The notes below the pieces were generated by a model, which made no database searches, was not told the origin of the DNA, and worked only from the letters and a program-made list of their open reading frames with translations. Source: Myxococcales bacterium (GTDB taxonomy: Bacteria; Myxococcota_A; Polyangia; Polyangiales; Houyiibacteriaceae). From it: DNA of 64,000 nt. Shown here one piece after another: positions 1-64,000 of this stretch. The position numbers were made by a program, and so were the translations under genes. How positions within the stretch are numbered: the stretch's first letter is position 1; each line of letters starts with the position of its first letter. The stretch is taken from assembly GCA_019637115.1 (NCBI GenBank), contig JAHBWH010000020.1:1-64000 (forward strand), given 5' to 3'.

Positions 1-1
1 G

Positions 2-1087
2 CGCCCCGCGGGGCTGCACGCGCGGATCCCGAGCGCGTGGGTGCCCACCCTCCGAGGGCGCCTCGAGGCTCAGCTGCGCGAGGCGATCCGCGAGGCGACC
101 GCGGACCTCGCGCGCGAGCGCGCCGCGCACGAGACGCCGCCGACGCTCGGCGACCCCGAGCCGCTGCTGGCCCACGCCGCCGCCCGCCTCGGCGTGCTCC
201 TCGCCTACCTCGGTGACATCGGCGACCTCGAGCTCGCCCTGAGCCGCGACGCCGCGGGGCTCCACCTCGCGCTGTGGGCCGAGCCCGTGGCGGGGTCACC
301 CCTGGACCGCGCCCTCGAGGCGGCCGCTCCGGCCGAGGTCACGCTGGCCGCGCTCCCAGGCTCTACCGCCGCCGCGCTCTTCCACGTCGGGGACGCGCCC
401 TGGGCCCCGCGGGTGCTCGACTTCGTCGCGGATCGCTGGCGCACGACCGAACGCGACGCGCTCAGCGGCATCGCGAGCGCGCTCCCCTCCGGACCCCGGG
501 TGCTCGCGATCGGGCCGACCTTCGCGCTCTTCGCCCGCGGCGCGGTGGCTGCCTCGACCACGCGCCCGGACGACACCACACGCCGCGACGACGCCGCACG
601 CCGCGACGACGCCGCACGCCGCGACGACGCGACCGGCCCAGACGTCGCACACAGCGCCATCCGCGACGACGCCGCCACGCTCCGCGCGCTGCGGACCGTG
701 CTCGCGCCCGGGACCCACGCGGCAGGTCTCGCCGAGGGCTTGGTCGACCCGCGCCGTGACCTCTACGCCGGCCGACGCAGCGGCTCCCTCGCCCTGCTCG
801 GCGCGGAGCGAGGCGACGCGGGCCTGCTCGCGAGCGCCCTCACCCGGTGGCCGGGCGCGGACGCCGAGAGCCTCGGGGCCCACCCCGACGCCGCCCGTTG
901 GATCTCGGGGCGCGCGCGCTTCGCGCTCTACGTCGACGTGGCTGGCGCGCTCGCGATGTTGGGCGGGGCCGAGAGACGCACGGCTCCACAGCCCTTCGTG
1001 GTGCGCGTCGGTGAGCGGGGGACGCTCGAGATCTCGGTCGACGCCAGCCCCAGCGCCGCGTCAGAGCTCCTCGCCCTGCTCGATTGA
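2..1087 (+). CDS. hypothetical protein, 5'-truncated by window edge
   Basis: The reading frame is open from the first codon of the window, so the true start probably lies upstream; a GTG at 41 could serve as an internal start (348 aa). I do not recognise a family with certainty. The C-terminal part (FALYVDVAGALAMLGG, then an Ala/Ser-rich end) recalls exported proteins of the DUF3352 type that score a substrate against a Leu-rich helix, but this is weak. Around 555-633 the gene carries an in-frame 18-bp tandem repeat encoding RRDDAA about 2.7 times, probably a flexible linker. Third-position GC is very high, as expected for a real gene here. It converges on the receiver gene that ends at 1198. 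Confidence 0.6.
   Translation, partial: RPAGLHARIPSAWVPTLRGRLEAQLREAIREATADLARERAAHETPPTLGDPEPLLAHAAARLGVLLAYLGDIGDLELALSRDAAGLHLALWAEPVAGSPLDRALEAAAPAEVTLAALPGSTAAALFHVGDAPWAPRVLDFVADRWRTTERDALSGIASALPSGPRVLAIGPTFALFARGAVAASTTRPDDTTRRDDAARRDDAARRDDATGPDVAHSAIRDDAATLRALRTVLAPGTHAAGLAEGLVDPRRDLYAGRRSGSLALLGAERGDAGLLASALTRWPGADAESLGAHPDAARWISGRARFALYVDVAGALAMLGGAERRTAPQPFVVRVGERGTLEISVDASPSAASELLALLD
560..633 (+). repeat. 18-bp in-frame tandem repeat (RRDDAA)
   Basis: Successive near-identical copies of an 18-bp unit encode alternating Arg-Arg-Asp-Asp-Ala-Ala inside the first gene. It expands a charged linker and keeps the frame. Confidence 0.8.
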
Positions 1088-1197
1088 CAGGCCCCGCGAC
1101 TCGCAGCCGCGGGCGGCGAAGAGGACTCTCGACCGATCCTCGACCTGCGCTGACGGCCGTGGGCTCCTGGGAGGGGGATCTCCAGAGCGAGCGGACG

Positions 1198-1698
1198 TCA
1201 GGCGGAGTCTCGGGTTCGTCGCGCGGGCAGGGCCGGCTCGTCCGGGCGGGCCGACCTCACGGAGGGGCCGACGCCGCGGATGTCCCGCACGCCGCTCTCG
1301 GACGCCGAGGGGTGGGCGCGCGCGAGGAGGCGCGGCACCTGGTCGAAGAGCGACGAGGTGATGAAGGGTTTGACGATGAAGCCGTCGGCCCCCGCCGTGA
1401 GCGCCTCGACGCCCCTCATGGGGTTGTCGTCGCCGGTGAGGATCAGCACCGGCGTGTCCTGGCGCTCGGACGCCGAGCGGATGGCCTGGAGCAACCCGAT
1501 CCCGTCGAGTCGCGGCATGTAGAGGTCGGTGATCACGAGCCCGTAGGCGCCCTCGGAGAAGAGCCGCAGGGCGACCTCTCCATCTTCCGCCTCGTCCACC
1601 TCGACGATGCCCAGCTCGTCCAGGACGCTCCGAATGACGCCCCGCATCGATGCGTTGTCGTCGACCACGAGCAGCCGAGCTTGGTTGATGTTCATCAT
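1198..1698 (-). CDS. single-domain response regulator (CheY-like)
   Basis: 166 aa. A receiver domain fills residues 7-125: acidic pair D13/D14, phospho-acceptor D58 in ITDLYMP, the Thr of LILTGDDN and the Lys of FIVKPF. A Ser/Arg-rich tail of about 40 residues follows, with no output domain, so it should act by protein contact, like CheY or DivK. The start is the first of two Met codons; it has a strong GGGGGAC Shine-Dalgarno just upstream, which is preferred over the long upstream extension of the frame. The gene stands alone downstream of the GMC oxidoreductase, 431 bp away, with no kinase next to it, so its partner is unknown. Confidence 0.9.
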   Translation of the reverse strand: MMNINQARLLVVDDNASMRGVIRSVLDELGIVEVDEAEDGEVALRLFSEGAYGLVITDLYMPRLDGIGLLQAIRSASERQDTPVLILTGDDNPMRGVEALTAGADGFIVKPFITSSLFDQVPRLLARAHPSASESGVRDIRGVGPSVRSARPDEPALPARRTRDSA

Positions 1699-2129
1699 GT
1701 CCCCCGATCTGTTTTGTCGATGATCGGCGAAGCGGCTGCAAGTCACCGTTCGTGGGCTGCTGACGCGCGTGGCGGCGCAAACCTCCCACGATGAGGGGAG
1801 ATCACGCGGCACCAGGGCCAGCCACGATCCGTGAGAAAGCTCAAAGATCGCTGGCCCGCGTGGCAGTTCCCCCGCGGCCTCGCGGCGGGTCGGGAAAACC
1901 CCCCGCACGTCGTGCCTGCGCTTCTCCGGTACCCGCTCCTCGGACCGGGTCCTCCCCGGACCACGAAGCGGTTGCCCTCCTCGACCGTCCGTGAGGCCGG
2001 TGGATCCCGGGGTGGTCACGCGGACCGGGGTCCTCCCCGGACCAAGAAGCGGTTGCCCCTCCTCGACGGTCGGTGAGGCCGGTCGATCTCCGTGGCGGCC
2101 ACGCGAGGACCCGACCGCTCCGAGACACC
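1699..2129. other. intergenic region with repeats
   Basis: About 430 bp between two minus-strand genes. It should hold the terminator of the GMC oxidoreductase and the promoter of the receiver gene. No credible gene is seen. The main structure is an 80-bp tandem repeat (listed separately) with GGTCC...GGACC mini-palindromes. The part near 1699-1800 is less GC-rich and is the likeliest promoter. Confidence 0.6.
1941..2100. repeat. 80-bp imperfect tandem repeat, two copies
   Basis: Copy 1 spans 1941-2020 and copy 2 spans 2021-2100. Both begin CGGACCGGG(G)TCCTCCCC and share long identical blocks (GAAGCGGTTGCCC, GTGAGGCCGGT). Each contains a GGTCC-TCCCC-GGACC palindrome. A trace of a third copy (GAGGACCCGACCG) follows. 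Confidence 0.85.
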
Positions 2130-3707
2130 TCAAGCGCGCGCGGGCACGTGCGACATCGCGCGCTCGGCGAGCGCCGTGATCGTGAGCGATGGGTTCACGC
2201 CGGGGTTCGCGCTCACCGCCGAGCCATCGATCACGTAGAGGCCGTCGTAGCCATGCACGCGGTGCATCGCGTCGATCACGCCCTCGCTCGCGTCCTCGCC
2301 CATGCAAGCGCCGCCGAGGATGTGGGCGGTCGAAGGGATGCCGAGGAGGGTCTCGGTCATGAGCGTCATCGGCACGCCGCCGAGCTTCGCCGCGTAGCGC
2401 TCGGCGATCTCGGTCGCCTCGGGCATGAAGGCGCTCGGCGCAGGCTGGCCAGGGGCGAGCTCGCTGACGAGCCCCTCGCGGAAGCCCGTGCGCAGCCCGC
2501 GCCCGAGCCGCAGGCGGAGCGTGCTCTCGAGCGTGCGCATGTAGAGCAGGACCATCCCGTTGCGTGCCCAGTCGCGGGTGCCGAAGATCTTCGCCCACGT
2601 GATCGGGTCCTTGGCGAGCCCCGCCGCGACGCCCCGCAAGCGGGCGAGGCGCTGGGGCGCGTCGACGTGCGGCGCACCCATGAGCCGGAAGAAGCCCGAT
2701 CCCTTGCCGTAGCGCACCGGCTCGACGTGGCTGTGCTCGTCCGTGTGGAGGATCGAGGTGATCGCGATGCCCTCCGTGAGGTCGACGTCGCTGCCCTCGG
2801 GGAGCTGGATGCCGATGAGGGCCTCGTTGTTCGTGCGCACGGCGTCGCCGAGCCGGTCGGAGAGCTTCGGCAGGCCCGCGCGGTCGGCCTTCATCTTGAG
2901 GAGGAGCGGCATCGTGCCGAGCACGCCGCCCGCGAAGACGACGCGGTCGGCCGTGATGCGCTCGGCACCGCGCCCGATCGAGGCGCGGGTGTCGATGACG
3001 TAGCCGCCGCCTTCGCGTGGGGCGACGTGCACCACCTCGGTCTCGGCGCGCACCTGCGCGCCGCGACGCTCGGCGAGCCACAGGTAGTTCTTGTCGAGCG
3101 TGTTCTTGGCGCCGACGCGGCAGCCGGTCATGCACGCGCCGCAGAAGGTGCAGCCGACGCGCTCGGGACCCTCGCCGCCGAAGTAGGGGTCGGGCACTCG
3201 CTTGCCAGGCTCGCCGAAGTGGACCGCGACGCGCGTCGGGTGGAAGTGCTCCTCGCGGCCCATCTCGCGCGCGATCTCGAGCATGACGCGGTCGTGCCGC
3301 GTCTCGCGCGGGTTGGTCGCCGCGCCGAGCATCTTCAGCGCCATCTCGTAGTGCGGCGCGAGCTCGCGCTCCCAGTCCGCGAGGTGGCCCCACGAGGGCT
3401 GCGCGAAGAACTCGCGCGAGGGCGTCGGCAGGGTGTTGGCGTAGGTGAGCGATCCGCCACCCACGCCGACGCCGGAGAGCACGGTGACGTGCTCGAAGAA
3501 GGACATCTGGAAGATGCCGCGCAGGCCCGCCGCGGGCTGCCACATCCAGCGCCGCAGGTCCCAGTTGTTCTTGGCGAAGTCCTTCGTCTCGAAGCGGCGG
3601 CCCTTCTCGATGACGAGCACCCGCCAGCCCTTCTCCGCGAGCCGCAAGGCGCTGACGCTCCCACCGAAGCCGCTGCCGATGATGACGAAGTCGAAGTCGC
3701 TCTTCAT
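2130..3707 (-). CDS. GMC-family oxidoreductase (cholesterol oxidase-like)
   Basis: 525 aa flavoprotein. The N-terminus has the FAD Rossmann motif IIGSGFGGS (residues 8-16), and the C-terminus has the GMC signature YVIDGSAVSANPGVNP, where the Asn-Pro replaces the His-Asn pair of some members. A Cys cluster (CTFCGACMTGC) near residues 190-200 followed by AKNTLDKNYL is typical of the ChoD/cholesterol-oxidase branch. The family oxidises alcohols, often sterols, passing electrons to oxygen or a carrier; the substrate here is inference. The start is the Met four residues before the FAD fold, rather than the much longer upstream frame, which has shadow-type composition. No signal peptide is seen, so it is probably cytoplasmic or membrane-associated. 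It stands alone. Confidence 0.9.
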   Translation of the reverse strand: MKSDFDFVIIGSGFGGSVSALRLAEKGWRVLVIEKGRRFETKDFAKNNWDLRRWMWQPAAGLRGIFQMSFFEHVTVLSGVGVGGGSLTYANTLPTPSREFFAQPSWGHLADWERELAPHYEMALKMLGAATNPRETRHDRVMLEIAREMGREEHFHPTRVAVHFGEPGKRVPDPYFGGEGPERVGCTFCGACMTGCRVGAKNTLDKNYLWLAERRGAQVRAETEVVHVAPREGGGYVIDTRASIGRGAERITADRVVFAGGVLGTMPLLLKMKADRAGLPKLSDRLGDAVRTNNEALIGIQLPEGSDVDLTEGIAITSILHTDEHSHVEPVRYGKGSGFFRLMGAPHVDAPQRLARLRGVAAGLAKDPITWAKIFGTRDWARNGMVLLYMRTLESTLRLRLGRGLRTGFREGLVSELAPGQPAPSAFMPEATEIAERYAAKLGGVPMTLMTETLLGIPSTAHILGGACMGEDASEGVIDAMHRVHGYDGLYVIDGSAVSANPGVNPSLTITALAERAMSHVPARA

Positions 3708-3898
3708 GGACGCGCATCGTATCGCGACCAGGCCGTCGCGCCATCGGCGAACGTCACGAGCGCGGTTGCGCTCAGGCGCAGCTCCCGGATGGCCTGGCAG
3801 ATCCCCCTCGAGAGCGGATGCCTCAGGTGCAGATGCGGGGGAGGGGGGCGCCGTCCCCGCGGCCCAGGTGCTCGCCCCCGCGGCGCAGGTGCGCGCCC

Positions 3899-4462
3899 TC
3901 AGGTGCAGATGCAGTGCAGGGTCGAACGGGAGCCGTTCCCGCAGCCCGTGCTCGCCCCCGCGTCGTAGGTGCACATGGTCGCGCTCGGCGTGAAGGCCCC
4001 CGTGCACGACAGCCCCGCGAGCGTGCAGAGGCCGTTGCAGCTCGTGCCTCCGCCCGTGAAGACCGCCTCGCAGCGCCCAGGCTCGCGCACGCAGAGCGTG
4101 TGGCCCACGGCCGCGATCGGTCCGCAAGGGTCGTCGATGCCCGCGTCGACGCCTGCGTCTTCCATCACGCTCGCGTCCTCGGGCTCCCCTGCGTCGTCCG
4201 GCGGCGCGTCGGTGGGGACCACCGCGTCCTCGGGGCGCGCGTCCTCGGGGCCCGCGTCGACGGGGCCCACATCGACGGGAGGGACGCTCGCGTCGGATGG
4301 GGACCCTGCGTCCGACACCATGCGCGGCGGCTCGCGGCAGGTGAGCGAGACGCAGATCAGCTCGCCACGACACTGCCCGGAGTTGCGGCAATACGTGCCG
4401 GCGGTGCCGCCCTCGTCGATGCAGCCCCAGAGCACCACGATCATCGCGAGCCCCACCCTCAT
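3899..4462 (-). CDS. Cys-rich lipoprotein, paralogue A
   Basis: 187 aa. A short signal peptide ends in a lipobox-like LWGC at about residues 11-14, so it is predicted to be a lipoprotein. Next comes a Cys-rich segment (TYCRNSGQCRGELICVSLTC), a long Asp/Ala/Pro-rich linker (residues 50-110) and a second Cys-rich domain ending in CHCICT-like spacing. The paired Cys suggest disulphides, hence the periplasm or cell surface. It is clearly paralogous to the next gene, which has the same layout and many identical blocks. No function is known. A 17-bp stretch at its stop codon recurs about 78 bp downstream (3821). Confidence 0.85.
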   Translation of the reverse strand: MRVGLAMIVVLWGCIDEGGTAGTYCRNSGQCRGELICVSLTCREPPRMVSDAGSPSDASVPPVDVGPVDAGPEDARPEDAVVPTDAPPDDAGEPEDASVMEDAGVDAGIDDPCGPIAAVGHTLCVREPGRCEAVFTGGGTSCNGLCTLAGLSCTGAFTPSATMCTYDAGASTGCGNGSRSTLHCICT

Positions 4463-4544
4463 GCACGTGACGGTGCCATAGCTCCGGCCCGTCTGTCACC
4501 GGGCAGGCCCCGACAGCCCACGAGTTCGTGCCGCCAGGGGTCGT

Positions 4545-5117
4545 TCAGGGGCGCTCGCAGATGCAATGATCGGTCATCCGGTTGCCGTCCATGCACGCGA
4601 AGGCCACCGCCTCGTCGTAGGTGCACAGGCCCATGTCGTCGTCGGCGTACGACGCGGTGCAGACGAGACCGGCGAGGGCGCAGAGCGCGGCGCAGGTGTT
4701 GCCGCGGCCTTGAAAGACGGCCTCGCAGCGATCGGCCTGCCGCACGCAGAGCAGGTGTCCCGCGTCCACGATGGGCTCACAAGGATCGGCCGGCCCGGCG
4801 TCGGGTGCGCCTGCGTCGACCCCCGCGTCCGTGGCGTCCGCGTCGACGTCGGCGTCCATCAACGGCGCGTCGACGACCGCCGCGTCGACGACCGCCGCGT
4901 CGCGGGGCTCCGACGTGCCCCCGTCCGCGGGCGCGGCCGCGTCGGGCACGCCCTCGCTCGCACGCGGCGCCTCGCGGCAGACGAGCGAGACGCAGATCAA
5001 CGCGCCGCGGCATTGCCGCGAGTCACGGCAATACGTCCCTGCGGATCCGCCTTCGTCGACGCAACCCAGCAGCGTCATCGCGATCGCGATCGCTCTCACC
5101 CGCGTCACCCCCACCAC
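4545..5117 (-). CDS. Cys-rich lipoprotein, paralogue B
   Basis: About 190 aa. The lipobox TLLGC follows a short hydrophobic stretch, so true translation may start at the GTG or Met a few codons in. It shares with the downstream gene the block DEGG(S/T)AGTYCR, the LICVSLVCRE segment, an Ala/Asp linker and the terminal Cys-rich domain ending CICERP. Tandem duplication is the simplest origin. The linker carries an exact short duplication (AAVVDAAVVDA), a sign of slippage. The two genes lie 82 bp apart on the same strand and could be co-transcribed. Function unknown; predicted to be exported and lipid-anchored. Confidence 0.85.
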   Translation of the reverse strand: MVGVTRVRAIAIAMTLLGCVDEGGSAGTYCRDSRQCRGALICVSLVCREAPRASEGVPDAAAPADGGTSEPRDAAVVDAAVVDAPLMDADVDADATDAGVDAGAPDAGPADPCEPIVDAGHLLCVRQADRCEAVFQGRGNTCAALCALAGLVCTASYADDDMGLCTYDEAVAFACMDGNRMTDHCICERP

Positions 5118-5141
5118 GGTGACACGCGCGAGCGCGACCTG

Positions 5142-8100
5142 TCACGAAGCTTGGTGCTCGCCCCCTCGTGCGACCGGCGGGGCGGCGTCGCGCATCCGCT
5201 CGAGGACGCGACGCCACCGCTCCACGGGGCTCACGCCCGGCGTGGGCGCCTCCGCTTCGCTCGCCGCCGCGAAGCGGCGCCGCAGCTTCGGCCATGCCCA
5301 CGCCGCCGCGGTCGCGACGCTGGCGGCGCCCGCGGCCTGCGCGAGCCCGACCGGACCGAGCGGACGGCTCCCGAAGAAGAGGCTCGTCGCCGGCGTCTCC
5401 ACGATGGCGAGCAGCGCGGCGAGGCTCCCGAGCCCGGTCGCGAGCACGAAGGGGCTGCGTCCCCCCGAGACGAGCGTCTGCCCAAGCTGCGCGCCCACGA
5501 GCGCCAGGAGTCCCACGGTGTCGGCGCCCCGGCGGTCGCCCGTCGCGCGCGCCAGGAGCCAGGCGAGCGTCGCGGCGGTGCCCGTGATCACGCCGCGTTC
5601 GACGATGTCGCGCTCGAGGGCATCACCGAGCGAGGCCTCGGGCCCCTCCTCGAGCAGCTCCTCGGGCGTCACGCTCGAAGGCGGGCGCAGGGCGACCGCG
5701 AGCGCAGGGAGGGCGTCGGTGAGCAGGTTCACCAGCAACAGCTGCCGCGCGTTGAGCGGCGAGCGCCCGCCAATGAGACCGCCGGCGAGCGTAAAGCCGA
5801 TCTCGCCGAGGTTGCCGCCCACGAGGAGCGCCACCGCCTCGCGCACGCTCCGCCAGAGCGCCCGCCCCTCGAGCACCGCCGCCACGATGCTCTCGACGCG
5901 ACCATCGGCGACGACCAGGTCGGCGGCGTGCCGGGCGGCGCCCGTGCTGGCGTGACCGAGCGCGATCCCCACGTCCGCGAGCCGGATCGCCTGCGCGTCG
6001 TTCGCGCCGTCGCCGGTCATGGCGACGACCTCGCCGGAGGCCTTGAGCGCGCGGACGATGCGCACCTTCTGGCTCGGCGTGACGCGCGCGAAGACCCGCA
6101 CGCGCTCGATGCGCGCGACGAGCTCGACGTCCGAGAGCCCGTCGAGCTCTGGGCCCGTGATGACGGTCGGCAGCTCGCCATCGAGCGCGAGATCACGCGC
6201 GATCGCCGCCGCGGTGGTGGGGTGATCGCCCGTGATCATCAGGGTCGTGACGCCCGCGCGGCGGAGCTCGTCGATGGCGGACTTCGCGGTCGGGCGCACC
6301 GGGTCCGCGATGCCCACGAGACCGCGGAAACGCAGGCCGCGCACCGCGTCGTCGGCGAGCTTGCCATCCGCGAGCTGTCCGTCCGCGATCGCGAGCACGC
6401 GCAGCCCCCGCCCGGCGAGCGAGGCGGCGGCGGCGTGGAGCCTCTCGCGGGCGACGGCGTCGAGGGGCTCTTCGACGTCGTCGTGGATCCACCGCGTGCA
6501 ACGAGCGGCGATCACCTCGGGCGCTCCCTTCACGTGCAGGCGCCCACCGTCCTCCCAGAGCGCATGGTACCCGCGCGCCGGCTCGAAAGGCAGCTCGCCG
6601 CGGATGCGAAGCGTCTCGTGCACGTCGACGCCTGCGCGCGTGCCGGCGTCGACGAGCGCTTGGTCCGTCGGGTGCGGCAGCGGGCCGTCGGCCTCGCGCG
6701 GCGGGGTCGCACGCAGCGCGACGCGGAGCACGCTGCGCAGCCCTTCGTCGAGCGACTCGGGTGCGGCCTCGCGCTCACCGTCATGCACGAAGCGGACGCT
6801 CAGCTTACCTGCGGTGAGGGTGCCCGTCTTGTCGGCGCAGAGCACGGTCACGCGGCCGAGCGCCTCGATGGCGCGAGGGTTGCGGACGATCGCGCCGCGC
6901 TCGCTGAGGCGCTTGGCCGCCGCGAGCTGCGCGCTCGTCGCGATGAGCGGCAGCCCCTCGGGCACCGCGGCGACGGCGAGGCTCACCCCGGCGCTCACGA
7001 TCTCGGGCGGCGCCACGCGCTGGCGGGCCAACCCCGCGAGGATGACCGCCGCGCCGGCCCCTGCGGCGAGCGGCGCGGTCAGCGACGTGAGCGCGTCGAG
7101 CCGCGCCTCCACCCCGCCGGCCTCACCGACCTCGACGTCCGCGAGCCCTCGCTCGGCCTCGGTCTCCTCGCCCACCGCGGTGACGACGAACACCGCCTCG
7201 CCCGCCGCGACCACGGTCCCCGCGTAGAGCATGCAGTGACGCTCGGCGACTGGGGCACCGAGCGCCACCGCCGGGACGCGCTTGCGGACCGGCACCGACT
7301 CTCCCGTCAACGAGGCCTCGTCGACCTCGAGCCCCTTCGCCCCGAGCAAGCGGCCGTCGGCGGGCACGACCTCACCCGCGTCGAGCTCGACCACGTCGCC
7401 GGGCACGAGCTCGTCGGTGGCGACCTGTGTCAGCACGCCACCCCGCCGCACGCGCACCGTGCGCTGCTCCTCGGCGAAGAGCTCGCGCAGATCACGCTCG
7501 GTGCGAAAACGCTGGCCGACGCCGAGCGCGGTGTTCACGCCGAGCACCCCGCCGACCATCGAGGCGTCCACGAGGCCGCCCATCAGCGCCGACAGGCCCG
7601 CGCCCGCGACGAGGATCGGCGTGAGCGGGTTCGCGAGCTCCTCCACCACCAACCCTCCGAGCCGACGCGCCCGAGACTTCGGCGCGAGGTGCCGCGGGCG
7701 CCGCGCCGCGACGGTCACCTCCGCCAGGCCCGCCGGGTCGGTCGAGAGCGCGCTGAGCACGTCGGCGGGCGACATCGTGTGCCACGCCACGTGAGGCGCG
7801 CGGTACCCCGCGGCGCCGGGCTTGTAGACCTGGTCGGCGAGCCGGATGCCGTTGCCCATCGCGAGGATCTGCGTCGCGTGCGCGGCGAGCATGACGCGGC
7901 GTACGGTGCGCGCCTCGAGCCCGCCGAGCGCGAGCAGCACGCTGGTCGCGAGCTCGACGCCGGCCATCTGGACGGCTTGCGACGAGGCATCGCGGGCCGC
8001 TCGGGTCGCGTCGACGAGGATTCGCGCGTCGCGCAGACCATCGGCGCAGATCAGGTCCGCGCAGAAGGGCGCGGGCCCCGCCGAGGGCATCACGCCGACA

Positions 8101-9329
8101 CCTACGTCGGACGCGAGCAGCGCCTCGGCGTCGCTGCCGACGTAGAGCACCGCGTGCCCCTCGCGCTGCAGCTCGCGCACGCCCGCGAGCCCGGCCGCGA
8201 CGCGCTTGGCGCGCAGCCGCGCCTCACCGCCGACGCGCACGCGCAGCCCCGCGCGCTTGGCGGCGAGCACCAAGGCCTCGAGATCGGGGTCGACCGAGTC
8301 GCCGCCGACGTCGAGCGCGCCCTCGAGGACCACGAAGTCGACGCGGTCGAGCCGCCGGAGCGCCTCGCGCTCGAGCACGACCACATCGCGCCGACCGAGC
8401 AGCAAGCCGAGCCAGGCCGCGAAGGCCTCCCGGCCGAGGTAGGCCGGGCGCGGGAGCCCGCCGAAGATCCCCGCGGCGGCGCCCTCGAGGCTCTGGCTCG
8501 ACGCGAGCCCGAAGCCGGCGCCGCCGAGCGTCGCGAGCACGGCCTTCTCGCTGTAGCGCTCGATCGGGCCGCGCGGCAGCGGTTGGGGTCGCGACCCGAC
8601 GTCTGGCCGCATGGGAGGGTGCCCGTCCGCGTCGCCGCAGAGCTCCTCCTCGCGCGTGGCGAACGCGGCGGCGCGCGCCTCGACCTCGCGCAGGCGCAGC
8701 ACGCGCCGCGCGGCGTCGACGCTCGGCCCGACCGCGCCCTGGAGCATCGCGGACGAGATCGCCTTGCCGAGGTTCAGGGCGAGCTCGGTCGTGCCCTTGC
8801 CGAGGCGGCCCTCGATGGCGAGGCGCGCATCGGGGATGCCCTCGAGCGCCGAGAGCAAGGCGGCGAGATCCAGGGGGAGCCGGCGCCCATCGGCGCGGAC
8901 GCCGTAGAGCCGGAACGCGAGCCCGGTGGCGATGCCGAGGACGTCGGCGCCGATCTCCACGCGCGTACGCACGCGGATCTCGTCGTCACCGGGGTGCTGC
9001 GCGGCCTCGTCGTCCGCGAAGGGGATCTCGGCGAGGCCGAAGCGCTCCTCGACGGCGTCGAGCGCCGCGTCGAGCTCGGCGAGGATCGCGTCATCGGGCT
9101 CGCGCGCGAGCTCGACGACCACACGCCCGAGGACGGCGTTGTAGCGGGCCCAGTGGACCTCGGGGAAGGTGGCGAACGCGGCCTCCGTGGCGGACGCGAA
9201 GCTGCGCGAGAGCTCAGCCGGGACGGGCCGAACCTCGAGGTGCAGGCGCTTGCCTTGGCGCCAGCGGCGGCGGCTGTGGTGGCGGATCTTGCGCCACGTC
9301 GTTCGGGCTCGTTCGAAGAGGCTCGCCAT
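5142..9329 (-). CDS. P-type cation-transporting ATPase, long N-terminally extended form
   Basis: 1395 aa, far longer than the usual 700-950. Catalytic landmarks are complete: TGES near residue 673, PEGLP near 788, phosphorylated D833 in DKTGTLT, KGAPE, and MTGDGAND near 1104, followed by C-terminal membrane helices. PEGLP and the overall order fit the P2 (Ca/Mn/Mg-like) class rather than the CPx heavy-metal class. Residues 1-600 hold an extra region with a degenerate second ATPase-like half; this architecture resembles mycobacterial CtpI/CtpH. The ion is unknown. The start chosen is the Met of MASLFERAR; upstream frame sequence contains a translated 26-bp repeat and is not coding. It stands alone, with a tandem repeat in the promoter region. 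Confidence 0.9.
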   Translation of the reverse strand: MASLFERARTTWRKIRHHSRRRWRQGKRLHLEVRPVPAELSRSFASATEAAFATFPEVHWARYNAVLGRVVVELAREPDDAILAELDAALDAVEERFGLAEIPFADDEAAQHPGDDEIRVRTRVEIGADVLGIATGLAFRLYGVRADGRRLPLDLAALLSALEGIPDARLAIEGRLGKGTTELALNLGKAISSAMLQGAVGPSVDAARRVLRLREVEARAAAFATREEELCGDADGHPPMRPDVGSRPQPLPRGPIERYSEKAVLATLGGAGFGLASSQSLEGAAAGIFGGLPRPAYLGREAFAAWLGLLLGRRDVVVLEREALRRLDRVDFVVLEGALDVGGDSVDPDLEALVLAAKRAGLRVRVGGEARLRAKRVAAGLAGVRELQREGHAVLYVGSDAEALLASDVGVGVMPSAGPAPFCADLICADGLRDARILVDATRAARDASSQAVQMAGVELATSVLLALGGLEARTVRRVMLAAHATQILAMGNGIRLADQVYKPGAAGYRAPHVAWHTMSPADVLSALSTDPAGLAEVTVAARRPRHLAPKSRARRLGGLVVEELANPLTPILVAGAGLSALMGGLVDASMVGGVLGVNTALGVGQRFRTERDLRELFAEEQRTVRVRRGGVLTQVATDELVPGDVVELDAGEVVPADGRLLGAKGLEVDEASLTGESVPVRKRVPAVALGAPVAERHCMLYAGTVVAAGEAVFVVTAVGEETEAERGLADVEVGEAGGVEARLDALTSLTAPLAAGAGAAVILAGLARQRVAPPEIVSAGVSLAVAAVPEGLPLIATSAQLAAAKRLSERGAIVRNPRAIEALGRVTVLCADKTGTLTAGKLSVRFVHDGEREAAPESLDEGLRSVLRVALRATPPREADGPLPHPTDQALVDAGTRAGVDVHETLRIRGELPFEPARGYHALWEDGGRLHVKGAPEVIAARCTRWIHDDVEEPLDAVARERLHAAAASLAGRGLRVLAIADGQLADGKLADDAVRGLRFRGLVGIADPVRPTAKSAIDELRRAGVTTLMITGDHPTTAAAIARDLALDGELPTVITGPELDGLSDVELVARIERVRVFARVTPSQKVRIVRALKASGEVVAMTGDGANDAQAIRLADVGIALGHASTGAARHAADLVVADGRVESIVAAVLEGRALWRSVREAVALLVGGNLGEIGFTLAGGLIGGRSPLNARQLLLVNLLTDALPALAVALRPPSSVTPEELLEEGPEASLGDALERDIVERGVITGTAATLAWLLARATGDRRGADTVGLLALVGAQLGQTLVSGGRSPFVLATGLGSLAALLAIVETPATSLFFGSRPLGPVGLAQAAGAASVATAAAWAWPKLRRRFAAASEAEAPTPGVSPVERWRRVLERMRDAAPPVARGGEHQAS

Positions 9330-9360
9330 GCTTCGATCGTCCCTTTCCACGAGGGCGGGC

Positions 9361-9412
9361 GCAAGTGACGTCGTCGTTCGCGGTACGCAAGTGACGTCGT
9401 CGTTCGCGGTAC
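9361..9412. repeat. exact 26-bp tandem repeat upstream of the P-type ATPase
   Basis: Two perfect copies (9361-9386 and 9387-9412) of a unit beginning GCAAGTGACGTCGTCG and ending GCGGTAC, each with the palindrome GACGTC. They lie 32-83 nt upstream of the ATPase start codon, where a repressor or activator could bind. Confidence 0.9.
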
Positions 9413-9726
9413 GCGGGGTACTCGGGGACGACGCGCGCGCGGTGCGCGCCGCTTCGGACGACACACGGTCCCTTTGGACGTTCGGTGGACGTCACGCATC
9501 AGAGACGCGGCCGCACCGGCGGCACGTCAGCGGACCGACCCGGTCGACCAGCTCGCGGGCGTGCTCGAGCCGTCGATCCTGAGCGCCGCTCGGATCTCTT
9601 CAGCAGCCCCAGTGGTGGAACGCCCCACCTCCACGCTGAGCCTCACGCTGGGCTCGCGTCGTGCTTGGGCTCGCCCGGTGCCCCCCAAAGGAGGTCAAGA
9701 GCGAGCCGGGTCACCTGGCGGCCGCC

Positions 9727-9759
9727 GGCGGATGGCGGAGTTATCCCCGCCAATCCGCC
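9727..9759 (+). repeat. REP-like imperfect palindrome before the transposase
   Basis: GGCGGATGGCGG pairs with CCGCCAATCCGCC, leaving one bulged A and an 8-nt loop. It lies about 70 bp before the transposase ATG. REP-associated transposases are often flanked by such palindromes, which they may recognise; it could equally be a terminator. Confidence 0.55.
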
Positions 9760-9831
9760 AGGGGCTCGGCCGTAAGTACCTGAGATCACTCGAACGCGAT
9801 CCTGGAACGTGTCTTGAATAGCGACGCCGGC

Positions 9832-10776
9832 ATGAGCAGAGCCCAGCGCGTCGTGCCCGGTCAGGTGATCTTTGCGTCGCGGATGACGCTGCACCGCCGC
9901 TTCGTCCTGCGGCCCGACCCGCAGACCGTGCACCTCTTCAAGTACCTGCTCGCACTCTACGCGGCGAAATACGGCATCAAGCTGCACGCCTGCAGCATCA
10001 TGAGCACGCACTACCACCTCCTCTTCACGGACGTGCTCGGCAACCGGGCGGAGTTCTTCCGCGACTTCCACGCCGCGCTCACGCGGTGCCTGCAGCTCTA
10101 CCGTGGGCTCGGCCGCTCGTACGTCTTCGACAAGCGCCAGACCAACCAGGTCGACGTCGTCACGCCCTCGGGCATCATCGAGGCCGCCGCCTACACGCTC
10201 GCGAACCCCACCGAGGCAGGCATCACGCCGTGCCCGGACGAGTGGCCCGGCAACCTCTGCAAGAGCCACGACCTCGCGACCGGCAAGCTCGAGCACGTGC
10301 GACGCCCCGACAGCTTCCGCACCGAGGATGGCCAGCGCGTCCGCTACTTCGACCTCACGGGCGACACCTGGCCCGAGCAGGTCGCGCTCCGCTTCGAGCC
10401 CGTCCCGGCGCTCGAAGAGGATGGCATCGACGCCTACGACTACGAGCAGCTCGTGAACGAAGAGCTCAACGCGCTGGTGGAGAAGAAGCGCGCGGAGGTC
10501 GGCAGCGACCGCGGCTTCGGCCGCGTCGCGCAGGCCCTCCGCAAGAGCATCCACCACGTCGCGAGCCAAGAGCTCCCCTTCGGCGAGCACGTCCCCTACG
10601 TCAAGGCCGGCCGAGGCCAGACCGCAGCGCGCAACGTCGCGCTCGAGGTCCTCCGCGACTTCTGGGCCCGCCACGCCGAAGCCGTGGCCGCCGCCAAGGC
10701 TGGCAAGAAGGTCCTCTTCCCACCCGGCACCTACCGCTGGGCCAAGGTCTTCGGCTTCGCCGTCGCCGAGACCTGA
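9832..10776 (+). CDS. IS200-like HUH transposase, REP-associated (RAYT) type
   Basis: 314 aa from the ATG at 9832 (an in-frame TTG lies at 9814). The HUH motif is H60-Y-H62 (STHYHLLFTD), and the nucleophilic Tyr is Y121 in AAYTLANPTEAG, the usual Y-x-x-NP-x-x-AG signature of the Y1/REP-associated branch. Such enzymes cut single-stranded DNA at palindromes through a 5'-phosphotyrosine link; many are single-copy, domesticated-looking genes. At 314 aa it is longer than the 130-160 aa IS200 proteins because of a C-terminal extension. No terminal inverted repeats or target duplication are obvious, but a hairpin lies upstream and 52-bp direct repeats lie downstream. It looks intact. Confidence 0.88.
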   Translation: MSRAQRVVPGQVIFASRMTLHRRFVLRPDPQTVHLFKYLLALYAAKYGIKLHACSIMSTHYHLLFTDVLGNRAEFFRDFHAALTRCLQLYRGLGRSYVFDKRQTNQVDVVTPSGIIEAAAYTLANPTEAGITPCPDEWPGNLCKSHDLATGKLEHVRRPDSFRTEDGQRVRYFDLTGDTWPEQVALRFEPVPALEEDGIDAYDYEQLVNEELNALVEKKRAEVGSDRGFGRVAQALRKSIHHVASQELPFGEHVPYVKAGRGQTAARNVALEVLRDFWARHAEAVAAAKAGKKVLFPPGTYRWAKVFGFAVAET

Positions 10777-10974
10777 GCCCGCCCCGCCCACCGGAGCCCA
10801 CCGACGCCCCAGCGCCGGAAGGCCCCACCGCGCCCCGAGCCTCGCGTCACGCCCCAAGCCGACGCCGAGGCCGACGTGCGTCCGTCGCCCGGCCCCCGGC
10901 GCACCGCGCGACCCGACCGCCGCCGCCACGCCGAGCGCACCAAGGCACCGACACCGCAACGATCCGCCTCACCT

Positions 10975-11090
10975 GGAACGGCACCTTCGCTCCTCCAGCC
11001 CACCCCTTTGGTCACTTTGGTCTGGTCTGGTCTGGTCAGGAACGGCACCTTCGCTCCTCCAGCCCACCCCTTTGGTCACTTTGGTCTGGT
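10975..11090. repeat. 52-bp exact direct repeat, 64-bp period
   Basis: Copies at 10975-11026 and 11039-11090 are identical, from GGAACGGCACCTTCGCTCC to TTTGGTCTGGT. The spacer is a run of TCTGG units. It sits 200 bp downstream of the HUH transposase and may be a substrate or relic of that element. Confidence 0.9.
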
Positions 11091-11114
11091 CAGCTGGTCG
11101 AACCACGGCCTACC

Positions 11115-11171
11115 GGGGGCAGGGGTCTACGAGGGCGGGCGTAGGGGCAAGGGCAAGGGCGGGGGCAGGGG
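11115..11171 (+). other. G-tract cluster, possible G-quadruplex
   Basis: Nine or so runs of three to five G (GGGGG, GGGG, GGG...) with loops of 1-6 nt occur within 57 bases, just beyond the stop of the CHAD-CYTH gene. This exceeds the four-run minimum for a G-quadruplex. On the transcribed strand of that gene it would be C-rich, so any role would be at DNA level. Confidence 0.45.
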
Positions 11172-11185
11172 ACTCGTGGGCCGCT

Positions 11186-12667
11186 TCACTTCGCGAGGTT
11201 CAGGTTCACATACGCGTCCTCGCCCGTGACCTCTCGCTCGAGGTGGGGGCGGAGCCAGCTCGGGATCGGGGGCTGGACGTCCGAGGCGGGGAGCTCGACC
11301 TCCGCCAGCACGAGCGCGCGATCGAGGAACTCATCGATCTCCCAGACGAGCCCGCCTTCCTCGACGCGGTAGCGGCGCTTGATGACCCGGCGTCCCTCCG
11401 TGAGCGTCCAGAGGACGTCGAAGACCTCCGCCGTCGTCGCCTCTTCGACCTCGATGCGCTGCACACCGCGGCCGGCCTTCAGCGTCCGCAGGTAACGCAC
11501 CTCACGGCCGCGCTCTTCGCGTCGCACCCGCTCCTGGAGCTTCTCGCCCGGGAGGTACCCTTGGCTTAGCTCCTTGCACGGGTGCCGCCGCGCTTCGGGT
11601 GGGAGCGTGCGGAGGAGGTATTTGCGCTCCGTCTCGGTCTGTCGGACTCCGTCGAGACGACGGGCGAGGGTCTCGACGCGATCGACGAGCTCGGCGAGCC
11701 CGAGCCCCGCGAACGAGCTCGCCACGTCCGCGAAGATCTCACCTCGACGCGCGCTCAAGTGCGCGCGGAGGGCCTGCAGCGCGTCGTGGGCCTCGCGCTC
11801 GGCGACCGCTTCACCCTCACCGCCCGCGAGCTCGTCACCCCGACGCGTGAGCTCCACGTCGAGCACGGCGAGGTCGTTCAGGTCGCCGAGGAGGTCTTGC
11901 AAACGCTTGAGCGTCTTGACGAGCTCCGTCGCGCCCGCCGCGCGCTCTCGCGCGGGCTCGAGCAGGTACCGCAGCCGCTTGCCCGCGATGCGCGCGTCGT
12001 GGATCGCCTCGACCTCCTCCGGTCCGCCGACGGCCTCGAGCCGCTCGGCGAGCGCCGCGACGTGCGTGCGCGCGAGGCCTCCGACCACCGCACCGTAGGA
12101 CTCGGGCTCATCACCCCGAAGCTGCACCGTCGTCGTCCCCATCGGCCCTCGATGGCGCTCGACCAGGCGCTCGAAGCGCTCGATCGCGCGCCGCAGCGGG
12201 CGCGAGAGCGCGCGATCGTCGGACTCGACCGTCTGCTCGAGCTTCACGATCACCGGCGCGACCGCTCGCGCGAGCGGCGCGGCCTCGGGTCGGTCGACGC
12301 GCTCGCCGAGCTCGGCGACGAGGCGCTCGAGCCACTCACGCCCGACCTCCGCGTCGCGCGCGCCGCCGGTCGCGCGCTGGATCTTCGCGAGCTTCTTGCG
12401 GACGCCGCGATCGAGCGCGTCGTCGAGGTGGCGCGCGTGCGCGCGCGCGTGGCTGCGCAACCGACGCAACGCGACGCGGAAGTCGTGGAGCGCCTCGCCG
12501 TCTTCGCCGCGCACGAGACGATCGCGCGCCGCTTCGGCCTCGTCGAGGAGCTGAAGCGCGACGCGACGAACGGCTTCGTCCGCGGAGCGCGCGAGGAGAT
12601 CATCGGGAAGCGTCACGCCATCGAGGATGACGCACGAGCGCGTGGCGACCAACCGATCGCCGCTCAC
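11186..12667 (-). CDS. CHAD-CYTH domain protein
   Basis: 493 aa. Residues about 25-320 form a CHAD domain (His/Arg-rich helical repeats such as ALHDFRVALRRLRS and AIHDARIAGKRLRYLLEP), which in known members binds polyphosphate. Residues about 340-493 form a CYTH (triphosphate tunnel) domain beginning with the signature ETERKYLL and rich in paired Glu/Lys/Arg. Most described fusions run CYTH-CHAD; here the order is reversed. The likely role is binding or hydrolysing triphosphate or polyphosphate. The GTG start at 12667 is uncertain; translation could start some 20 codons later. It is divergent from a PHA-system gene, suggesting a common link to storage granules. Confidence 0.88.
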   Translation of the reverse strand: MSGDRLVATRSCVILDGVTLPDDLLARSADEAVRRVALQLLDEAEAARDRLVRGEDGEALHDFRVALRRLRSHARAHARHLDDALDRGVRKKLAKIQRATGGARDAEVGREWLERLVAELGERVDRPEAAPLARAVAPVIVKLEQTVESDDRALSRPLRRAIERFERLVERHRGPMGTTTVQLRGDEPESYGAVVGGLARTHVAALAERLEAVGGPEEVEAIHDARIAGKRLRYLLEPARERAAGATELVKTLKRLQDLLGDLNDLAVLDVELTRRGDELAGGEGEAVAEREAHDALQALRAHLSARRGEIFADVASSFAGLGLAELVDRVETLARRLDGVRQTETERKYLLRTLPPEARRHPCKELSQGYLPGEKLQERVRREERGREVRYLRTLKAGRGVQRIEVEEATTAEVFDVLWTLTEGRRVIKRRYRVEEGGLVWEIDEFLDRALVLAEVELPASDVQPPIPSWLRPHLEREVTGEDAYVNLNLAK

Positions 12668-12867
12668 GCGGTGCGTGCGAGCACGCGTCGACTTGCGCGC
12701 CGCGATGACACCGACTCGTCACGATGGGATACGAAGGCTCCCCGCCCATCGTCTGCGGCCGCCCGGCTCGAATTTCCGGGCGGGTGTACTAGGGTCCGCG
12801 CGCCAGCGGTCCAGCCTTCCGCGCGCGCCCCTCCGAGGACGCGCGGTGACCGTCGGCAGAGGACACG

Positions 12868-13185
12868 ATGAAGCACTCCGTGACGCACGATCTCGACGAC
12901 GCCACCGCCAAGCGAGCCACCGAGAAGGCCTTCGCCGCGTACGCGGAGCGTTTCGAGAAGTACTCCCCTCGCGCGCATTGGACCCACGAGCGCCACTGCG
13001 ACGTCACCTTCTCGGTGAAGGGCTTCACCCTGCGCGGCGCGCTCGATCTCGAGCCTGGCCAGATCGTGATGGATCTCGAGGTGCCCTTCGTCCTGCGCGT
13101 CTTCAAGGGTCAGGCGCTGGACATCATCGAGCGCGAGATCCGCCTCTGGGTCGACAAGGCGAAGCGCGGCGAGCTCGACGACTGA
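12868..13185 (+). CDS. polyhydroxyalkanoic acid system family protein
   Basis: 105 aa. Size and sequence (MKHSVTHDLDDATAKRATEK, FTLRGALDLEPGQIVMDLEVPF, ending in IEREIRLWVDKAK) match the small PHA granule-region family often found beside PHA synthesis genes. The family's function is unclear; association with polyhydroxyalkanoate granules is inferred from gene neighbourhoods. The ATG follows ACAGAGGACACG, a fair Shine-Dalgarno. Soluble, with no signal peptide. No phaC is visible in this window, and the divergent neighbour carries a polyphosphate-type CHAD domain. Confidence 0.8.
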   Translation: MKHSVTHDLDDATAKRATEKAFAAYAERFEKYSPRAHWTHERHCDVTFSVKGFTLRGALDLEPGQIVMDLEVPFVLRVFKGQALDIIEREIRLWVDKAKRGELDD

Positions 13186-13233
13186 AGAATCGTCGGGGCT
13201 CGCCCGCGCGACGGGATCGTGCATCATGCGCGG

Positions 13234-14013
13234 ATGCAACCGAACGATCCGTCCTGGGGCGCGCCAGGTGGCCCCGCGCCTCACGGTCAACCCGGTCAAC
13301 CCGGTCAACCCGGTCAACCCGGATACGGTGGCTACGACCCCGGCGGCCACGGCTACGGCCCCGGCCCTGGCGGCCCCGGCTCGCAGGCGAAGCTTCCAGG
13401 CTCGACCGTCTTCCTCGCCGTGACCGCGATCCTCCTCGGCGTGCTCGGGACCTGCGTCGGTGGCTTCGGCGTGATCAGCGCGTTCAACCAGCAGAACGCC
13501 GCCGATCAGATGCGCGCGATGGGGACGCTCCAAGGCGGCCGCATGGGCGGCGACGCGCCGGACATGAGCCAGACGTTCGAGCGCATGGCCGCGCTGCAGG
13601 AGGCCAACGCGGTCCCGACCGCGCTCCTCCAGTTCGTCGCCTTCGCGGCGGCGCTCTGCCTGCTCGCCGTGGGTATCCTGATCCTCATGCGCAACCCGCG
13701 CGCCCCGAAGCTCGGCGTCACCTTGCTCTTCACGAACGCGGGCGTGTCGACGCTCGGCACCATCGGCGAGATGTGGCTCCAGTTCCGCACGATGAACATG
13801 ATGGGAGAGGTCTTCGCGACCCCCGACACGCCAGGGATGGGCGAGATGATGGAGGGCATGATGGGCTTCGGCATCGCCATCGCGCTCGCCTGCGGCGGCG
13901 GCTGGCTCCTGCTCAAGCTGGGCTTCGTCTTCTGGGGCGCCGCGCACCTCCGCAAACCCGAGATCGCGGGCCTCTTCGGCGGCCCGCAAGCGCTCGGTCC
14001 GCGCGGCGAGTGA
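13234..14013 (+). CDS. hypothetical membrane protein with Pro/Gly/Gln-rich N-terminus
   Basis: About 259 aa from the ATG at 13234. Residues 1-45 are a low-complexity cytoplasmic-looking segment with PGQ repeated four times, encoded by a 9-bp GGTCAACCC tandem repeat. Then come four likely transmembrane helices (STVFLAVTAILLGVLGTC, LLQFVAFAAALCLLAVGIL, a helix around the segment KLGVTLLFTNAG, and GFGIAIALACGGGWLLLKLG) with a Met-rich stretch between the last two (MNMMGEVFATPD..MGEMMEGMMG). No family is recognised. Its 3' end, including the stop codon, is duplicated immediately downstream. Confidence 0.8.
   Translation: MQPNDPSWGAPGGPAPHGQPGQPGQPGQPGYGGYDPGGHGYGPGPGGPGSQAKLPGSTVFLAVTAILLGVLGTCVGGFGVISAFNQQNAADQMRAMGTLQGGRMGGDAPDMSQTFERMAALQEANAVPTALLQFVAFAAALCLLAVGILILMRNPRAPKLGVTLLFTNAGVSTLGTIGEMWLQFRTMNMMGEVFATPDTPGMGEMMEGMMGFGIAIALACGGGWLLLKLGFVFWGAAHLRKPEIAGLFGGPQALGPRGE
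13285..13322 (+). repeat. 9-bp tandem repeat (Pro-Gly-Gln)
   Basis: About four copies of GGTCAACCC encode PGQ repeats in the membrane protein's N-terminal linker. Confidence 0.85.
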
Positions 14014-14080
14014 GCGTCTGTCTCCGAGTTCGCGGGCCTCTTCGGCGGCCCGCAGGCGCTCTCCCGTGCGACGAGTGAGC
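13958..14080 (+). repeat. 66-bp tandem duplication of a gene 3' end with hairpin
   Basis: Unit 1 (13958-14014) is the last coding bases and TGA of the membrane-protein gene. Unit 2 (14024-14080) repeats them with about ten changes, including CGAGTGAGC. Each unit contains GCGGGCC-8 nt-GGCCCGC, a 7-bp stem hairpin that could end transcription in the downstream copy. Confidence 0.85.
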
Positions 14081-14093
14081 CCCTCTGCTCGCT

Positions 14094-15767
14094 TCAGCGG
14101 CGCTCGACCTTGAGCTCGTACCCCACCCGGTTGCCACCCCCGCCGTCGCGCACGTAGAGGATGTACCAACCGGGCTCGACGGCGCGGCCCACGCTCTCGG
14201 TCGGCTCTTCACCCGCGGAGCGGTCGAGCAGGTCGGAGCGGAGATCGCGGAGCTCCAGGTCGAGGTCGTGGCGATCGGCCTGCCGACCCGTGCCGAAGAT
14301 CGTCAACGTCGCCGCGAGCCAGCCAGGCTCGGCGACGTGCACGCGATAGGCATGCACGGCGTCGATGCCGTTGCTCGCCCGCGCCGGACCACCGCTCGGC
14401 GCGGGGTCGCTGAGCCCGTCGATCTTCGCCGCGACCGTGCCGGGCACGTCGAGGCTACGCGGCCAGGGCACGTGGTCCCCTTCGGGGAGCAGCGCGAGCG
14501 GCTCGCGGTTGCGGCGCAGGAGCTCGACGAGGGTGGACGCCTGCACGATCTCGGTCTTCACCAAATATTGGAGGAAGGTCGGGAGCGCTGGATAGCTGCC
14601 AGGGCGCTGGCCGAGCTCCATCATCGCGCGCAGCACGCGCGCGGGTCCGAGCGCGATGGGGTCGCCGTCTCGGTCGGGGAGTCCGTCGGCGCCATCCGCC
14701 AGGTCCCAGAGGATCTCGGCGACGCTCGACTCCGAGCCCATGCCGCGGACGTCGCCCGGCTCACCGCGCTCCACGTCGTGGTCGACACGCAAGCTCCCTC
14801 GCGGCTCGAGGCCGATGGTGTCCTGGTAGCGTGGCGAGCCCAGCACGGCGGTCGCGAACCAGGTCGCGCGCCCCTCCTCCCAGGCGAGGCCAGGGTCGAT
14901 GAGCACGCCGCGAGGGTGGCTTCCGCCGTGGGAGCTGTCGCTCGAGAGCACGTCCATCACGAAGTGCCCGAGCTCGTGCATCACGATCATCTCGTCGTGC
15001 TCGTCGGTGTCGGTGTCGGCTTGTCGGCCGGGCTCGCCGCCGAGCAGCTCGATCCCGTACCGCGGCAGGCGCGACGCCCCCTCGGGCGCCTCCGCCCCCA
15101 GCGCGCGCGGCTCGCAAGCCTCCGTCGGCCCCTCGTCGTTCGGGCCGAGCCCGCCCGCCGGGCGCTCGCCTGGGCACACGAGCTCTCCGCGCTGGCCGAC
15201 GTAGAAGCTCCAGTTCGTGGTCACGCCTCGATCCCAATAGGCGAAGAAGGGCGGCAGCGTCTCGTCCACCCACGCGCGCACCGTCTCGACGCCGAGCAGG
15301 AGCGTGTCGAGGATGTGCAGCGCGCCGGCCATCGGGATCGCGTCGGTGGCGTGCAGCGCGAGCGCCGCCTCGGTGTCCTCCGGCAAGGGCACGAAGAGCG
15401 CGTGGGGGTGCAGGCCCGCCGCGTCGCGCGTCACGTCGATGGCGTGCCCGTCGTGGCGCACGCGGGAGAGCACGACGAGCTGCCGCGCGACGTTGCGGTC
15501 GCCGCGGATCTGGAAGGCGCCCTCGCGGTCGGTCTGGCTCTCGGCGACGGTCATCCCGGCGTCGTCCACCAAGCGGACGGTGATGAGCCGCGCGGGCTTC
15601 GGCGTGAGGGCGGCGGACGCGCCTCGCGGGGTCGGGTGCCGCGTGTCGAAGCTGAGGGTGCCGTGCCAGGTCGCCGGATCCGGCGGCAGGGACGGCGCGG
15701 GGGTGTCGACACGAGGCGCCGCGCCGGCGCACGCGAGCAAGAAGACGAACGGCAGCCGCGGGCTCAT
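14094..15767 (-). CDS. lipoprotein metallopeptidase with C-terminal PPC-like domain
   Basis: 557 aa. The signal peptide ends in the lipobox LLAC (residues 10-13), so it should be a surface or periplasmic lipoprotein. A carboxypeptidase-regulatory-like beta domain follows (residues 30-110). The zinc motif HELGH lies at H264/E265/H268 within EMIVMHELGHFVMDV; a Glu further on (LAWEEGRATWF) is a plausible third ligand of a gluzincin-type site. Residues about 460-557 resemble a PPC (pre-peptidase C-terminal) domain. The substrate is unknown. The start is the Met directly before the signal peptide; the 28 codons upstream in frame are not coding-like. Confidence 0.85.
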   Translation of the reverse strand: MSPRLPFVFLLACAGAAPRVDTPAPSLPPDPATWHGTLSFDTRHPTPRGASAALTPKPARLITVRLVDDAGMTVAESQTDREGAFQIRGDRNVARQLVVLSRVRHDGHAIDVTRDAAGLHPHALFVPLPEDTEAALALHATDAIPMAGALHILDTLLLGVETVRAWVDETLPPFFAYWDRGVTTNWSFYVGQRGELVCPGERPAGGLGPNDEGPTEACEPRALGAEAPEGASRLPRYGIELLGGEPGRQADTDTDEHDEMIVMHELGHFVMDVLSSDSSHGGSHPRGVLIDPGLAWEEGRATWFATAVLGSPRYQDTIGLEPRGSLRVDHDVERGEPGDVRGMGSESSVAEILWDLADGADGLPDRDGDPIALGPARVLRAMMELGQRPGSYPALPTFLQYLVKTEIVQASTLVELLRRNREPLALLPEGDHVPWPRSLDVPGTVAAKIDGLSDPAPSGGPARASNGIDAVHAYRVHVAEPGWLAATLTIFGTGRQADRHDLDLELRDLRSDLLDRSAGEEPTESVGRAVEPGWYILYVRDGGGGNRVGYELKVERR

Positions 15768-15860
15768 CGACGCAACGTACCAAAGGCCACGCGACAGGGC
15801 TCCATCCCCGCGCGCGTCGATGTCACGGAGTCCTCCCCACGTCCTGCGCACGCGCCGAGG

Positions 15861-16034
15861 TCACCGATCCGCTCCGTCGAAGTCACCGCCGTCGGTGGCT
15901 CGTTCCACCCACGAGCGGAAGTCGCCGACGTGTTCGCTCAGCCTCTTCCCGATCCACAGGTGCGCGAGCAGCGGCCGGCCTCGCGCGACCGCCGAGATCT
16001 CGGACGTCGCTCCACACGAGCAGACCACACTCAT
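15861..16034 (-). CDS. possible small hypothetical protein (57 aa)
   Basis: A 57-aa frame beginning MSVVCSCGATSEISAV. Third-position GC is very high, as in real genes of this window, and the sequence shows a Cys-x-Cys near the N-terminus and an amphipathic segment (IGKRLSEHVGDFRSWVE). No Shine-Dalgarno is convincing and I do not recognise the family. A longer overlapping frame with a CxxC (MCDECG) has poorer codon composition. It fills an otherwise empty 360-bp gap. Confidence 0.4.
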   Translation of the reverse strand: MSVVCSCGATSEISAVARGRPLLAHLWIGKRLSEHVGDFRSWVERATDGGDFDGADR

Positions 16035-16127
16035 CGCACATCGACCTACAAGCAAATCGCTCGGCCGTGTCGGTGAGATCCCGAGTGAGCGTAGTCACCA
16101 ACTCCGGAGGTCGCGTACACTTCGGAC

Positions 16128-17951
16128 ATGGTCCCGCTTCACACCCCTCCGCGGCGTGCTCTCTTGCTCGCCACCGTCGTGGCGCTCTTCGGCCTGGTGA
16201 TGGACGGGGGACCCGCGCTCGCGCAGCGCTGCGTGTCGCCCGCCGACTCTGACGATCGGCCGGCAGAGCATCGGTACTGCGGGGCGTCGCTCATCGGCGG
16301 CCTCGGAGGTGTCGCCGGGTTCGGGAACCCAGCGGTCGCGGGCCAAGGTTGCCTGTCGCGGAACGACGACGGGAGCTCGCCGTCGATCGACCTCGCGCCG
16401 TACTTCCCCGACGGCCTGGACTTCTTCGGGAATACGCACCGCTCGATCTTCGTGAACACGAACGGCAACATCACGTTCAGCGCCGCGCTCTCGACGTTCA
16501 CGCCCGCAGCGTTCCCCGTCGCGGCTCGGCCGATGATCGCGCCGTATTGGGCCGACGTCGACATCCGCCGCTATCCGGTCGGCGGCACTTGCCAGGGCAG
16601 CGTCGGGGTCACGTGCAACCCGTGCACACCCTGCCACAACCCGACCGAGAACGGCGTGTGGTGGCACCTCGAGCCGGGTCGCGCGATCATGACCTGGGAT
16701 CGCGTCGGGTACTACAACTGCGTGAACGACCGACGGATGTCGTTCCAGCTGGTCCTGACCTCCGCCCCGGGCTGCGCGGGCGCGGGAGACTTCGACGTGG
16801 AGTTCCGGTTCAACCGCTGCGAGTGGGACACCGGCGGGGCGTCGGGTGGCTCGGGTGGATTTCAGACCGGCACGTCCGGGGCCGCCGCGCAGTCGGGCTT
16901 CGACGCCGGGAACTCGCGGGACTACGTCGAGATCGAGGGGTCTCGGATGACCCGTGAGATCGTTCGGCGCCTCTGCAACGACTCGAACGTCGCCGAACCA
17001 GGTATCTGGCGTTTTCAGATCCGCTCCGGCGCCGTGCTCTGCCCGGAGGCCGGCGAGCGCTGCGACACCGGCGCGCCTGGTGTCTGCGCAGAGGGTCGGA
17101 CCTCGTGCGAGTGCGCTGGCGCTTCGTGCACGACCTCCTGCGTGCCTCAGGTGACTCCCGCGCCCGAGCGCTGCAACGGGCTCGACGACGACTGCGACGG
17201 CAACGTCGACGAGGGCGATGATCTCTGCCCCGCGACGCAGGTCTGCGACCGCGGCGTGTGCGTCGCGGGGTGCTTCGAGGGAGGCTGCTTCGACGGAGAG
17301 GTCTGCACGGCGGCGGGCCGCTGCGTAGAGGCAGGCTGCGAAGACCGCGTTTGTCCCGAAGGCCAGGTCTGCGTGGGGGGTGATTGCGTGGGAGCGTGCG
17401 ATGGCGTCGTCTGCCCACCCGGCCTGACCTGCGTTGGCGGTCGCTGCGTCAACGCCTGCGCCGGCATCGATTGCGACGAGTGCACCACATGCCGTGGGGG
17501 CGCGTGCGTGACGCGGTGCGACCGCGGCGCGAGCTGCGAATCCGGCGAGACCTGCACGGCGGACGGCCGCTGTGTGTCGACCGCCTGCGTCGACATCACT
17601 TGCGGTCCTGGGACTGTCTGCGTCGAGGGCGCGTGCGTCGACGGGTGCGCTGGTGTGGTCTGTCCGCGCGGGGAGAGCTGCAGCGACGGAGTGTGCGCGC
17701 CGATGCTCACCCTGCCCCAACCCGATGCCGGCCCCGTACCGAGCGTCGATGGCGGCGGCCTGGCCGACAGCGGCCCGGGGCCGTCACCTGACGGCGGCGG
17801 CGGCGAGGCGGACATGGACGCGGGACGGTTGATCGGTGAGCCAGGATCGCCTGGTTGCGGATGCCACACACCGTCGGGCGCCCCGTCGAGCCTCGTCGTG
17901 CTCGGCGCTGGGGTCGCGCTGGCCCTCCGGCGGCGGCGACCGCGCCGCTGA
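16128..17951 (+). CDS. exported NIDO-like / Cys-rich protein with MYXO-CTERM tail
   Basis: 607 aa. Signal peptide residues 1-33 (ending GPALAQ). Residues about 60-290 resemble a nidogen-type extracellular domain (SIFVNTNGNITF, MIAPYWADVDIR, and a nearby TWDRVGYY). Residues 310-530 are Cys-rich: one MopE-like metal-binding motif (CNGLDDDCDGNVDEGD) and repeated C-x-G-x-x-C units, likely disulphide-bonded. A Pro/Asp/Gly linker leads to GCGC, a hydrophobic helix and RRRRPRR at the very end, the layout of MYXO-CTERM sorting tails, which direct proteins to outer surface anchoring in myxobacteria. Probably a surface adhesin or structural protein; function is inference. No operon partner. Confidence 0.88.
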   Translation: MVPLHTPPRRALLLATVVALFGLVMDGGPALAQRCVSPADSDDRPAEHRYCGASLIGGLGGVAGFGNPAVAGQGCLSRNDDGSSPSIDLAPYFPDGLDFFGNTHRSIFVNTNGNITFSAALSTFTPAAFPVAARPMIAPYWADVDIRRYPVGGTCQGSVGVTCNPCTPCHNPTENGVWWHLEPGRAIMTWDRVGYYNCVNDRRMSFQLVLTSAPGCAGAGDFDVEFRFNRCEWDTGGASGGSGGFQTGTSGAAAQSGFDAGNSRDYVEIEGSRMTREIVRRLCNDSNVAEPGIWRFQIRSGAVLCPEAGERCDTGAPGVCAEGRTSCECAGASCTTSCVPQVTPAPERCNGLDDDCDGNVDEGDDLCPATQVCDRGVCVAGCFEGGCFDGEVCTAAGRCVEAGCEDRVCPEGQVCVGGDCVGACDGVVCPPGLTCVGGRCVNACAGIDCDECTTCRGGACVTRCDRGASCESGETCTADGRCVSTACVDITCGPGTVCVEGACVDGCAGVVCPRGESCSDGVCAPMLTLPQPDAGPVPSVDGGGLADSGPGPSPDGGGGEADMDAGRLIGEPGSPGCGCHTPSGAPSSLVVLGAGVALALRRRRPRR

Positions 17952-18226
17952 GCTCGGGTTGGGGGCACTGCCGGCGGATGTGGCGATACCGTACCGGCGA
18001 GGATTCGGCGTCGCTCGGCGGTCCGAATCGACGAAGGACATGCAGAGCATATTCGAGGAGATAGGCCGAAGGCCGGTCGGGCCGCCGAGCGGCGCCGGCG
18101 CAAACGGATCGTCAAATCCGTCGAGCACCTCGAGGCGCATGGCGCTCGCGCAACATCAGCACGGACATCAGCACGGACCACGACACGGTCGTTGAAGCGA
18201 AACATGCCCTCGCGCGTCCGACCCAC
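17952..18226. other. intergenic region
   Basis: 275 bp, somewhat lower in GC than its flanks. It holds the doublet ACATCAGCACGG twice in a row (near 18158-18182). Short frames in it (one ending in a His-rich run) lack coding-type codon use. It may contain the promoter of the SRPBCC gene. Confidence 0.5.
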
Positions 18227-19492
18227 ATGACGGCGCGCCAGCCCCTTCGAGCCGGAGTGCTCGTGCTCTCGCTATCCCTCCCCGCGCTCCTCGCGGCGCA
18301 ACCCACTGCCCCCCCGCAGCCGACCTCGGCCTCAGAGGCGGCGCTCCGCGGGCTGACGCTCGCCGACCTCGCGGTCCTCGCGCCGGACCTCGACCGCGGG
18401 CCCGTGCTCTACACCCGCTTCCGTCCCGACGAGCGGGAGATGCCCGAGATCGTCTTCGCGACCCGCGTGGACGCTCCGGCCGAGATCGTCGCCGACGTCA
18501 TCGCGCAGCCGGAGCAGTACCCGGAGTTCATGTCGGCGCTCGACGAGATCGAGGTCGAGACCCGGCAGGGCCCGCAGCTCGCGTACCGCTGGAAGTGGCG
18601 CATCGCGCTCTTCACGCTGACGGGCCGCAACGCGATGGCCGTGATGCCGCCGCACCCGACGCGAGGTCATCGGGTCGAGGTGCGCTCGACGGGCGGCGAC
18701 ATGGGCCTCGGCCGCTTCTCGTGGCGCGTCCACCCCGACGGCCCTTCGCGGTCCACGCTCGTGCTCGCCTCGCGCGTCGACATGCGCGGCGCGAACTACC
18801 TCGCCGACCAGCTCGCGAGCGGCGGCGTCGCCGTGCAGCGCAGCATCAACGTCGCGCTCGCGAGCGTGATGGCGCTCGGGACGAAGGCCCGCGCGGAGGC
18901 GCAGGTCGGCCGCGCCGCAACCCCGGTGGAGCGGCCCGCCTCGGAGGACGAGCTCACACGTCCTCCCCTCGACCTCGAGCGCCTCGGCCCGCTGCTCGTC
19001 CACGGCGACCTCGCCTTCCTCGAGCTCGAGGGGGACTCGCTCGCGCGGGTCTCGATCGCGGCGCGCATGGGCACCGATCTCGCGCACACGCGCGCGGTCA
19101 TGGAGGACCCCGAGCAGTTCGGACGCAGCCTGGTGCACGGCAGCACCGCGCGCGTGCTCGAGCGCAGCGACGACGGAGTGCTCTTCGAGTGGGGCATCCC
19201 GCTCCCCCTCGTCGGCATCGACGGCCGCATGCGCCTCGTGCCGAGCGAGGGCGTCATCGCGGTCGACGGCGTGAGCGGCAGCCTCCGCAGCGGCCATTGG
19301 CGCTTCGACACCCACGTCTACGCGGGCGGCGAGGCGGCGGTGGTCGGCTGGGCGCGATTCGACCCCGCCGAGGCCTCGCGCCTCGTGCGCCGCATGCTCG
19401 CCGGCGACGTCGCGCTCTCGCACGGCCTCGCCATGGCCACGCAGGTGATGATCGTACGCTCGCTCCGCCTGCGCGCGCTCGGGCGACGCTGA
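18227..19492 (+). CDS. exported double SRPBCC/START-like domain protein
   Basis: 421 aa. Signal peptide residues 1-24 (LVLSLSLPALLAAQ). Two copies of a ligand-binding SRPBCC (polyketide-cyclase/START-like) fold are visible: residues about 75-215 (VFATRVDAPAEIVADVIAQP, YPEFMSALDEIE) and 255-410 (VSIAARMGTDLAHTRAVMED). Both keep the typical start, in which the ligand is wrapped after an N-terminal strand, then a helix and 'P..y..' segment. The fold binds hydrophobic ligands; the ligand here is unknown. Exported versions are common in myxobacteria. It is convergent with the reductase gene that ends 10 bp away. Confidence 0.82.
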   Translation: MTARQPLRAGVLVLSLSLPALLAAQPTAPPQPTSASEAALRGLTLADLAVLAPDLDRGPVLYTRFRPDEREMPEIVFATRVDAPAEIVADVIAQPEQYPEFMSALDEIEVETRQGPQLAYRWKWRIALFTLTGRNAMAVMPPHPTRGHRVEVRSTGGDMGLGRFSWRVHPDGPSRSTLVLASRVDMRGANYLADQLASGGVAVQRSINVALASVMALGTKARAEAQVGRAATPVERPASEDELTRPPLDLERLGPLLVHGDLAFLELEGDSLARVSIAARMGTDLAHTRAVMEDPEQFGRSLVHGSTARVLERSDDGVLFEWGIPLPLVGIDGRMRLVPSEGVIAVDGVSGSLRSGHWRFDTHVYAGGEAAVVGWARFDPAEASRLVRRMLAGDVALSHGLAMATQVMIVRSLRLRALGRR

Positions 19493-19502
19493 GCGCCCGC
19501 GC

Positions 19503-20588
19503 TCACGCGGACGGATGGACGATGACGTTGCCGACGTGGCGGCTCGCCCATTTGTCGCGCAGCGCGGCGTGCAGCTCGTCGAAGCCGTAGGTCTTGGAGA
19601 CGAGCGGGCGCAGGGCGCCCTCGCGCGCCCACCCGAGGATCGCATGCAGACGCTCCTCGCGGAGCGACGGATCGCGGTGCACGGCGATCGCGGCGGGCGA
19701 GCCCAGGACGTCGACGCCCTTCATCAAGATCAGGTTCGTCGGCAGCACGTTCGGGTCGCGCTCGCCGCGCGCCGCGAAGGGGGTGGACGTCCAACCGACG
19801 AGCACGAAGCGGGCGCCGAAGGCGGTGCCCCGCAGCGCCTCGACCGAGGCGTCGCCGCCGACCGCGTCGTAGACGACGTCCACGCCGCGACCACCCGTCA
19901 TCGTCTTCAGGTCGTCGCGGAAGCGCCGCGGCGCTCCGGCCTCGTCGACCGTCTGCAGCACGTAGTCGGCGCCGTGCTGCCGGACGAGCTCGAGCTTCGA
20001 CGGCGTGCGGCCCGCGGCGATGACGGTCGCGCCGAGGAGCTTCGCGAGCTGCACCGCGGCGAGCCCCGTGCTGCCCGTCGCGCCGAGCACGAGCACGACG
20101 TCGCCCGCCTGCACGTGCGCGCGGTAGACGAGCGCGTGGTACGCGGTCTCGTACCCGCCGAGCAGGCAAGCCCCCTCGTCGAACGACAGGCACGACGGCA
20201 GCGGGATCGCCGCGCGCGCTGGGGCGAGCGCCCAGCTCGCGAAGCCGCCGTAGCGCCGATACGCGCCGAGCGAGCGCGGCCCGGTGAGGAGGCCGTCGGC
20301 GATGACGGCGTCGCCGACGGCGACGCCGGCAGCGTCGGGCCCGACCGCCGCGACGACGCCCGCGAGCTCGAGTCCTGGCGTGTAGGGGGGCTCAGGCACG
20401 TGCTGGTACTGGCCGCTCGACATCAAGAGGTCCACCCAGCCGACGGTCGCGGCGTTCACCTCGATCAGGATCTCGTCGCCGCGCGGCTCGGGCGCCGGCT
20501 GCGGCTCGAGGCGGAGGTAGTCGAGCGCGTCGAGCGGGCTCGCGCCGAGGGCGGTCTGCACGGCGTGGCGTCCAGTGGGCAGGCTCAT
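19503..20588 (-). CDS. MDR-family NAD(P)H:quinone reductase-like, zinc-less
   Basis: 361 aa. GroES-like N-terminal half and a Rossmann half with the nucleotide motif GATGSTGLAAVQLAKLLG (about residues 150-167), followed by YVLQTVDE and VDVVYDAVGG. The zinc-binding Cys cluster of alcohol dehydrogenases is absent, which places it with NADPH:quinone oxidoreductase/crotonyl-type reductases. The likely reaction is NADPH-dependent reduction of a quinone or enoyl substrate. The start is the Met of MSLPTGRHAVQ, close to the fold start. The next gene starts divergently 69 bp away, so the two may share a promoter region. Confidence 0.88.
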   Translation of the reverse strand: MSLPTGRHAVQTALGASPLDALDYLRLEPQPAPEPRGDEILIEVNAATVGWVDLLMSSGQYQHVPEPPYTPGLELAGVVAAVGPDAAGVAVGDAVIADGLLTGPRSLGAYRRYGGFASWALAPARAAIPLPSCLSFDEGACLLGGYETAYHALVYRAHVQAGDVVLVLGATGSTGLAAVQLAKLLGATVIAAGRTPSKLELVRQHGADYVLQTVDEAGAPRRFRDDLKTMTGGRGVDVVYDAVGGDASVEALRGTAFGARFVLVGWTSTPFAARGERDPNVLPTNLILMKGVDVLGSPAAIAVHRDPSLREERLHAILGWAREGALRPLVSKTYGFDELHAALRDKWASRHVGNVIVHPSA

Positions 20589-20656
20589 GCGATCACGATA
20601 CCGCGAAAGGCGCCGCGCGCTTGCGTCCGTCACCGGTCGCGGGTGAGGCTCGGCGG

Positions 20657-22102
20657 GTGCGATCGCGCGCCTACCGCATCGTGGTGAAGCTCGCGCACCT
20701 CCTCCTGCGGGCGTTCTTCCGACGGGTCGAGGTCACGGGGCTCGATCACCTGCCCAAGGCCGGGGGTGGCATCCTCGTGAGCTGGCACCCCAACGGCGTC
20801 GTCGACCCCGCCCTCATCTTCGAGACCTTCCCGCGGACCGTGGTCTTCGGCGCGCGCCACGGTCTCTTCCGGGTCCCCATCCTCGGCGCGATCATGCGCG
20901 CGGTCGGCACGGTGCCGATCTATCGCGCCTCCGACGCGTCCGGCGACGAGGCGTCGCGCCGCGCGGCCAACGAGCGCAGCCTCGACGCGCTCGCCGGCGC
21001 CGTGCTCGCGGGGCACTTCGGCTGCCTCTTCCCCGAGGGCGACAGCCACGACTCGCCGCACCTCTTGCGGCTGAAGACCGGTGTCGCGCGCTTCTACTAC
21101 CGCGCCCGCGAGCTCTCCCCGCCGGGCGCGTCGCCGATCGTCATCGTGCCGGTGGGGCTGCACTACGAGAAGAAGCACCTCTTCCGCTCGGACGTGCTCG
21201 TCACGTACCACCCCCCGATCACGCTGCCGCGCGAGCTCGACCGCACGCTCGACGCCGAAGTCCCCGAGGAGGAGCGCGAAGAGGTCGTGCGCGCGCTGAC
21301 GCGCGAGCTCGAGCGGGTGCTCGTCGACGTCGTGCACGCGACCGAGAGCTGGGACGTCTACCACCTGATGCACCGCGCGCGGACGCTCACCCGCGCCGAG
21401 CGCGCGCGCCGTGACGGTGAGACGGCGCGGCGGTCGTCGATGAAGGAACGGCAGGCCGTCTTCGCGCGGATCTGGCGCGCCTACGAGGCCCGCAAGGCCA
21501 CCGACCCCGAAGGCGTCGAGGCGCTGCAGGCGCGGCTCGCGGAGTACGACGCGGACCTGCGCGCGCTCGGGCTCGAGGATCACGAGCTCGACCGACCGCC
21601 GCAGCTTCTGAACGTCTGGCTGGGTCTCTTGCTGGTGCTCCAGGCCGCGCTCGTCTACCTGCTCCTCCCACCGCTGCTCTTCCTCGGCTACCTCGTCAAC
21701 GGCCCGCCGGCGCTCCTGCTGCTGGTCGCGACCAAGCTCGCCGCCAAGCGCCAGAAGGACGTTGCGTCGATCAAGCTCTTCGGCGGCGCGCTGCTCTTCT
21801 TGGTCACGTGGACGACCGTCGGCGTGCTTACCGCGCTCGGGCACTTCGCCTTGCAGGAGCGCTACGCGGGGCTGCCGGACGCGGCCATCCTCTCGGGTGT
21901 GATGATGGCGCTGCTCAGCGCGGTGGGTGGCGCCGTCGCGCTGCGCTACCTCCGGCTCGTCCGCGAGACCGCGCGCGCGCTCCGCGTGCGCCTGACGCGG
22001 CACCGCCGGAAGCTCTCGGTCGCGCATCTGCTCGAGGAGCGCGACGCGCTGCACGACGCCCTCGTCGCGCTCGAGGGCCCCGCGGACGACGACCTGCCCT
22101 GA
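20657..22102 (+). CDS. 1-acylglycerol-3-phosphate acyltransferase-like (PlsC/LPLAT) membrane protein
   Basis: About 481 aa from a GTG with GAGGCTCGG upstream; an earlier TTG (20621) is possible. Residues about 35-215 form an LPLAT acyltransferase domain: HPNGVVDP (the catalytic His and Asp, spaced one residue longer than the classic HX4D) and FPEGDSHDSP. A soluble helical insert follows, then two or three membrane pairs (LGLLLVLQAALVYLLLPPLLFLGYL; LLFLVTWTTVGVLTALG; a pair near AILSGVMMALLSAVGG). It probably acylates a lysophospholipid or glycerol-phosphate at the inner membrane; the exact acceptor is unknown. It is large for the family, with a C-terminal membrane part also seen in some bacterial homologues. 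Confidence 0.85.
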   Translation: MRSRAYRIVVKLAHLLLRAFFRRVEVTGLDHLPKAGGGILVSWHPNGVVDPALIFETFPRTVVFGARHGLFRVPILGAIMRAVGTVPIYRASDASGDEASRRAANERSLDALAGAVLAGHFGCLFPEGDSHDSPHLLRLKTGVARFYYRARELSPPGASPIVIVPVGLHYEKKHLFRSDVLVTYHPPITLPRELDRTLDAEVPEEEREEVVRALTRELERVLVDVVHATESWDVYHLMHRARTLTRAERARRDGETARRSSMKERQAVFARIWRAYEARKATDPEGVEALQARLAEYDADLRALGLEDHELDRPPQLLNVWLGLLLVLQAALVYLLLPPLLFLGYLVNGPPALLLLVATKLAAKRQKDVASIKLFGGALLFLVTWTTVGVLTALGHFALQERYAGLPDAAILSGVMMALLSAVGGAVALRYLRLVRETARALRVRLTRHRRKLSVAHLLEERDALHDALVALEGPADDDLP

Positions 22103-22615
22103 GTACAGCTCCCGCGAGGACGTGCACCGCAGACCGATGGCGCCGCGCGTCGTCGCCCCTCGGTCACGCGCACCGGATCACGCGAGTCACGCGCACCAGG
22201 TCGGCGCCCCACGGACAGCGCCCACGAGCGCCCTCGTCCCGAAACGCGGGCGTCGCGCGTCGAGCGGAGCGCCACGTCGTGTCGAACGCACGCTTCGATC
22301 CTCTCCCCTGACGCGCACCGAACGCGTCGCGGCCGTACCCGCCAGCTCGCCAGCGATGATTCCGCGCGAAACGCGTTCTTACCCGCCCGAAACATGCTCG
22401 AAAAGACCGTGAGCTACGACACGTCCTGCCGAGGCGAGCCTGGCTCTCCTCGTTCGGTGTGGTGAACGCGGCCGCGCGTGGTGTCTCGGCCGCCGGTGAA
22501 GGTGAAGGTGGCGGACAAGTCCGCGCGGCCTGGGAACCGCGCGTCGTGGGCTCGTGCGTCACGCAAGTGGGTGTGTCTCTGGAGTCGAGCCGCGATGACT
22601 CGAAAGGATTCGGCC
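22103..22615. other. long intergenic region
   Basis: About 510 bp with no gene I can support. The motif GTCACGCGCACC occurs twice within 40 bp (near 22162-22200), with GATCACGCGA between. The 22380-22440 part is slightly lower in GC and may carry the promoter of the next gene. Confidence 0.55.
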
Positions 22616-23389
22616 ATGCAACGTCTCTCTTCTCTTCTTGCTCTGGCGCTCACGCTCGGCGTCGCCGCTCACTCGGGGCGCGCCGCGGCGCAAACCGAAG
22701 AGGCCCCGGCGAACGCTGCCTCCGAGTCGCCGGTCGGTCAGTTCTCGGGCTCCGTGAGCCTCAACCAGGACGTCTTCTTCGGCTTCTATCCGACCGTCGC
22801 GGGTGGATACCGCCTCCACGAGATCATCGACCTGACGTTCTACGGCATCGTCTGGACGACCTCGTCCTTCAGCTTCAACAGCGGCGGCGGCGGGCTGTGG
22901 ACCGAGGCCGGCGTGGGCGCGAACTTCGTCCTCCTCGGGGGCGACCTGAACATCAACCCGCAGGTCGGCATCCTCAACGGCACGCTGCTCTCGGGCAGCA
23001 ACCGGCCGCTCGCGTTCGAGGGCATCGTCCCGAACCTCACCGTCAACTACGACAGCCGCTTCGTCGAGGCCGAGCTCTACTTCGGCTACTACATCGCGCT
23101 CCGCGGCGAGCGCGCCAACGACTTCATCCACTACTGGGCGAACGCGGGCGCCAAGCCCTTCGCCTCGCTCGGGCGCGCTGGCTCGATCTTCTCCGTCGGC
23201 GTCCACTGGGAGCACCTGCGCCTCTCGCGCACCGTCGGCGGTGACCCGGCCGACATCTACAAGTGGATCGGCCCCTACGTGCAGTTCAGCCTCCCGCACG
23301 GCTTCTCCCTCCGCTTCGCGGGCGGCTGGGACGTCGAGTCGAGCGCGTCCCCCGACTTCTACAAGCTCAGCGTCGGCATGAGCTTCTGA
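22616..23389 (+). CDS. exported hypothetical protein, probable outer-membrane beta-barrel
   Basis: 257 aa. The ATG at 22616 has an AAAGGA Shine-Dalgarno 7 nt upstream and gives a clean signal peptide (residues 1-26, ending RAAAQ). The mature part is rich in alternating hydrophobic/polar strands with aromatic ends (SVSLNQDVFFGFYPTVAGGY, PNLTVNYDSRFVEAELYFGY) and ends in a short strand with terminal Phe (KLSVGMSF), typical of outer-membrane barrels. It resembles the DUF6733-type proteins of Myxococcota, recalled with limited certainty. No function known. It stands alone. Confidence 0.75.
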   Translation: MQRLSSLLALALTLGVAAHSGRAAAQTEEAPANAASESPVGQFSGSVSLNQDVFFGFYPTVAGGYRLHEIIDLTFYGIVWTTSSFSFNSGGGGLWTEAGVGANFVLLGGDLNINPQVGILNGTLLSGSNRPLAFEGIVPNLTVNYDSRFVEAELYFGYYIALRGERANDFIHYWANAGAKPFASLGRAGSIFSVGVHWEHLRLSRTVGGDPADIYKWIGPYVQFSLPHGFSLRFAGGWDVESSASPDFYKLSVGMSF

Positions 23390-23577
23390 TCGGCAGACCC
23401 GAAACGTCGAGCGAGCGGACGATGACCCTGGTCATCGTCCGCTCTCTTCGTTCGTGAGTCCCACGAGGACGCCCTATAGAGGGTTCCGGACGATTCCTAC
23501 CGACCAGCGCGGGACCGGACGATCAGAACACGCTTCGCGCGCTGTTGGCGGGCCGACGAACGTGCGAGCCTTCGCCG

Positions 23578-26430
23578 ATGGCCGCCCTGGATCTGCTCCC
23601 CGCCGTCATCAAGCTTCGCAGCGCGGAGCCCAACCGCGCCCTCTCCCCCACCCTCGAAGCCGAGCTCCAGGCGTGGTTCGACGGCGACGGAACGGCCCCC
23701 GTGCCCGAGAGCGCGTTCTTCGGGAGCAGCATCGAGCGCACGATGCTGCTGGCGGCCTCCCACCCTCGGCGCGAGACGCTCCGCGCGTTGCTGGCACCGA
23801 CGCTCGCCGGCCTCCCGCTCCCCAACCGGGGCGCGTACGGGCTCTTGCTCGGCGACCTCGACACTATCCACGCGGTCGCCCGCGAGGTGATGGCGCTGCC
23901 CAACCCGAACCGTCTTCCGTGGATCTACCACCTCTACGCCCACGTTCGGGACGGCGCGACGCTCCTCGAGCTCGTGAAGACCCACCCACAACAGCTCCAG
24001 ATTTACACCTTTCACGCGCGCCACCTCCTGGATGGGCCTCCCGAGAACGCCGCCGAACTCTTCGCCCTGGCGCTCACGAACGCCAAGCGGTGGAAGTATC
24101 GGCCCGGCGAGATCAAATCCCTCGCGCTCTACGCCGCCTGCCTCGTGGACGACGACGTCGCCAAGGCCCTCGCGGCGCTCGCCGCGGTCAAGAACATCAC
24201 CCCGATCGCGACGGAGTACTTCTCCCGACACCCCTCGCTCGTGCACCACCTCGAGGCCGCGGTCGCGGCCATGAAGCCACGCGACGCCGACGTGGGCCGC
24301 GCCATCCTCGGCTCGCTCGCCCGGCGCGAGTCGGGCGCCACCCAGCCTTCGAAGAAGGCGAAGACCCCGAAGGGCGCCGAGCCTTCGAAGAAGGCGAAGA
24401 CCCCGAAGGGCGCCGAGCCCAAGCCGCGCGCGGCGAAGAAGGCATCGCCGAGTCGCGACGACGCCGCCCCGAGCCACACCCACGCGCTGCTCGTCCCGCC
24501 TCCGTGGGAGCGCGCCCGCCCCCCGCGCCCGCGGGCATCGCTCGACCTGGAGGACGACGTCGCCGCGCTCGTCGCGCCCTTGGACGTGCACTACCGCGTC
24601 GCGGACGTCGACGCCCTGATCGCCAAGCTCGACTCGCACCTGCAGATGACCCCGCGCGATCTCCGCGGGTACGCGTCGGGCGACCCCCGCGTCGTCCCCG
24701 CCGCGCTGACGCACGCAATGGCGAAGCCGACGGACCACGTCGATCTCTTCCTCGCGACCCGCGGGCGAGCCGCCGTGCGAGGCCTCGTCGCAGCGCTCGC
24801 GCGCAGCAACTTCGAGCGCGCGCGGATCGAGGACTACATGGTGCGCGAGCTCGAGCACGCCGCGCCGACGCTGCTGCAGCTCGCCCTCGGCGACGACGAC
24901 GCGCAGGCGTTCGCGGCCTCGTCGCTCCTGCAGATGCTCGCTCGCCGCGGCTTCGGCGCGGCGCTCGGAGCGCACGCGGGCCAGCACGGCGTCGCGGACG
25001 CGCTCGCCGCGATCCTGGACATGGACCCCATGGTCCGCTTCCCGCCGAAGGTCCCGTCGCTCCCGAAGTCCTTCGACCTGGGGCGGCTCCCGCTGCCGAG
25101 GACGCGCGACGGCCAGACGATCAGCCGCGCGTCCGCCGAGGCGATCGTCCGCGCCGTGCTCGCCGCCCCGAACGACGGCCGTCACGCGGCGCTCACGCTC
25201 GTCCGCGAGGCGTGCGAACCCGACTCGCTCGACGCGTTCGCGTGGGCGGTCTACGAGGATTGGATCGCGGGTGGCGCGAGGGCCGCCGGTGCGTTCGCGA
25301 TCGAGATGATCGGTCACCTCGGGAGCGCGGCCCAGGTCGCGCGCCTCGAAGCGAGCAGCCGCGCCTGGCCGGGCACACGCAGCGTCGAGCTGATGCAGCG
25401 CGCGCTCGACGTGCTCGGCTTGGTCGGGTCGGACGAGGCGCTGGCGCTGCTCTCGTTGCGCGCGAGCACGGCCACCTTCGAAGACACGCGCCAGCGCGCG
25501 CAGGCGCTCCTCTCCCGCGCCGCGGACCTCCGCGGCGTGTCGGTCGACACGCTCGAGAGCGGCCTGGTCCCCGCGCTGGATCTCTCGCCGCTCGACTTCG
25601 GCGCCCGCCGCTTCGCGATCGTGATTGACGAGCTGCTCCGGCCGTCGCTGCGAGACGACGATGGGAAGATCCTCGAGGCGCCGCCGAAGCCGCGCAAGGC
25701 CGACGACGCCTCGCTCGCGAAGGCAGCGACGGCGCGTTGGAGGACCCTCCGCGACACCCTCGGCGCCATCGTGCGCAGCCACGCGTCCCGGCTCGAGCGG
25801 GCGATGCGAGACGAACGCGACTACGCGCGCGAGACCTTCGACGCGCTCCGCTCGTCGCTCGTCGGCACCTCGCTCGTCACCCGCCTCGCCTGGGCCGACG
25901 CGGGCGGGCGCCTCTTGCGCGTCGACGAGACGGGAGACTTCGTCGACGCCGCGGACCGTCCGTTCGCGCCGCGCTTCCCGCTGCGCGTCGCGCACCCGCT
26001 CCGGCTCGACGACGCCGAGCGCCGCGCGATGACCGAGCGCTTCGCCGACTACGGGATCACGCAGCCCTTCCCGCAGCTCGGTCGGGAGGTCGCGTCGTTC
26101 ACGGAGGCCGAGCTCGCGAGCCGAGAGCTCACGTGCACCGAGGGCGTCACGATGTCCTTCGCCGCGGTGCTCGAGCTGATCGCGACGGCCGGTTGGCGGC
26201 GCACCCCCGTGGCCGACACGATGGCGCGAATCGAGCATCCGCTCCCGGGAGGCGGGCACGCGAGCGTCGCCCTGGCCCCTGGCCTCACCTTCGGCGAGGT
26301 GAAGGCCAGGCCGGACCAGAAGCTGGGCAGGCTCACGCTCCACGGGCCCCGCGGCGAGGCCCCGCCGACCTTCGGGGAGCTGCCGGAGCTGCTCCGCAGC
26401 GAGCTGCTCCGCGACCTCGCGTGCGCCTGA
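23578..26430 (+). CDS. DUF4132 domain-containing protein
   Basis: About 950 aa. Residues about 1-240 and 400-720 are helical repeats (HEAT-like) with many Ala/Leu-rich pairs; the C-terminal 300 residues match the DUF4132 (MolR-type) domain, with FAIVIDELLRPSLRDDDGK and GITQPFPQLGREV as the clearest blocks. A Lys/Pro linker at about residues 258-290 carries the 12-residue unit PSKKAKTPKGAE twice. The family's function is unknown; no signal peptide is seen, so it is cytoplasmic. The start at 23578 was chosen on composition; no strong Shine-Dalgarno marks it and a TTG at 23545 is possible. Confidence 0.8.
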   Translation: MAALDLLPAVIKLRSAEPNRALSPTLEAELQAWFDGDGTAPVPESAFFGSSIERTMLLAASHPRRETLRALLAPTLAGLPLPNRGAYGLLLGDLDTIHAVAREVMALPNPNRLPWIYHLYAHVRDGATLLELVKTHPQQLQIYTFHARHLLDGPPENAAELFALALTNAKRWKYRPGEIKSLALYAACLVDDDVAKALAALAAVKNITPIATEYFSRHPSLVHHLEAAVAAMKPRDADVGRAILGSLARRESGATQPSKKAKTPKGAEPSKKAKTPKGAEPKPRAAKKASPSRDDAAPSHTHALLVPPPWERARPPRPRASLDLEDDVAALVAPLDVHYRVADVDALIAKLDSHLQMTPRDLRGYASGDPRVVPAALTHAMAKPTDHVDLFLATRGRAAVRGLVAALARSNFERARIEDYMVRELEHAAPTLLQLALGDDDAQAFAASSLLQMLARRGFGAALGAHAGQHGVADALAAILDMDPMVRFPPKVPSLPKSFDLGRLPLPRTRDGQTISRASAEAIVRAVLAAPNDGRHAALTLVREACEPDSLDAFAWAVYEDWIAGGARAAGAFAIEMIGHLGSAAQVARLEASSRAWPGTRSVELMQRALDVLGLVGSDEALALLSLRASTATFEDTRQRAQALLSRAADLRGVSVDTLESGLVPALDLSPLDFGARRFAIVIDELLRPSLRDDDGKILEAPPKPRKADDASLAKAATARWRTLRDTLGAIVRSHASRLERAMRDERDYARETFDALRSSLVGTSLVTRLAWADAGGRLLRVDETGDFVDAADRPFAPRFPLRVAHPLRLDDAERRAMTERFADYGITQPFPQLGREVASFTEAELASRELTCTEGVTMSFAAVLELIATAGWRRTPVADTMARIEHPLPGGGHASVALAPGLTFGEVKARPDQKLGRLTLHGPRGEAPPTFGELPELLRSELLRDLACA
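24346..24417 (+). repeat. 36-bp in-frame duplication
   Basis: Two copies of a 36-bp unit encode PSKKAKTPKGAE twice in the DUF4132 protein linker, almost identical at base level. Confidence 0.9.
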
Positions 26431-26490
26431 GGGCTCGCGCCCGCCGTGGAGGCCTTGAACCTCGGTGTGTCGTTCGGGCACCCTCCCCCG

Positions 26491-27207
26491 ATGACGTCTC
26501 GCCCCCTGTTCTTCGCCCTCGGTCTCACCCTGACGATCGCCTGTGGCGACGACGACGCGACATTGATGGGAGACGCCGGTCCGGACACGGGCGTCGCCGA
26601 CGCAGGTGATCAGCGCATCGACGGAGGCACGGACGCGGGAATCGACGCGGGCACCGACGCGGGCACCGACATCGACGCGGGCACTGACGCGGGCACTGAC
26701 GCGGGCACCGACGCGGGCACTGACGCAGGCACCGACGCAGGACCCGAGCCCATCCCGTGCATCGCCCTCGACCCCGACGAGCGGGTGATCTCGGGCGAGC
26801 TCTCGTCGTCGAGCCCGACTTGGTTCCGCCCTCAGCCGAGCGGTCTCGCGTGCGGTGAGCTCGAGGAGTTCGAGAGCTACTTCGAGAGCCGCTTCTTCTG
26901 CAACACGAGCGACACGCCGCTCTACTGCGAGATCCGCATGCAGGGCTTCGACGCCGAGGCCGGCACCCTCCCCGACCCCTACCTCGTCGTCTACGCGGGC
27001 GACACCCACCCGCCCGACCCGACGATGTGCCTCGCCCTGAACGACGATGACATGACGAACGAGACGAGCGACGCCCGCCTCGATCTCGATCTCGAGCCCG
27101 GGGACCGCGTCACCGTCATCACGACGACCTACTGGGACACCTCGGGCGAAGAGGTCTCCGGCGAGGGCACGTACCGCCTCACCATCTTCTGCATCAACCC
27201 CACGTGA
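26491..27207 (+). CDS. lipoprotein with Asp-Ala-Gly-Thr repeats
   Basis: 238 aa. The signal peptide ends in the lipobox LTIAC (residues 13-17). Residues about 45-85 consist of DAGT repeats (a 12-bp GCGGGCACTGAC-like unit repeated eight or more times), an acidic stalk common in myxobacterial lipoproteins. The C-terminal domain (CGELEEFESYFESRFFC, DPYLVVYAGDTHPPDPTMC) looks like a PPC-type beta domain with two Cys pairs. Predicted to sit on the cell surface; function unknown. The start is the Met at the signal peptide. Confidence 0.82.
   Translation: MTSRPLFFALGLTLTIACGDDDATLMGDAGPDTGVADAGDQRIDGGTDAGIDAGTDAGTDIDAGTDAGTDAGTDAGTDAGTDAGPEPIPCIALDPDERVISGELSSSSPTWFRPQPSGLACGELEEFESYFESRFFCNTSDTPLYCEIRMQGFDAEAGTLPDPYLVVYAGDTHPPDPTMCLALNDDDMTNETSDARLDLDLEPGDRVTVITTTYWDTSGEEVSGEGTYRLTIFCINPT
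26636..26740 (+). repeat. 12-bp tandem repeat (DAGT)
   Basis: A run of near-identical 12-bp units encodes the acidic DAGT/DAGI stalk of the lipoprotein. Units differ only in C/T or A/C changes, a slippage-prone pattern. Confidence 0.85.
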
Positions 27208-27345
27208 GCACGGGAGCGGCGGAAGCCGACGACACACAGACCGGCAGCCTCCCGGATCGAGCCGCACATCGATACCGTGAGCTGCCCTTGGCACCAGACG
27301 GCGGCAGGTTCTCCCACACCGTCCGTTCAGCTACGCTGCCCTCCC

Positions 27346-28014
27346 GTGATCTCGCTCCCCACCACCGACGTCCTCGGACCGCTGAATGCAGTCGAGCAGA
27401 AATTCGCACCACCAGTGCTCTGGCTCCTCGGTGACCAGAATCTGCTCTCACGCCACCCGCGCGTGGCGATCGTCGGGACACGTCGGCCAAGCGCGGACGG
27501 TGAGCGACGTACGAAACGACTCGTACGCGAGTTGGTGCAAGCGAACGCGGTCGTCATCAGCGGACTCGCCCAAGGCATCGACACCATCGCGCACACTCAC
27601 ACGCTGGCACGTGGAGGAGGGACCGTTGCAGTCCTGGGTACGCCGCTCGACGAGGCATCCCCGATGGCGAACGCCGCTCTCCAACGAACGATCGGGGAGC
27701 GCGGGCTCCTGGTGTCGCAGTTCGCCCCGAGCTCAGTGGTGACGAAGGGCAATTTCCCTCAACGAAACCGAACGATGGCCTTGGTGTCCGACGCCACGAT
27801 CATCGTCGAAGCCGGGGCGACGAGCGGCACGGTGTCGCAAGGCTGGGAAGCGCTGCGGTTGGGCCGCCCCTTGTTCCTGTTACAATCGCTCGTCGACGCC
27901 GGCCATCCTTGGCCAGCCACGATGATCGAGCATGGCGCGTTCGTGTTGAACGACGTGCAGGAGGTTCTCGAAGTCCTCCCAACGGACGACATCCGTGCCG
28001 CCGCCGCGTTCTGA
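27346..28014 (+). CDS. stand-alone DprA-like Rossmann protein
   Basis: 222 aa from the GTG at 27346. The DprA/SMF Rossmann core is nearly complete: VAIVGTRRPSADG, SGLAQGIDTIAHTHTLARGG, TVAVLG, NFPQRNRTMALVSDATIIVEAG and SGTVSQGWEALRLGRPLF. In DprA this domain binds single-stranded DNA and loads RecA. Both the N-terminal SAM-like and C-terminal winged-helix domains of canonical DprA (about 290-380 aa) are missing, so only the core is present. The gene ends 20 bp inside the phosphoribosyltransferase gene, so the two are certainly co-transcribed. GC here is visibly lower than in the flanks and codon choice is more varied, as after horizontal transfer. It is probably not the housekeeping dprA. 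Confidence 0.88.
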   Translation: MISLPTTDVLGPLNAVEQKFAPPVLWLLGDQNLLSRHPRVAIVGTRRPSADGERRTKRLVRELVQANAVVISGLAQGIDTIAHTHTLARGGGTVAVLGTPLDEASPMANAALQRTIGERGLLVSQFAPSSVVTKGNFPQRNRTMALVSDATIIVEAGATSGTVSQGWEALRLGRPLFLLQSLVDAGHPWPATMIEHGAFVLNDVQEVLEVLPTDDIRAAAAF

Positions 28015-28645
28015 GCTCCGGTTCGCCTCCTTTCTCTCGTACGTGCCGCGTGCGAGCGGACAGCTCGCAGCAGCCAAGAACTTCGTGGTCGCGCTCAAGG
28101 AGAACCGCGCGTCGGCGCCGACCGGCGAGACGGCCTCGGTCCGGGTCGCGCGACGCCTTCGCGAGCGTGACGACGTGCCGTTCGTGGAGACGTTCTTGGG
28201 AGGGGACCGCGTGCTCGTTCCAGTTCCGCGAAGCGGCCTGAGCCGACCGGGCGACCTGTGGCCAGCTTTCGAGATCGCGTCGGGTCTTCACCGCGAGGGT
28301 TTCGGCCACAGTGTCTTGCCGTGCTTGAAGCGGGTGGTCCCAGTGCGCAAGGCCGCCACTTCGCTCTCGACGCACCGTCCGAAGGCTCGTCTTCACCTCG
28401 ACAGTTTGGCCGTGGTCGCTCCGCTCTCGCTACCGGGCCGAGTGACTCTGGTGGATGACGTCGTAACGCGCGGCGCTCAGCTCTTCGGTGCCGCGTGGAA
28501 GCTCTGGACCGCGCGCCCTGACCTGGACGTGCTCGCGTTCGCCGTGGTTCGGACCGTGAGCAACGCCGACGAGTTCGTGGGCATCGCGGACCCCCGCGTC
28601 GGCAACATCACGTGGCACGACGAGGAGTGTCGACGCCGTCCCTGA
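27995..28645 (+). CDS. phosphoribosyltransferase-like protein (ComF-like)
   Basis: 216 aa. The PRPP-binding loop is VTLVDDVVTRGAQ (near residues 149-161), preceded by the hydrophobic strand; upstream VPVPRSG is the PPi-loop-like segment of ComF-type enzymes. The N-terminal zinc finger of ComFC is absent (one Cys only, at CLKR). It starts with GTG 20 bp inside the DprA-like gene, so the pair forms one unit. ComFC acts with DprA in natural transformation, and this fused-by-overlap pair echoes that partnership; a role in nucleic acid handling or defence is inference. Lower GC than the surroundings. Confidence 0.85.
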   Translation: MPPPRSELRFASFLSYVPRASGQLAAAKNFVVALKENRASAPTGETASVRVARRLRERDDVPFVETFLGGDRVLVPVPRSGLSRPGDLWPAFEIASGLHREGFGHSVLPCLKRVVPVRKAATSLSTHRPKARLHLDSLAVVAPLSLPGRVTLVDDVVTRGAQLFGAAWKLWTARPDLDVLAFAVVRTVSNADEFVGIADPRVGNITWHDEECRRRP

Positions 28646-28735
28646 GACGTCATACGCGTTCACCCCCCCTGACGCCTACGGCGTGATTGCTGGCACCGAT
28701 TCAACCTGCGACTGGGTGAACGCTTACGAGACGTC
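28646..28735. repeat. inverted repeat after the DprA/PRTase pair
   Basis: Left arm GACGTC...GCGTTCACCC (28646-28665), right arm GGGTGAACGC...GACGTC (28714-28735), with a 48-nt centre that holds a small ACGCC-TAC-GGCGT hairpin. It begins at the PRTase stop codon and ends 20 bp before the stop of the converging patatin gene. It may be a bidirectional terminator or the end of a transferred segment. Confidence 0.75.
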
Positions 28736-28755
28736 GAAGCGCCTACCATGAGCGC

Positions 28756-29924
28756 TCAAGCGCGCGGGTCGAAGAGGAATGACTCGATCGCGTCGCGCTT
28801 CGCGCGCGCGTCGCTGCGCCCGAGCTCGATCAGATCCCGTGCGTAGTCGCCGTCGAAGAGCAGGTACGACGCGAGGTCGGCGTCGCCCGACTCGCCGACG
28901 TCGAGCAGCCGCAGGAGCTGTCGACCGAGCGTGCGACCGAGCTCGCGGCTCTTCTTCTTCAGGTGGCCCGACGCGATCCGGCCGAGGTCCTGCGACGGCC
29001 GGATCGCCAGCGCGTCGACGATGCGCTTGTCGGCCTCGCCGCGCTCGCGCGCGAGCGCGTTCATCTCGTCGAGGAAGCCCGGCCCCGAGACGCGGACGCC
29101 GTCCCGCAGGAAGTTGTTGATGCGCTGGAGCTCCTGGAGGTCCGCCGTGAGGTGGTCGAGCAAGAACGCGTTGAGGACCTTGCCGAGCAGGAAGGGCGCA
29201 CCCGGGTAGCGGTCGTCGGGCAGCGCGGGTCGGTCCGCCGTCGGGTCGCTCACGCCGATCACGAAGAGCCGGTCGGCGCCGAGGTGGATGGCGGGCGACA
29301 TCGGCGTGTTCAGCCGCAGCCCGCCGTCGCAGTGGAGCTGCCGCCCGATGCGGATCGGCGGGAAGACGAAGGGGATCGCCGCGGACGCGAGCACGTGCGC
29401 GGGGCCGATGCGGCAGCACCGCACCGTGGCGGGCGGCGGGATCTTCGTGGGAGGCGGGATGTTCGGGTGGCGGTCGACGAAGACCACGGGCCGCCCCGTC
29501 GGCACGTTGGTCGCCGAGACGGTGAGCGCGCCGAGCACGCCGGTGCGGAGGTTCCGCCCGAGCTGTCGCCATCGCACGCCCTCGCTCACGAGCCGCACGA
29601 GCGGCGACGCGTCGAGCAGGCCGACGCCGTGCCGCCCACCGAAGAGCACGCGGTGCAGGCTCGTCGCCTGTCGGAAGCCGAAGCTCATCACATCGGCGAG
29701 CGAGAGGCGCTCCCAGAGCTCGACCAGGTGGTCGAGCCCGCGCGGGAAGTCCTCCGCCGTCGAGCCGAGGAAGGTCGCGTTCACGGCGCCGACGCTCGTG
29801 CCCGCGATCACCCGCAGCGCGGGCGCGCGGCGCTGCTCGGTGACGAGGTCGTGGAAGACATAGTGGAGGACGCCGACCTCGTAGGCGCCGCGCGCGCCGC
29901 CGCCCGAGAGGACCAGACCCAGGC

Positions 29925-29928
<4 letters not shown>
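28756..29928 (-). CDS. patatin-like phospholipase
   Basis: 390 aa. The oxyanion-hole motif LSGGGARGAYEVG lies at the N-terminus (residues 7-19), the nucleophile in GTSVGA (about residue 46), and the catalytic Asp in CDGGLRLN. This is the bacterial patatin Ser-Asp dyad; these enzymes hydrolyse acyl groups from phospholipids and include known effector and defence enzymes. The GTG start overlaps the TGA stop of the upstream kinase (GTGA), so translation is coupled to it. No signal peptide is seen; it is presumably cytoplasmic and controlled by the kinase partner. It ends close to the inverted repeat at 28646-28735. Confidence 0.92.
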
Positions 29929-34163
<4,235 letters not shown>

Positions 34164-34236
34164 CGCGTCGCGCAGGGTAGCCGAGCCACCGCCGGAGCGG
34201 GAGCCTCGTCTTTCACCTCGTGCGCCGTCGTCTGGA

Positions 34237-34726
34237 TCAGCCCGACGGCACACAAACCCGCAGGTCGCGGCCGAACGAGCGCTCGAGCTCGTCCGAGACG
34301 AGGAGGTCGAGGGCGCACAGGTCGCCAGGGCGACAAGTCCGCGTCCGGGCGGCACATGCGCAGGCAATAGCTCTCGTCAGCGACGCTCACGCAAAGCAGG
34401 TACGCGCCGCAGCGCGTCGTGTCGTCGAGCTAGCCGCACTGTGCGGCGTATTCGCCGAGAGGGCCGGTGCGATCGCAATAGGTCTCGCGGATGCCGACGT
34501 AGCAGGACTGGCCGGCCCCGCAGCCGGCCTGGACGTGCGGGTAACACGCCAGCGGGCGTTCGTAGCAGCGGTTGTCGGTCCCGCAGGTCCACCCGTCCGG
34601 GCAGTCCCCGGCGTCCAGACAGAGGAACTGCCCGACCGGGAGCTCGACGTCGATGCAGCCCGCGAGGGCGACGAACGCGAGAGCGAGCGTCACCCGCGCC
34701 GGTGCGACGGCGAGCGCCGCCCGCAT
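34237..34726 (-). pseudogene. disrupted Cys-rich lipoprotein gene
   Basis: From the Met at 34726 the frame encodes a lipoprotein signal (VALAGCIDVELP lipobox) and Cys-rich domains up to an in-frame TAG at 34430-34432. Beyond that codon the same frame carries on as a coherent Cys-rich segment (CGAYLLCVSVADESYCLRMC), and after a one-base shift near 34336 a second frame gives CRPGDLCALDLLVSDELERS before a proper TGA at 34237. Codon use stays gene-like throughout. So the gene carries a nonsense change and a frameshift, or two sequence errors. Alternatively the protein ends at 34430, and the remainder is a relic. Confidence 0.65.
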
Positions 34727-34836
34727 CGGGGCCTTACGAGGGGCGAGCAGCAGCGCTCCGCGGGGCACCCGGCCGAGCTGCGTCGCTCGGTGAGCGCCGT
34801 CCGACGGGGCACCTCGCAGGCTCGGCGGAGCGCTCA

Positions 34837-35678
34837 TCAGAACGCCCCCCTGAGGCCGAACGTCCCTGCGCCGAGCTCGGGATGCAACACGCGGCGCTGC
34901 GCGCTCGCGTCGTTCGCGCGGCGACCGCGCAGGAGCAGCAAGAGCACGCCCGTGATGGCCGCGGCGGCGCCGACCCCGACGAGCGTCCAACCGACTGCCT
35001 CACGCCTCGAGACGCGGTTCACGTCGCGTCGGACGTCGACCCAATAGACCTCGTTCGTACGCTCGAGCCTCCCCGCGAGCGCGCTTGCGCTCCCGATCGT
35101 CACCGCCCCCGCGATGACGAGCGCGCCCCCACCCGCCGCAGTGAGCAACCCTGGAACCAGCGACGCACGCCCCGTGTCGGGCCGCGCGGGGGGTGGCTCG
35201 CGCTGCGGGGCCGGGGCCACCGGAGGCGGCGCGACGGGCGCGGGCGCGGCGACCGGCGCGGGTGACTCGACGCGCGCAGGCGGCGCGATGGGTGCAGACG
35301 GCGCGGCGCGCGGCGGGGTTCCGCGAAAGGACTAGGCGGGTCGCTCCAGCGCCGAGCGCGCCGGAGCTCCTCTAGGCGGCCCTCGATCGTCGGGCGGTCG
35401 AGCGTGTCGGGGACGGTCTCGAGGAACTTCTCGTAGCTCGCGATCGCCTCTTCGCGGTGACCCGCGCGATCGGCGGCCAACGCGATGTTGTGCAACAACC
35501 CGGGCCGATCCGTCCGGCGGAGCGCGGCCTGGAAGTGCCCGAGCGCGTCCTCGTAGCGGCCCGCTTCGAAGGCGGTCCGACCCGCCTCGAAGAGCGCGCG
35601 CGCCTCGGCGTCCAGGGACGCATCTTGCGCGGACGCGATCGACGTGATCCCAACGAACCAAACGATGACGATGCGCAT
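34837..35678 (-). pseudogene. frameshifted TPR/two-TM exported protein gene
   Basis: The first frame starts at the Met of MRIVIVWFVGITSIASA (35678), a signal peptide, then gives TPR repeats (ALFEAGRTAFEAGRYEDALG; DRAGHREEAIASYEKFLETV) to about 35335. A stop in the other frame lies near 35333 and a Pro/Ala-rich linker in that frame then runs into two hydrophobic helices (LLTAAGGGALVIAGAVTIG; VGWTLVGVGAAAAITGVLLLLL) and a tail to 34837. TPR plus Pro-rich linker plus two helices is a familiar single-protein layout here, so the two pieces are read as one gene broken by a frameshift between 35300 and 35335. Confidence 0.65.
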
Positions 35679-35896
35679 CCGCACCCCGCGACGATGACCC
35701 TGGGACTTTACCAGAACACGGTCGGAGGTCACGCGAACACGCACCTCGGGAGGTCCGACGTAGGGTCGTCTCGCCGCGGAGCGAGCCACCCTCGAGTTCT
35801 CGGTGCTCGAGGCCGAGTCGGCGGGCATCGTGGAGGAAACCCGTGCGTCGCGAACGAACGCGTGTTGGAAGGTGTTGGCTCGGAGCCCCTCTCGAT

Positions 35897-37384
35897 CTAC
35901 TCAACCATTGGGAATCGTGGCAACCGCGTCGGAGACGACCGGTCGTCTCGGTCCCCCAACCCCAACCTTCCGTCGCCATTCTCACCCCAACATGCAATCC
36001 CATCCCCCGCGATCAACGCACATGTATGAATTGCACCCGCCGCAATCTGACGCACACCTTCGGTCTCGATACGGACAGGGTTTACCCTTGCCTCGTTGGT
36101 TCCATCGCCCAGCTCTCCCGACTGATTTGCCCCCCAACAAAGCACCTCACCCTCTTCGCGCAACGCGCAAGCATGGAGAGCCGACCGCGGCGTAAACCTC
36201 CAAAGATACGAATCAATTGCAACATAGGTCACGCCAGCCACACCCGCAATATGCTCCGGTTGTACCACAGCGGTTTGGGACGACCCGGTTCCCAGCAATC
36301 CGGGCCCCGGGTTCCAACCCCAGCAACGCACCTCTCCCCCTTCGCGCACACCACAGAAGTTGAATCCTCCGCCCGCGATGTTCACCACCCGACCAAGCCC
36401 CGTAGGAGCGACTGGCACCGTTGACGGGTCAGTCGAGCCACTACCCGGGGTCGCACCCCAGCACAACACGGCCCCATCGGAATCGCGAACGCAGGTGGTG
36501 TCCAGACCCGCGGAGATCTCCTCCACAACTCGCCCTCCCAACTGAACTGGGACGATCTCCGCTCGCGGCGCAGTGTCGCCCGTACCTAGCTGGCCAAACT
36601 GGTTGCGCCCCCAGCAACTTACTCGCCCGTCAAAGTGGAGTGCACAGGCGTGGTCCTGCCCCGTCGCGACCCGCAGTACGTCAGCGAGTTCCGTGATCCG
36701 CCGCGGCGCTCTGGATCCTGCTCCGCCACCCGGACCAATCTCCCCAAACTCGCTATCACCCCAGCAATAGACTGCGCCGAACTCGGTCACGGCGCACGTC
36801 AAGAACCCGCTAGTACTAACGTCGGTGCAGTTTACCACGCCCTCGACCAATGACGGTGTCTCGACTACGTTCTCGAAAGAATTCACACCAACCACACCGC
36901 GGTCGTTCAGGCCCCAGCAATACAAATCACCGGACCTCATTCTGGCGCACGTCGTCCCGTGACCAGCGACCAGTTGAACCGGCACATCCACGCAGGCACC
37001 ATCAACGCATGACCAACCTGAGTTACAGCCCCTCCTACACCCACCGCAGTTCTCCCGATCACGCGATAGCTCAACACAACTGTCGCCTCCACACCGCTCG
37101 CAGAAATCTCCACCGTCTCCACCGTCCAACGGCGCGTCTTCAAGGGTCCCGTCCGGGGACGAATCCAGGGTTCCACCGTCCAATCCGATGGTTGCTCCGT
37201 CCGGGCCCTCACAGATCCCGACTTCGGGTCGCGCAGTGAAACCCTCCGGACACACACATGAGCCGGAACTTGAATCGTACCGGAGGTCGCCACATGGGTC
37301 CGTCTTGCCGCACGCAAAAAAACACGCAAATGTGCTCGCACAAAAAACGGCTATAAGCTGACGACTCAGCGACATACGAGACAT
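35897..37384 (-). CDS. RCC1-repeat lipoprotein
   Basis: About 495 aa. The signal peptide ends at a lipobox-like FFAC (about residues 23-26), so it is predicted to be a lipoprotein. A Cys-rich head is followed by a series of RCC1-type beta-propeller repeats (residues 140-490) with the recurrent cores LYCWG, VYCWGDS, VSCWGRNQFGQLG, VLCWGANQSGELG and CWGENGDGRLG, each with a paired Cys. Exported RCC1 propellers are known in myxobacteria; their binding partners are unknown. GC is clearly lower (about 57%) than the window average, and the next gene shares this. A start nine bases further in (37375) is also possible. Confidence 0.88.
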   Translation of the reverse strand: MSRMSLSRQLIAVFCASTFACFFACGKTDPCGDLRYDSSSGSCVCPEGFTARPEVGICEGPDGATIGLDGGTLDSSPDGTLEDAPLDGGDGGDFCERCGGDSCVELSRDRENCGGCRRGCNSGWSCVDGACVDVPVQLVAGHGTTCARMRSGDLYCWGLNDRGVVGVNSFENVVETPSLVEGVVNCTDVSTSGFLTCAVTEFGAVYCWGDSEFGEIGPGGGAGSRAPRRITELADVLRVATGQDHACALHFDGRVSCWGRNQFGQLGTGDTAPRAEIVPVQLGGRVVEEISAGLDTTCVRDSDGAVLCWGATPGSGSTDPSTVPVAPTGLGRVVNIAGGGFNFCGVREGGEVRCWGWNPGPGLLGTGSSQTAVVQPEHIAGVAGVTYVAIDSYLWRFTPRSALHACALREEGEVLCWGANQSGELGDGTNEARVNPVRIETEGVRQIAAGAIHTCALIAGDGIACWGENGDGRLGLGDRDDRSSPTRLPRFPMVE

Positions 37385-37464
37385 CAAAGCTCGACCTCGA
37401 ATCACGCCCGAACTATGCGCCATGCGGACCTCCTATCTCGCAATCACACTCCAACCTAGAAGGC

Positions 37465-39195
37465 CTAGAAGACTCCAAAGAAGACCACGCGGTCCAATGA
37501 AGCCGCCAAACCAACACTTCGATACTCACGTGAGTTCAATCGACGAGTGGTCTGAGCGAACGGAAGGACCACCAGCGGCAACCCCGCCGCGAGCAGCAGG
37601 GCTCCTATCGTCTCAGGCGCCGATCGTCTCAAACAATCGGCATCGAGACACTGGCGCGAACCCGCACTCACCAGCGCGCCTATGAAGACCGCGGCGAGAC
37701 CAGCTGCCCCGATTGTCCACGACCACCATGGGGTCCTTGCGTGCCTCCTTGCGAGCAACGGAATCCCCGCTGATAGGAACAGCGCGGCTGAGCCGGATAG
37801 AATCAAGTTTCTTCGTCGCGCGCCGTCGAAAGAATCTACCATGTCGACGAAACCCACAACCAACCGATTAGAGCCCCTGAGTCGGACCGCCGCACTGTTT
37901 GCTTGCCTGTGCGAATAGATCCCGGCCGAGATCGCGCCTAATCCAAGAATCGACAACGACAGTCCCGAGGCGATTCTTCCGCCATTGGTATATGCGTCTG
38001 TTTCGTAACTCTGGTGGGCCGCTGAGCCAACACCCTGCCCATGATCAACGTCACCTTGCGCTCTCGGAGGTGCGCCTGCCTCATCCGGCGCCCATGGCAC
38101 GACCACTCGTGGTTCACTACCGGATAGGTCTAAAGAGCGGCCAACTCTCAACGCTTCGATAGCCAGCGATGCCTCTTGAGCCGAAGGAGACTCGGACAAC
38201 CACACGGAAGCGGAAGGACGACCGTCATGCACTCGGACGCGGTCCAACCGCCAGCCGCTAGCTTGGGCTGAAAGATGGAGCACCGTAGAGACGTGCAATT
38301 GCCGACCGATCGTTTCTGCGTCGCGATGAGCGCGACGGCGCGCAACAGACGAGCTTCGATATTGCAGAATAATGTTCTCTTCTGAAAGGATCGCCTGGTC
38401 AAGATTCACATCGAAACGAATCGTTACTGACTCGCTGCCCAGAATGAGCTCCCGAACTCGACTCCGAAGACTTCCGGAGTCGTTCACATCGCAAACTACT
38501 TGAACTCGATATTGTCCTTGCGGAGCGCGAACCTCGAACGGCGTGGTCCCTAATTCTCGACCGTTCAAAAGGACTGGACACTGCGATGGAGTGCTCTCGA
38601 CTCGAATCGCCGGCATCCGAGCGAGATGTGCATCGACCGTTCGCACAAGCTCTACAACTTCAGGCGGGTGAGTTCGTGGTAGCGGCGTCAGGTCGGGGAC
38701 CAACCGTCGGCAACCGAGCGTATGCTCACGAGCTTGAGGTAGCCGTCCGGTTTCGAGGTAGAGACGGCTTAGTACAAGGCATGCGTCCAAAGCCTGTCTT
38801 GCACCGCGCTCTTCGCGGCTGAGGGTCTCGATGGCTCTCTCGATCAGATGCATCGCATTCTGCAGGAGAGGCAATGCCTGCTCCATCTGGTGCCTGGCAA
38901 CGAAGCGTATCGCTTGATTCGTGGTCGAGACTAGCTCATCGATAGCGTCGGGGTGTTCTTGCGCAGGTTCGCGGGAGACCGTGTTCCGATATGTTTCCAC
39001 GGCCTCACGACCGAGGAGCACGGGCGCCCCCTCGATTCGGGTGGCGGCCAGCTCTATCAGAACCGTCCGTGGGACCCGGCGCGCGCTCTGGGCGCCGGAG
39101 ATCACGAGCACCGACTGGGGTTGGGCCTCGGCTGCAGGGAGCGGGCAGACCACGAGGGCGATGGAAGCCCCGGCAAGGAAGGTTCGGAGTAACAT
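37465..39195 (-). CDS. exported PEGA-domain protein with C-terminal membrane helices
   Basis: 576 aa from the Met of MLLRTFLAGAS, giving signal peptide residues 1-25. The N-terminal half looks helical (TPR-like). Residues 205-250 hold a PEGA domain (IRVESTPSQCPVLLNGRELG.TPFEV), a surface-layer-related beta unit. The C-terminal 190 residues have four hydrophobic helices (ILGLGAISAGIYSH, LILSGSAALFLSAGIPLL, WSWTIGAAGLAAVFIGALV, IGALLLAAGLPLVVLPF). Similar architecture to the broken TPR gene at 34837. It shares lower GC with the RCC1 gene 80 bp away on the same strand; they may form one unit. Function unknown. Confidence 0.82.
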   Translation of the reverse strand: MLLRTFLAGASIALVVCPLPAAEAQPQSVLVISGAQSARRVPRTVLIELAATRIEGAPVLLGREAVETYRNTVSREPAQEHPDAIDELVSTTNQAIRFVARHQMEQALPLLQNAMHLIERAIETLSREERGARQALDACLVLSRLYLETGRLPQAREHTLGCRRLVPDLTPLPRTHPPEVVELVRTVDAHLARMPAIRVESTPSQCPVLLNGRELGTTPFEVRAPQGQYRVQVVCDVNDSGSLRSRVRELILGSESVTIRFDVNLDQAILSEENIILQYRSSSVARRRAHRDAETIGRQLHVSTVLHLSAQASGWRLDRVRVHDGRPSASVWLSESPSAQEASLAIEALRVGRSLDLSGSEPRVVVPWAPDEAGAPPRAQGDVDHGQGVGSAAHQSYETDAYTNGGRIASGLSLSILGLGAISAGIYSHRQANSAAVRLRGSNRLVVGFVDMVDSFDGARRRNLILSGSAALFLSAGIPLLARRHARTPWWSWTIGAAGLAAVFIGALVSAGSRQCLDADCLRRSAPETIGALLLAAGLPLVVLPFAQTTRRLNSREYRSVGLAASLDRVVFFGVF

Positions 39196-39450
39196 GACGA
39201 AACGCTCTTCGTCCCTAGACACGTTCAGTTGCTACCGAAACGCATCGCCGCTTGGTTGGCATCGGGAGTCCGATGCGTACACCTATCCGCGGAAGCCGGC
39301 GAGCCCCCGGCCGGAAAACCGCAGAGCCTAACTTGCTAGCTCGAGGCGAACCCGTGCGCAGCGTGCTGAGGGTCGATGAGTCGAGCGGCGGGGCCTTCCC
39401 CGCGAGGGCGGGCTTGCGAGGGCGCGCGGCCCGCCGTATCCCGTGTCGCC
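39196..39450. other. divergent promoter region, PEGA protein / ttcA
   Basis: 255 bp between divergent starts, with a sharp change of base composition from the lower-GC left side to the GC-rich right side. No gene or clear structure seen. Confidence 0.5.
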
Positions 39451-40377
39451 ATGTCCGACCCCGCCCCTCCGAGACCCGACCTCGCGCGCCCCCCCGCGCG
39501 GGACCAGGCGCGTGACCTCGCGCGGAGCATGGGCCGCTGCATCCGCGACTTCGGCCTCGTCGAAGAGGGCGACCGGATCATGGTCTGCCTCAGCGGCGGC
39601 AAGGACAGCTACACCTTGCTCGAGCTGCTCGAGCGCGCGCGCCGCCGCGCGCCCGTCCGCTTCGAGCTCATCGCCGTGCACCTCGACCAAGGCCACCCGG
39701 GCTACGACGGGCGGCCGCTCGAGCGCTGGCTCCACGAGCAAGGCTACGAGCACCGCATCCTGCGCGAGGACACCTACGAGGTCGTCACGGCGAACGTGCC
39801 CGAGGGCAAGACCTATTGCTCGCTCTGCTCCCGCCTGCGCCGCGGCGTGCTGGCGCGCGCGGCGGCTGAGCTCGGCTGCACGAAGATCGCGCTCGGGCAC
39901 CACGCCGACGACGCGATCGAGACGCTGATGCTCAACCTGATGTTCACGGGCTCCCTCGGCGCGATGCCGCCAAAGCTCGTGAGCGAGGACGGCAGCATCG
40001 TCATCCGCCCGCTGCTCTACTGCCAGGAGCGTGACATCGCGGCCTACGCGGCGGCGGCTCAGTTCCCCATCCTTCCCTGCGACCTCTGCGGCTCGCAGGA
40101 GAACCTGTGGCGCAAGCAGGTCAAGCAGCTCCTCGTCGACCTCGAGGCGCGCGTGCCGCAGCTCCGCCAGTCGATGCTCGCCGCGCTCGGCAACGTCCGC
40201 GGCAGCCACCTCCTCGATCCGCACCTGCTGGCCGCCGCGGGCGTCCCCATCCCCGAAGGCGCCGCGCCCTCGGCCCCGCTGCGCGCGCCGATCACGGGTG
40301 AGGACGTCGTGGGGTCCACACCCTCCGCGCCCTCCCCCGCGACGTCGGCTCGCCGGCTCCCGCTCGTGAGCTCGTAG
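39451..40377 (+). CDS. ttcA: tRNA 2-thiocytidine biosynthesis protein TtcA
   Basis: 308 aa. PP-loop ATP-binding motif SGGKDS at residues 48-53; two Cys pairs, C123-x-x-C126 (CSLC) and C210-x-x-C213 (CDLC), hold the Fe-S cluster and thiolation site; HHADDAIETL is the conserved TtcA segment. The family inserts sulphur at C32 of certain tRNAs. The C-terminal 40 residues after the usual end are Pro/Ala-rich and probably disordered. The start is the Met of MSDPAPPRPD; an upstream GTG frame is not coding-like. It stands alone on the plus strand and its 3' end converges on the kinase gene 24 bp away. Confidence 0.93.
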   Translation: MSDPAPPRPDLARPPARDQARDLARSMGRCIRDFGLVEEGDRIMVCLSGGKDSYTLLELLERARRRAPVRFELIAVHLDQGHPGYDGRPLERWLHEQGYEHRILREDTYEVVTANVPEGKTYCSLCSRLRRGVLARAAAELGCTKIALGHHADDAIETLMLNLMFTGSLGAMPPKLVSEDGSIVIRPLLYCQERDIAAYAAAAQFPILPCDLCGSQENLWRKQVKQLLVDLEARVPQLRQSMLAALGNVRGSHLLDPHLLAAAGVPIPEGAAPSAPLRAPITGEDVVGSTPSAPSPATSARRLPLVSS

Positions 40378-40401
40378 CCAGCAGGCCCTGCTCGCGAGAG
40401 C

Positions 40402-42039
40402 TCACTCTCCCGAGTCGTCGGAGGCGATCCCGGGCTCGTCGTCGCCGCTCCCATCGTCGTCGGCGACCGAGTCTCCCTCCGGGATCGCCGCGAGCGTATC
40501 GCGCAGCTTCTGCTGCACGCAGCGGTAGTGGCGGCGCAGCCGCGGCGCGCGCGTGCGCCGGTAGTACCGCTCGATGGGCCCGTGGGTCCGCGGCTCGGCG
40601 ATCTCGCGCAGCTCCGCGAGCGCGTTGCCGATCGCCTCGCAGCCGCGCGCGTCCTCGAGCGTCGCGAGCGCCCGCGCCCACGCCGGCACCTGGTCGATCG
40701 GCTCGTGCGCCAAGACGTAGCCCGCGGCCGTGCGGCGCTGCTCGCGGCTCGCGTCATCCACGAGCACGCCGATCCACCGGTCGAGCTCCCCCTGCGCGTG
40801 CTCGGCCTGCACCTGCTCGCGCAGCTGCGCCATCACGTCCTCCGCGGGCTCGGGCTCGCCGCTCATGAGGACGGCGGCGGCCGCGATCCCGCCGAGGAGC
40901 ATCAACGACACCGCGAGGCCGATCACGAGCGGCTTCGCGCTCCGCGCCGGCGCCGGCTCGCGCAGGCCCGGCAGCCGAGGCACGGGCGCGGTGTCCTCGC
41001 GGATCGCGAAGCTCCCCGAGGCGGGCGTCATGCGCGCGCGGCTGTCACCCGCGACGGCCGCCCGCAGCATCAGGTCGCGCAGCACGTCGCGCGCCTCCGT
41101 CGCGGTCTCCGGCCGGTCGGCGGCGTTGCGCGAGAGCAGCCGGTCGACCAGCGTCTGAAGCTCTTCGGGGACGTCGGGCGCGAAGATCGCGAGGCGCGGC
41201 GAGGGCTTGCCCGAGAGCTGCTCGGTCACGATCTCGGCGAGCCCCTCTTGCGGGAAGAGCGCGCGACCCGAGACCGCCTCGTAGAGCAGGACGCCGAGCG
41301 CGTAGAGATCCGCGCGGTGGTCCGTCTCCTCTCCGAGCGCTTGCTCGGGGGCCATGTAACCGGGCGTGCCGACGACCATGCCGCGTCGGGTGAGCGCCCG
41401 ACCCGCGATGGGCGGCCCGCCGCTCGGGACGCGCCGGGTGCCCGTGCCCGGACCCGAGGGCCGCGCGTCGATGCGGGCGATCCCGAAGTCGAGCACCTTC
41501 ACGTGCTCGGCGCCGTCGTCGCGGGGCTCGAGCAGGACGTTCTCGGGCTTGAGGTCCCGGTGGACGATGCCCTCGGCGTGCGCCGCCGCGAGCGCGTCCG
41601 CCACCTGCGCGCCGAGGGCGCACGCGCGCGGCCAGTTCAGGGCGCCGCGGGTCTCCAAGATGTCCTGGAGGCTCGGCCCGCGGACGAGCTGCAGCACGAG
41701 GTAGGCGCCGCCCTCGGGCAGGCGCCCGTAGTCGAGCGCGCTCGCGACGTGCGGGTGGTCGAGCTTGGCGCTCACCATCGCCTCGCGCGCGAAGCGCTCG
41801 GCGAAGTCGTCGTCACCAGCGAGGTTCGGGTGGATGGTCTTGAGCGCGACGAGCTTGCCGAGCGTGAGGTGCTCGGCGACGTAGACCGAGCCCATGCCGC
41901 CCTCGGCCAGCCGCTCGACCACGCGGTAGCGCCCGTCGATCACCCGACCGATCCAGAGCTCGTCGTCGCGCACGGCCGGGCCGTCGACCTCCGTGTCGCC
42001 TTCCGCGAGCGGACCGAAGTTCCCCGAGCCCGTCGTCAC
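40402..42039 (-). CDS. membrane-anchored Ser/Thr protein kinase
   Basis: 545 aa. Kinase domain residues about 30-300: G-loop LAEGGMGSVY, ALKTIHPN (Lys), HRDLKPENVLL, LDFGIARI and GTPGYMAPEQ. A single membrane helix follows at about 385-410 (PLVIGLAVSLMLLGGIAAAAV), leading to an extracytoplasmic helical C-terminal domain of about 130 residues, ending in an Asp/Glu-rich tail. This is the PknB-like layout of receptor kinases. The GTG start overlaps the stop codon of the PilZ gene (GTGA), so the two are translationally coupled; c-di-GMP input to the kinase is a reasonable inference. Confidence 0.9.
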   Translation of the reverse strand: MTTGSGNFGPLAEGDTEVDGPAVRDDELWIGRVIDGRYRVVERLAEGGMGSVYVAEHLTLGKLVALKTIHPNLAGDDDFAERFAREAMVSAKLDHPHVASALDYGRLPEGGAYLVLQLVRGPSLQDILETRGALNWPRACALGAQVADALAAAHAEGIVHRDLKPENVLLEPRDDGAEHVKVLDFGIARIDARPSGPGTGTRRVPSGGPPIAGRALTRRGMVVGTPGYMAPEQALGEETDHRADLYALGVLLYEAVSGRALFPQEGLAEIVTEQLSGKPSPRLAIFAPDVPEELQTLVDRLLSRNAADRPETATEARDVLRDLMLRAAVAGDSRARMTPASGSFAIREDTAPVPRLPGLREPAPARSAKPLVIGLAVSLMLLGGIAAAAVLMSGEPEPAEDVMAQLREQVQAEHAQGELDRWIGVLVDDASREQRRTAAGYVLAHEPIDQVPAWARALATLEDARGCEAIGNALAELREIAEPRTHGPIERYYRRTRAPRLRRHYRCVQQKLRDTLAAIPEGDSVADDDGSGDDEPGIASDDSGE

Positions 42040-42392
42040 GCGACGCCCTCGTCGAGGTAACCCGCCGACTGCAGGAGCTCGTGCAGCGCCGTGGCCTGAC
42101 CGCGCGTGAGCCCCTCGAAGCGGACGCCGAAGCCCATCGCGCCGCCGCGGCTCCCGTCGTCGAGCCAGCGGACGTGGGAGGGGATCTCGAGCGGATCCCA
42201 CGCGGTCGGGGTCGAGAGCTGGAGCACGAGCGGCTGCCCGACCTCGGGCAGGCGTCGCGCGAGCACGAAGGCGCCGCCGAGCGAGATGTCGACCGTGGTG
42301 CCCTCTTGCTCGAGCGCGGCGCCGATCCGGTAGCTCACTCGTAGCCGCATCGGCTGACGTCCACCGCGTCGAAAATGAAGCTCGTCGCCCAT
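42036..42392 (-). CDS. PilZ domain protein
   Basis: 118 aa, essentially one PilZ domain. RGGRQPMRLRVSYR is the RxxxR c-di-GMP-binding motif region, TVDISLGGAFV the (D/N)xSxxG motif, and the C-terminal strand set includes AMGFGVRFEGL. It resembles the myxobacterial PilZ proteins of the TIGR02266 type. These bind c-di-GMP and control motility or kinases; here it directly precedes a Ser/Thr kinase with a 4-bp overlap. The start is the Met just before the Arg-rich motif. Confidence 0.88.
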   Translation of the reverse strand: MGDELHFRRGGRQPMRLRVSYRIGAALEQEGTTVDISLGGAFVLARRLPEVGQPLVLQLSTPTAWDPLEIPSHVRWLDDGSRGGAMGFGVRFEGLTRGQATALHELLQSAGYLDEGVA

Positions 42393-42489
42393 CCGTCCTT
42401 CGCCGCCCAAGCCGCCCAAGCCAACGCCAGGGGTCGAACATATCACGCCTGGCTGCGCCGCCCACCCGAGTGCTACGCCTTCGGGCCCC

Positions 42490-43530
42490 GTGCCGCTCGA
42501 CGCCTTCCCCTTCGCCCCCGAGACCTTGCTCGCGCCCATGGAGGGCGTGACGGGGCCGACCTTCCGCCAGCTGCTGGCCGCGCGGGGCGGCGTCGGCCTC
42601 CTCTGCACGGAATTCATTCGGATTTCTCGGGCGCCGCTGGCGCCACAGGCGCTGGCCCGAGAGGTCGTGAAGGTCCCGGGCGTGCCGCTCAGCGTCCAGG
42701 TCATGGGCAACGAGGCCGAGAAGATGGCCGAGGCGGCCGCGCACATCGCCGCCGCCGGCGCGGACGTCGTCGACATCAACCTCGGCTGCCCGATGCCGCG
42801 CGTCGTCCGCAAGGGCGTCGGCGCCGCGATGCTCCGCGATCCCGCGCTCTTGCGGGACGTGCTGGGCGCGATGCGCGCCGCCGTGCCGGGCCTGCTGAGC
42901 GCCAAGATCCGCGCTGGCTTCGAGCGCTCGGACGAGGTGCTCGCGATCGCGGACGCCGTCGTCGGCGCCGGGGTCGACTTCATCACCGTCCACCCGCGGC
43001 GGCGGGTGGATGGCTACGAGGGGGTCGCGGATTGGCGCATCATCCGCCTCTTCGTCGGCAACGGCGACGTCTGGTACGCGGCCGATGTTGCGCGGATGCG
43101 CGCCGAGACGGGCTGCGCGGCCGTGATGATCGGCCGCCCCGCGCTCCGCAACCCTTGGATCTTTCAGCAGGTCGCCGAGCTCGCGGCGGGCCGGGAGCCC
43201 TTTCGGCCCCGTGGCGAGGACGTGCTCGGGTGGCTCGAGACGCTCGAGGGCGCCTTCGTCGCCGAGCACGTCGGAGCCCGAAGCGGACCCGAGGCCGAGG
43301 GGCGCGCGCGCCGCGCCGCGGTCGGCCGGATCAAGGAGCTCGTGAGCTGGCTCGGCCGCGCGGTGGACGACGGCGGGGCGTGGATGCAGGAGACGCTGCG
43401 CTCGCCCGACCTCGACGCGATGCTCCGCGTCAGCGAGCGGCACCTCGCGGGGTTCGGGAGCGAGCGCCTCGACCTCGACGCCGAGGGCCACCTCGCCCTC
43501 GCGCGGAGCGGCCGCGCCGAGGCGGCGTAG
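42490..43530 (+). CDS. dus: tRNA-dihydrouridine synthase
   Basis: 346 aa. TIM-barrel flavoenzyme that reduces uridines in tRNA with NADPH. N-terminal LAPMEGVTGPTFRQL is the family signature; the catalytic Cys is C100 in NLGCP; FITVHPRRR carries the tRNA-binding His; GNGDV and VMIGRPALRNPWIF bind FMN phosphate. It starts with GTG. Which Dus subfamily it belongs to cannot be settled by eye. It is divergent from the PilZ-kinase pair by about 100 bp and is followed by a strong hairpin terminator at 43541-43567. Confidence 0.92.
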   Translation: MPLDAFPFAPETLLAPMEGVTGPTFRQLLAARGGVGLLCTEFIRISRAPLAPQALAREVVKVPGVPLSVQVMGNEAEKMAEAAAHIAAAGADVVDINLGCPMPRVVRKGVGAAMLRDPALLRDVLGAMRAAVPGLLSAKIRAGFERSDEVLAIADAVVGAGVDFITVHPRRRVDGYEGVADWRIIRLFVGNGDVWYAADVARMRAETGCAAVMIGRPALRNPWIFQQVAELAAGREPFRPRGEDVLGWLETLEGAFVAEHVGARSGPEAEGRARRAAVGRIKELVSWLGRAVDDGGAWMQETLRSPDLDAMLRVSERHLAGFGSERLDLDAEGHLALARSGRAEAA

Positions 43531-43540
43531 GGAGAGACGC

Positions 43541-43567
43541 CGCCCGTCGAGCGCGGCTCGATGGGCG
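43541..43567 (+). terminator. hairpin terminator after the dihydrouridine synthase gene
   Basis: CGCCCGTCGAGC pairs with GCTCGATGGGCG across a GCG loop: a 12-bp stem with one G-U pair, starting 11 bp after the stop codon. There is no U-tract, as is common at high GC. Confidence 0.7.
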
Positions 43568-43659
43568 ACGAAGAAGATGTGTCATGGGATCGCCGACTCG
43601 GGTCATCTCGGGGCTCGGGGGCTCAGAACCCAGTCGGGCCCGACGGACGGAAAGACGCT

Positions 43660-43684
43660 GCCCATCGAGCGCGGCTCGATGGGC
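43660..43684. terminator. second, near-identical hairpin
   Basis: GCCCATCGAGC pairs perfectly with GCTCGATGGGC across a GCG loop. It is a tandem copy of the 43541 hairpin about 119 bp further on, just downstream of the minus-strand Cys-rich gene, for which it could serve as terminator. Confidence 0.7.
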
Positions 43685-43719
43685 GGCGAGGGGTGTGCGG
43701 TGGGTCCAGGTCGGGCGGC

Positions 43720-45441
43720 TCAGAACCCGACGGGGGGCGCGCAGACGGCGGCGGGCGCGGAGAGGTGAGTGAAGACCTCGCCGTCACCGACGTTCGTGCA
43801 CACGCCGACGTAGTGGTAGACGAGCTCGCGCCGCGTGCCGTCGACCGCGTCGTAGAGGATCGAGCCCCACGCCCAGCCCACGCCGTTGCAGGTGCCTGCA
43901 GTGGCCTCCGGGTGGTTCGCGGTGGTGACCAAGCGCCCGACCGGGCTCGTCTGCTCACTCAACGCGACGCCGCCGACGGCGAGCAACCCGCGGGCAACCG
44001 CGTCGTCGATGGCCGCCTGACGCGAGACGTTCAGGCCGGCGAGGATGTTGGCGTTCGTGAGGCCGCCGCGGCTGCGGTCGACGATCTCGTTGCCGGCGTT
44101 CAGGCTGCGGGCCGTCATCGGGTACGCCGCGAGGCTCGGACGGTAGCCGTTGAGCTCGGTCGGGTTCCTCGGCATGGTGCTCGCCGGGTACGCGGCTCGG
44201 TAGGCGTCGTAGACGATGTGCTGGCCCACCCCGACTGGGCAGTCGCAGCTATCGACGCCAGCGGCCGGCCGCGTGCCGCCGGAGCACGAGCCCCAGCTCC
44301 CGTCGGCGCGACAGCTCCGAGCGCCCCAGCCACAGCCGCTCGGCGGCGTGCCGCTCGGGTGGCATTGCTGCGAGGCGCCCGGGTCGCAGGCGAGGCAGGT
44401 GGTGCGCCCCGCGGCCGGGACCGTGGCGCCGCTGCAGGTGCCCCAGCTCCCGTCGGCTTGGCAGACCTGGGCTCCGTCGCGGCAACCGGCGGGAGCCGTA
44501 CCGCTCGGATGACACGAGCGGCTCGCGCCGGGGTCACAGGCGAGGCAGGTGGTCCGCCCGGCGCTCGGGCTCGTCGCGCCCGTGCACGTGCCCCAGGTCC
44601 AGTCGGGCCCACAGGTCTGGGTGCCCCAGCCGCAGCCCGCGGGCGGCGCGCCGTCCGGGTGGCATTGCCGCGCCGTCCCGGGCGAGCACTCGGTCGGGCC
44701 GCAGTCGACGCGGCCGGCGGGCGGCGCGAGGTAGCCCGTGCAGTCGCCCCAGGAGCCGTCCGGCTCGCAGACCTGCGAGCCCCAGCTGCAACCCGCGGGC
44801 GGCGTCGCGGTCGCGCCGACGTAGCACTGACGCGCGGTGCGCGGCTCGCACTCGCGATCCGGCAGGCAGCTGTCGCGCCCGTCCATCGGCGCGGTCGAGC
44901 CGAGGCACTCGCCCCACGTCCCGTCGGCGTCGCAGGTCTGGGCGCCCCAGCTGCAGCCCTCCGGCGGCGTGTCCGTCATCCCCACGTAGCAGTGGCGCGT
45001 GGCGCCCGCGGTGCAGTCGGGGACCGTCCGGCACTCGGTCTCGCCCTCGGCCGGGATGACCGAGCCCCAGCACTCACCCCAGGTGCCGTCCTCCTCGCAG
45101 GTCCGCTCGCCCCACGAGCAGCCGCGCGGCGGGGCGTCCGCGCCGTCGTAGCAGCGCTCCTTCTCCCCCAGCTCGCACTCCGGAGGCGGCCCGGCGTCCG
45201 GGCAGGTCTGGGCGAACTCACCGCCCCACTCGACGCAGCCCGCGTCCCCCCCCGACGAGGGGTTCGAGCGCTCCATGGGGTTCTCCCACCCAGGCGTTCC
45301 TGCGTCGTCGAGGTGTGGCCGGTTCGTTGCCGGATCGGGCATCCCGCGCTCACAGCCCGCGAGCACCACCATCAACGCCAAGAGAGCTCTCGCCTTCTCG
45401 TCCGTCCACTGCTTCCATCCTGTCGTCGTCCCGCGCATCAT
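43720..45441 (-). CDS. lipoprotein with six Cys-rich repeats
   Basis: 573 aa. The ATG at 45441 has an ideal GGAGG 7 nt upstream. The signal peptide ends in the lipobox VVLAGC (about residue 27). Residues 80-380 hold six repeats of 48-52 aa, each with six Cys and the core PP-x-GCSWG-x-x-x-C-x-x-DGTWG-x-C, ending P-x-x-G-x-x-x-C. These are surely disulphide-bonded extracellular modules. The last 170 residues form a separate globular domain (VGQHIVYDAYRAAYPAS, NPTELNGYRPSLAAY, and a Cys pair). I know no function; a surface adhesin or binding protein is plausible. Its end is duplicated downstream. Confidence 0.85.
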   Translation of the reverse strand: MMRGTTTGWKQWTDEKARALLALMVVLAGCERGMPDPATNRPHLDDAGTPGWENPMERSNPSSGGDAGCVEWGGEFAQTCPDAGPPPECELGEKERCYDGADAPPRGCSWGERTCEEDGTWGECWGSVIPAEGETECRTVPDCTAGATRHCYVGMTDTPPEGCSWGAQTCDADGTWGECLGSTAPMDGRDSCLPDRECEPRTARQCYVGATATPPAGCSWGSQVCEPDGSWGDCTGYLAPPAGRVDCGPTECSPGTARQCHPDGAPPAGCGWGTQTCGPDWTWGTCTGATSPSAGRTTCLACDPGASRSCHPSGTAPAGCRDGAQVCQADGSWGTCSGATVPAAGRTTCLACDPGASQQCHPSGTPPSGCGWGARSCRADGSWGSCSGGTRPAAGVDSCDCPVGVGQHIVYDAYRAAYPASTMPRNPTELNGYRPSLAAYPMTARSLNAGNEIVDRSRGGLTNANILAGLNVSRQAAIDDAVARGLLAVGGVALSEQTSPVGRLVTTANHPEATAGTCNGVGWAWGSILYDAVDGTRRELVYHYVGVCTNVGDGEVFTHLSAPAAVCAPPVGF

Positions 45442-45622
45442 TACAGCACCTCCGTAAAATTTCACTCCAGACGCAATGCAACATGGAGGCCAGGCGCGTT
45501 TTTCCGCGATCTCGAGGGGAAGCGGGGACAACGATCCCCACTGACACCTCACAGGTATCAGGCGACCGGGACTGTTGACCCGAGCGGGCGCGCCAGGTCG
45601 ACTCGCGGGCTTGGCGGGCGCG

Positions 45623-46351
<729 letters not shown>

Positions 46352-46373
46352 CCGCGGACCCTAGTATACCCGC

Positions 46374-47453
46374 TCAGAAGTTCGAGCCTCGGGCGAGCGG
46401 TGACCGCCCGCACGCCCGCCGCAGGCGGGCGCCGATGTGGTCGAGCGGCAGGACCTCGCTGACCGCGCCCCGCTCCACCGCCACCTTGGGCATCCCATAG
46501 ACCACCGACGAGGCCTCGTCCTGGGCGACGGTCCACGCGCCCGCTGCCCGGAGGGCGCCAAGCCCCCTCGCCCCGTCGGCCCCCATCCCCGTCAGCAGCA
46601 CGCCGAGCGTGCGCGGGGCGATCTCGCTCGCGGCGACCGACTCGAAGAGCACGTCGACCGAAGGTCGGTGCCCTCCGACCGCGTCCCGTTGTCGGAGCCG
46701 CAGCCGCCCTTGGTCCCACACGAGGTGCGCGCCGTCGGGCGCAAGGTAGACTTGACCCGCCTCGGGCGCGCACCCGTCGCGCGCGAGGTCGATCGGCAGC
46801 CCGCTGGCGGTCGACAGCCACTCGGCGAGCCCTCGCGTGAACCCCTCCGCCATGTGCTGCACGATCAGCACGGGGCAGCTCGGAGGGGCGCCGATCTCCT
46901 GCAACACCCGCTGGAGCGCGATCGGTCCGCCCGTGGACGCCCCCATCACGACGAGCTTCGCGTCCGCGAGCGGTGGGCCTACGACCCGCGGGGCTTCTGG
47001 CGGCGCGCTCGGCATGCGCGGGGCAACCGGCCACCGCCGCGTGACCACCGGGACGCGCGAGACGATGCGGATCTTGCGGTGGAGCTCGTCGACGACCGCG
47101 GCGCTCTCGCGGTCGGCCGCGGTCGGCTTGCGCACGAGATCGAGCGCCCCCGCCGCGAGCGCGCGGAAGTTCAGGTCGGCGTCTCGGCCCACCAAGTCCG
47201 ACACGATCAAGATCGGCCGCGCCGAATTGGCCATCAGCTCGCGCGTCACCGCGAGCCCGTCGAGCCCCGGCATCTGCATGTCCATGAGGACGACGTCGGG
47301 GTCGACGAGGGGAACGCGACGGATGGCCTCGACGCCGTCGCTCGCTTCGCCGACGACGTGCATCGACGCGTCGCGTGCCAGCATGCGCCTCAGCACGATC
47401 CGCGCGAGCCGGCTGTCGTCGACCAGGAAGACGCGGATGGGCGCGCTCGTCAC
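46374..47453 (-). CDS. cheB: chemotaxis methylesterase CheB
   Basis: 359 aa. N-terminal receiver: acidic pair in FLVDDSRLARIVL, phospho-acceptor Asp in VVLMDMQMPG, Lys in LVRKPTA. After a Pro-rich linker, the C-terminal esterase shows the catalytic Ser in VVMGASTGGP, the His in LIVQHMAEGF and the Asp in LTGMGADGARG. It removes methyl groups from the receptor and is set by phosphorylation from CheA. The GTG start overlaps the TGA of the cheA gene. The receptor-modification pair with cheR is complete in this operon. Confidence 0.93.
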   Translation of the reverse strand: MTSAPIRVFLVDDSRLARIVLRRMLARDASMHVVGEASDGVEAIRRVPLVDPDVVLMDMQMPGLDGLAVTRELMANSARPILIVSDLVGRDADLNFRALAAGALDLVRKPTAADRESAAVVDELHRKIRIVSRVPVVTRRWPVAPRMPSAPPEAPRVVGPPLADAKLVVMGASTGGPIALQRVLQEIGAPPSCPVLIVQHMAEGFTRGLAEWLSTASGLPIDLARDGCAPEAGQVYLAPDGAHLVWDQGRLRLRQRDAVGGHRPSVDVLFESVAASEIAPRTLGVLLTGMGADGARGLGALRAAGAWTVAQDEASSVVYGMPKVAVERGAVSEVLPLDHIGARLRRACGRSPLARGSNF

Positions 47454-49543
47454 AGCAGGCGTGCCACCCCCGTCAGCAGCTCGTCCTGGTCGAACGCGCC
47501 CTTGACGACGTAGGCGTCCGCGCCGGCGTCCGCGCCACGCTGCCGATCTTCCTCGCTCCCGAGGCTCGTCACCAAGATCACCGGCAGGCGCTCGAGGCTC
47601 GGCGACGCGCGGATCGCGCGGGTCAGCTCGATGCCCGTCATCTTCGGCATGTCGACGTCCGAGACGACGAGATCCACCTCGAGCTCTCGCAGCAGCCGCA
47701 GCGCGGCCTCGCCGTCCGTCGCGGTCGCCACCTCGTAGCCCGCCGACGACAGGATGTTCTTCACGAGCGTCCGCGAGGTGATCGAGTCGTCCACGACCAA
47801 GACGCGCCGCTGGTGCGCGGTCGCCTCGCGCGACGTCGCAACGCTCGCCCCCCGGGTCACCGAGGTCGCGAGCTCGTCGACGTCCAGCACGATCACCACC
47901 TCCTCGCTCTCGGTGAGGGCGACGCTGGCCACGCACGGCACGCGCTCGAGGTTCCAGGGCCGCGCTTGAATGGTGATCTCGCGCTCTCCCACGACCTCGT
48001 CGACCCACAGCGCGCGCCGGTGGTGCCCTGCGACGACCACCACCGCTGGCCGTCGTTCTCCTCGCTCGACCGCGTCGAGCCCCAGCACCGCCGCGAGCGG
48101 GACGAGAGGCACCAGCGCGTCGCCGACCGGGACGACCTCTTCCCCATCGACCAACCGGACGTCCTCGCGCGACACAAAGAGCGCGAGATCCACGCCGATC
48201 ATCGGCAGCGCGAAGGTCTGCCCGCCCGACGAGACCATCAACACGCGGGTCGTGAGCAACGTGAGGGGCGCCCGAAGACGGACGCGAGTCCCGAGCCCCG
48301 GCTCGCTCTCGAGCACGACGCTCCCCCCCACCTCGCGCAGATTCGTCCGAACGATGTCCATCCCGAAGCCTCGCCCCGCGAGCTCGGAGACGCTCGCGAC
48401 GGTGGAGAAGCCGGGACGGAAGAGCGCCTCGAAGAGCTGCTCGGGCTCCCGCGCCGTCGCCTCTGCCGAGGCGAGCCCCTCTCGCACGAGCTTGGCGCGG
48501 ACGGCCTCGACGTCGACGCCGCGACCATCGTCGCCGACCTCGAGCTCCACGAAGGCTCCCTCTCCGCGGGCCGTCAGGCGGATGGTCCCGCGCTCCGCCT
48601 TCCCCCGCGCGCGCCGCTCTTCGGCGGGCTCGAGCCCATGGGCGACCGCGTTGCGGACGAGGTGAAGCAGTGGGTCTCGGAGGCGCTCGAGGATCGCGCG
48701 ATCGATCTCCGTCTGACCTCCATCGATCTCGAGCATCGCCGAGCGCCCGGTCGCCATGGACGCGGCGTCGATCGCGCGGCCGAGCACGAAGCGGAGCGTG
48801 TCGACGCGGACCATGCGGAGCTGCCGGATCCCGTCCTGCAGACGGTCCGAGAGCTGCTGGCTCCGGGTTCGATCACGCTCGAGCTCGCGCAGGAGCGTCC
48901 GAGCGCCGTCGAGCGCCCGCACGAAGCGGGGCTCGCGCGCGACCTCCGGCCGCTGCCGACGGAGCTCCCCCAGGTCGCCCGTGACCCGCTTCGCGAGGGC
49001 GCGGCGGGCGTCCGAGCGCTCGGCGCCCGTCATGAGCTCGGCCCCGAGCCCCATCAACACGCCGAGCCGATCGACGGAGATCCGGACGGTCGTGGACTCG
49101 GCCCGCGGGGCCTCGGCGACGTCGCGCGGCTCCTCGGCGACGTCGCGCGGCTCCTCGGCGACGACCTCCAATACGCCGGGCGGACGCCCCAACGCGGCGC
49201 CGACACGCTCGACGTAGTCCTCGACGTCGGGGCTCTGCTCTCCCCCGATGCGGACGAAGCACTCGTGCGCCAGCGCGACCCCGCGTCGCGCGAGCGCCAC
49301 CGTCGACCGCGTCGCGCGCGCGCCCGCGCGCAGCTCGCCGAGCACGTCCTCGAGCGCGTGCGCCACCGCCGCGAACGCCTGCGCGCCGACCATTCGTCCC
49401 GCCCCCTTGGCGTTGTGCGCCAAGTGGAACGCGCGATCGAGATCCCACCGAGACGGCGCCTGCGCGAGGATCACCGAGAGCGCGTCGAGCTGAGCGCCCA
49501 CCTCCTCGCGGAAGACCTCCAGCAGCTCGTCGTCCACCGTCAC
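47450..49543 (-). CDS. cheA: hybrid chemotaxis histidine kinase CheA-REC
   Basis: 697 aa. HPt domain with H43 in [11 protein letters not shown] (the usual HTLKG is HNAKG here). A short linker carries an exact in-frame duplication (VAEEPRD twice). Dimerisation and ATPase domains follow: N-box [16 protein letters not shown]1 DDGRGVD, GFGMDIV. Then comes a CheW-like domain ([19 protein letters not shown]) and a receiver with phospho-acceptor near D629 ([10 protein letters not shown]). No separate P2 domain is obvious. The fused receiver is typical of non-flagellar chemosensory systems of myxobacteria. It starts with GTG, overlapping the MCP stop. Confidence 0.92.
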
Positions 49544-51420
49544 GCCGCCGCCCGCTGCCCGCGCACGATCTGCAGGATCCGCGCGCTGACCGCGTGGATC
49601 TCGCCCGCCGTCTCCTCGAGCTGGCGGGCGCCCTCGACGTTTTGCGTCGTTGCCGCGCCGATGTTGCGCATCGCCTCGGTGATCTGCTCGATGCCCGCGA
49701 GCTGCTGGGTCGAGATGAGCGAGATCTGGCTCGCGGCGTCCGCGTTCCGTTGGATCGCCCCCGACAGATTCTGAATGGTCCGCCCGAGCTCCTCGATGAG
49801 CGCGGCGCCCTCCTCCACGCGCTTGACGCCCTGCTCCGTGATCATCACGGCGGCGTTCGAGGACTTCTGGATCTCCGAGAGGATCGAGCGGATCTGGTCG
49901 GTCGCCTCCTTCGACTGCTGGGCGAGCGCCTTGACCTCCGCCGCGACGACCGAGAAGCCCCGACCGTGCTCGCCCGCCTTCGCCGCCTCGATCGAGGCGT
50001 TGACCGCCAGCAGGTTCGACTGCTCCGCGATCGCGTTGACCGTCTGCACGATCTCGCCGATCTGGATGTTCTTCTCGCTGAGCTCGAGGATGTTCTGCGC
50101 GATGCTCTCGACCTCGGCTCGGATCTGCTGCATCGCCTCGGTCCCATGCGCGACCGCGTCGAGCGCCTCCGACGACGCCGCGCGGCTCTGCTGGGCGAGC
50201 CCCGACATCTCCCGCGAGCTCGCGTCCGCCGTCTCGGCGGTCTTCCGGATCTCCTCGACGGTCGTGGTGGTCTCGCTGACCGAGCTGGCCGTCTGATTCG
50301 TGGAGGCGCTCTGCTGCTGCACGAAGCCCGAGATCTGCGAGACGACGCGCTGCAGGGTGTCACTCGCGCCCGTGAACGAGCGGATCATCCCGCGCGCGAA
50401 GACGAACGAGAGCGCGATGGCCCCGAGGATCGAGAGGACGGCGAGCGTCGCGAAGAACACGAGCGCCCACGACGCCGAGCCGCGCAGCTCGGCGACCTCG
50501 GCCCGGACTTGCTGCTGGATGACCTCCTCGACCTCGAACATCCCGTCGATCCGCGACGTCGACACGCGCCACCAGTCCTCGGCCCGAACGCGGACCCGCC
50601 CGCCGACGGTCGCGGCCTCCCCGTCGCTCGATGGCAACACGCCGAGGTCTCGCGCGCTGGCCAGGACGAGCCCACGCATCCGCTCGACCTCCTCGACGTG
50701 GGTGGTCGTCATCTTCTCCCGATAGACGCGGGCTGCCTCCTCGGACGCATGCGCCAGGAACATCTGCTCGTAGCCACGCTGCATCCCGCCGTTCTCGGCG
50801 ATCTCTCGGACGTGCTCGGAGCCGACGTCCTGGGCCGAGAAGCGTGCCATCAAGATCGCGCGCTCTTGCCCCGCCATCTCCTTGAGCCGCACGAGCGCGT
50901 CGAGAGAGACCACGCGGAACGCCACCGACGGCGTGCTGGCCTCACCCGCGATGACGGTGATCATCGAGATCAGCGCGGCGATGGCGTCGGTATAGAAGGC
51001 GGTCCCCTGCGCCGCGCTGACGCCGCTGGCGCTCACGAGGCTGCGATGATTCGCGAGGTCGGCGAGCTTCTGCTTCGCGCGGTCGGTGACCCGCGCCAGG
51101 TCGCCTCCGAGCTCGATGCCATCGGCCAGCTGACGGAAGCCGCTCAGCGCCTCGTCCGTGAGCGCTCGCTGTCGAGCGAGCTCGCTGGCCTCGGCCCCGT
51201 CTCGGCTGAGCACGCCTGCCGTGCGACCTCGCTCCTTCTGGAGCTGGTGCGCGAGGTGACTCGCCGAGAGCGCGAGACCGCTGAGCGCGTCGAGGCGCTC
51301 CATGTTGGAGACCAGAGTCAGCTTCTCGCTCGTCTGTAACGTCGAGAAGACGAAGAGACCCGCGATCGGGATCACCAACATCAGGACGAGCTTGTTCGCG
51401 ATGCTGAGCCTATCGGACAT
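49540..51420 (-). CDS. methyl-accepting chemotaxis protein with NIT sensor domain
   Basis: 626 aa. TM1 residues about 13-31; residues 40-300 form a periplasmic all-helical NIT-type domain ([20 protein letters not shown] is the family hallmark), which in known members senses nitrate or nitrite. TM2 near 315-340 ([20 protein letters not shown]). I see no clear HAMP domain; the signalling hairpin begins soon after, with the tip [20 protein letters not shown] and [13 protein letters not shown]. It should send the signal to the CheA of this operon. Start at the Met of [10 protein letters not shown], 11 bp before the end of the upstream cheW gene. Confidence 0.92.
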
Positions 51421-51985
51421 GAGGGGCCTCCAGACGAAGCGCGCGCGCTTCGAAGATCGCTGGGACGTCGAGGATCTCGACGCAATCTCGGGTGACCCTC
51501 GCGACGATCGCGAGGCGCCGCTCGACCGACGCGGCGTCGACCTCGTCGGCGTAGACGTCGCGCGGGCCGACGACCTCGTCGATGCGCAGGCCGAGCACGT
51601 GGGAACCGCTCCGGACCACCGCGACCAAGACGCGGTCGCCATGGCCGAGGGCGTCGGAGGGCCCGACCAAGGGCTGGAGGTCGACCAGGCTCGCGATCTG
51701 CCCGCGCCGGTGGAAGAGCCCGACCACCGTCGGGCTCGCGTGCGGCAGCCGCGTGACGAGCACCTCGCGCACCTCCTCGAGGCTCGCCATGGGGATCCCC
51801 CACGTCGATCTCGCGCGACGCACGACCACCACGCCCGCGACGACCTCGCGCTCGACGACCTCGAGCGCTCGCGCCGCCGCGCTTCGGGCGCGCGCTCGGA
51901 GGACTCGCTCGACGTTCGCCGCGTCGTCGAGGCGCTCGAACGAGGCGCCGAGTCGTGCGCGCAGAGCGTCGAAGTCGACCGTCAT
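51410..51985 (-). CDS. cheW: CheW-like coupling protein
   Basis: 191 aa. A short N-terminal helical extension precedes a CheW fold (about residues 45-180): [51 protein letters not shown]. These segments link receptors to CheA. It starts with ATG overlapping the cheR stop (ATGA) and ends inside the MCP gene. It is one of two CheW-type genes in the operon; together they may tune the array. Confidence 0.88.
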
Positions 51986-53190
51986 CCTGCCATGAGCTCC
52001 TGCGCGTTCCGCCGCTCTCGGGCGGCCTCCGCCGCCAGACCCGCGGCCTCGTACGCGTGCGCGAGCCACTGCCGGAAGGTCGCCTCACGCGGCTCGAGGA
52101 AGACACATTGCCGGAGGACGCGGACGGCCTCGTCGGCGCGCTGGAGATCCAGCAGGAGGATCCCGCGCCAGAGCCGCGCCCGGGCGCTCGGCGCAGACAC
52201 GCCGTCGAGCAGGGCGAGCGCGTCGGCGGTTCGCCCCACGTCCGCGAGCGCCCGGACGTCGTCGAAGACGTCTCGGGCGGGGACCGGGCGGGTCGCGCGT
52301 TTGGGGCGCTCGCGCGGCTGGAGGGCCGCGGGCCTCGCACCGGCCGGCCGGCTCGGCGCGTTGGCTGGCACGCGGGGAGGAGCGACCACGGCGGGCAAGG
52401 CCGCGCGGCGATAGTAGCGAGCGCCTTGCTCGATGACGTGCTCCCACGGGCTCGATCGTGGCAGGCCGGGATCGCTCGGCCCGAGCATGAAGAGCCCGTC
52501 GCTGGCGACGAGCTCGGCGAGGGCCAGCAGAGCGCCCTGCGCGACCTCCTCGGACCAGTAGATGCCGACGTTGCGGAGCATCACGACGTCGAAGGAGCGC
52601 TCGCGGCTCGGCAGCGGCCCGACGAGGTTCACGCGCGCGAAGGACACCAAGGGTCGCAACGCTGGCGCGACCTCTTCTTGACCCTCATCCGCGCTCACGA
52701 AGAACCGCTCGTGACCCCGCAGCCCCGCGCGCAGCGACCAAGCGCCGTAGCGCCCGCGCCGTGCCGCCCGCAGGCGCCGCTCGCTCACGTCCCACCCGAC
52801 CACGGCGTCACGAGGATGCGCCGTGATCGAGGCGAGCACGGCCGCCGCAGACCACGCCTCTTCTCCGCTGGAGCAGCCTGCCGACAGCACTCGGCAGGGT
52901 CGACCGTCGCGGTGCCGCGCGATCGCGACCTCGCGCAAGAGCGCGAAGTGCGCGAACTGGCGGAAGAAGTACGTCTCGGGGATGGTCATCACGTCGATGA
53001 GCGCGTCCCAAGGCGCCTCCTCTCCGGCGAGGAGGCGCTCGAGCGCAGCCCCCGGACCATCTGGCCCCCCGAGGTGGTCGAGCTCGCTCGAGAGCACCGA
53101 CATGCGGTGCTCGGGCACCTCGATCCCGAGGCGTCGGTGGAGCAACCGCGCGGCAGCGCGGACCGCGGCGTCCCGATCACCGGTCATCAT
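51982..53190 (-). CDS. cheR: chemotaxis methyltransferase CheR with C-terminal TPR
   Basis: 402 aa. The CheR N-terminal helical domain is followed by the SAM-binding fold: ETYFFRQFAHF, VLSAGCSSGEEAWS (SAM loop) and VVMLRNVGIYW (the usual RNVLIYF in variant form). After a Pro/Ala linker comes a TPR-like region (residues about 300-400: LLDLQRADEAVRVLRQC). TPR-fused CheR occurs in alternative chemosensory systems. It methylates the MCP glutamates. It starts with two Mets overlapping the upstream cheW gene by 14 bp. Confidence 0.92.
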   Translation of the reverse strand: MMTGDRDAAVRAAARLLHRRLGIEVPEHRMSVLSSELDHLGGPDGPGAALERLLAGEEAPWDALIDVMTIPETYFFRQFAHFALLREVAIARHRDGRPCRVLSAGCSSGEEAWSAAAVLASITAHPRDAVVGWDVSERRLRAARRGRYGAWSLRAGLRGHERFFVSADEGQEEVAPALRPLVSFARVNLVGPLPSRERSFDVVMLRNVGIYWSEEVAQGALLALAELVASDGLFMLGPSDPGLPRSSPWEHVIEQGARYYRRAALPAVVAPPRVPANAPSRPAGARPAALQPRERPKRATRPVPARDVFDDVRALADVGRTADALALLDGVSAPSARARLWRGILLLDLQRADEAVRVLRQCVFLEPREATFRQWLAHAYEAAGLAAEAARERRNAQELMAG

Positions 53191-53710
53191 CGACGAGTAG
53201 CTCCCGGCTGATGCGGCTGATGGAGAGCAAGTGCGCGGTCTCGAGGTCCTCGGTGGAGCGTGTGGCGACGAGGAAGGGGGCCTGCGGAACCCCAGGAGCG
53301 AGCGCGTCGAAGTCGAGCGGTGCGAGCCGCTGCACCCGCACGACGCCCCGAGCGACCAGCCCGACCCAGGTCGGCTCGGCGACCAGCACGACGACCTGCT
53401 CGGGCGTCGGCAGCCGAGCGACGCCGTAGAGGCGCCGCTCGAGATCGATCATCGGCACGACCCGCTCGCCATACCGCATCGTGCCGCGCACCCAAGCCGG
53501 CGCTTCGGGGAGGGGCGCCGGCCAGACCATGGGCAAGACCTCGACGACCGGCGCGACCGGTAAGAGGTAGCGACCCTCGCCGACGTAGACCTCGAGGTAG
53601 TGCGCGGGCTCCTTGGGGAACGACTCGCGCTCGCAGGAGAGCTCGCGGCGGAGCTCGACGATGCGTCGCTCGAGCTCGCGGAGGCGCGCGTCCATGCCCT
53701 CGCGGCTCAC
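53177..53710 (-). CDS. cheW: CheW-like coupling protein (N-terminal coiled coil)
   Basis: 177 aa from a GTG that overlaps the stop of the receiver gene (GTGA). A short helical start (LRELERRIVELRRELSCE) suggests a coiled coil; the CheW fold follows (YLEVYVGEGRYLLPVAPVVE, GTMRYGERVVPMIDLERRL, VGLVARGVVRV). It is the first coupling protein of the operon. Confidence 0.85.
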   Translation of the reverse strand: MSREGMDARLRELERRIVELRRELSCERESFPKEPAHYLEVYVGEGRYLLPVAPVVEVLPMVWPAPLPEAPAWVRGTMRYGERVVPMIDLERRLYGVARLPTPEQVVVLVAEPTWVGLVARGVVRVQRLAPLDFDALAPGVPQAPFLVATRSTEDLETAHLLSISRISRELLVDDDR

Positions 53711-54096
53711 GGCCCTCCTCCTGCGGCGCGTTGGCGCGCCCCCAAGATGCCCTCGACCGTGCGGACCAAGATCGCGCTCTCGCATCCCTTCTGCAGGAAG
53801 CCTCGCGCGCGCACCTCTCGCGCGGCCGCCTGCAGCTCTGGCTCGGCGGCCGACGAGTAGAGGAGGATCGGGATCGCGTCCGACTCGTGGGCGCGGACGA
53901 TCCGGGCGGTCGAGAGGCCCGAGAGCGCCGGCATGTGCAGGTCGAGGATCAGCAGCGCCGGCGGCCGCTCGCGGACCACGTGCGCGAGCTGCACGAAGGA
54001 GTCGAGCGCTTCGACGACGTGCCCCCGCGAGCCGAGCGTGTGCTCGAGGTAGCGGATGACGAGCTGGCTATCGTCGACGACGAGGATCCGAGCCAC
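53707..54096 (-). CDS. single-domain response regulator
   Basis: 129 aa. Receiver: DD pair in ILVVDDSQLVIR, phospho-acceptor Asp in LLILDLHMP, Ser in LLYSSAAEP (Thr/Ser position) and Lys in GFLQKGCES. It starts with GTG and is the first gene of the chemosensory operon. With no output domain, it probably carries the signal to an effector, as CheY does. The promoter region holds a CTG-N10-CAG palindrome 36-51 nt upstream of the start. Confidence 0.9.
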   Translation of the reverse strand: MARILVVDDSQLVIRYLEHTLGSRGHVVEALDSFVQLAHVVRERPPALLILDLHMPALSGLSTARIVRAHESDAIPILLYSSAAEPELQAAAREVRARGFLQKGCESAILVRTVEGILGARQRAAGGGP

Positions 54097-54131
54097 GTGG
54101 GCAGCGTCGCAAAGACGCTTCGGCTCGGGAT

Positions 54132-54147
54132 CTGTCGTGAGCGACAG
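54132..54147. promoter_or_regulatory. CTG-N10-CAG palindrome, likely LuxR-type operator
   Basis: CTGTCGTGAGCGACAG: a perfect 6-bp inverted repeat with a 4-bp centre, in the 61-bp gap between the PAS-LuxR gene and the chemosensory operon. It fits the CTG-N10-CAG rule of LuxR-family boxes and nearly equals the site at 55067. It could also work as a weak terminator for the LuxR gene. Confidence 0.6.
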
Positions 54148-54157
54148 TCGGATTGAT

Positions 54158-55021
54158 TCAGAGCAGGAGGCGCAAGAGATCGAGGCGAGAGTCGGCGCCG
54201 AGCTTCCCGAGGACGTTGGCCTGATGGAAGCGCACGGTGCGCTCTGCGATCCCGAGGATCTCCGCGATCTCGACGAGCGTCCGGCCCAACACGAGGAGCT
54301 CGAAGACGTGCTGCTCCCGCGGCGAGAGGCCGCCGCGCTCGGCCAAGGAGGTGAGCTGAGCCTGGAGAAGCTCGCGCGCGAGCGCATCGTCGATGGCGGT
54401 CAGCTCGATCGAGGCCACGTCGGCCGACATCCACCGCGACCGCACCACGTGGTAGCGGTCGGCGTGGTGGTAGATGTCGGTCGCCGCGCCGCCGACGGGG
54501 AGCGCCATGGCGGGACAATCGCTGCAAGGGGCGCGGTGCCCGAAGAGCGCGTCGTAGCATTTGGAACCCACCTCGACCGGCGTCCCCGGCGCGCAATGGC
54601 ACACCGTCCCGAAGCTCGCTGGCGTGGTGTCGATGTCGAAGCGGAGCACGTCGGCAGGCGGAGGCACGCTCGAGCGTCGGAGCGCCCCCGGAGAGAGCGG
54701 CTGGAGCAGCTCGACGAGGAAGGTCCCCGCATCGTCGAACACGCGGACCTCGACGTGAAAGCCCATCCAATGGCCCGACGAGGTCCGCACCTGCGCTTCG
54801 CTCCGCACGACGCGATCCCGCGCGAGCGCTTCATTCAGCCAAACGTCGAGGCTCGACGCGCGGACGAGCTCGTCGCGCGAGGTCCCCACGACGTCCTGAT
54901 CGCGCCAGCCGAGCGCCGTCGTCGCGGCGCGATTCAAGCGCCGAATGGACGTGGTATCCGCGATGAACGCCGGCCGCGGGTATCTCTCGAAGAGGCGCCA
55001 AACGGCGGTGGACTCGTACAT
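54158..55021 (-). CDS. PAS domain-LuxR family transcription regulator
   Basis: 287 aa. Residues about 5-120 form a PAS-like sensor (RYPRPAFIADTTSIRRLNRA). A Cys-rich segment follows (CHCAPG, then KCYDALFGHRAPCSDCPA), a motif that could bind metal or react with redox signals. The C-terminal 60 residues are the LuxR helix-turn-helix: GLSPREQHVFELLVLGRTLVEIAEILGI...TVRFHQANVLGKL. There is no autoinducer-binding domain. The Met at 55021 has GGAG 6 nt upstream; an ATG at 55117 would place a palindrome inside the gene. It is directly upstream of the chemosensory operon, which it probably controls. Confidence 0.88.
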   Translation of the reverse strand: MYESTAVWRLFERYPRPAFIADTTSIRRLNRAATTALGWRDQDVVGTSRDELVRASSLDVWLNEALARDRVVRSEAQVRTSSGHWMGFHVEVRVFDDAGTFLVELLQPLSPGALRRSSVPPPADVLRFDIDTTPASFGTVCHCAPGTPVEVGSKCYDALFGHRAPCSDCPAMALPVGGAATDIYHHADRYHVVRSRWMSADVASIELTAIDDALARELLQAQLTSLAERGGLSPREQHVFELLVLGRTLVEIAEILGIAERTVRFHQANVLGKLGADSRLDLLRLLL

Positions 55022-55066
55022 CGTCGACTCCGGGTCGAGGATACACGATCGCCCCTGCCACACGCA

Positions 55067-55082
55067 CTGTCGCTCGCGACAG
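55067..55082. promoter_or_regulatory. CTG-N10-CAG palindrome upstream of the LuxR gene
   Basis: CTGTCGCTCGCGACAG: the same outer CTGTCG/CGACAG arms as at 54132, lying 46-61 nt upstream of the LuxR start. It suggests autoregulation by the LuxR product. Confidence 0.6.
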
Positions 55083-55118
55083 GGTGCGCGCGCCACCACA
55101 CCGAACGCCTCTCGCATC

Positions 55119-55946
55119 TTACGCGAGGCGGCGGCGCATCACGGTTGCGTCCGCGCAAGCGGCGTGAACGAAGGTCTCCGTCGCCGCGAGGGCCGCGGGG
55201 ACGAGGGCGCGGTCGACGGGTCGGAAGCCGAAGCGCGAGAAGAAGGCCGCGCGGTCACGCGTGGCGAGCCAGAGGTCGAGGTCGCCATGGCGGCAGAGCA
55301 GCGTGTCGACCAGCAGCGTGGCGACGCCGCCGCCGCGCGCGCTCGGCCGAGTCACCACCGAGCGGAGAATGCCCGCGTCGCCGTGCCGCTCGAGCCCCGC
55401 GGCAGCCACGAGCGCGCCATCGAGCTCAGTCGCGACCAGGAAGGAGACCTCGGGTCCGGGCACGGGGAGGCCTTCGGCTTGGGCCATCGCGATGAGCGAC
55501 TCACGGTCATCCGGGCGCTCGTTGCGCACGTAGACCTCCGGCGCGTCCAGCGGCGGCGCCGCGCCGAGGAGGGCGTCCGCCTCGATCTCGACGCGCATCC
55601 ACGGCGCGATGAGCGCCGCGACCTCGACCATCGAGGTCGCGGGTCGGAGCGCGCCGAACGCTTCGGCGTGCGCGCGCCCTACATCCTCCCAGTCGGCGGC
55701 GATGTCGGTCACGAAGATCCGCGTGCGCACCACCTCGTCGAGCCGCGCACCGACCCGCGCGAGCGCGCGCTCGAGGTTGCGGACGATCTGCTGCGTCTGC
55801 TCGTAGGCGTCTCCCTCGAAGGGGCTGCCGTCCGGCCTCGTGGCCGTCGTCCCCGTCACGTGCACGTGAGCGCCGACCCGCACGACCCGCGCGTACCCGA
55901 CCCGCGTCTCCCACGGCGCCCCGCTCCCCGCTCGAAACCGTCGCAT
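55119..55946 (-). CDS. RidA-like domain fused to GNAT acetyltransferase
   Basis: 275 aa. Residues about 1-125 form a RidA/YjgF domain (HVHVTGTTATRPDGSPFEG; a Val/Arg pair in VVRTRIFVTDIADWEDV-like order), an enamine/imine deaminase fold. Residues about 138-275 form a GNAT acetyltransferase with VVTRPSARGGGVATLLVD (the acetyl-CoA loop R-x-x-G-x-G/A is variant) and a typical FFSRFGFRPV. This looks like the arrangement of ArsN-type enzymes fused to RidA. Substrate unknown; detoxification of reactive intermediates or arsenic compounds is inference. The start may be 12 bp further upstream (Met at 55958). Confidence 0.85.
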   Translation of the reverse strand: MRRFRAGSGAPWETRVGYARVVRVGAHVHVTGTTATRPDGSPFEGDAYEQTQQIVRNLERALARVGARLDEVVRTRIFVTDIAADWEDVGRAHAEAFGALRPATSMVEVAALIAPWMRVEIEADALLGAAPPLDAPEVYVRNERPDDRESLIAMAQAEGLPVPGPEVSFLVATELDGALVAAAGLERHGDAGILRSVVTRPSARGGGVATLLVDTLLCRHGDLDLWLATRDRAAFFSRFGFRPVDRALVPAALAATETFVHAACADATVMRRRLA

Positions 55947-55984
55947 GGGGGCGATCATGGCCGCGCGCCCGGGGCCGCTCAACC

Positions 55985-56080
55985 ACACATGCGACGACTC
56001 GAGACTCGACGGCTCGACGGCTCGACGGCTCGCCACCTCGACGACTCGCCGCCTCGACGGCTCGCCGCCTCGACGACCAG
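55985..56080. repeat. 9-bp GGCTCGACG-type tandem repeats
   Basis: The gap between the RidA-GNAT gene and the ybaK gene contains about ten imperfect copies of GGCTCGACG and GGCTCGCCG. It may be slippage-prone and lies close to both divergent promoters. Confidence 0.8.
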
Positions 56081-56105
56081 AGCTCGCGGCGCCAGCCTCC
56101 GGCCC

Positions 56106-56588
56106 ATGACGGACATCCCCGTGACCGCGGCGGTGCGCGTGCTCCGCGCGCAGAAGGTCCCCTTCGAGCCCTTCTTCTACGCCTACGAGGAGCGCGGCGG
56201 GACGCGCCGCAGCGCCGCCGAGCTCGGGGTCGACGAGCACCACGTCATCAAGACGCTGATCTTCCAGGACGACGGCAAGAAGCCCTTCGTGATCCTGATG
56301 CACGGCGACCGCGAGGTCTCGGCGAAGAACTTGGCGCGCCTGCTCGGGGTCAAGCGCGTCGAACCCTGCGCGCCCGCCGTCGCCGACCGCCACTCGGGCT
56401 ATCAGGTCGGCGGCACGTCGCCCTTCGGGACCCGCCGCGCGATGCCCGTCTACATGGAGCGCTCCATCACCGCGCTCGACCAGGTCTACATCAACGGCGG
56501 CAAGCGCGGCTTCCTCGTGCGGGTCCCCGTGGCCGACCTCGTCCGCGTGCTCACACCGACGTTGGTCGACGCGGCGACCGCAGGCTGA
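56106..56588 (+). CDS. ybaK: YbaK/EbsC-type aminoacyl-tRNA deacylase
   Basis: 160 aa. The family hallmarks are an N-terminal small fold with APPF-like stretch replaced by ALRAQKVPFEPFFY, the tract VIKTLIFQDDGKKPFVILMHGDREV, and VGGTSPFGTRRAMPVYME, the usual VGGISPFG...-type active-site loop. These enzymes remove mischarged Cys from tRNA(Pro). The ATG at 56106 follows the tandem repeats. Its last 38 bp overlap the end of the minus-strand DUF2330 gene, so the two converge tightly. Confidence 0.9.
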   Translation: MTDIPVTAAVRVLRAQKVPFEPFFYAYEERGGTRRSAAELGVDEHHVIKTLIFQDDGKKPFVILMHGDREVSAKNLARLLGVKRVEPCAPAVADRHSGYQVGGTSPFGTRRAMPVYMERSITALDQVYINGGKRGFLVRVPVADLVRVLTPTLVDAATAG

Positions 56589-58263
56589 CGCCGAGCAACA
56601 AGAAGACGAGCGCGCTCGCCGAGCTACCCCCGCGCCCGGACGCCGCGCACCCGCCGCTGCCACCGAGCTTGCCTGCGCGTGGGATCGTCCGGTTGTGGCT
56701 CGCGAGGGCCGATGAGATCGCCTCGCGGTTGTCGACGAGGACGTCGCCCTCCCCCTCGGTGCCCATCCGACGGATGCGAACGTTCGCCGGCATCGAGCCG
56801 TCGCCCACCTGGAACGGCCAACGGTTCCTCTGCCCGCGAACCACCCCTCCGCTCGAGAGCAAAACTCGCCACGGCGCCGCCGCGCGGGTCGTGCTCGAGT
56901 CGCACTCGATGACGCGCTCGGCGCGGCGCAGCACGTCGACCGACCCGAGGTCGCCGTTGAAGTCGAAGGACGGATCGAGGGTCATCTCGTCGGCGCTCAT
57001 CGTCGTGTAGAGGCGCGTGACGGTCACGTCTCGATCGAAGAGCGCGCGGGTCGCCTCCATCGGCGCCATCACCTGCTCGTCCATCGCAGCGAAGAGGCCC
57101 GCGCGGTCGAAGCCCTCGATCGCGCCGTCGCCGTCCGGGTCGAGATTCACGCATGACACGCACCCCAACAAGGCGTCGACCGACACCCCCGCCGGCAAGG
57201 GGACGTTCCCCTCGAGCACGTCTCGCATCCCGTCGAAGGTACCGAAGTCCCGCACCACGGCGCCAACGAGCTCGACGTCGTTCGAGGGAGACGCGCGGAG
57301 CGCCTCCCAGCGCTCTCGCTCCCCCGCGCCGAAGATCACCTCGGCCAGGGGCCGGCTCGGCCCGCTCATCTCGGTGACGAAGCCCTGCCCTCCAGCCTGG
57401 TTCGCGGCCTCGGTGACGAGCGCGTCGTAGCTCCGCTCGGGGTTCAGCCAGTCGAGCAGCGCCTCATTCAGCTCGAGCGCACGGTAGTTGACCGGGATCG
57501 CACGCGCGGGTCCGAGCACCCACACCATCACGCCCATGTCGTTCACCGCAGCCACGGCGGTCGGACGGATCGGGATGCTCGCGAGGCCGGGCCCGAAGTC
57601 GATCACGACCGGCCGAATCGAGCCAGCCACGTTCCCCTTCGTGAGCCGAAACGCGAGCAGGTTCATCCCGCCCTCGAGGTAGGGGCCGATCCGCTCGACG
57701 CCGAGCTCGTCGATCACGTACTCGTTCGCACGCAGCCACTCGACGGCGACTTGGGCGGCCTCGGAGACGCTTGGGTCGACCGAGAGGACCACGAAGTCGA
57801 AGGGTCCGACGGTGCCGTGGTTGATGACTCGGACCGGCGGCGGCTCCGGCGCGCGGCCGGCGTCCGACTCGTCCAAGCGGATGATAGCGTCCGTCGGACC
57901 AGGCGGGGCAGGGACCGCGTCGTCCGAGCACCGTCCCACGACCCGGGTCTGCAAGAGGTAGACGGGGTTCGTCGCTCGTTGCAGTCGCGCGAAGGCGAGA
58001 TCCGACGAAACGCCGATCTCAGGATTCCCCGCGACCGGGAGCAACCACGCAAATCGCTCCGCGGGGCCCTGATATTGAATCTGGATGACCGCCGTGACCG
58101 ATCCGTCGTCGCGACGACTGAAGATCATGCGCTCCGCCGCTTGGTTGACGGCTCGACCGGTGTCACAGAAGAAGCCCCCGCACGCGCGCGCCGGGGTCGG
58201 CGACGCGAACATCGCGGCGAAAGCGAGGCAGATGGCTGCGGGGATGAGTCGGGGAATGTGCAC
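56551..58263 (-). CDS. DUF2330 exported protein with MYXO-CTERM-type tail, paralogue 1
   Basis: 570 aa from a GTG with GAGGA 8 nt upstream. Signal peptide residues 1-30, ending PARAC (ACGGFFCD is the conserved start of DUF2330). Conserved blocks include SVTAVIQIQYQGPAERFAWLLPV and VIDFGPGLASIPIRPTAVA. The last 40 residues run Gly/Ser with one Cys, a hydrophobic helix and Arg residues (SLRSPRRPTSV), a MYXO-CTERM-like but degenerate anchor. Function unknown; the family is common in myxobacteria and often multi-copy. It shares about 60% of its sequence by eye with the gene ending at 60215. Its end overlaps ybaK. Confidence 0.85.
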   Translation of the reverse strand: MHIPRLIPAAICLAFAAMFASPTPARACGGFFCDTGRAVNQAAERMIFSRRDDGSVTAVIQIQYQGPAERFAWLLPVAGNPEIGVSSDLAFARLQRATNPVYLLQTRVVGRCSDDAVPAPPGPTDAIIRLDESDAGRAPEPPPVRVINHGTVGPFDFVVLSVDPSVSEAAQVAVEWLRANEYVIDELGVERIGPYLEGGMNLLAFRLTKGNVAGSIRPVVIDFGPGLASIPIRPTAVAAVNDMGVMVWVLGPARAIPVNYRALELNEALLDWLNPERSYDALVTEAANQAGGQGFVTEMSGPSRPLAEVIFGAGERERWEALRASPSNDVELVGAVVRDFGTFDGMRDVLEGNVPLPAGVSVDALLGCVSCVNLDPDGDGAIEGFDRAGLFAAMDEQVMAPMEATRALFDRDVTVTRLYTTMSADEMTLDPSFDFNGDLGSVDVLRRAERVIECDSSTTRAAAPWRVLLSSGGVVRGQRNRWPFQVGDGSMPANVRIRRMGTEGEGDVLVDNREAISSALASHNRTIPRAGKLGGSGGCAASGRGGSSASALVFLLLGVSLRSPRRPTSV

Positions 58264-58442
58264 GCGGTGTCCTCGAGGAACGCTACCACCCACTGCGCCG
58301 ATCTCCCACCCGTGAGATTCGGCGCTTCACGAGGGCGTGGCGTGACGTCACTCGCGCGCTTCGCTCGCGTCGAGCGCCCCGCGCGCTCGCGGAAGGGGCG
58401 GCGTTGCCGGCGTCGGTGACGGTGGGCTCGGCGGTGGGCGAA

Positions 58443-58492
58443 GGGCGTGCGGCGGAGGGCGAGCGGCGGAGGGCGTGCGGCGGAGGGCGAGG
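58443..58492. repeat. 14-bp tandem repeat
   Basis: About 3.5 copies of GGGCG(T/A)GCGGCGGA lie directly after the end of the esterase gene (its stop is at 58496), in a 232-bp gap that otherwise looks empty. Confidence 0.85.
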
Positions 58493-58495
58493 GAC

Positions 58496-59464
58496 TCAGG
58501 CGATGCGCTTCACGTGCTCGCCGATGGCCACGTAGGCCGCTTCGGCCTCGGGGGTGAAGGCGTGCAGCGTGATCCAGTTGTGGATCATGTCGGGGTACTC
58601 CCGCGCCGTGATGTCGACCCCTGCCTCCCCGGCGCGCGCGACGAAGTCGCGGACCTGATCGCGGAGCATCTCGTGCGACCCCCACAGCACGAGCAACGGC
58701 GGCAGGCCCGCGAGCTCGGCTCGGGCTGGCGCGAGCAGCGGCTGCGTGGGGTCGACCCCGCCGGCGTATGCCGCGCACCACTCGGCGAAGTCCCGCGCGA
58801 TGCCCCAGTCGTAGCGCTCGTGCTCATCAATCGAGCCTCCGCTGCGAGGCGGGTCCACCCACGGGCAGATCGCGACCGCCCCTCCAGCCATCGGCTCACC
58901 CCGCTCGCGCATCGCGAGCAGGGCCGCGATGCTCAGGTTGCCGCCGGCCGAGTCCCCCGCGAGCACGATCTTCGCGGGCGTCACCCCACGCGAGCGGAGC
59001 CAGCGGTACGCGGCAATCATATCCTCGATGGGCGCGGGGAAGGTCGCCTCGGGGACGCGCCGGTACTCGATCGCGAGCACGCGCGCCGAGGCGGCCAACG
59101 CGATGCGAGCGATGGTCTCGGCGTGTGAGTCGTTCGAGCCGAAGATGAAGCTGCCTCCGTGCGCGAAGAGCACGACGGCCTCCCCGTGCCCCTCGACCGG
59201 CACAAACCACTCCGCGGGTACGCCGTCTGCGTCCACCCGCTCCCGACGCACCCGCTTCATGACTCGGTGCGCTGGCGGGCGCAGCGCGGCCCACACCGCG
59301 CGTTGGTCGAGAGGCGAGCGACCGCTCGCGACGCGCGCGGTCGCTCGCAAGAACGCGACCATCGCCTCGAACATGAACGACCACGACGGCCGTAGCGGCC
59401 CGCGACGGGCGCGCGCCACGGCGGTGCCGAGGATCGCGGTGAGTAGGCGAACGAAGACCGTCAT
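58496..59464 (-). CDS. alpha/beta hydrolase (HSL-type esterase)
   Basis: 322 aa. The oxyanion motif HGGSF and the nucleophile loop GDSAGGN (about residues 165-170) mark the hormone-sensitive-lipase branch; the third residue of the triad is the His of MIHNWI. The N-terminal 60 residues contain a helix-rich cap. Substrates are probably short-chain esters; in the myxobacterial context this is inference. The start is the Met of MTVFVRLLTA. A long inverted repeat lies 43-95 nt upstream of it. Confidence 0.9.
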   Translation of the reverse strand: MTVFVRLLTAILGTAVARARRGPLRPSWSFMFEAMVAFLRATARVASGRSPLDQRAVWAALRPPAHRVMKRVRRERVDADGVPAEWFVPVEGHGEAVVLFAHGGSFIFGSNDSHAETIARIALAASARVLAIEYRRVPEATFPAPIEDMIAAYRWLRSRGVTPAKIVLAGDSAGGNLSIAALLAMRERGEPMAGGAVAICPWVDPPRSGGSIDEHERYDWGIARDFAEWCAAYAGGVDPTQPLLAPARAELAGLPPLLVLWGSHEMLRDQVRDFVARAGEAGVDITAREYPDMIHNWITLHAFTPEAEAAYVAIGEHVKRIA

Positions 59465-59506
59465 CGGGGCTTTCCGCGCGCGGGCCGGATGCCGCGGCTT
59501 CGGAGC

Positions 59507-59559
59507 GTAACCCAGGCGACGACGGTCACGTCGGGTCGTCGCATCGTCGCCGTGGTTAC
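59507..59559. promoter_or_regulatory. long inverted repeat before the esterase gene
   Basis: GTAACC-CA-GGCGACGA (59507-59522) pairs with TCGTCGCC-GT-GGTTAC (59544-59559), 14 of 16 pairs, with a 21-nt centre. It lies in the 5' region of the esterase gene and could be a repressor site or a hairpin in the leader. Confidence 0.6.
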
Positions 59560-59718
59560 CGGCGCACCTCCACACCGCCCGAGGAGTCCACTTGGCGCTC
59601 CGTGGGGCGAGGTCGCTGGGGTCGCACCTGAGCGCTCGAAGGGGGCGTCACGTGGCGTCAGCCAACCTCGTCACGCGCAGCGAGGGCGCGCTACTCCGCG
59701 GGCGCGCTACTCGGCGGG

Positions 59719-60213
59719 CTACTCCGCGGTCTCGCAAGGGGGCGGCGGGAAGTCGCCCGGCAGGACCGTCACGTCGCGCTCGGCCGTGAGCCGACCGCCC
59801 GTCGCAGGCCGATAGACGACCTCGATCCGGTAGAGCTCGCCAACCGCGCAAGAGGGGTCGCGCAGGATGGCCGGCCAGCCGAGGTAGGCCCGGCCGCCCT
59901 CGGCGTCGGGCGGGTCGAGACGGACGCCGTGCCCCGCGCGGCTCGCGGGCCGCTCTTCGTCCGCTGGGTAGTGGATGACCTCGATGCTGCCCTCGTCGGT
60001 GGAGACGCCGAAGACGCGGACGCTCACCCAGAGGTGCCAGCCCCCTTGGGCGCCGTGCGCGAGCGCGACGCCGTCGCCGTCCTCCACCGGCACGAAGCGG
60101 AAGGTGCCCGTGCCGATCTCGACGCGGGCATCCTCCTCGATGGGCGGCTCATCGCCGCAGCCGGCCCACACGATCGCGATGCTCGCGGCGAGCGTGAGGA
60201 GCCGGCCGCGCAT
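59719..60213 (-). CDS. small lipoprotein
   Basis: 164 aa. Signal peptide with lipobox WAGC (about residues 16-19). The mature part is acidic, with two likely beta-rich halves and a Cys pair (DPSCAVGELY; PPPPCETAE). Its ATG begins one base after the TGA of the DUF2330 gene, so it is almost certainly translated from the same message and may act with that protein at the cell surface. No family recognised. Confidence 0.78.
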   Translation of the reverse strand: MRGRLLTLAASIAIVWAGCGDEPPIEEDARVEIGTGTFRFVPVEDGDGVALAHGAQGGWHLWVSVRVFGVSTDEGSIEVIHYPADEERPASRAGHGVRLDPPDAEGGRAYLGWPAILRDPSCAVGELYRIEVVYRPATGGRLTAERDVTVLPGDFPPPPCETAE

Positions 60214-60214
60214 C

Positions 60215-61921
60215 TCAGCTCCGCCGCCGACGGCCGACGAAGAGCCCGAGGCCGACGAGCGCGAAGAAGGCCGCCCCGCCCGCACCAGGTGCCGCGCTGC
60301 AGCCGCCGCCGCCGCCGAGCGCGCCCGGCCGCGGGATGGTGCGGTTGTGGGTCTCGAGCGCCGACGAGATCGCGTCGACGTTGTCGACGATGACGTCGCC
60401 CTCGCCCTCGGTGCCGACGCGGCGGATGCGCGCGTTCGCGGGCATCGTCGAGTCCTCGACCGAGAAGGGCCACACGTTGCCCTCGCCACGGACGACGCGA
60501 CCGCTCGGCAGCTCGACGCGCCACGGCGCCTCGGCGCGCGTCACGCTCCGCGCGCACTCGATGATGCGGGTGGCCTGACGGAGCGTGTCGACCGGCCCGA
60601 GATCGCGGTTGAAGTCGAAGGACGGGTCCACGGTCATCTCATTCGCGCTCATCGTCGTGTAGAGGCGCGTGACCGTGACCGTGCGGTCGAAGAACGCGCG
60701 GGTCGCCTCCATCGGCTCGATGACCTGCTCGGCCATCGTGGCGAAGAGGCTCGCGCGGTCGAAGCCCTCGATCTCGCCGTCGCCGTCGGGGTCGAGGTTC
60801 ACGCACCAGATGCAGGCGAAGAGATCGTCAATCGTGACGCCGTCGGGGAGCGGCATGTTCCCCTCGATCGCCTCGCGCATCCCGTCGAAGGCGCCGTAGC
60901 TCTGGATGAGCTCGCGCACGAGGTCGACGTCGTTCGTGGTCGAGGTGCGGAGTCGCTCGAAGCGCTCGCGCTCCCAGGTGCCGAAGATGGTGTCCGCCAG
61001 GGGTCGGGCCTCGCCGCTCATCTCGGTGACGAAGCCGTGGCCGCCCGCCTGGTTCGCCGCCTCGGTGACGACGTCGTTGTAGTTGCGGTTGGGGTTCAGC
61101 CAATCGATCAGCGCGTCGTTGAGCTCGAGCGCGCGGTAGTTGACCGGCACCGCGCGGCCCGGGCCGAGCACCCAGACCATCACGCCCATGTCGTCGACCG
61201 CCGCGACGGCCGTCGGGCGGATCGGGATGCTCGCGAGGCCGGGCCCGAAGTTGATGATGACCGGCCGGATCGAGCCCGCGCCGTTGCCCTTCGTCAGGCG
61301 GAAGGCGAGCAGGTTCATGCCGCCCTCGAGGTAGGGTCCGACGCGCTCGATGCCGAGCTCGTCGATGTCGTAGCCGTTGTCGCGGAGCCACTCGACCGCG
61401 ACCTGCGCCACCTCGGGTAGCATCGGATCGACCGAGATGACCACGAAGTCGTAGGGGCCGACGTTGCCTTGGTTGACGACCGTGACGCCGCCCTCACCAG
61501 GCGCGCGGGCGCCGGCGTCAGCGAAGCCGCCCGCGCTGTCCGCGGTCGGCCCGCCTCCGAAGAAGAAGTCGTCGTCCGAGCAGGTGCCCTCGACCCGCGT
61601 GTTGAGGAGGTATTGCGGGTTCGTGGCCGTCTGAAGGCGCGTGAAGGCGGCGTCGGAGGAGATGCCGATCTCGGGGTTGCCCGCCACCGGGAGCATCCAA
61701 GCGAAACGCTCGGCAGGGCCCTGGTATTGGATCTGGATGATCGCGGTCACCGCGCCGTCGTCGCCGCGGCTGAAGATGATGCGCTCGGCCGCCTGGTTCA
61801 CCGGCTGGGCGGCGTCGCAGAAGAAGCCACCGCAGGCGTGCGCTGGCGTGGGTGGCGTGAAGGCGGTCGCGGCGAGCGCGAGGCTGCCCGTCGCCAGGGC
61901 AATTCGTAGGGGTCGGTTCAT
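60215..61921 (-). CDS. DUF2330 exported protein with MYXO-CTERM tail, paralogue 2
   Basis: 568 aa, ATG with GGAGGAG 7 nt upstream. Signal peptide ends TPAHAC, giving the conserved ACGGFFCD. It is strongly similar along its whole length to the gene ending at 56551 (for example ERFAWMLPVAGNPEIGISSD; RPTAVAAVDDMGVMVWVLG). The tail is a better MYXO-CTERM: GGGGGCSAAP, hydrophobic helix, GRRRRS. The Cys, helix and Arg stretch together suggest surface sorting. It is followed one base later by a small lipoprotein gene. Function unknown. Confidence 0.87.
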   Translation of the reverse strand: MNRPLRIALATGSLALAATAFTPPTPAHACGGFFCDAAQPVNQAAERIIFSRGDDGAVTAIIQIQYQGPAERFAWMLPVAGNPEIGISSDAAFTRLQTATNPQYLLNTRVEGTCSDDDFFFGGGPTADSAGGFADAGARAPGEGGVTVVNQGNVGPYDFVVISVDPMLPEVAQVAVEWLRDNGYDIDELGIERVGPYLEGGMNLLAFRLTKGNGAGSIRPVIINFGPGLASIPIRPTAVAAVDDMGVMVWVLGPGRAVPVNYRALELNDALIDWLNPNRNYNDVVTEAANQAGGHGFVTEMSGEARPLADTIFGTWERERFERLRTSTTNDVDLVRELIQSYGAFDGMREAIEGNMPLPDGVTIDDLFACIWCVNLDPDGDGEIEGFDRASLFATMAEQVIEPMEATRAFFDRTVTVTRLYTTMSANEMTVDPSFDFNRDLGPVDTLRQATRIIECARSVTRAEAPWRVELPSGRVVRGEGNVWPFSVEDSTMPANARIRRVGTEGEGDVIVDNVDAISSALETHNRTIPRPGALGGGGGCSAAPGAGGAAFFALVGLGLFVGRRRRS

Positions 61922-62072
61922 GGGGGTCTCCTCCATCGTCGCCCAGAAGCAGGAACCGCGCCAACACGATTTCTGCGTTCATCCGTCCGATCCGCGCCGC
62001 CTCAGCCGGAGGGCTGGCCCAGCGCGGCACACCCGCGCCAGGAACGCCCAGCCGGGGTACGCTCGCCCCGGA

Positions 62073-63599
62073 ATGGTCGGCGGCCCCGACACCCCTGCGA
62101 CGAACCCAGCCGTCAGCGTCGCGACCACCACCCCCCTGACACCAGGTCCGTTGGTCGACGCGCGACGCGCCGTCGATTTCGAAGAGCGCACGACCAACTG
62201 GCGACGACTCGTGACCGCTTACGGGATCGCGTCGGTCCTCGTGCCCTCATTCACGCTCACCGACCTCGTGCAAGCATGGGCGTGGCCCGAGTCCATCGAC
62301 CTTCCCACGGCGCTCTCGCTTCGGGCGGTGGGCACGGTCCTCATCGGAAGCGGGTTCCTACGAATTCGCTCCAAGACCGACATGTCGATGCGAGAGATCG
62401 ATCTCTGGGTCAACGCGTTGCCTCCCGTCCTCGTCGTGATGATCGCGTTGCTTGCGCTCTGCATCAGCGGCGTCGGCAGCCCTTACACCGATGCCGTGAA
62501 CCTCGCGGCGACCGCCTACGCCTTCGTTCCGCGTCGGTACACACGCGCGCTCGCGAGCGCGATCGTCACCGTGCTGGCGTTTCCCTCGACGTTTTTCGTC
62601 GCGGCGCTCGTTTGGGGACGCGCACGCGCCGAGCTCTCGGAACCACGGTTCGCGATTGATCTCGCCATCGAGACTTCGATCTTGGCAGGGACGGTGATCG
62701 TCCTCGTGAGCGCGGCACACGTGCTCTGGGCGATGCGACGGGCCGTCTTCGAAGCCCGCAGCATCGGGCGGTACCGGGTGGAGCAGCGGATCGGTCGAGG
62801 TGGGATGGGGGAGGTCTGGTCGGCCTTCGATGGGGCGCTTCGACGGCGGATCGCGCTCAAGGTCATGCACCTCGACTCGGACGCCGTCGCCCTCCAACGC
62901 TTCGAGCGCGAGGTGCAAGCGACGACCGAGCTCACGCACCCGAACACGGTCCGCGTGCTCGACTTCGGGACGACCGAAGACGGCCTGACCTACTACGCGA
63001 TGGAGTTGCTGGAGGGCGAGACCCTCGCAGAGCTCATCCGCCGCGAGGGTCAGCTCCCCGCGGCTCGTGTCCTCCACTTCGGTCTGCAAGCGGCGCGCGC
63101 GTTGGCTGAGGCTCACGCGCGCGGGATCGTCCACCGTGACGTGAAGCCCGAGAACCTCTTCGTCACGCGAGCAGGGGACGAACCCGACTTCCTGAAGGTG
63201 CTGGACTTTGGCATCGCGCGCTTGGAGCGCGCCGACGGCGTCTCGCTCACTGGGACCGGGCTCGTCGCAGGCACCCCCCAGTACATCGCGCCCGAGATCA
63301 TCGAGGGCCAGGAGGCCACGGCTGCCGCAGACGTCTATGCGCTCGGGATGGTGCTCTACCAGCTGCTCACGGGGCGCTTCCCGTACGACGCAGCGGAAGG
63401 TCCGGCGCTCTTCCTCGCGCATCTCACGGCCGAGCCCTCGCCCCCCTCGCGATACGCCGAGGTGCCGCCCGACTTGGACGCCTTCGTGATGAAGTGCCTC
63501 GCCAAGCGACCCAACCAGCGGTACTCGAACGGCGCAGCAGCCGTCGAGGCGCTCGCGTCATGCTCACTGGCAGGTCGATGGTCCGCGGTCATGGCATGA
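62073..63599 (+). CDS. Ser/Thr kinase with N-terminal membrane domain
   Basis: 508 aa. Residues about 30-220 contain five or six hydrophobic helices (LVTAYGIASVLVPSFTLTDL, LPPVLVVMIALLALCISGVG, TRALASAIVTVLAFPSTFFVAALVWG, IETSILAGTVIVLVSAAHVLW). The kinase domain follows at 230-500: GRYRVEQRIGRGGMGEVW, ALKVMHL, HRDVKPENLFV, LDFGIARL, GTPQYIAPEI. The usual receptor kinase order is reversed: membrane part first, kinase last. This layout is known in some myxobacterial kinases. The start is the Met at 62073 (GCCCCGGAATG). It is divergent from the DUF2330 gene. Confidence 0.87.
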   Translation: MVGGPDTPATNPAVSVATTTPLTPGPLVDARRAVDFEERTTNWRRLVTAYGIASVLVPSFTLTDLVQAWAWPESIDLPTALSLRAVGTVLIGSGFLRIRSKTDMSMREIDLWVNALPPVLVVMIALLALCISGVGSPYTDAVNLAATAYAFVPRRYTRALASAIVTVLAFPSTFFVAALVWGRARAELSEPRFAIDLAIETSILAGTVIVLVSAAHVLWAMRRAVFEARSIGRYRVEQRIGRGGMGEVWSAFDGALRRRIALKVMHLDSDAVALQRFEREVQATTELTHPNTVRVLDFGTTEDGLTYYAMELLEGETLAELIRREGQLPAARVLHFGLQAARALAEAHARGIVHRDVKPENLFVTRAGDEPDFLKVLDFGIARLERADGVSLTGTGLVAGTPQYIAPEIIEGQEATAAADVYALGMVLYQLLTGRFPYDAAEGPALFLAHLTAEPSPPSRYAEVPPDLDAFVMKCLAKRPNQRYSNGAAAVEALASCSLAGRWSAVMA

Positions 63600-64000
63600 C
63601 GCCCGCGCCGCATGCAGGGCACTGGCCGAGCTCGGCCGCGAAGACGACACCGCAGGCGCCGCACGACACGCGGCCGAGGGGCCCGACGCCGAGGCGGGTG
63701 AGCTCGGGGTAGAGCGCCTCGAGCTCGGCAGACGACATGCGATCTTGCTCGAGCGCGGGTGACCAGATCACCTCGAGCGCGACGAACGAGTGAGGATCGG
63801 TGGCGACGGCGTCCGCGAGGCCCCCCTGCAGCGCGTCGCGATCGAGCGCGCCCGGTAGCGGAGGGAGCGGTCGGGTGGTGCCGACCACGAAGCTCACGAC
63901 CACGAGGCCCTCGCCCTCCTCTGCCCGCGCGCAGAGCCCCGCCGGGCCCGGGTCGCCCCGCGTGACGTCGTGTCGGTAGCGAGCCTTGAGCTCGCTGACG
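63589..64000 (-). CDS. DUF1517-like protein with C-terminal zinc ribbon (5' part cut off)
   Basis: The frame is open from base 64000 leftwards; its start lies outside the window. The visible 136 residues include ELKARYRHDV, then LVVVSFVVGTTRP and FVALEVIWSPALEQDRMSSA and LYPELTRLG, which match the C-terminal part of DUF1517 proteins (VEVLW-P and a YPEL end). A Zn-ribbon, CGACGVVF..CPACGAG, follows at the end. The last codons overlap the end of the kinase gene by 11 bp. Function unknown. Confidence 0.7.
   Translation of the reverse strand, partial: VSELKARYRHDVTRGDPGPAGLCARAEEGEGLVVVSFVVGTTRPLPPLPGALDRDALQGGLADAVATDPHSFVALEVIWSPALEQDRMSSAELEALYPELTRLGVGPLGRVSCGACGVVFAAELGQCPACGAGVMP

What the first reader, a model, noticed from the sequence alone, without database searches (positions are those of the whole stretch)
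27346..28735. Overlapping DprA-like/ComF-like two-gene module in an otherwise unrelated neighbourhood
A DprA-like Rossmann protein lacking the SAM and winged-helix domains overlaps by 20 bp a phosphoribosyltransferase of the ComF kind. In natural transformation, DprA and ComFC work together, so a compact stand-alone pair is suggestive. No competence genes surround it; GC falls visibly inside the two genes; and it is bounded on the right by an inverted repeat that starts at the stop codon. That profile fits a mobile module, for example a nucleic-acid-sensing or defence pair. The link between the domains is known; the role here is my inference.
Basis: partly seen in the sequence, partly recalled or inferred. 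Interest (0 to 1): 0.75.

Follow-up and report, generated by a model that had tools for sequence, protein, structure and literature searches.

The report
Compact ShosTA-type toxin-antitoxin phage-defence pair
Two overlapping bacterial genes, a DprA-like DNA-binding protein and a phosphoribosyltransferase, form a small, recently acquired copy of a known kind of toxin-antitoxin module (ShosTA / DprA-PRTase) that in E. coli protects cells from phages; it is a new member of that kind rather than a new system.

Summary
At 27346-28014 (+) lies a 222-aa DprA-like Rossmann protein without SAM or winged-helix domains; at 27995-28645 (+) a 216-aa phosphoribosyltransferase, overlapping by 20 bp. It is not the housekeeping dprA/comF, which the genome carries elsewhere. 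It belongs to the ShosTA / DprA-PRTase toxin-antitoxin type: PADLOC ShosA 2e-65 and ShosT 8e-10; the predicted PRTase is closest to H. pylori ComFC and solved ShosT structures. The same adjacent or overlapping pair occurs in several phyla, on plasmids and in 33 of 37 viral contigs carrying a related ShosA; none of 30 housekeeping dprA loci has it. Low GC3 and sporadic, decayed copies in relatives show it was acquired. The version here is compact: both proteins lack the N-terminal domains of E. coli ShosA and ShosT. The 'inverted repeat at the stop codon' is a separate 76-bp transposon (MITE) with a perfect 8-bp target duplication, not the module's border. Most likely function: the PRTase is a toxin acting on PRPP/nucleotides, and the DprA-like protein, which keeps DprA's DNA-binding residues, is its antitoxin and sensor. 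Function is untested for this lineage.

The parts
27346..28014 (+). shosA-like gene: 222-aa DprA-like Rossmann protein (putative antitoxin/sensor), GTG start, no SAM and no winged helix
   Evidence: PADLOC ShosA 2.3e-65, profile 92-297 of 303; PF02481 7.7e-51; below the TIGR00732 dprA cut-off; AF2 pLDDT 90, Z 27 to DprA and Z 24 to E. coli ShosA 8zva; tree outside housekeeping DprA
27995..28645 (+). shosT-like gene: 216-aa ComFC-like phosphoribosyltransferase (putative toxin), GTG start inside shosA
   Evidence: PADLOC ShosT 8.5e-10; AF2 model: ComFC Z 11.5, ShosT-PRPP (8zvc) Z 10.5, APRTs 8 or less
27995..28014 (+). 20-bp overlap of the two genes
   Evidence: other members overlap by 1-26 bp, once 89 bp as annotated; 20 bp in Allochromatium pALVIN01
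27481..27486 (+). Arg46-Arg47 of ShosA, equivalent to DNA-binding Arg48-Arg49 of H. pylori DprA
   Evidence: alignment; mutants in PMC4489622; residues read
27745..27747 (+). Lys134 of ShosA, equivalent to Lys133 of H. pylori DprA
28214..28231 (+). PPi-loop motif LVPVPR of the PRTase
   Evidence: L74, P76, P78 invariant in 11 homologues
28439..28483 (+). PRPP-loop motif RVTLVDDVVTRGAQL of the PRTase
   Evidence: L152, D154, D155, T158, G160 invariant in 11 homologues; ComFC has DDIITTGTTL
28652..28727 (.). 76-bp MITE-like element (inverted repeats ATACGCGTTCACCC / GGGTGAACGCTTAC), inserted after the module; not part of it
28644..28651 (.). left 8-bp target-site duplication GAGACGTC (overlaps the shosT stop codon)
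28728..28735 (.). right 8-bp target-site duplication GAGACGTC

Best explanation
A compact, horizontally acquired ShosTA / DprA-PRTase toxin-antitoxin module. The phosphoribosyltransferase (ShosT-like) binds PRPP and, when unrestrained, damages the cell by disturbing nucleotide metabolism (inferred from characterised ShosT). The DprA-like protein (ShosA-like), translated first and in overlap with the toxin, keeps the toxin harmless and binds DNA; phage takeover or abnormal DNA upsets this balance and the infected cell stops growing or dies. Shown here: family membership, intact genes, conserved active-site and DNA-binding residues, conserved pairing and order, acquisition. Inferred: toxicity, neutralisation, trigger, phage protection.
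For: PADLOC hits for both genes. The own housekeeping DprA ranks the other way: TIGR00732 193.9 versus 157.9 bits for the window protein, PADLOC ShosA 163.3 versus 218.9 bits. The predicted PRTase is closest to ComFC and ShosT crystal structures; the DprA-like model matches DprA and E. coli ShosA. Same two genes, same order, adjacent or overlapping, in several phyla, on plasmids and in 33 of 37 viral contigs against 0 of 30 housekeeping dprA loci. Maximum-likelihood tree: window ShosA with a Myxococcota MAG (98/91), separate from all 30 housekeeping DprAs (99/95). Low GC3 and low codon scores. Sporadic and decayed in relatives: remnants in G237, G244, G230, ShosA lost in G191. dN/dS about 0.19 between window and G191 ShosT. 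The DprA-PRTase system protects E. coli from T7 and lambda (PMC9122126); ShosT toxicity and ShosA action are summarised in PMC12593503.
Against: Both proteins lack N-terminal parts of the characterised E. coli pair: ShosT residues 1-173 and ShosA residues 1-94 have no counterpart, so the reported mechanism may not carry over. Identity to tested systems is low (PRTase 12% by structure). No defence island. An apparently intact PRTase without its antitoxin persists in G191, and similar PRTases stand without ShosA behind mobilisation genes, which is odd for an always-toxic protein.
Confidence: 0.72

Rival explanations
1. The pair is mainly a selfish stability/addiction module or a barrier to incoming single-stranded plasmid DNA, not an anti-phage system. 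It reached the chromosome from a plasmid and persists because losing the antitoxin is costly.
For: Closest relatives sit on plasmids next to rep/parA, other toxin-antitoxin genes or R-M genes; homologous PRTases follow a T4SS coupling protein and a MobA/MobL relaxase in three Gammaproteobacteria MAGs; DNA-binding residues are conserved in ShosA; no defence island here.
Against: Relatives are also common in phage contigs, and the related P2-type pair gives measured protection against T7 and lambda (PMC9122126).
Confidence: 0.2
2. An ordinary or stand-alone competence pair: DprA and ComFC working together on transforming DNA.
For: Both folds are those of competence proteins; ComFC of S. pneumoniae and C. 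jejuni interacts with DprA (PMC9005727).
Against: The genome has its own DprA with winged helix and a ComF-like gene; the window protein scores below the dprA cut-off and lies outside the housekeeping clade; the PRTase lacks the four-cysteine Zn finger of ComFC (2 Cys in all); homologues sit on phages and plasmids.
Confidence: 0.04
3. A decaying remnant that is no longer functional, as in several relatives.
For: Remnants and single-gene losses are frequent in Myxococcota and in 290-kb Pseudosulfitobacter plasmids; a MITE has inserted at the stop codon of the PRTase.
Against: Both frames are intact with conserved motifs; the MITE target duplication keeps the TGA stop; third-position changes dominate.
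Confidence: 0.1

Closest known systems
DprA-PRTase (DprA-PPRT) system of P2-like phages (PMC9122126); Burkholderia phage Mana pair (L057)
   Same: dprA-like gene first, PRTase second, overlapping, no HAD domain in the PRTase; the same PADLOC models hit
   Different: Phage ShosA has a longer N-terminal part; the PRTase is too divergent for BLAST (no phage hit); the window's version is chromosomal in a myxobacterium
ShosTA of E. coli (solved structures 8zva, 8zvb, 8zvc, 8zvd; 9vzo) and Pf phage PfAC02a
   Same: DprA-like ShosA plus PRTase ShosT; the PRTase fold aligns to ShosT residues 174-397
   Different: PfAC02a has the toxin first, with an N-terminal HAD domain and Zn ribbons; these are absent here, as is the N-terminal part of ShosA
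PsyrTA / RqlHI
   Same: DprA-like antitoxin and a PRTase domain in the toxin (PMC4670107)
   Different: The toxin is a RecQ-like helicase fused to the PRTase; no helicase here; weaker PsyrA hit (1.9e-32) and no PsyrT hit
Competence DprA and ComFC
   Same: Folds and DNA-binding/PRPP motifs
   Different: No winged helix, no Zn finger, second copies in the genome, separate clade

Membership tests
ShosTA / DprA-PRTase | DprA-like protein of the ShosA type | tested here: met
   PADLOC ShosA 2.3e-65; tree outside housekeeping DprA. The model alone is not specific: the own DprA also hits at 1.9e-48
ShosTA / DprA-PRTase | adjacent PRTase of the ShosT type with PRPP loop | tested here: met
   PADLOC ShosT 8.5e-10; structure Z 10.5 to ShosT; invariant DD..T.G
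ShosTA / DprA-PRTase | conserved two-gene operon across unrelated replicons | tested here: met
ShosTA / DprA-PRTase | toxin neutralised by ShosA; phage protection | not testable with these tools
   needs expression and plaque assays
ShosTA sensu stricto (E. coli/Pf type) | toxin gene first, HAD (hydrolase) domain in ShosT, N-terminal extension in ShosA | tested here: not met
   gene order A then T and short proteins here; PfAC02a has HAD and toxin first
PsyrTA / RqlHI | RecQ-like helicase fused to PRTase | tested here: not met
   216-aa PRTase only
competence DprA | score above dprA equivalog cut-off; winged helix | tested here: not met
   157.9 versus cut-off 191.15 bits; no DprA_WH
competence ComFC | four-cysteine Zn finger plus PRT domain | tested here: not met
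   only two cysteines in the protein; TIGR00201 comF not hit by the window PRTase

The most novel reading that the evidence does not exclude
The compact ShosA/ShosT lineage is a distinct branch whose real business is incoming single-stranded DNA: plasmid-borne pairs police or stabilise conjugative transfer, and its PRTase has been recruited by mobilisation modules (coupling protein + MobA/MobL relaxase + PRTase), with toxicity arising from the 216-aa PRTase alone, without the hydrolase domain of E. coli ShosT.
Probability: 0.2. Interest if true: 0.55.

Novelty: new member of a known kind. Interest (0 to 1): 0.3.

Why it matters
It extends the ShosTA / DprA-PRTase kind to a minimal form in myxobacteria, plasmids and several phyla. 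If a 216-aa PRTase with no extra domain is the toxin, it isolates the catalytic core of the system, and the shared ComFC/DprA folds make it possible to ask how competence proteins and defence modules are related.

Tried and rejected
Inverted repeat as module border: rejected, it is a MITE with an 8-bp target duplication. Native dprA/comF: rejected. Defence island: PADLOC on nine flanking genes gave only generic kinase and phospholipase matches. Intrinsic terminator or sigma-70 promoter: none found. tRNA or Rfam RNA as integration site: none in the window. Empty-site comparison: inconclusive, because only the right flank (patatin, kinase) is conserved in relatives and the left flank is not syntenic. 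Single-protein ShosA search of viral contigs: nothing, while the alignment-based search found 40 loci. Full text of the primary ShosTA mechanism paper (cited as Pu et al. 2025) was not in the library; only a review was read.

Full report
Observation. Two genes on the + strand, 27346-28014 and 27995-28645, overlap by 20 bp. The first encodes a 222-aa DprA-like Rossmann protein: PF02481 at 7.7e-51 and no DprA_WH. The second encodes a 216-aa protein without a Pfam match. Its AlphaFold model (pLDDT 85) is a type I phosphoribosyltransferase, closest to H. pylori ComFC (7p0h, Z 11.5, 155 residues, 3.6 A) and to E. coli ShosT with PRPP (8zvc, Z 10.5, 173 residues, 3.7 A), ahead of APRT/HPRT enzymes at Z 8 or less.

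Not the housekeeping pair. The same genome has a second DprA on another contig, with winged helix and above the TIGR00732 cut-off (193.9 bits), whereas the window protein scores 157.9, below it. A ComF-like gene lies on yet another contig. In a maximum-likelihood tree of 89 DprA-domain rows, all 30 housekeeping DprAs from the class, including the genome's own, form one group (99/95). The window protein groups with a Myxococcota MAG (98/91), near an Allochromatium plasmid and plasmid/viral relatives.

What it is. PADLOC names both genes: ShosA 2.3e-65 and ShosT 8.5e-10. The ShosA model alone is not diagnostic, because the housekeeping DprA also hits it at 1.9e-48; adjacency to a ShosT-type PRTase and the reversed score ranking are what decide. 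The DprA-PRTase pair of P2-like phages protects E. coli from T7 and lambda, and DprA homologues are antitoxins in shosTA, psyrTA and rqlHI (PMC9122126; PMC4670107). A review reports that ShosT is a PRTase and pyrophosphatase that disturbs purine metabolism, that ShosA binds DNA and counteracts toxicity, and that T7 Gp0.7 is a trigger (PMC12593503).

Conserved pairing. A scan of genome contigs with the PRTase alignment found 10 relatives. ShosA lies directly upstream in seven: Henriciella, two Myxococcota, two Acidobacteriota, a Gemmatimonadetes and a Gammaproteobacteria MAG, with overlaps of 1-26 bp. On plasmids, the pair occurs in Allochromatium pALVIN01 (the same 20-bp overlap), Paracoccus, Sulfitobacter, Pseudosulfitobacter and Chryseobacterium, often near rep/parA, R-M or other toxin-antitoxin genes. 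A ShosA-alignment scan of viral contigs gave 40 loci. Counting also the locus from the PRTase scan, 33 of the 37 with room for a neighbour carry an adjacent PRTase, against none of 30 housekeeping dprA loci. Two of the four exceptions have a PRTase fragment or an opposite-strand copy next door. The viral scan was seeded with ShosA itself, so it shows constancy of the pairing within this family, not its frequency among all DprA-like proteins.

Anatomy of this lineage. The window proteins are minimal. The DprA-like protein matches positions 92-297 of the 303-position ShosA profile and E. coli ShosA from residue 95. The PRTase matches ShosT from residue 174. PfAC02a ShosTA has the toxin gene first and a HAD hydrolase domain plus zinc ribbons in the toxin; none of that is present here. 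The PRPP loop (DDVVTRGAQ) and PPi loop (LVPVPR) are kept, with D154, D155, T158, G160, P76 and P78 invariant in 11 homologues. The residues that align with Arg48, Arg49 and Lys133 of H. pylori DprA, whose triple mutation cuts ssDNA binding about 75-fold (PMC4489622), are Arg46, Arg47 and Lys134. DNA binding by the protein is therefore a reasonable inference.

Acquisition. GC3 is 0.758 and 0.802 against a window median of 0.916. In 290 genomes of the class, few carry a PRTase of this type: G261 has the pair (58% and 38% identity); G191 has an intact PRTase (65%) but only the last residues of ShosA; G237, G244 and G230 hold fragments, G244's at a contig edge. More distant pairs occur in G112 and G227. 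The right flank (patatin, kinase-AAA-TPR) is conserved in the family, but the slot next to it is not: the same-genus G224 has a ParE-type toxin-antitoxin pair there. The left flank is not syntenic, so no clean empty site could be shown.

The inverted repeat. It is a 76-bp element (28652-28727) with inverted ends and a perfect 8-bp target duplication GAGACGTC. Two other copies in the genome, of 75 and 663 bp, have their own perfect 8-bp duplications, and further single ends are scattered. IS66-type transposases are present and one lies about 1.2 kb from such an end, which suggests but does not prove an IS66 origin. The insertion kept the TGA stop codon. It is a later event and not the module's boundary.

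How it most likely works. PRTase = toxin acting on PRPP/nucleotides; DprA-like protein = antitoxin and DNA sensor; infection or abnormal DNA tips the balance (inferred from the characterised family). What speaks for caution: the missing N-terminal domains, the antitoxin-less PRTase in G191, and PRTases without ShosA behind coupling-protein and MobA/MobL relaxase genes in three Gammaproteobacteria MAGs. These leave room for an anti-plasmid or addiction role. Both readings can be tested in laboratory E. coli.

Verdict. The finding is real and well spotted, but the system is of a known kind. It is a new, compact member, with modest interest.

Noticed in passing
window 28644-28735; G000:C112:13408-13482; L157:1741-2403: A MITE family (75-76 bp, one 663-bp copy; ends GTACGCGTTCACCCC) with perfect 8-bp target duplications, possibly mobilised by IS66-type transposases of the same genome.
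   Followed up: partly
L045, L046, L047 around 3400-6630: ShosT-type PRTase without ShosA directly downstream of a T4SS coupling protein and a MobA/MobL relaxase in three Gammaproteobacteria MAGs: a possible mobilisation-linked use of the PRTase.
   Followed up: partly
L035:9285-10121 (G191): Intact ShosT (65% identical to the window's) with ShosA lost except for about the last 15 codons: a lone 'toxin' gene.
   Followed up: partly
L159 (Pseudosulfitobacter 290-kb plasmid; sister plasmids of the same size give the same match): Opposite decay: ShosA intact, ShosT reduced to its C-terminal half.
   Followed up: no
L062:4001-4690: Viral contig with a ShosA close to the window's relatives but no PRTase next to it: a possible phage-borne stand-alone antitoxin.
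   Followed up: partly
L030:7667-8185 (same-genus genome G224): A ParE toxin with an addiction-module antitoxin occupies the slot beside the conserved patatin gene where the window has the ShosTA pair.
   Followed up: partly
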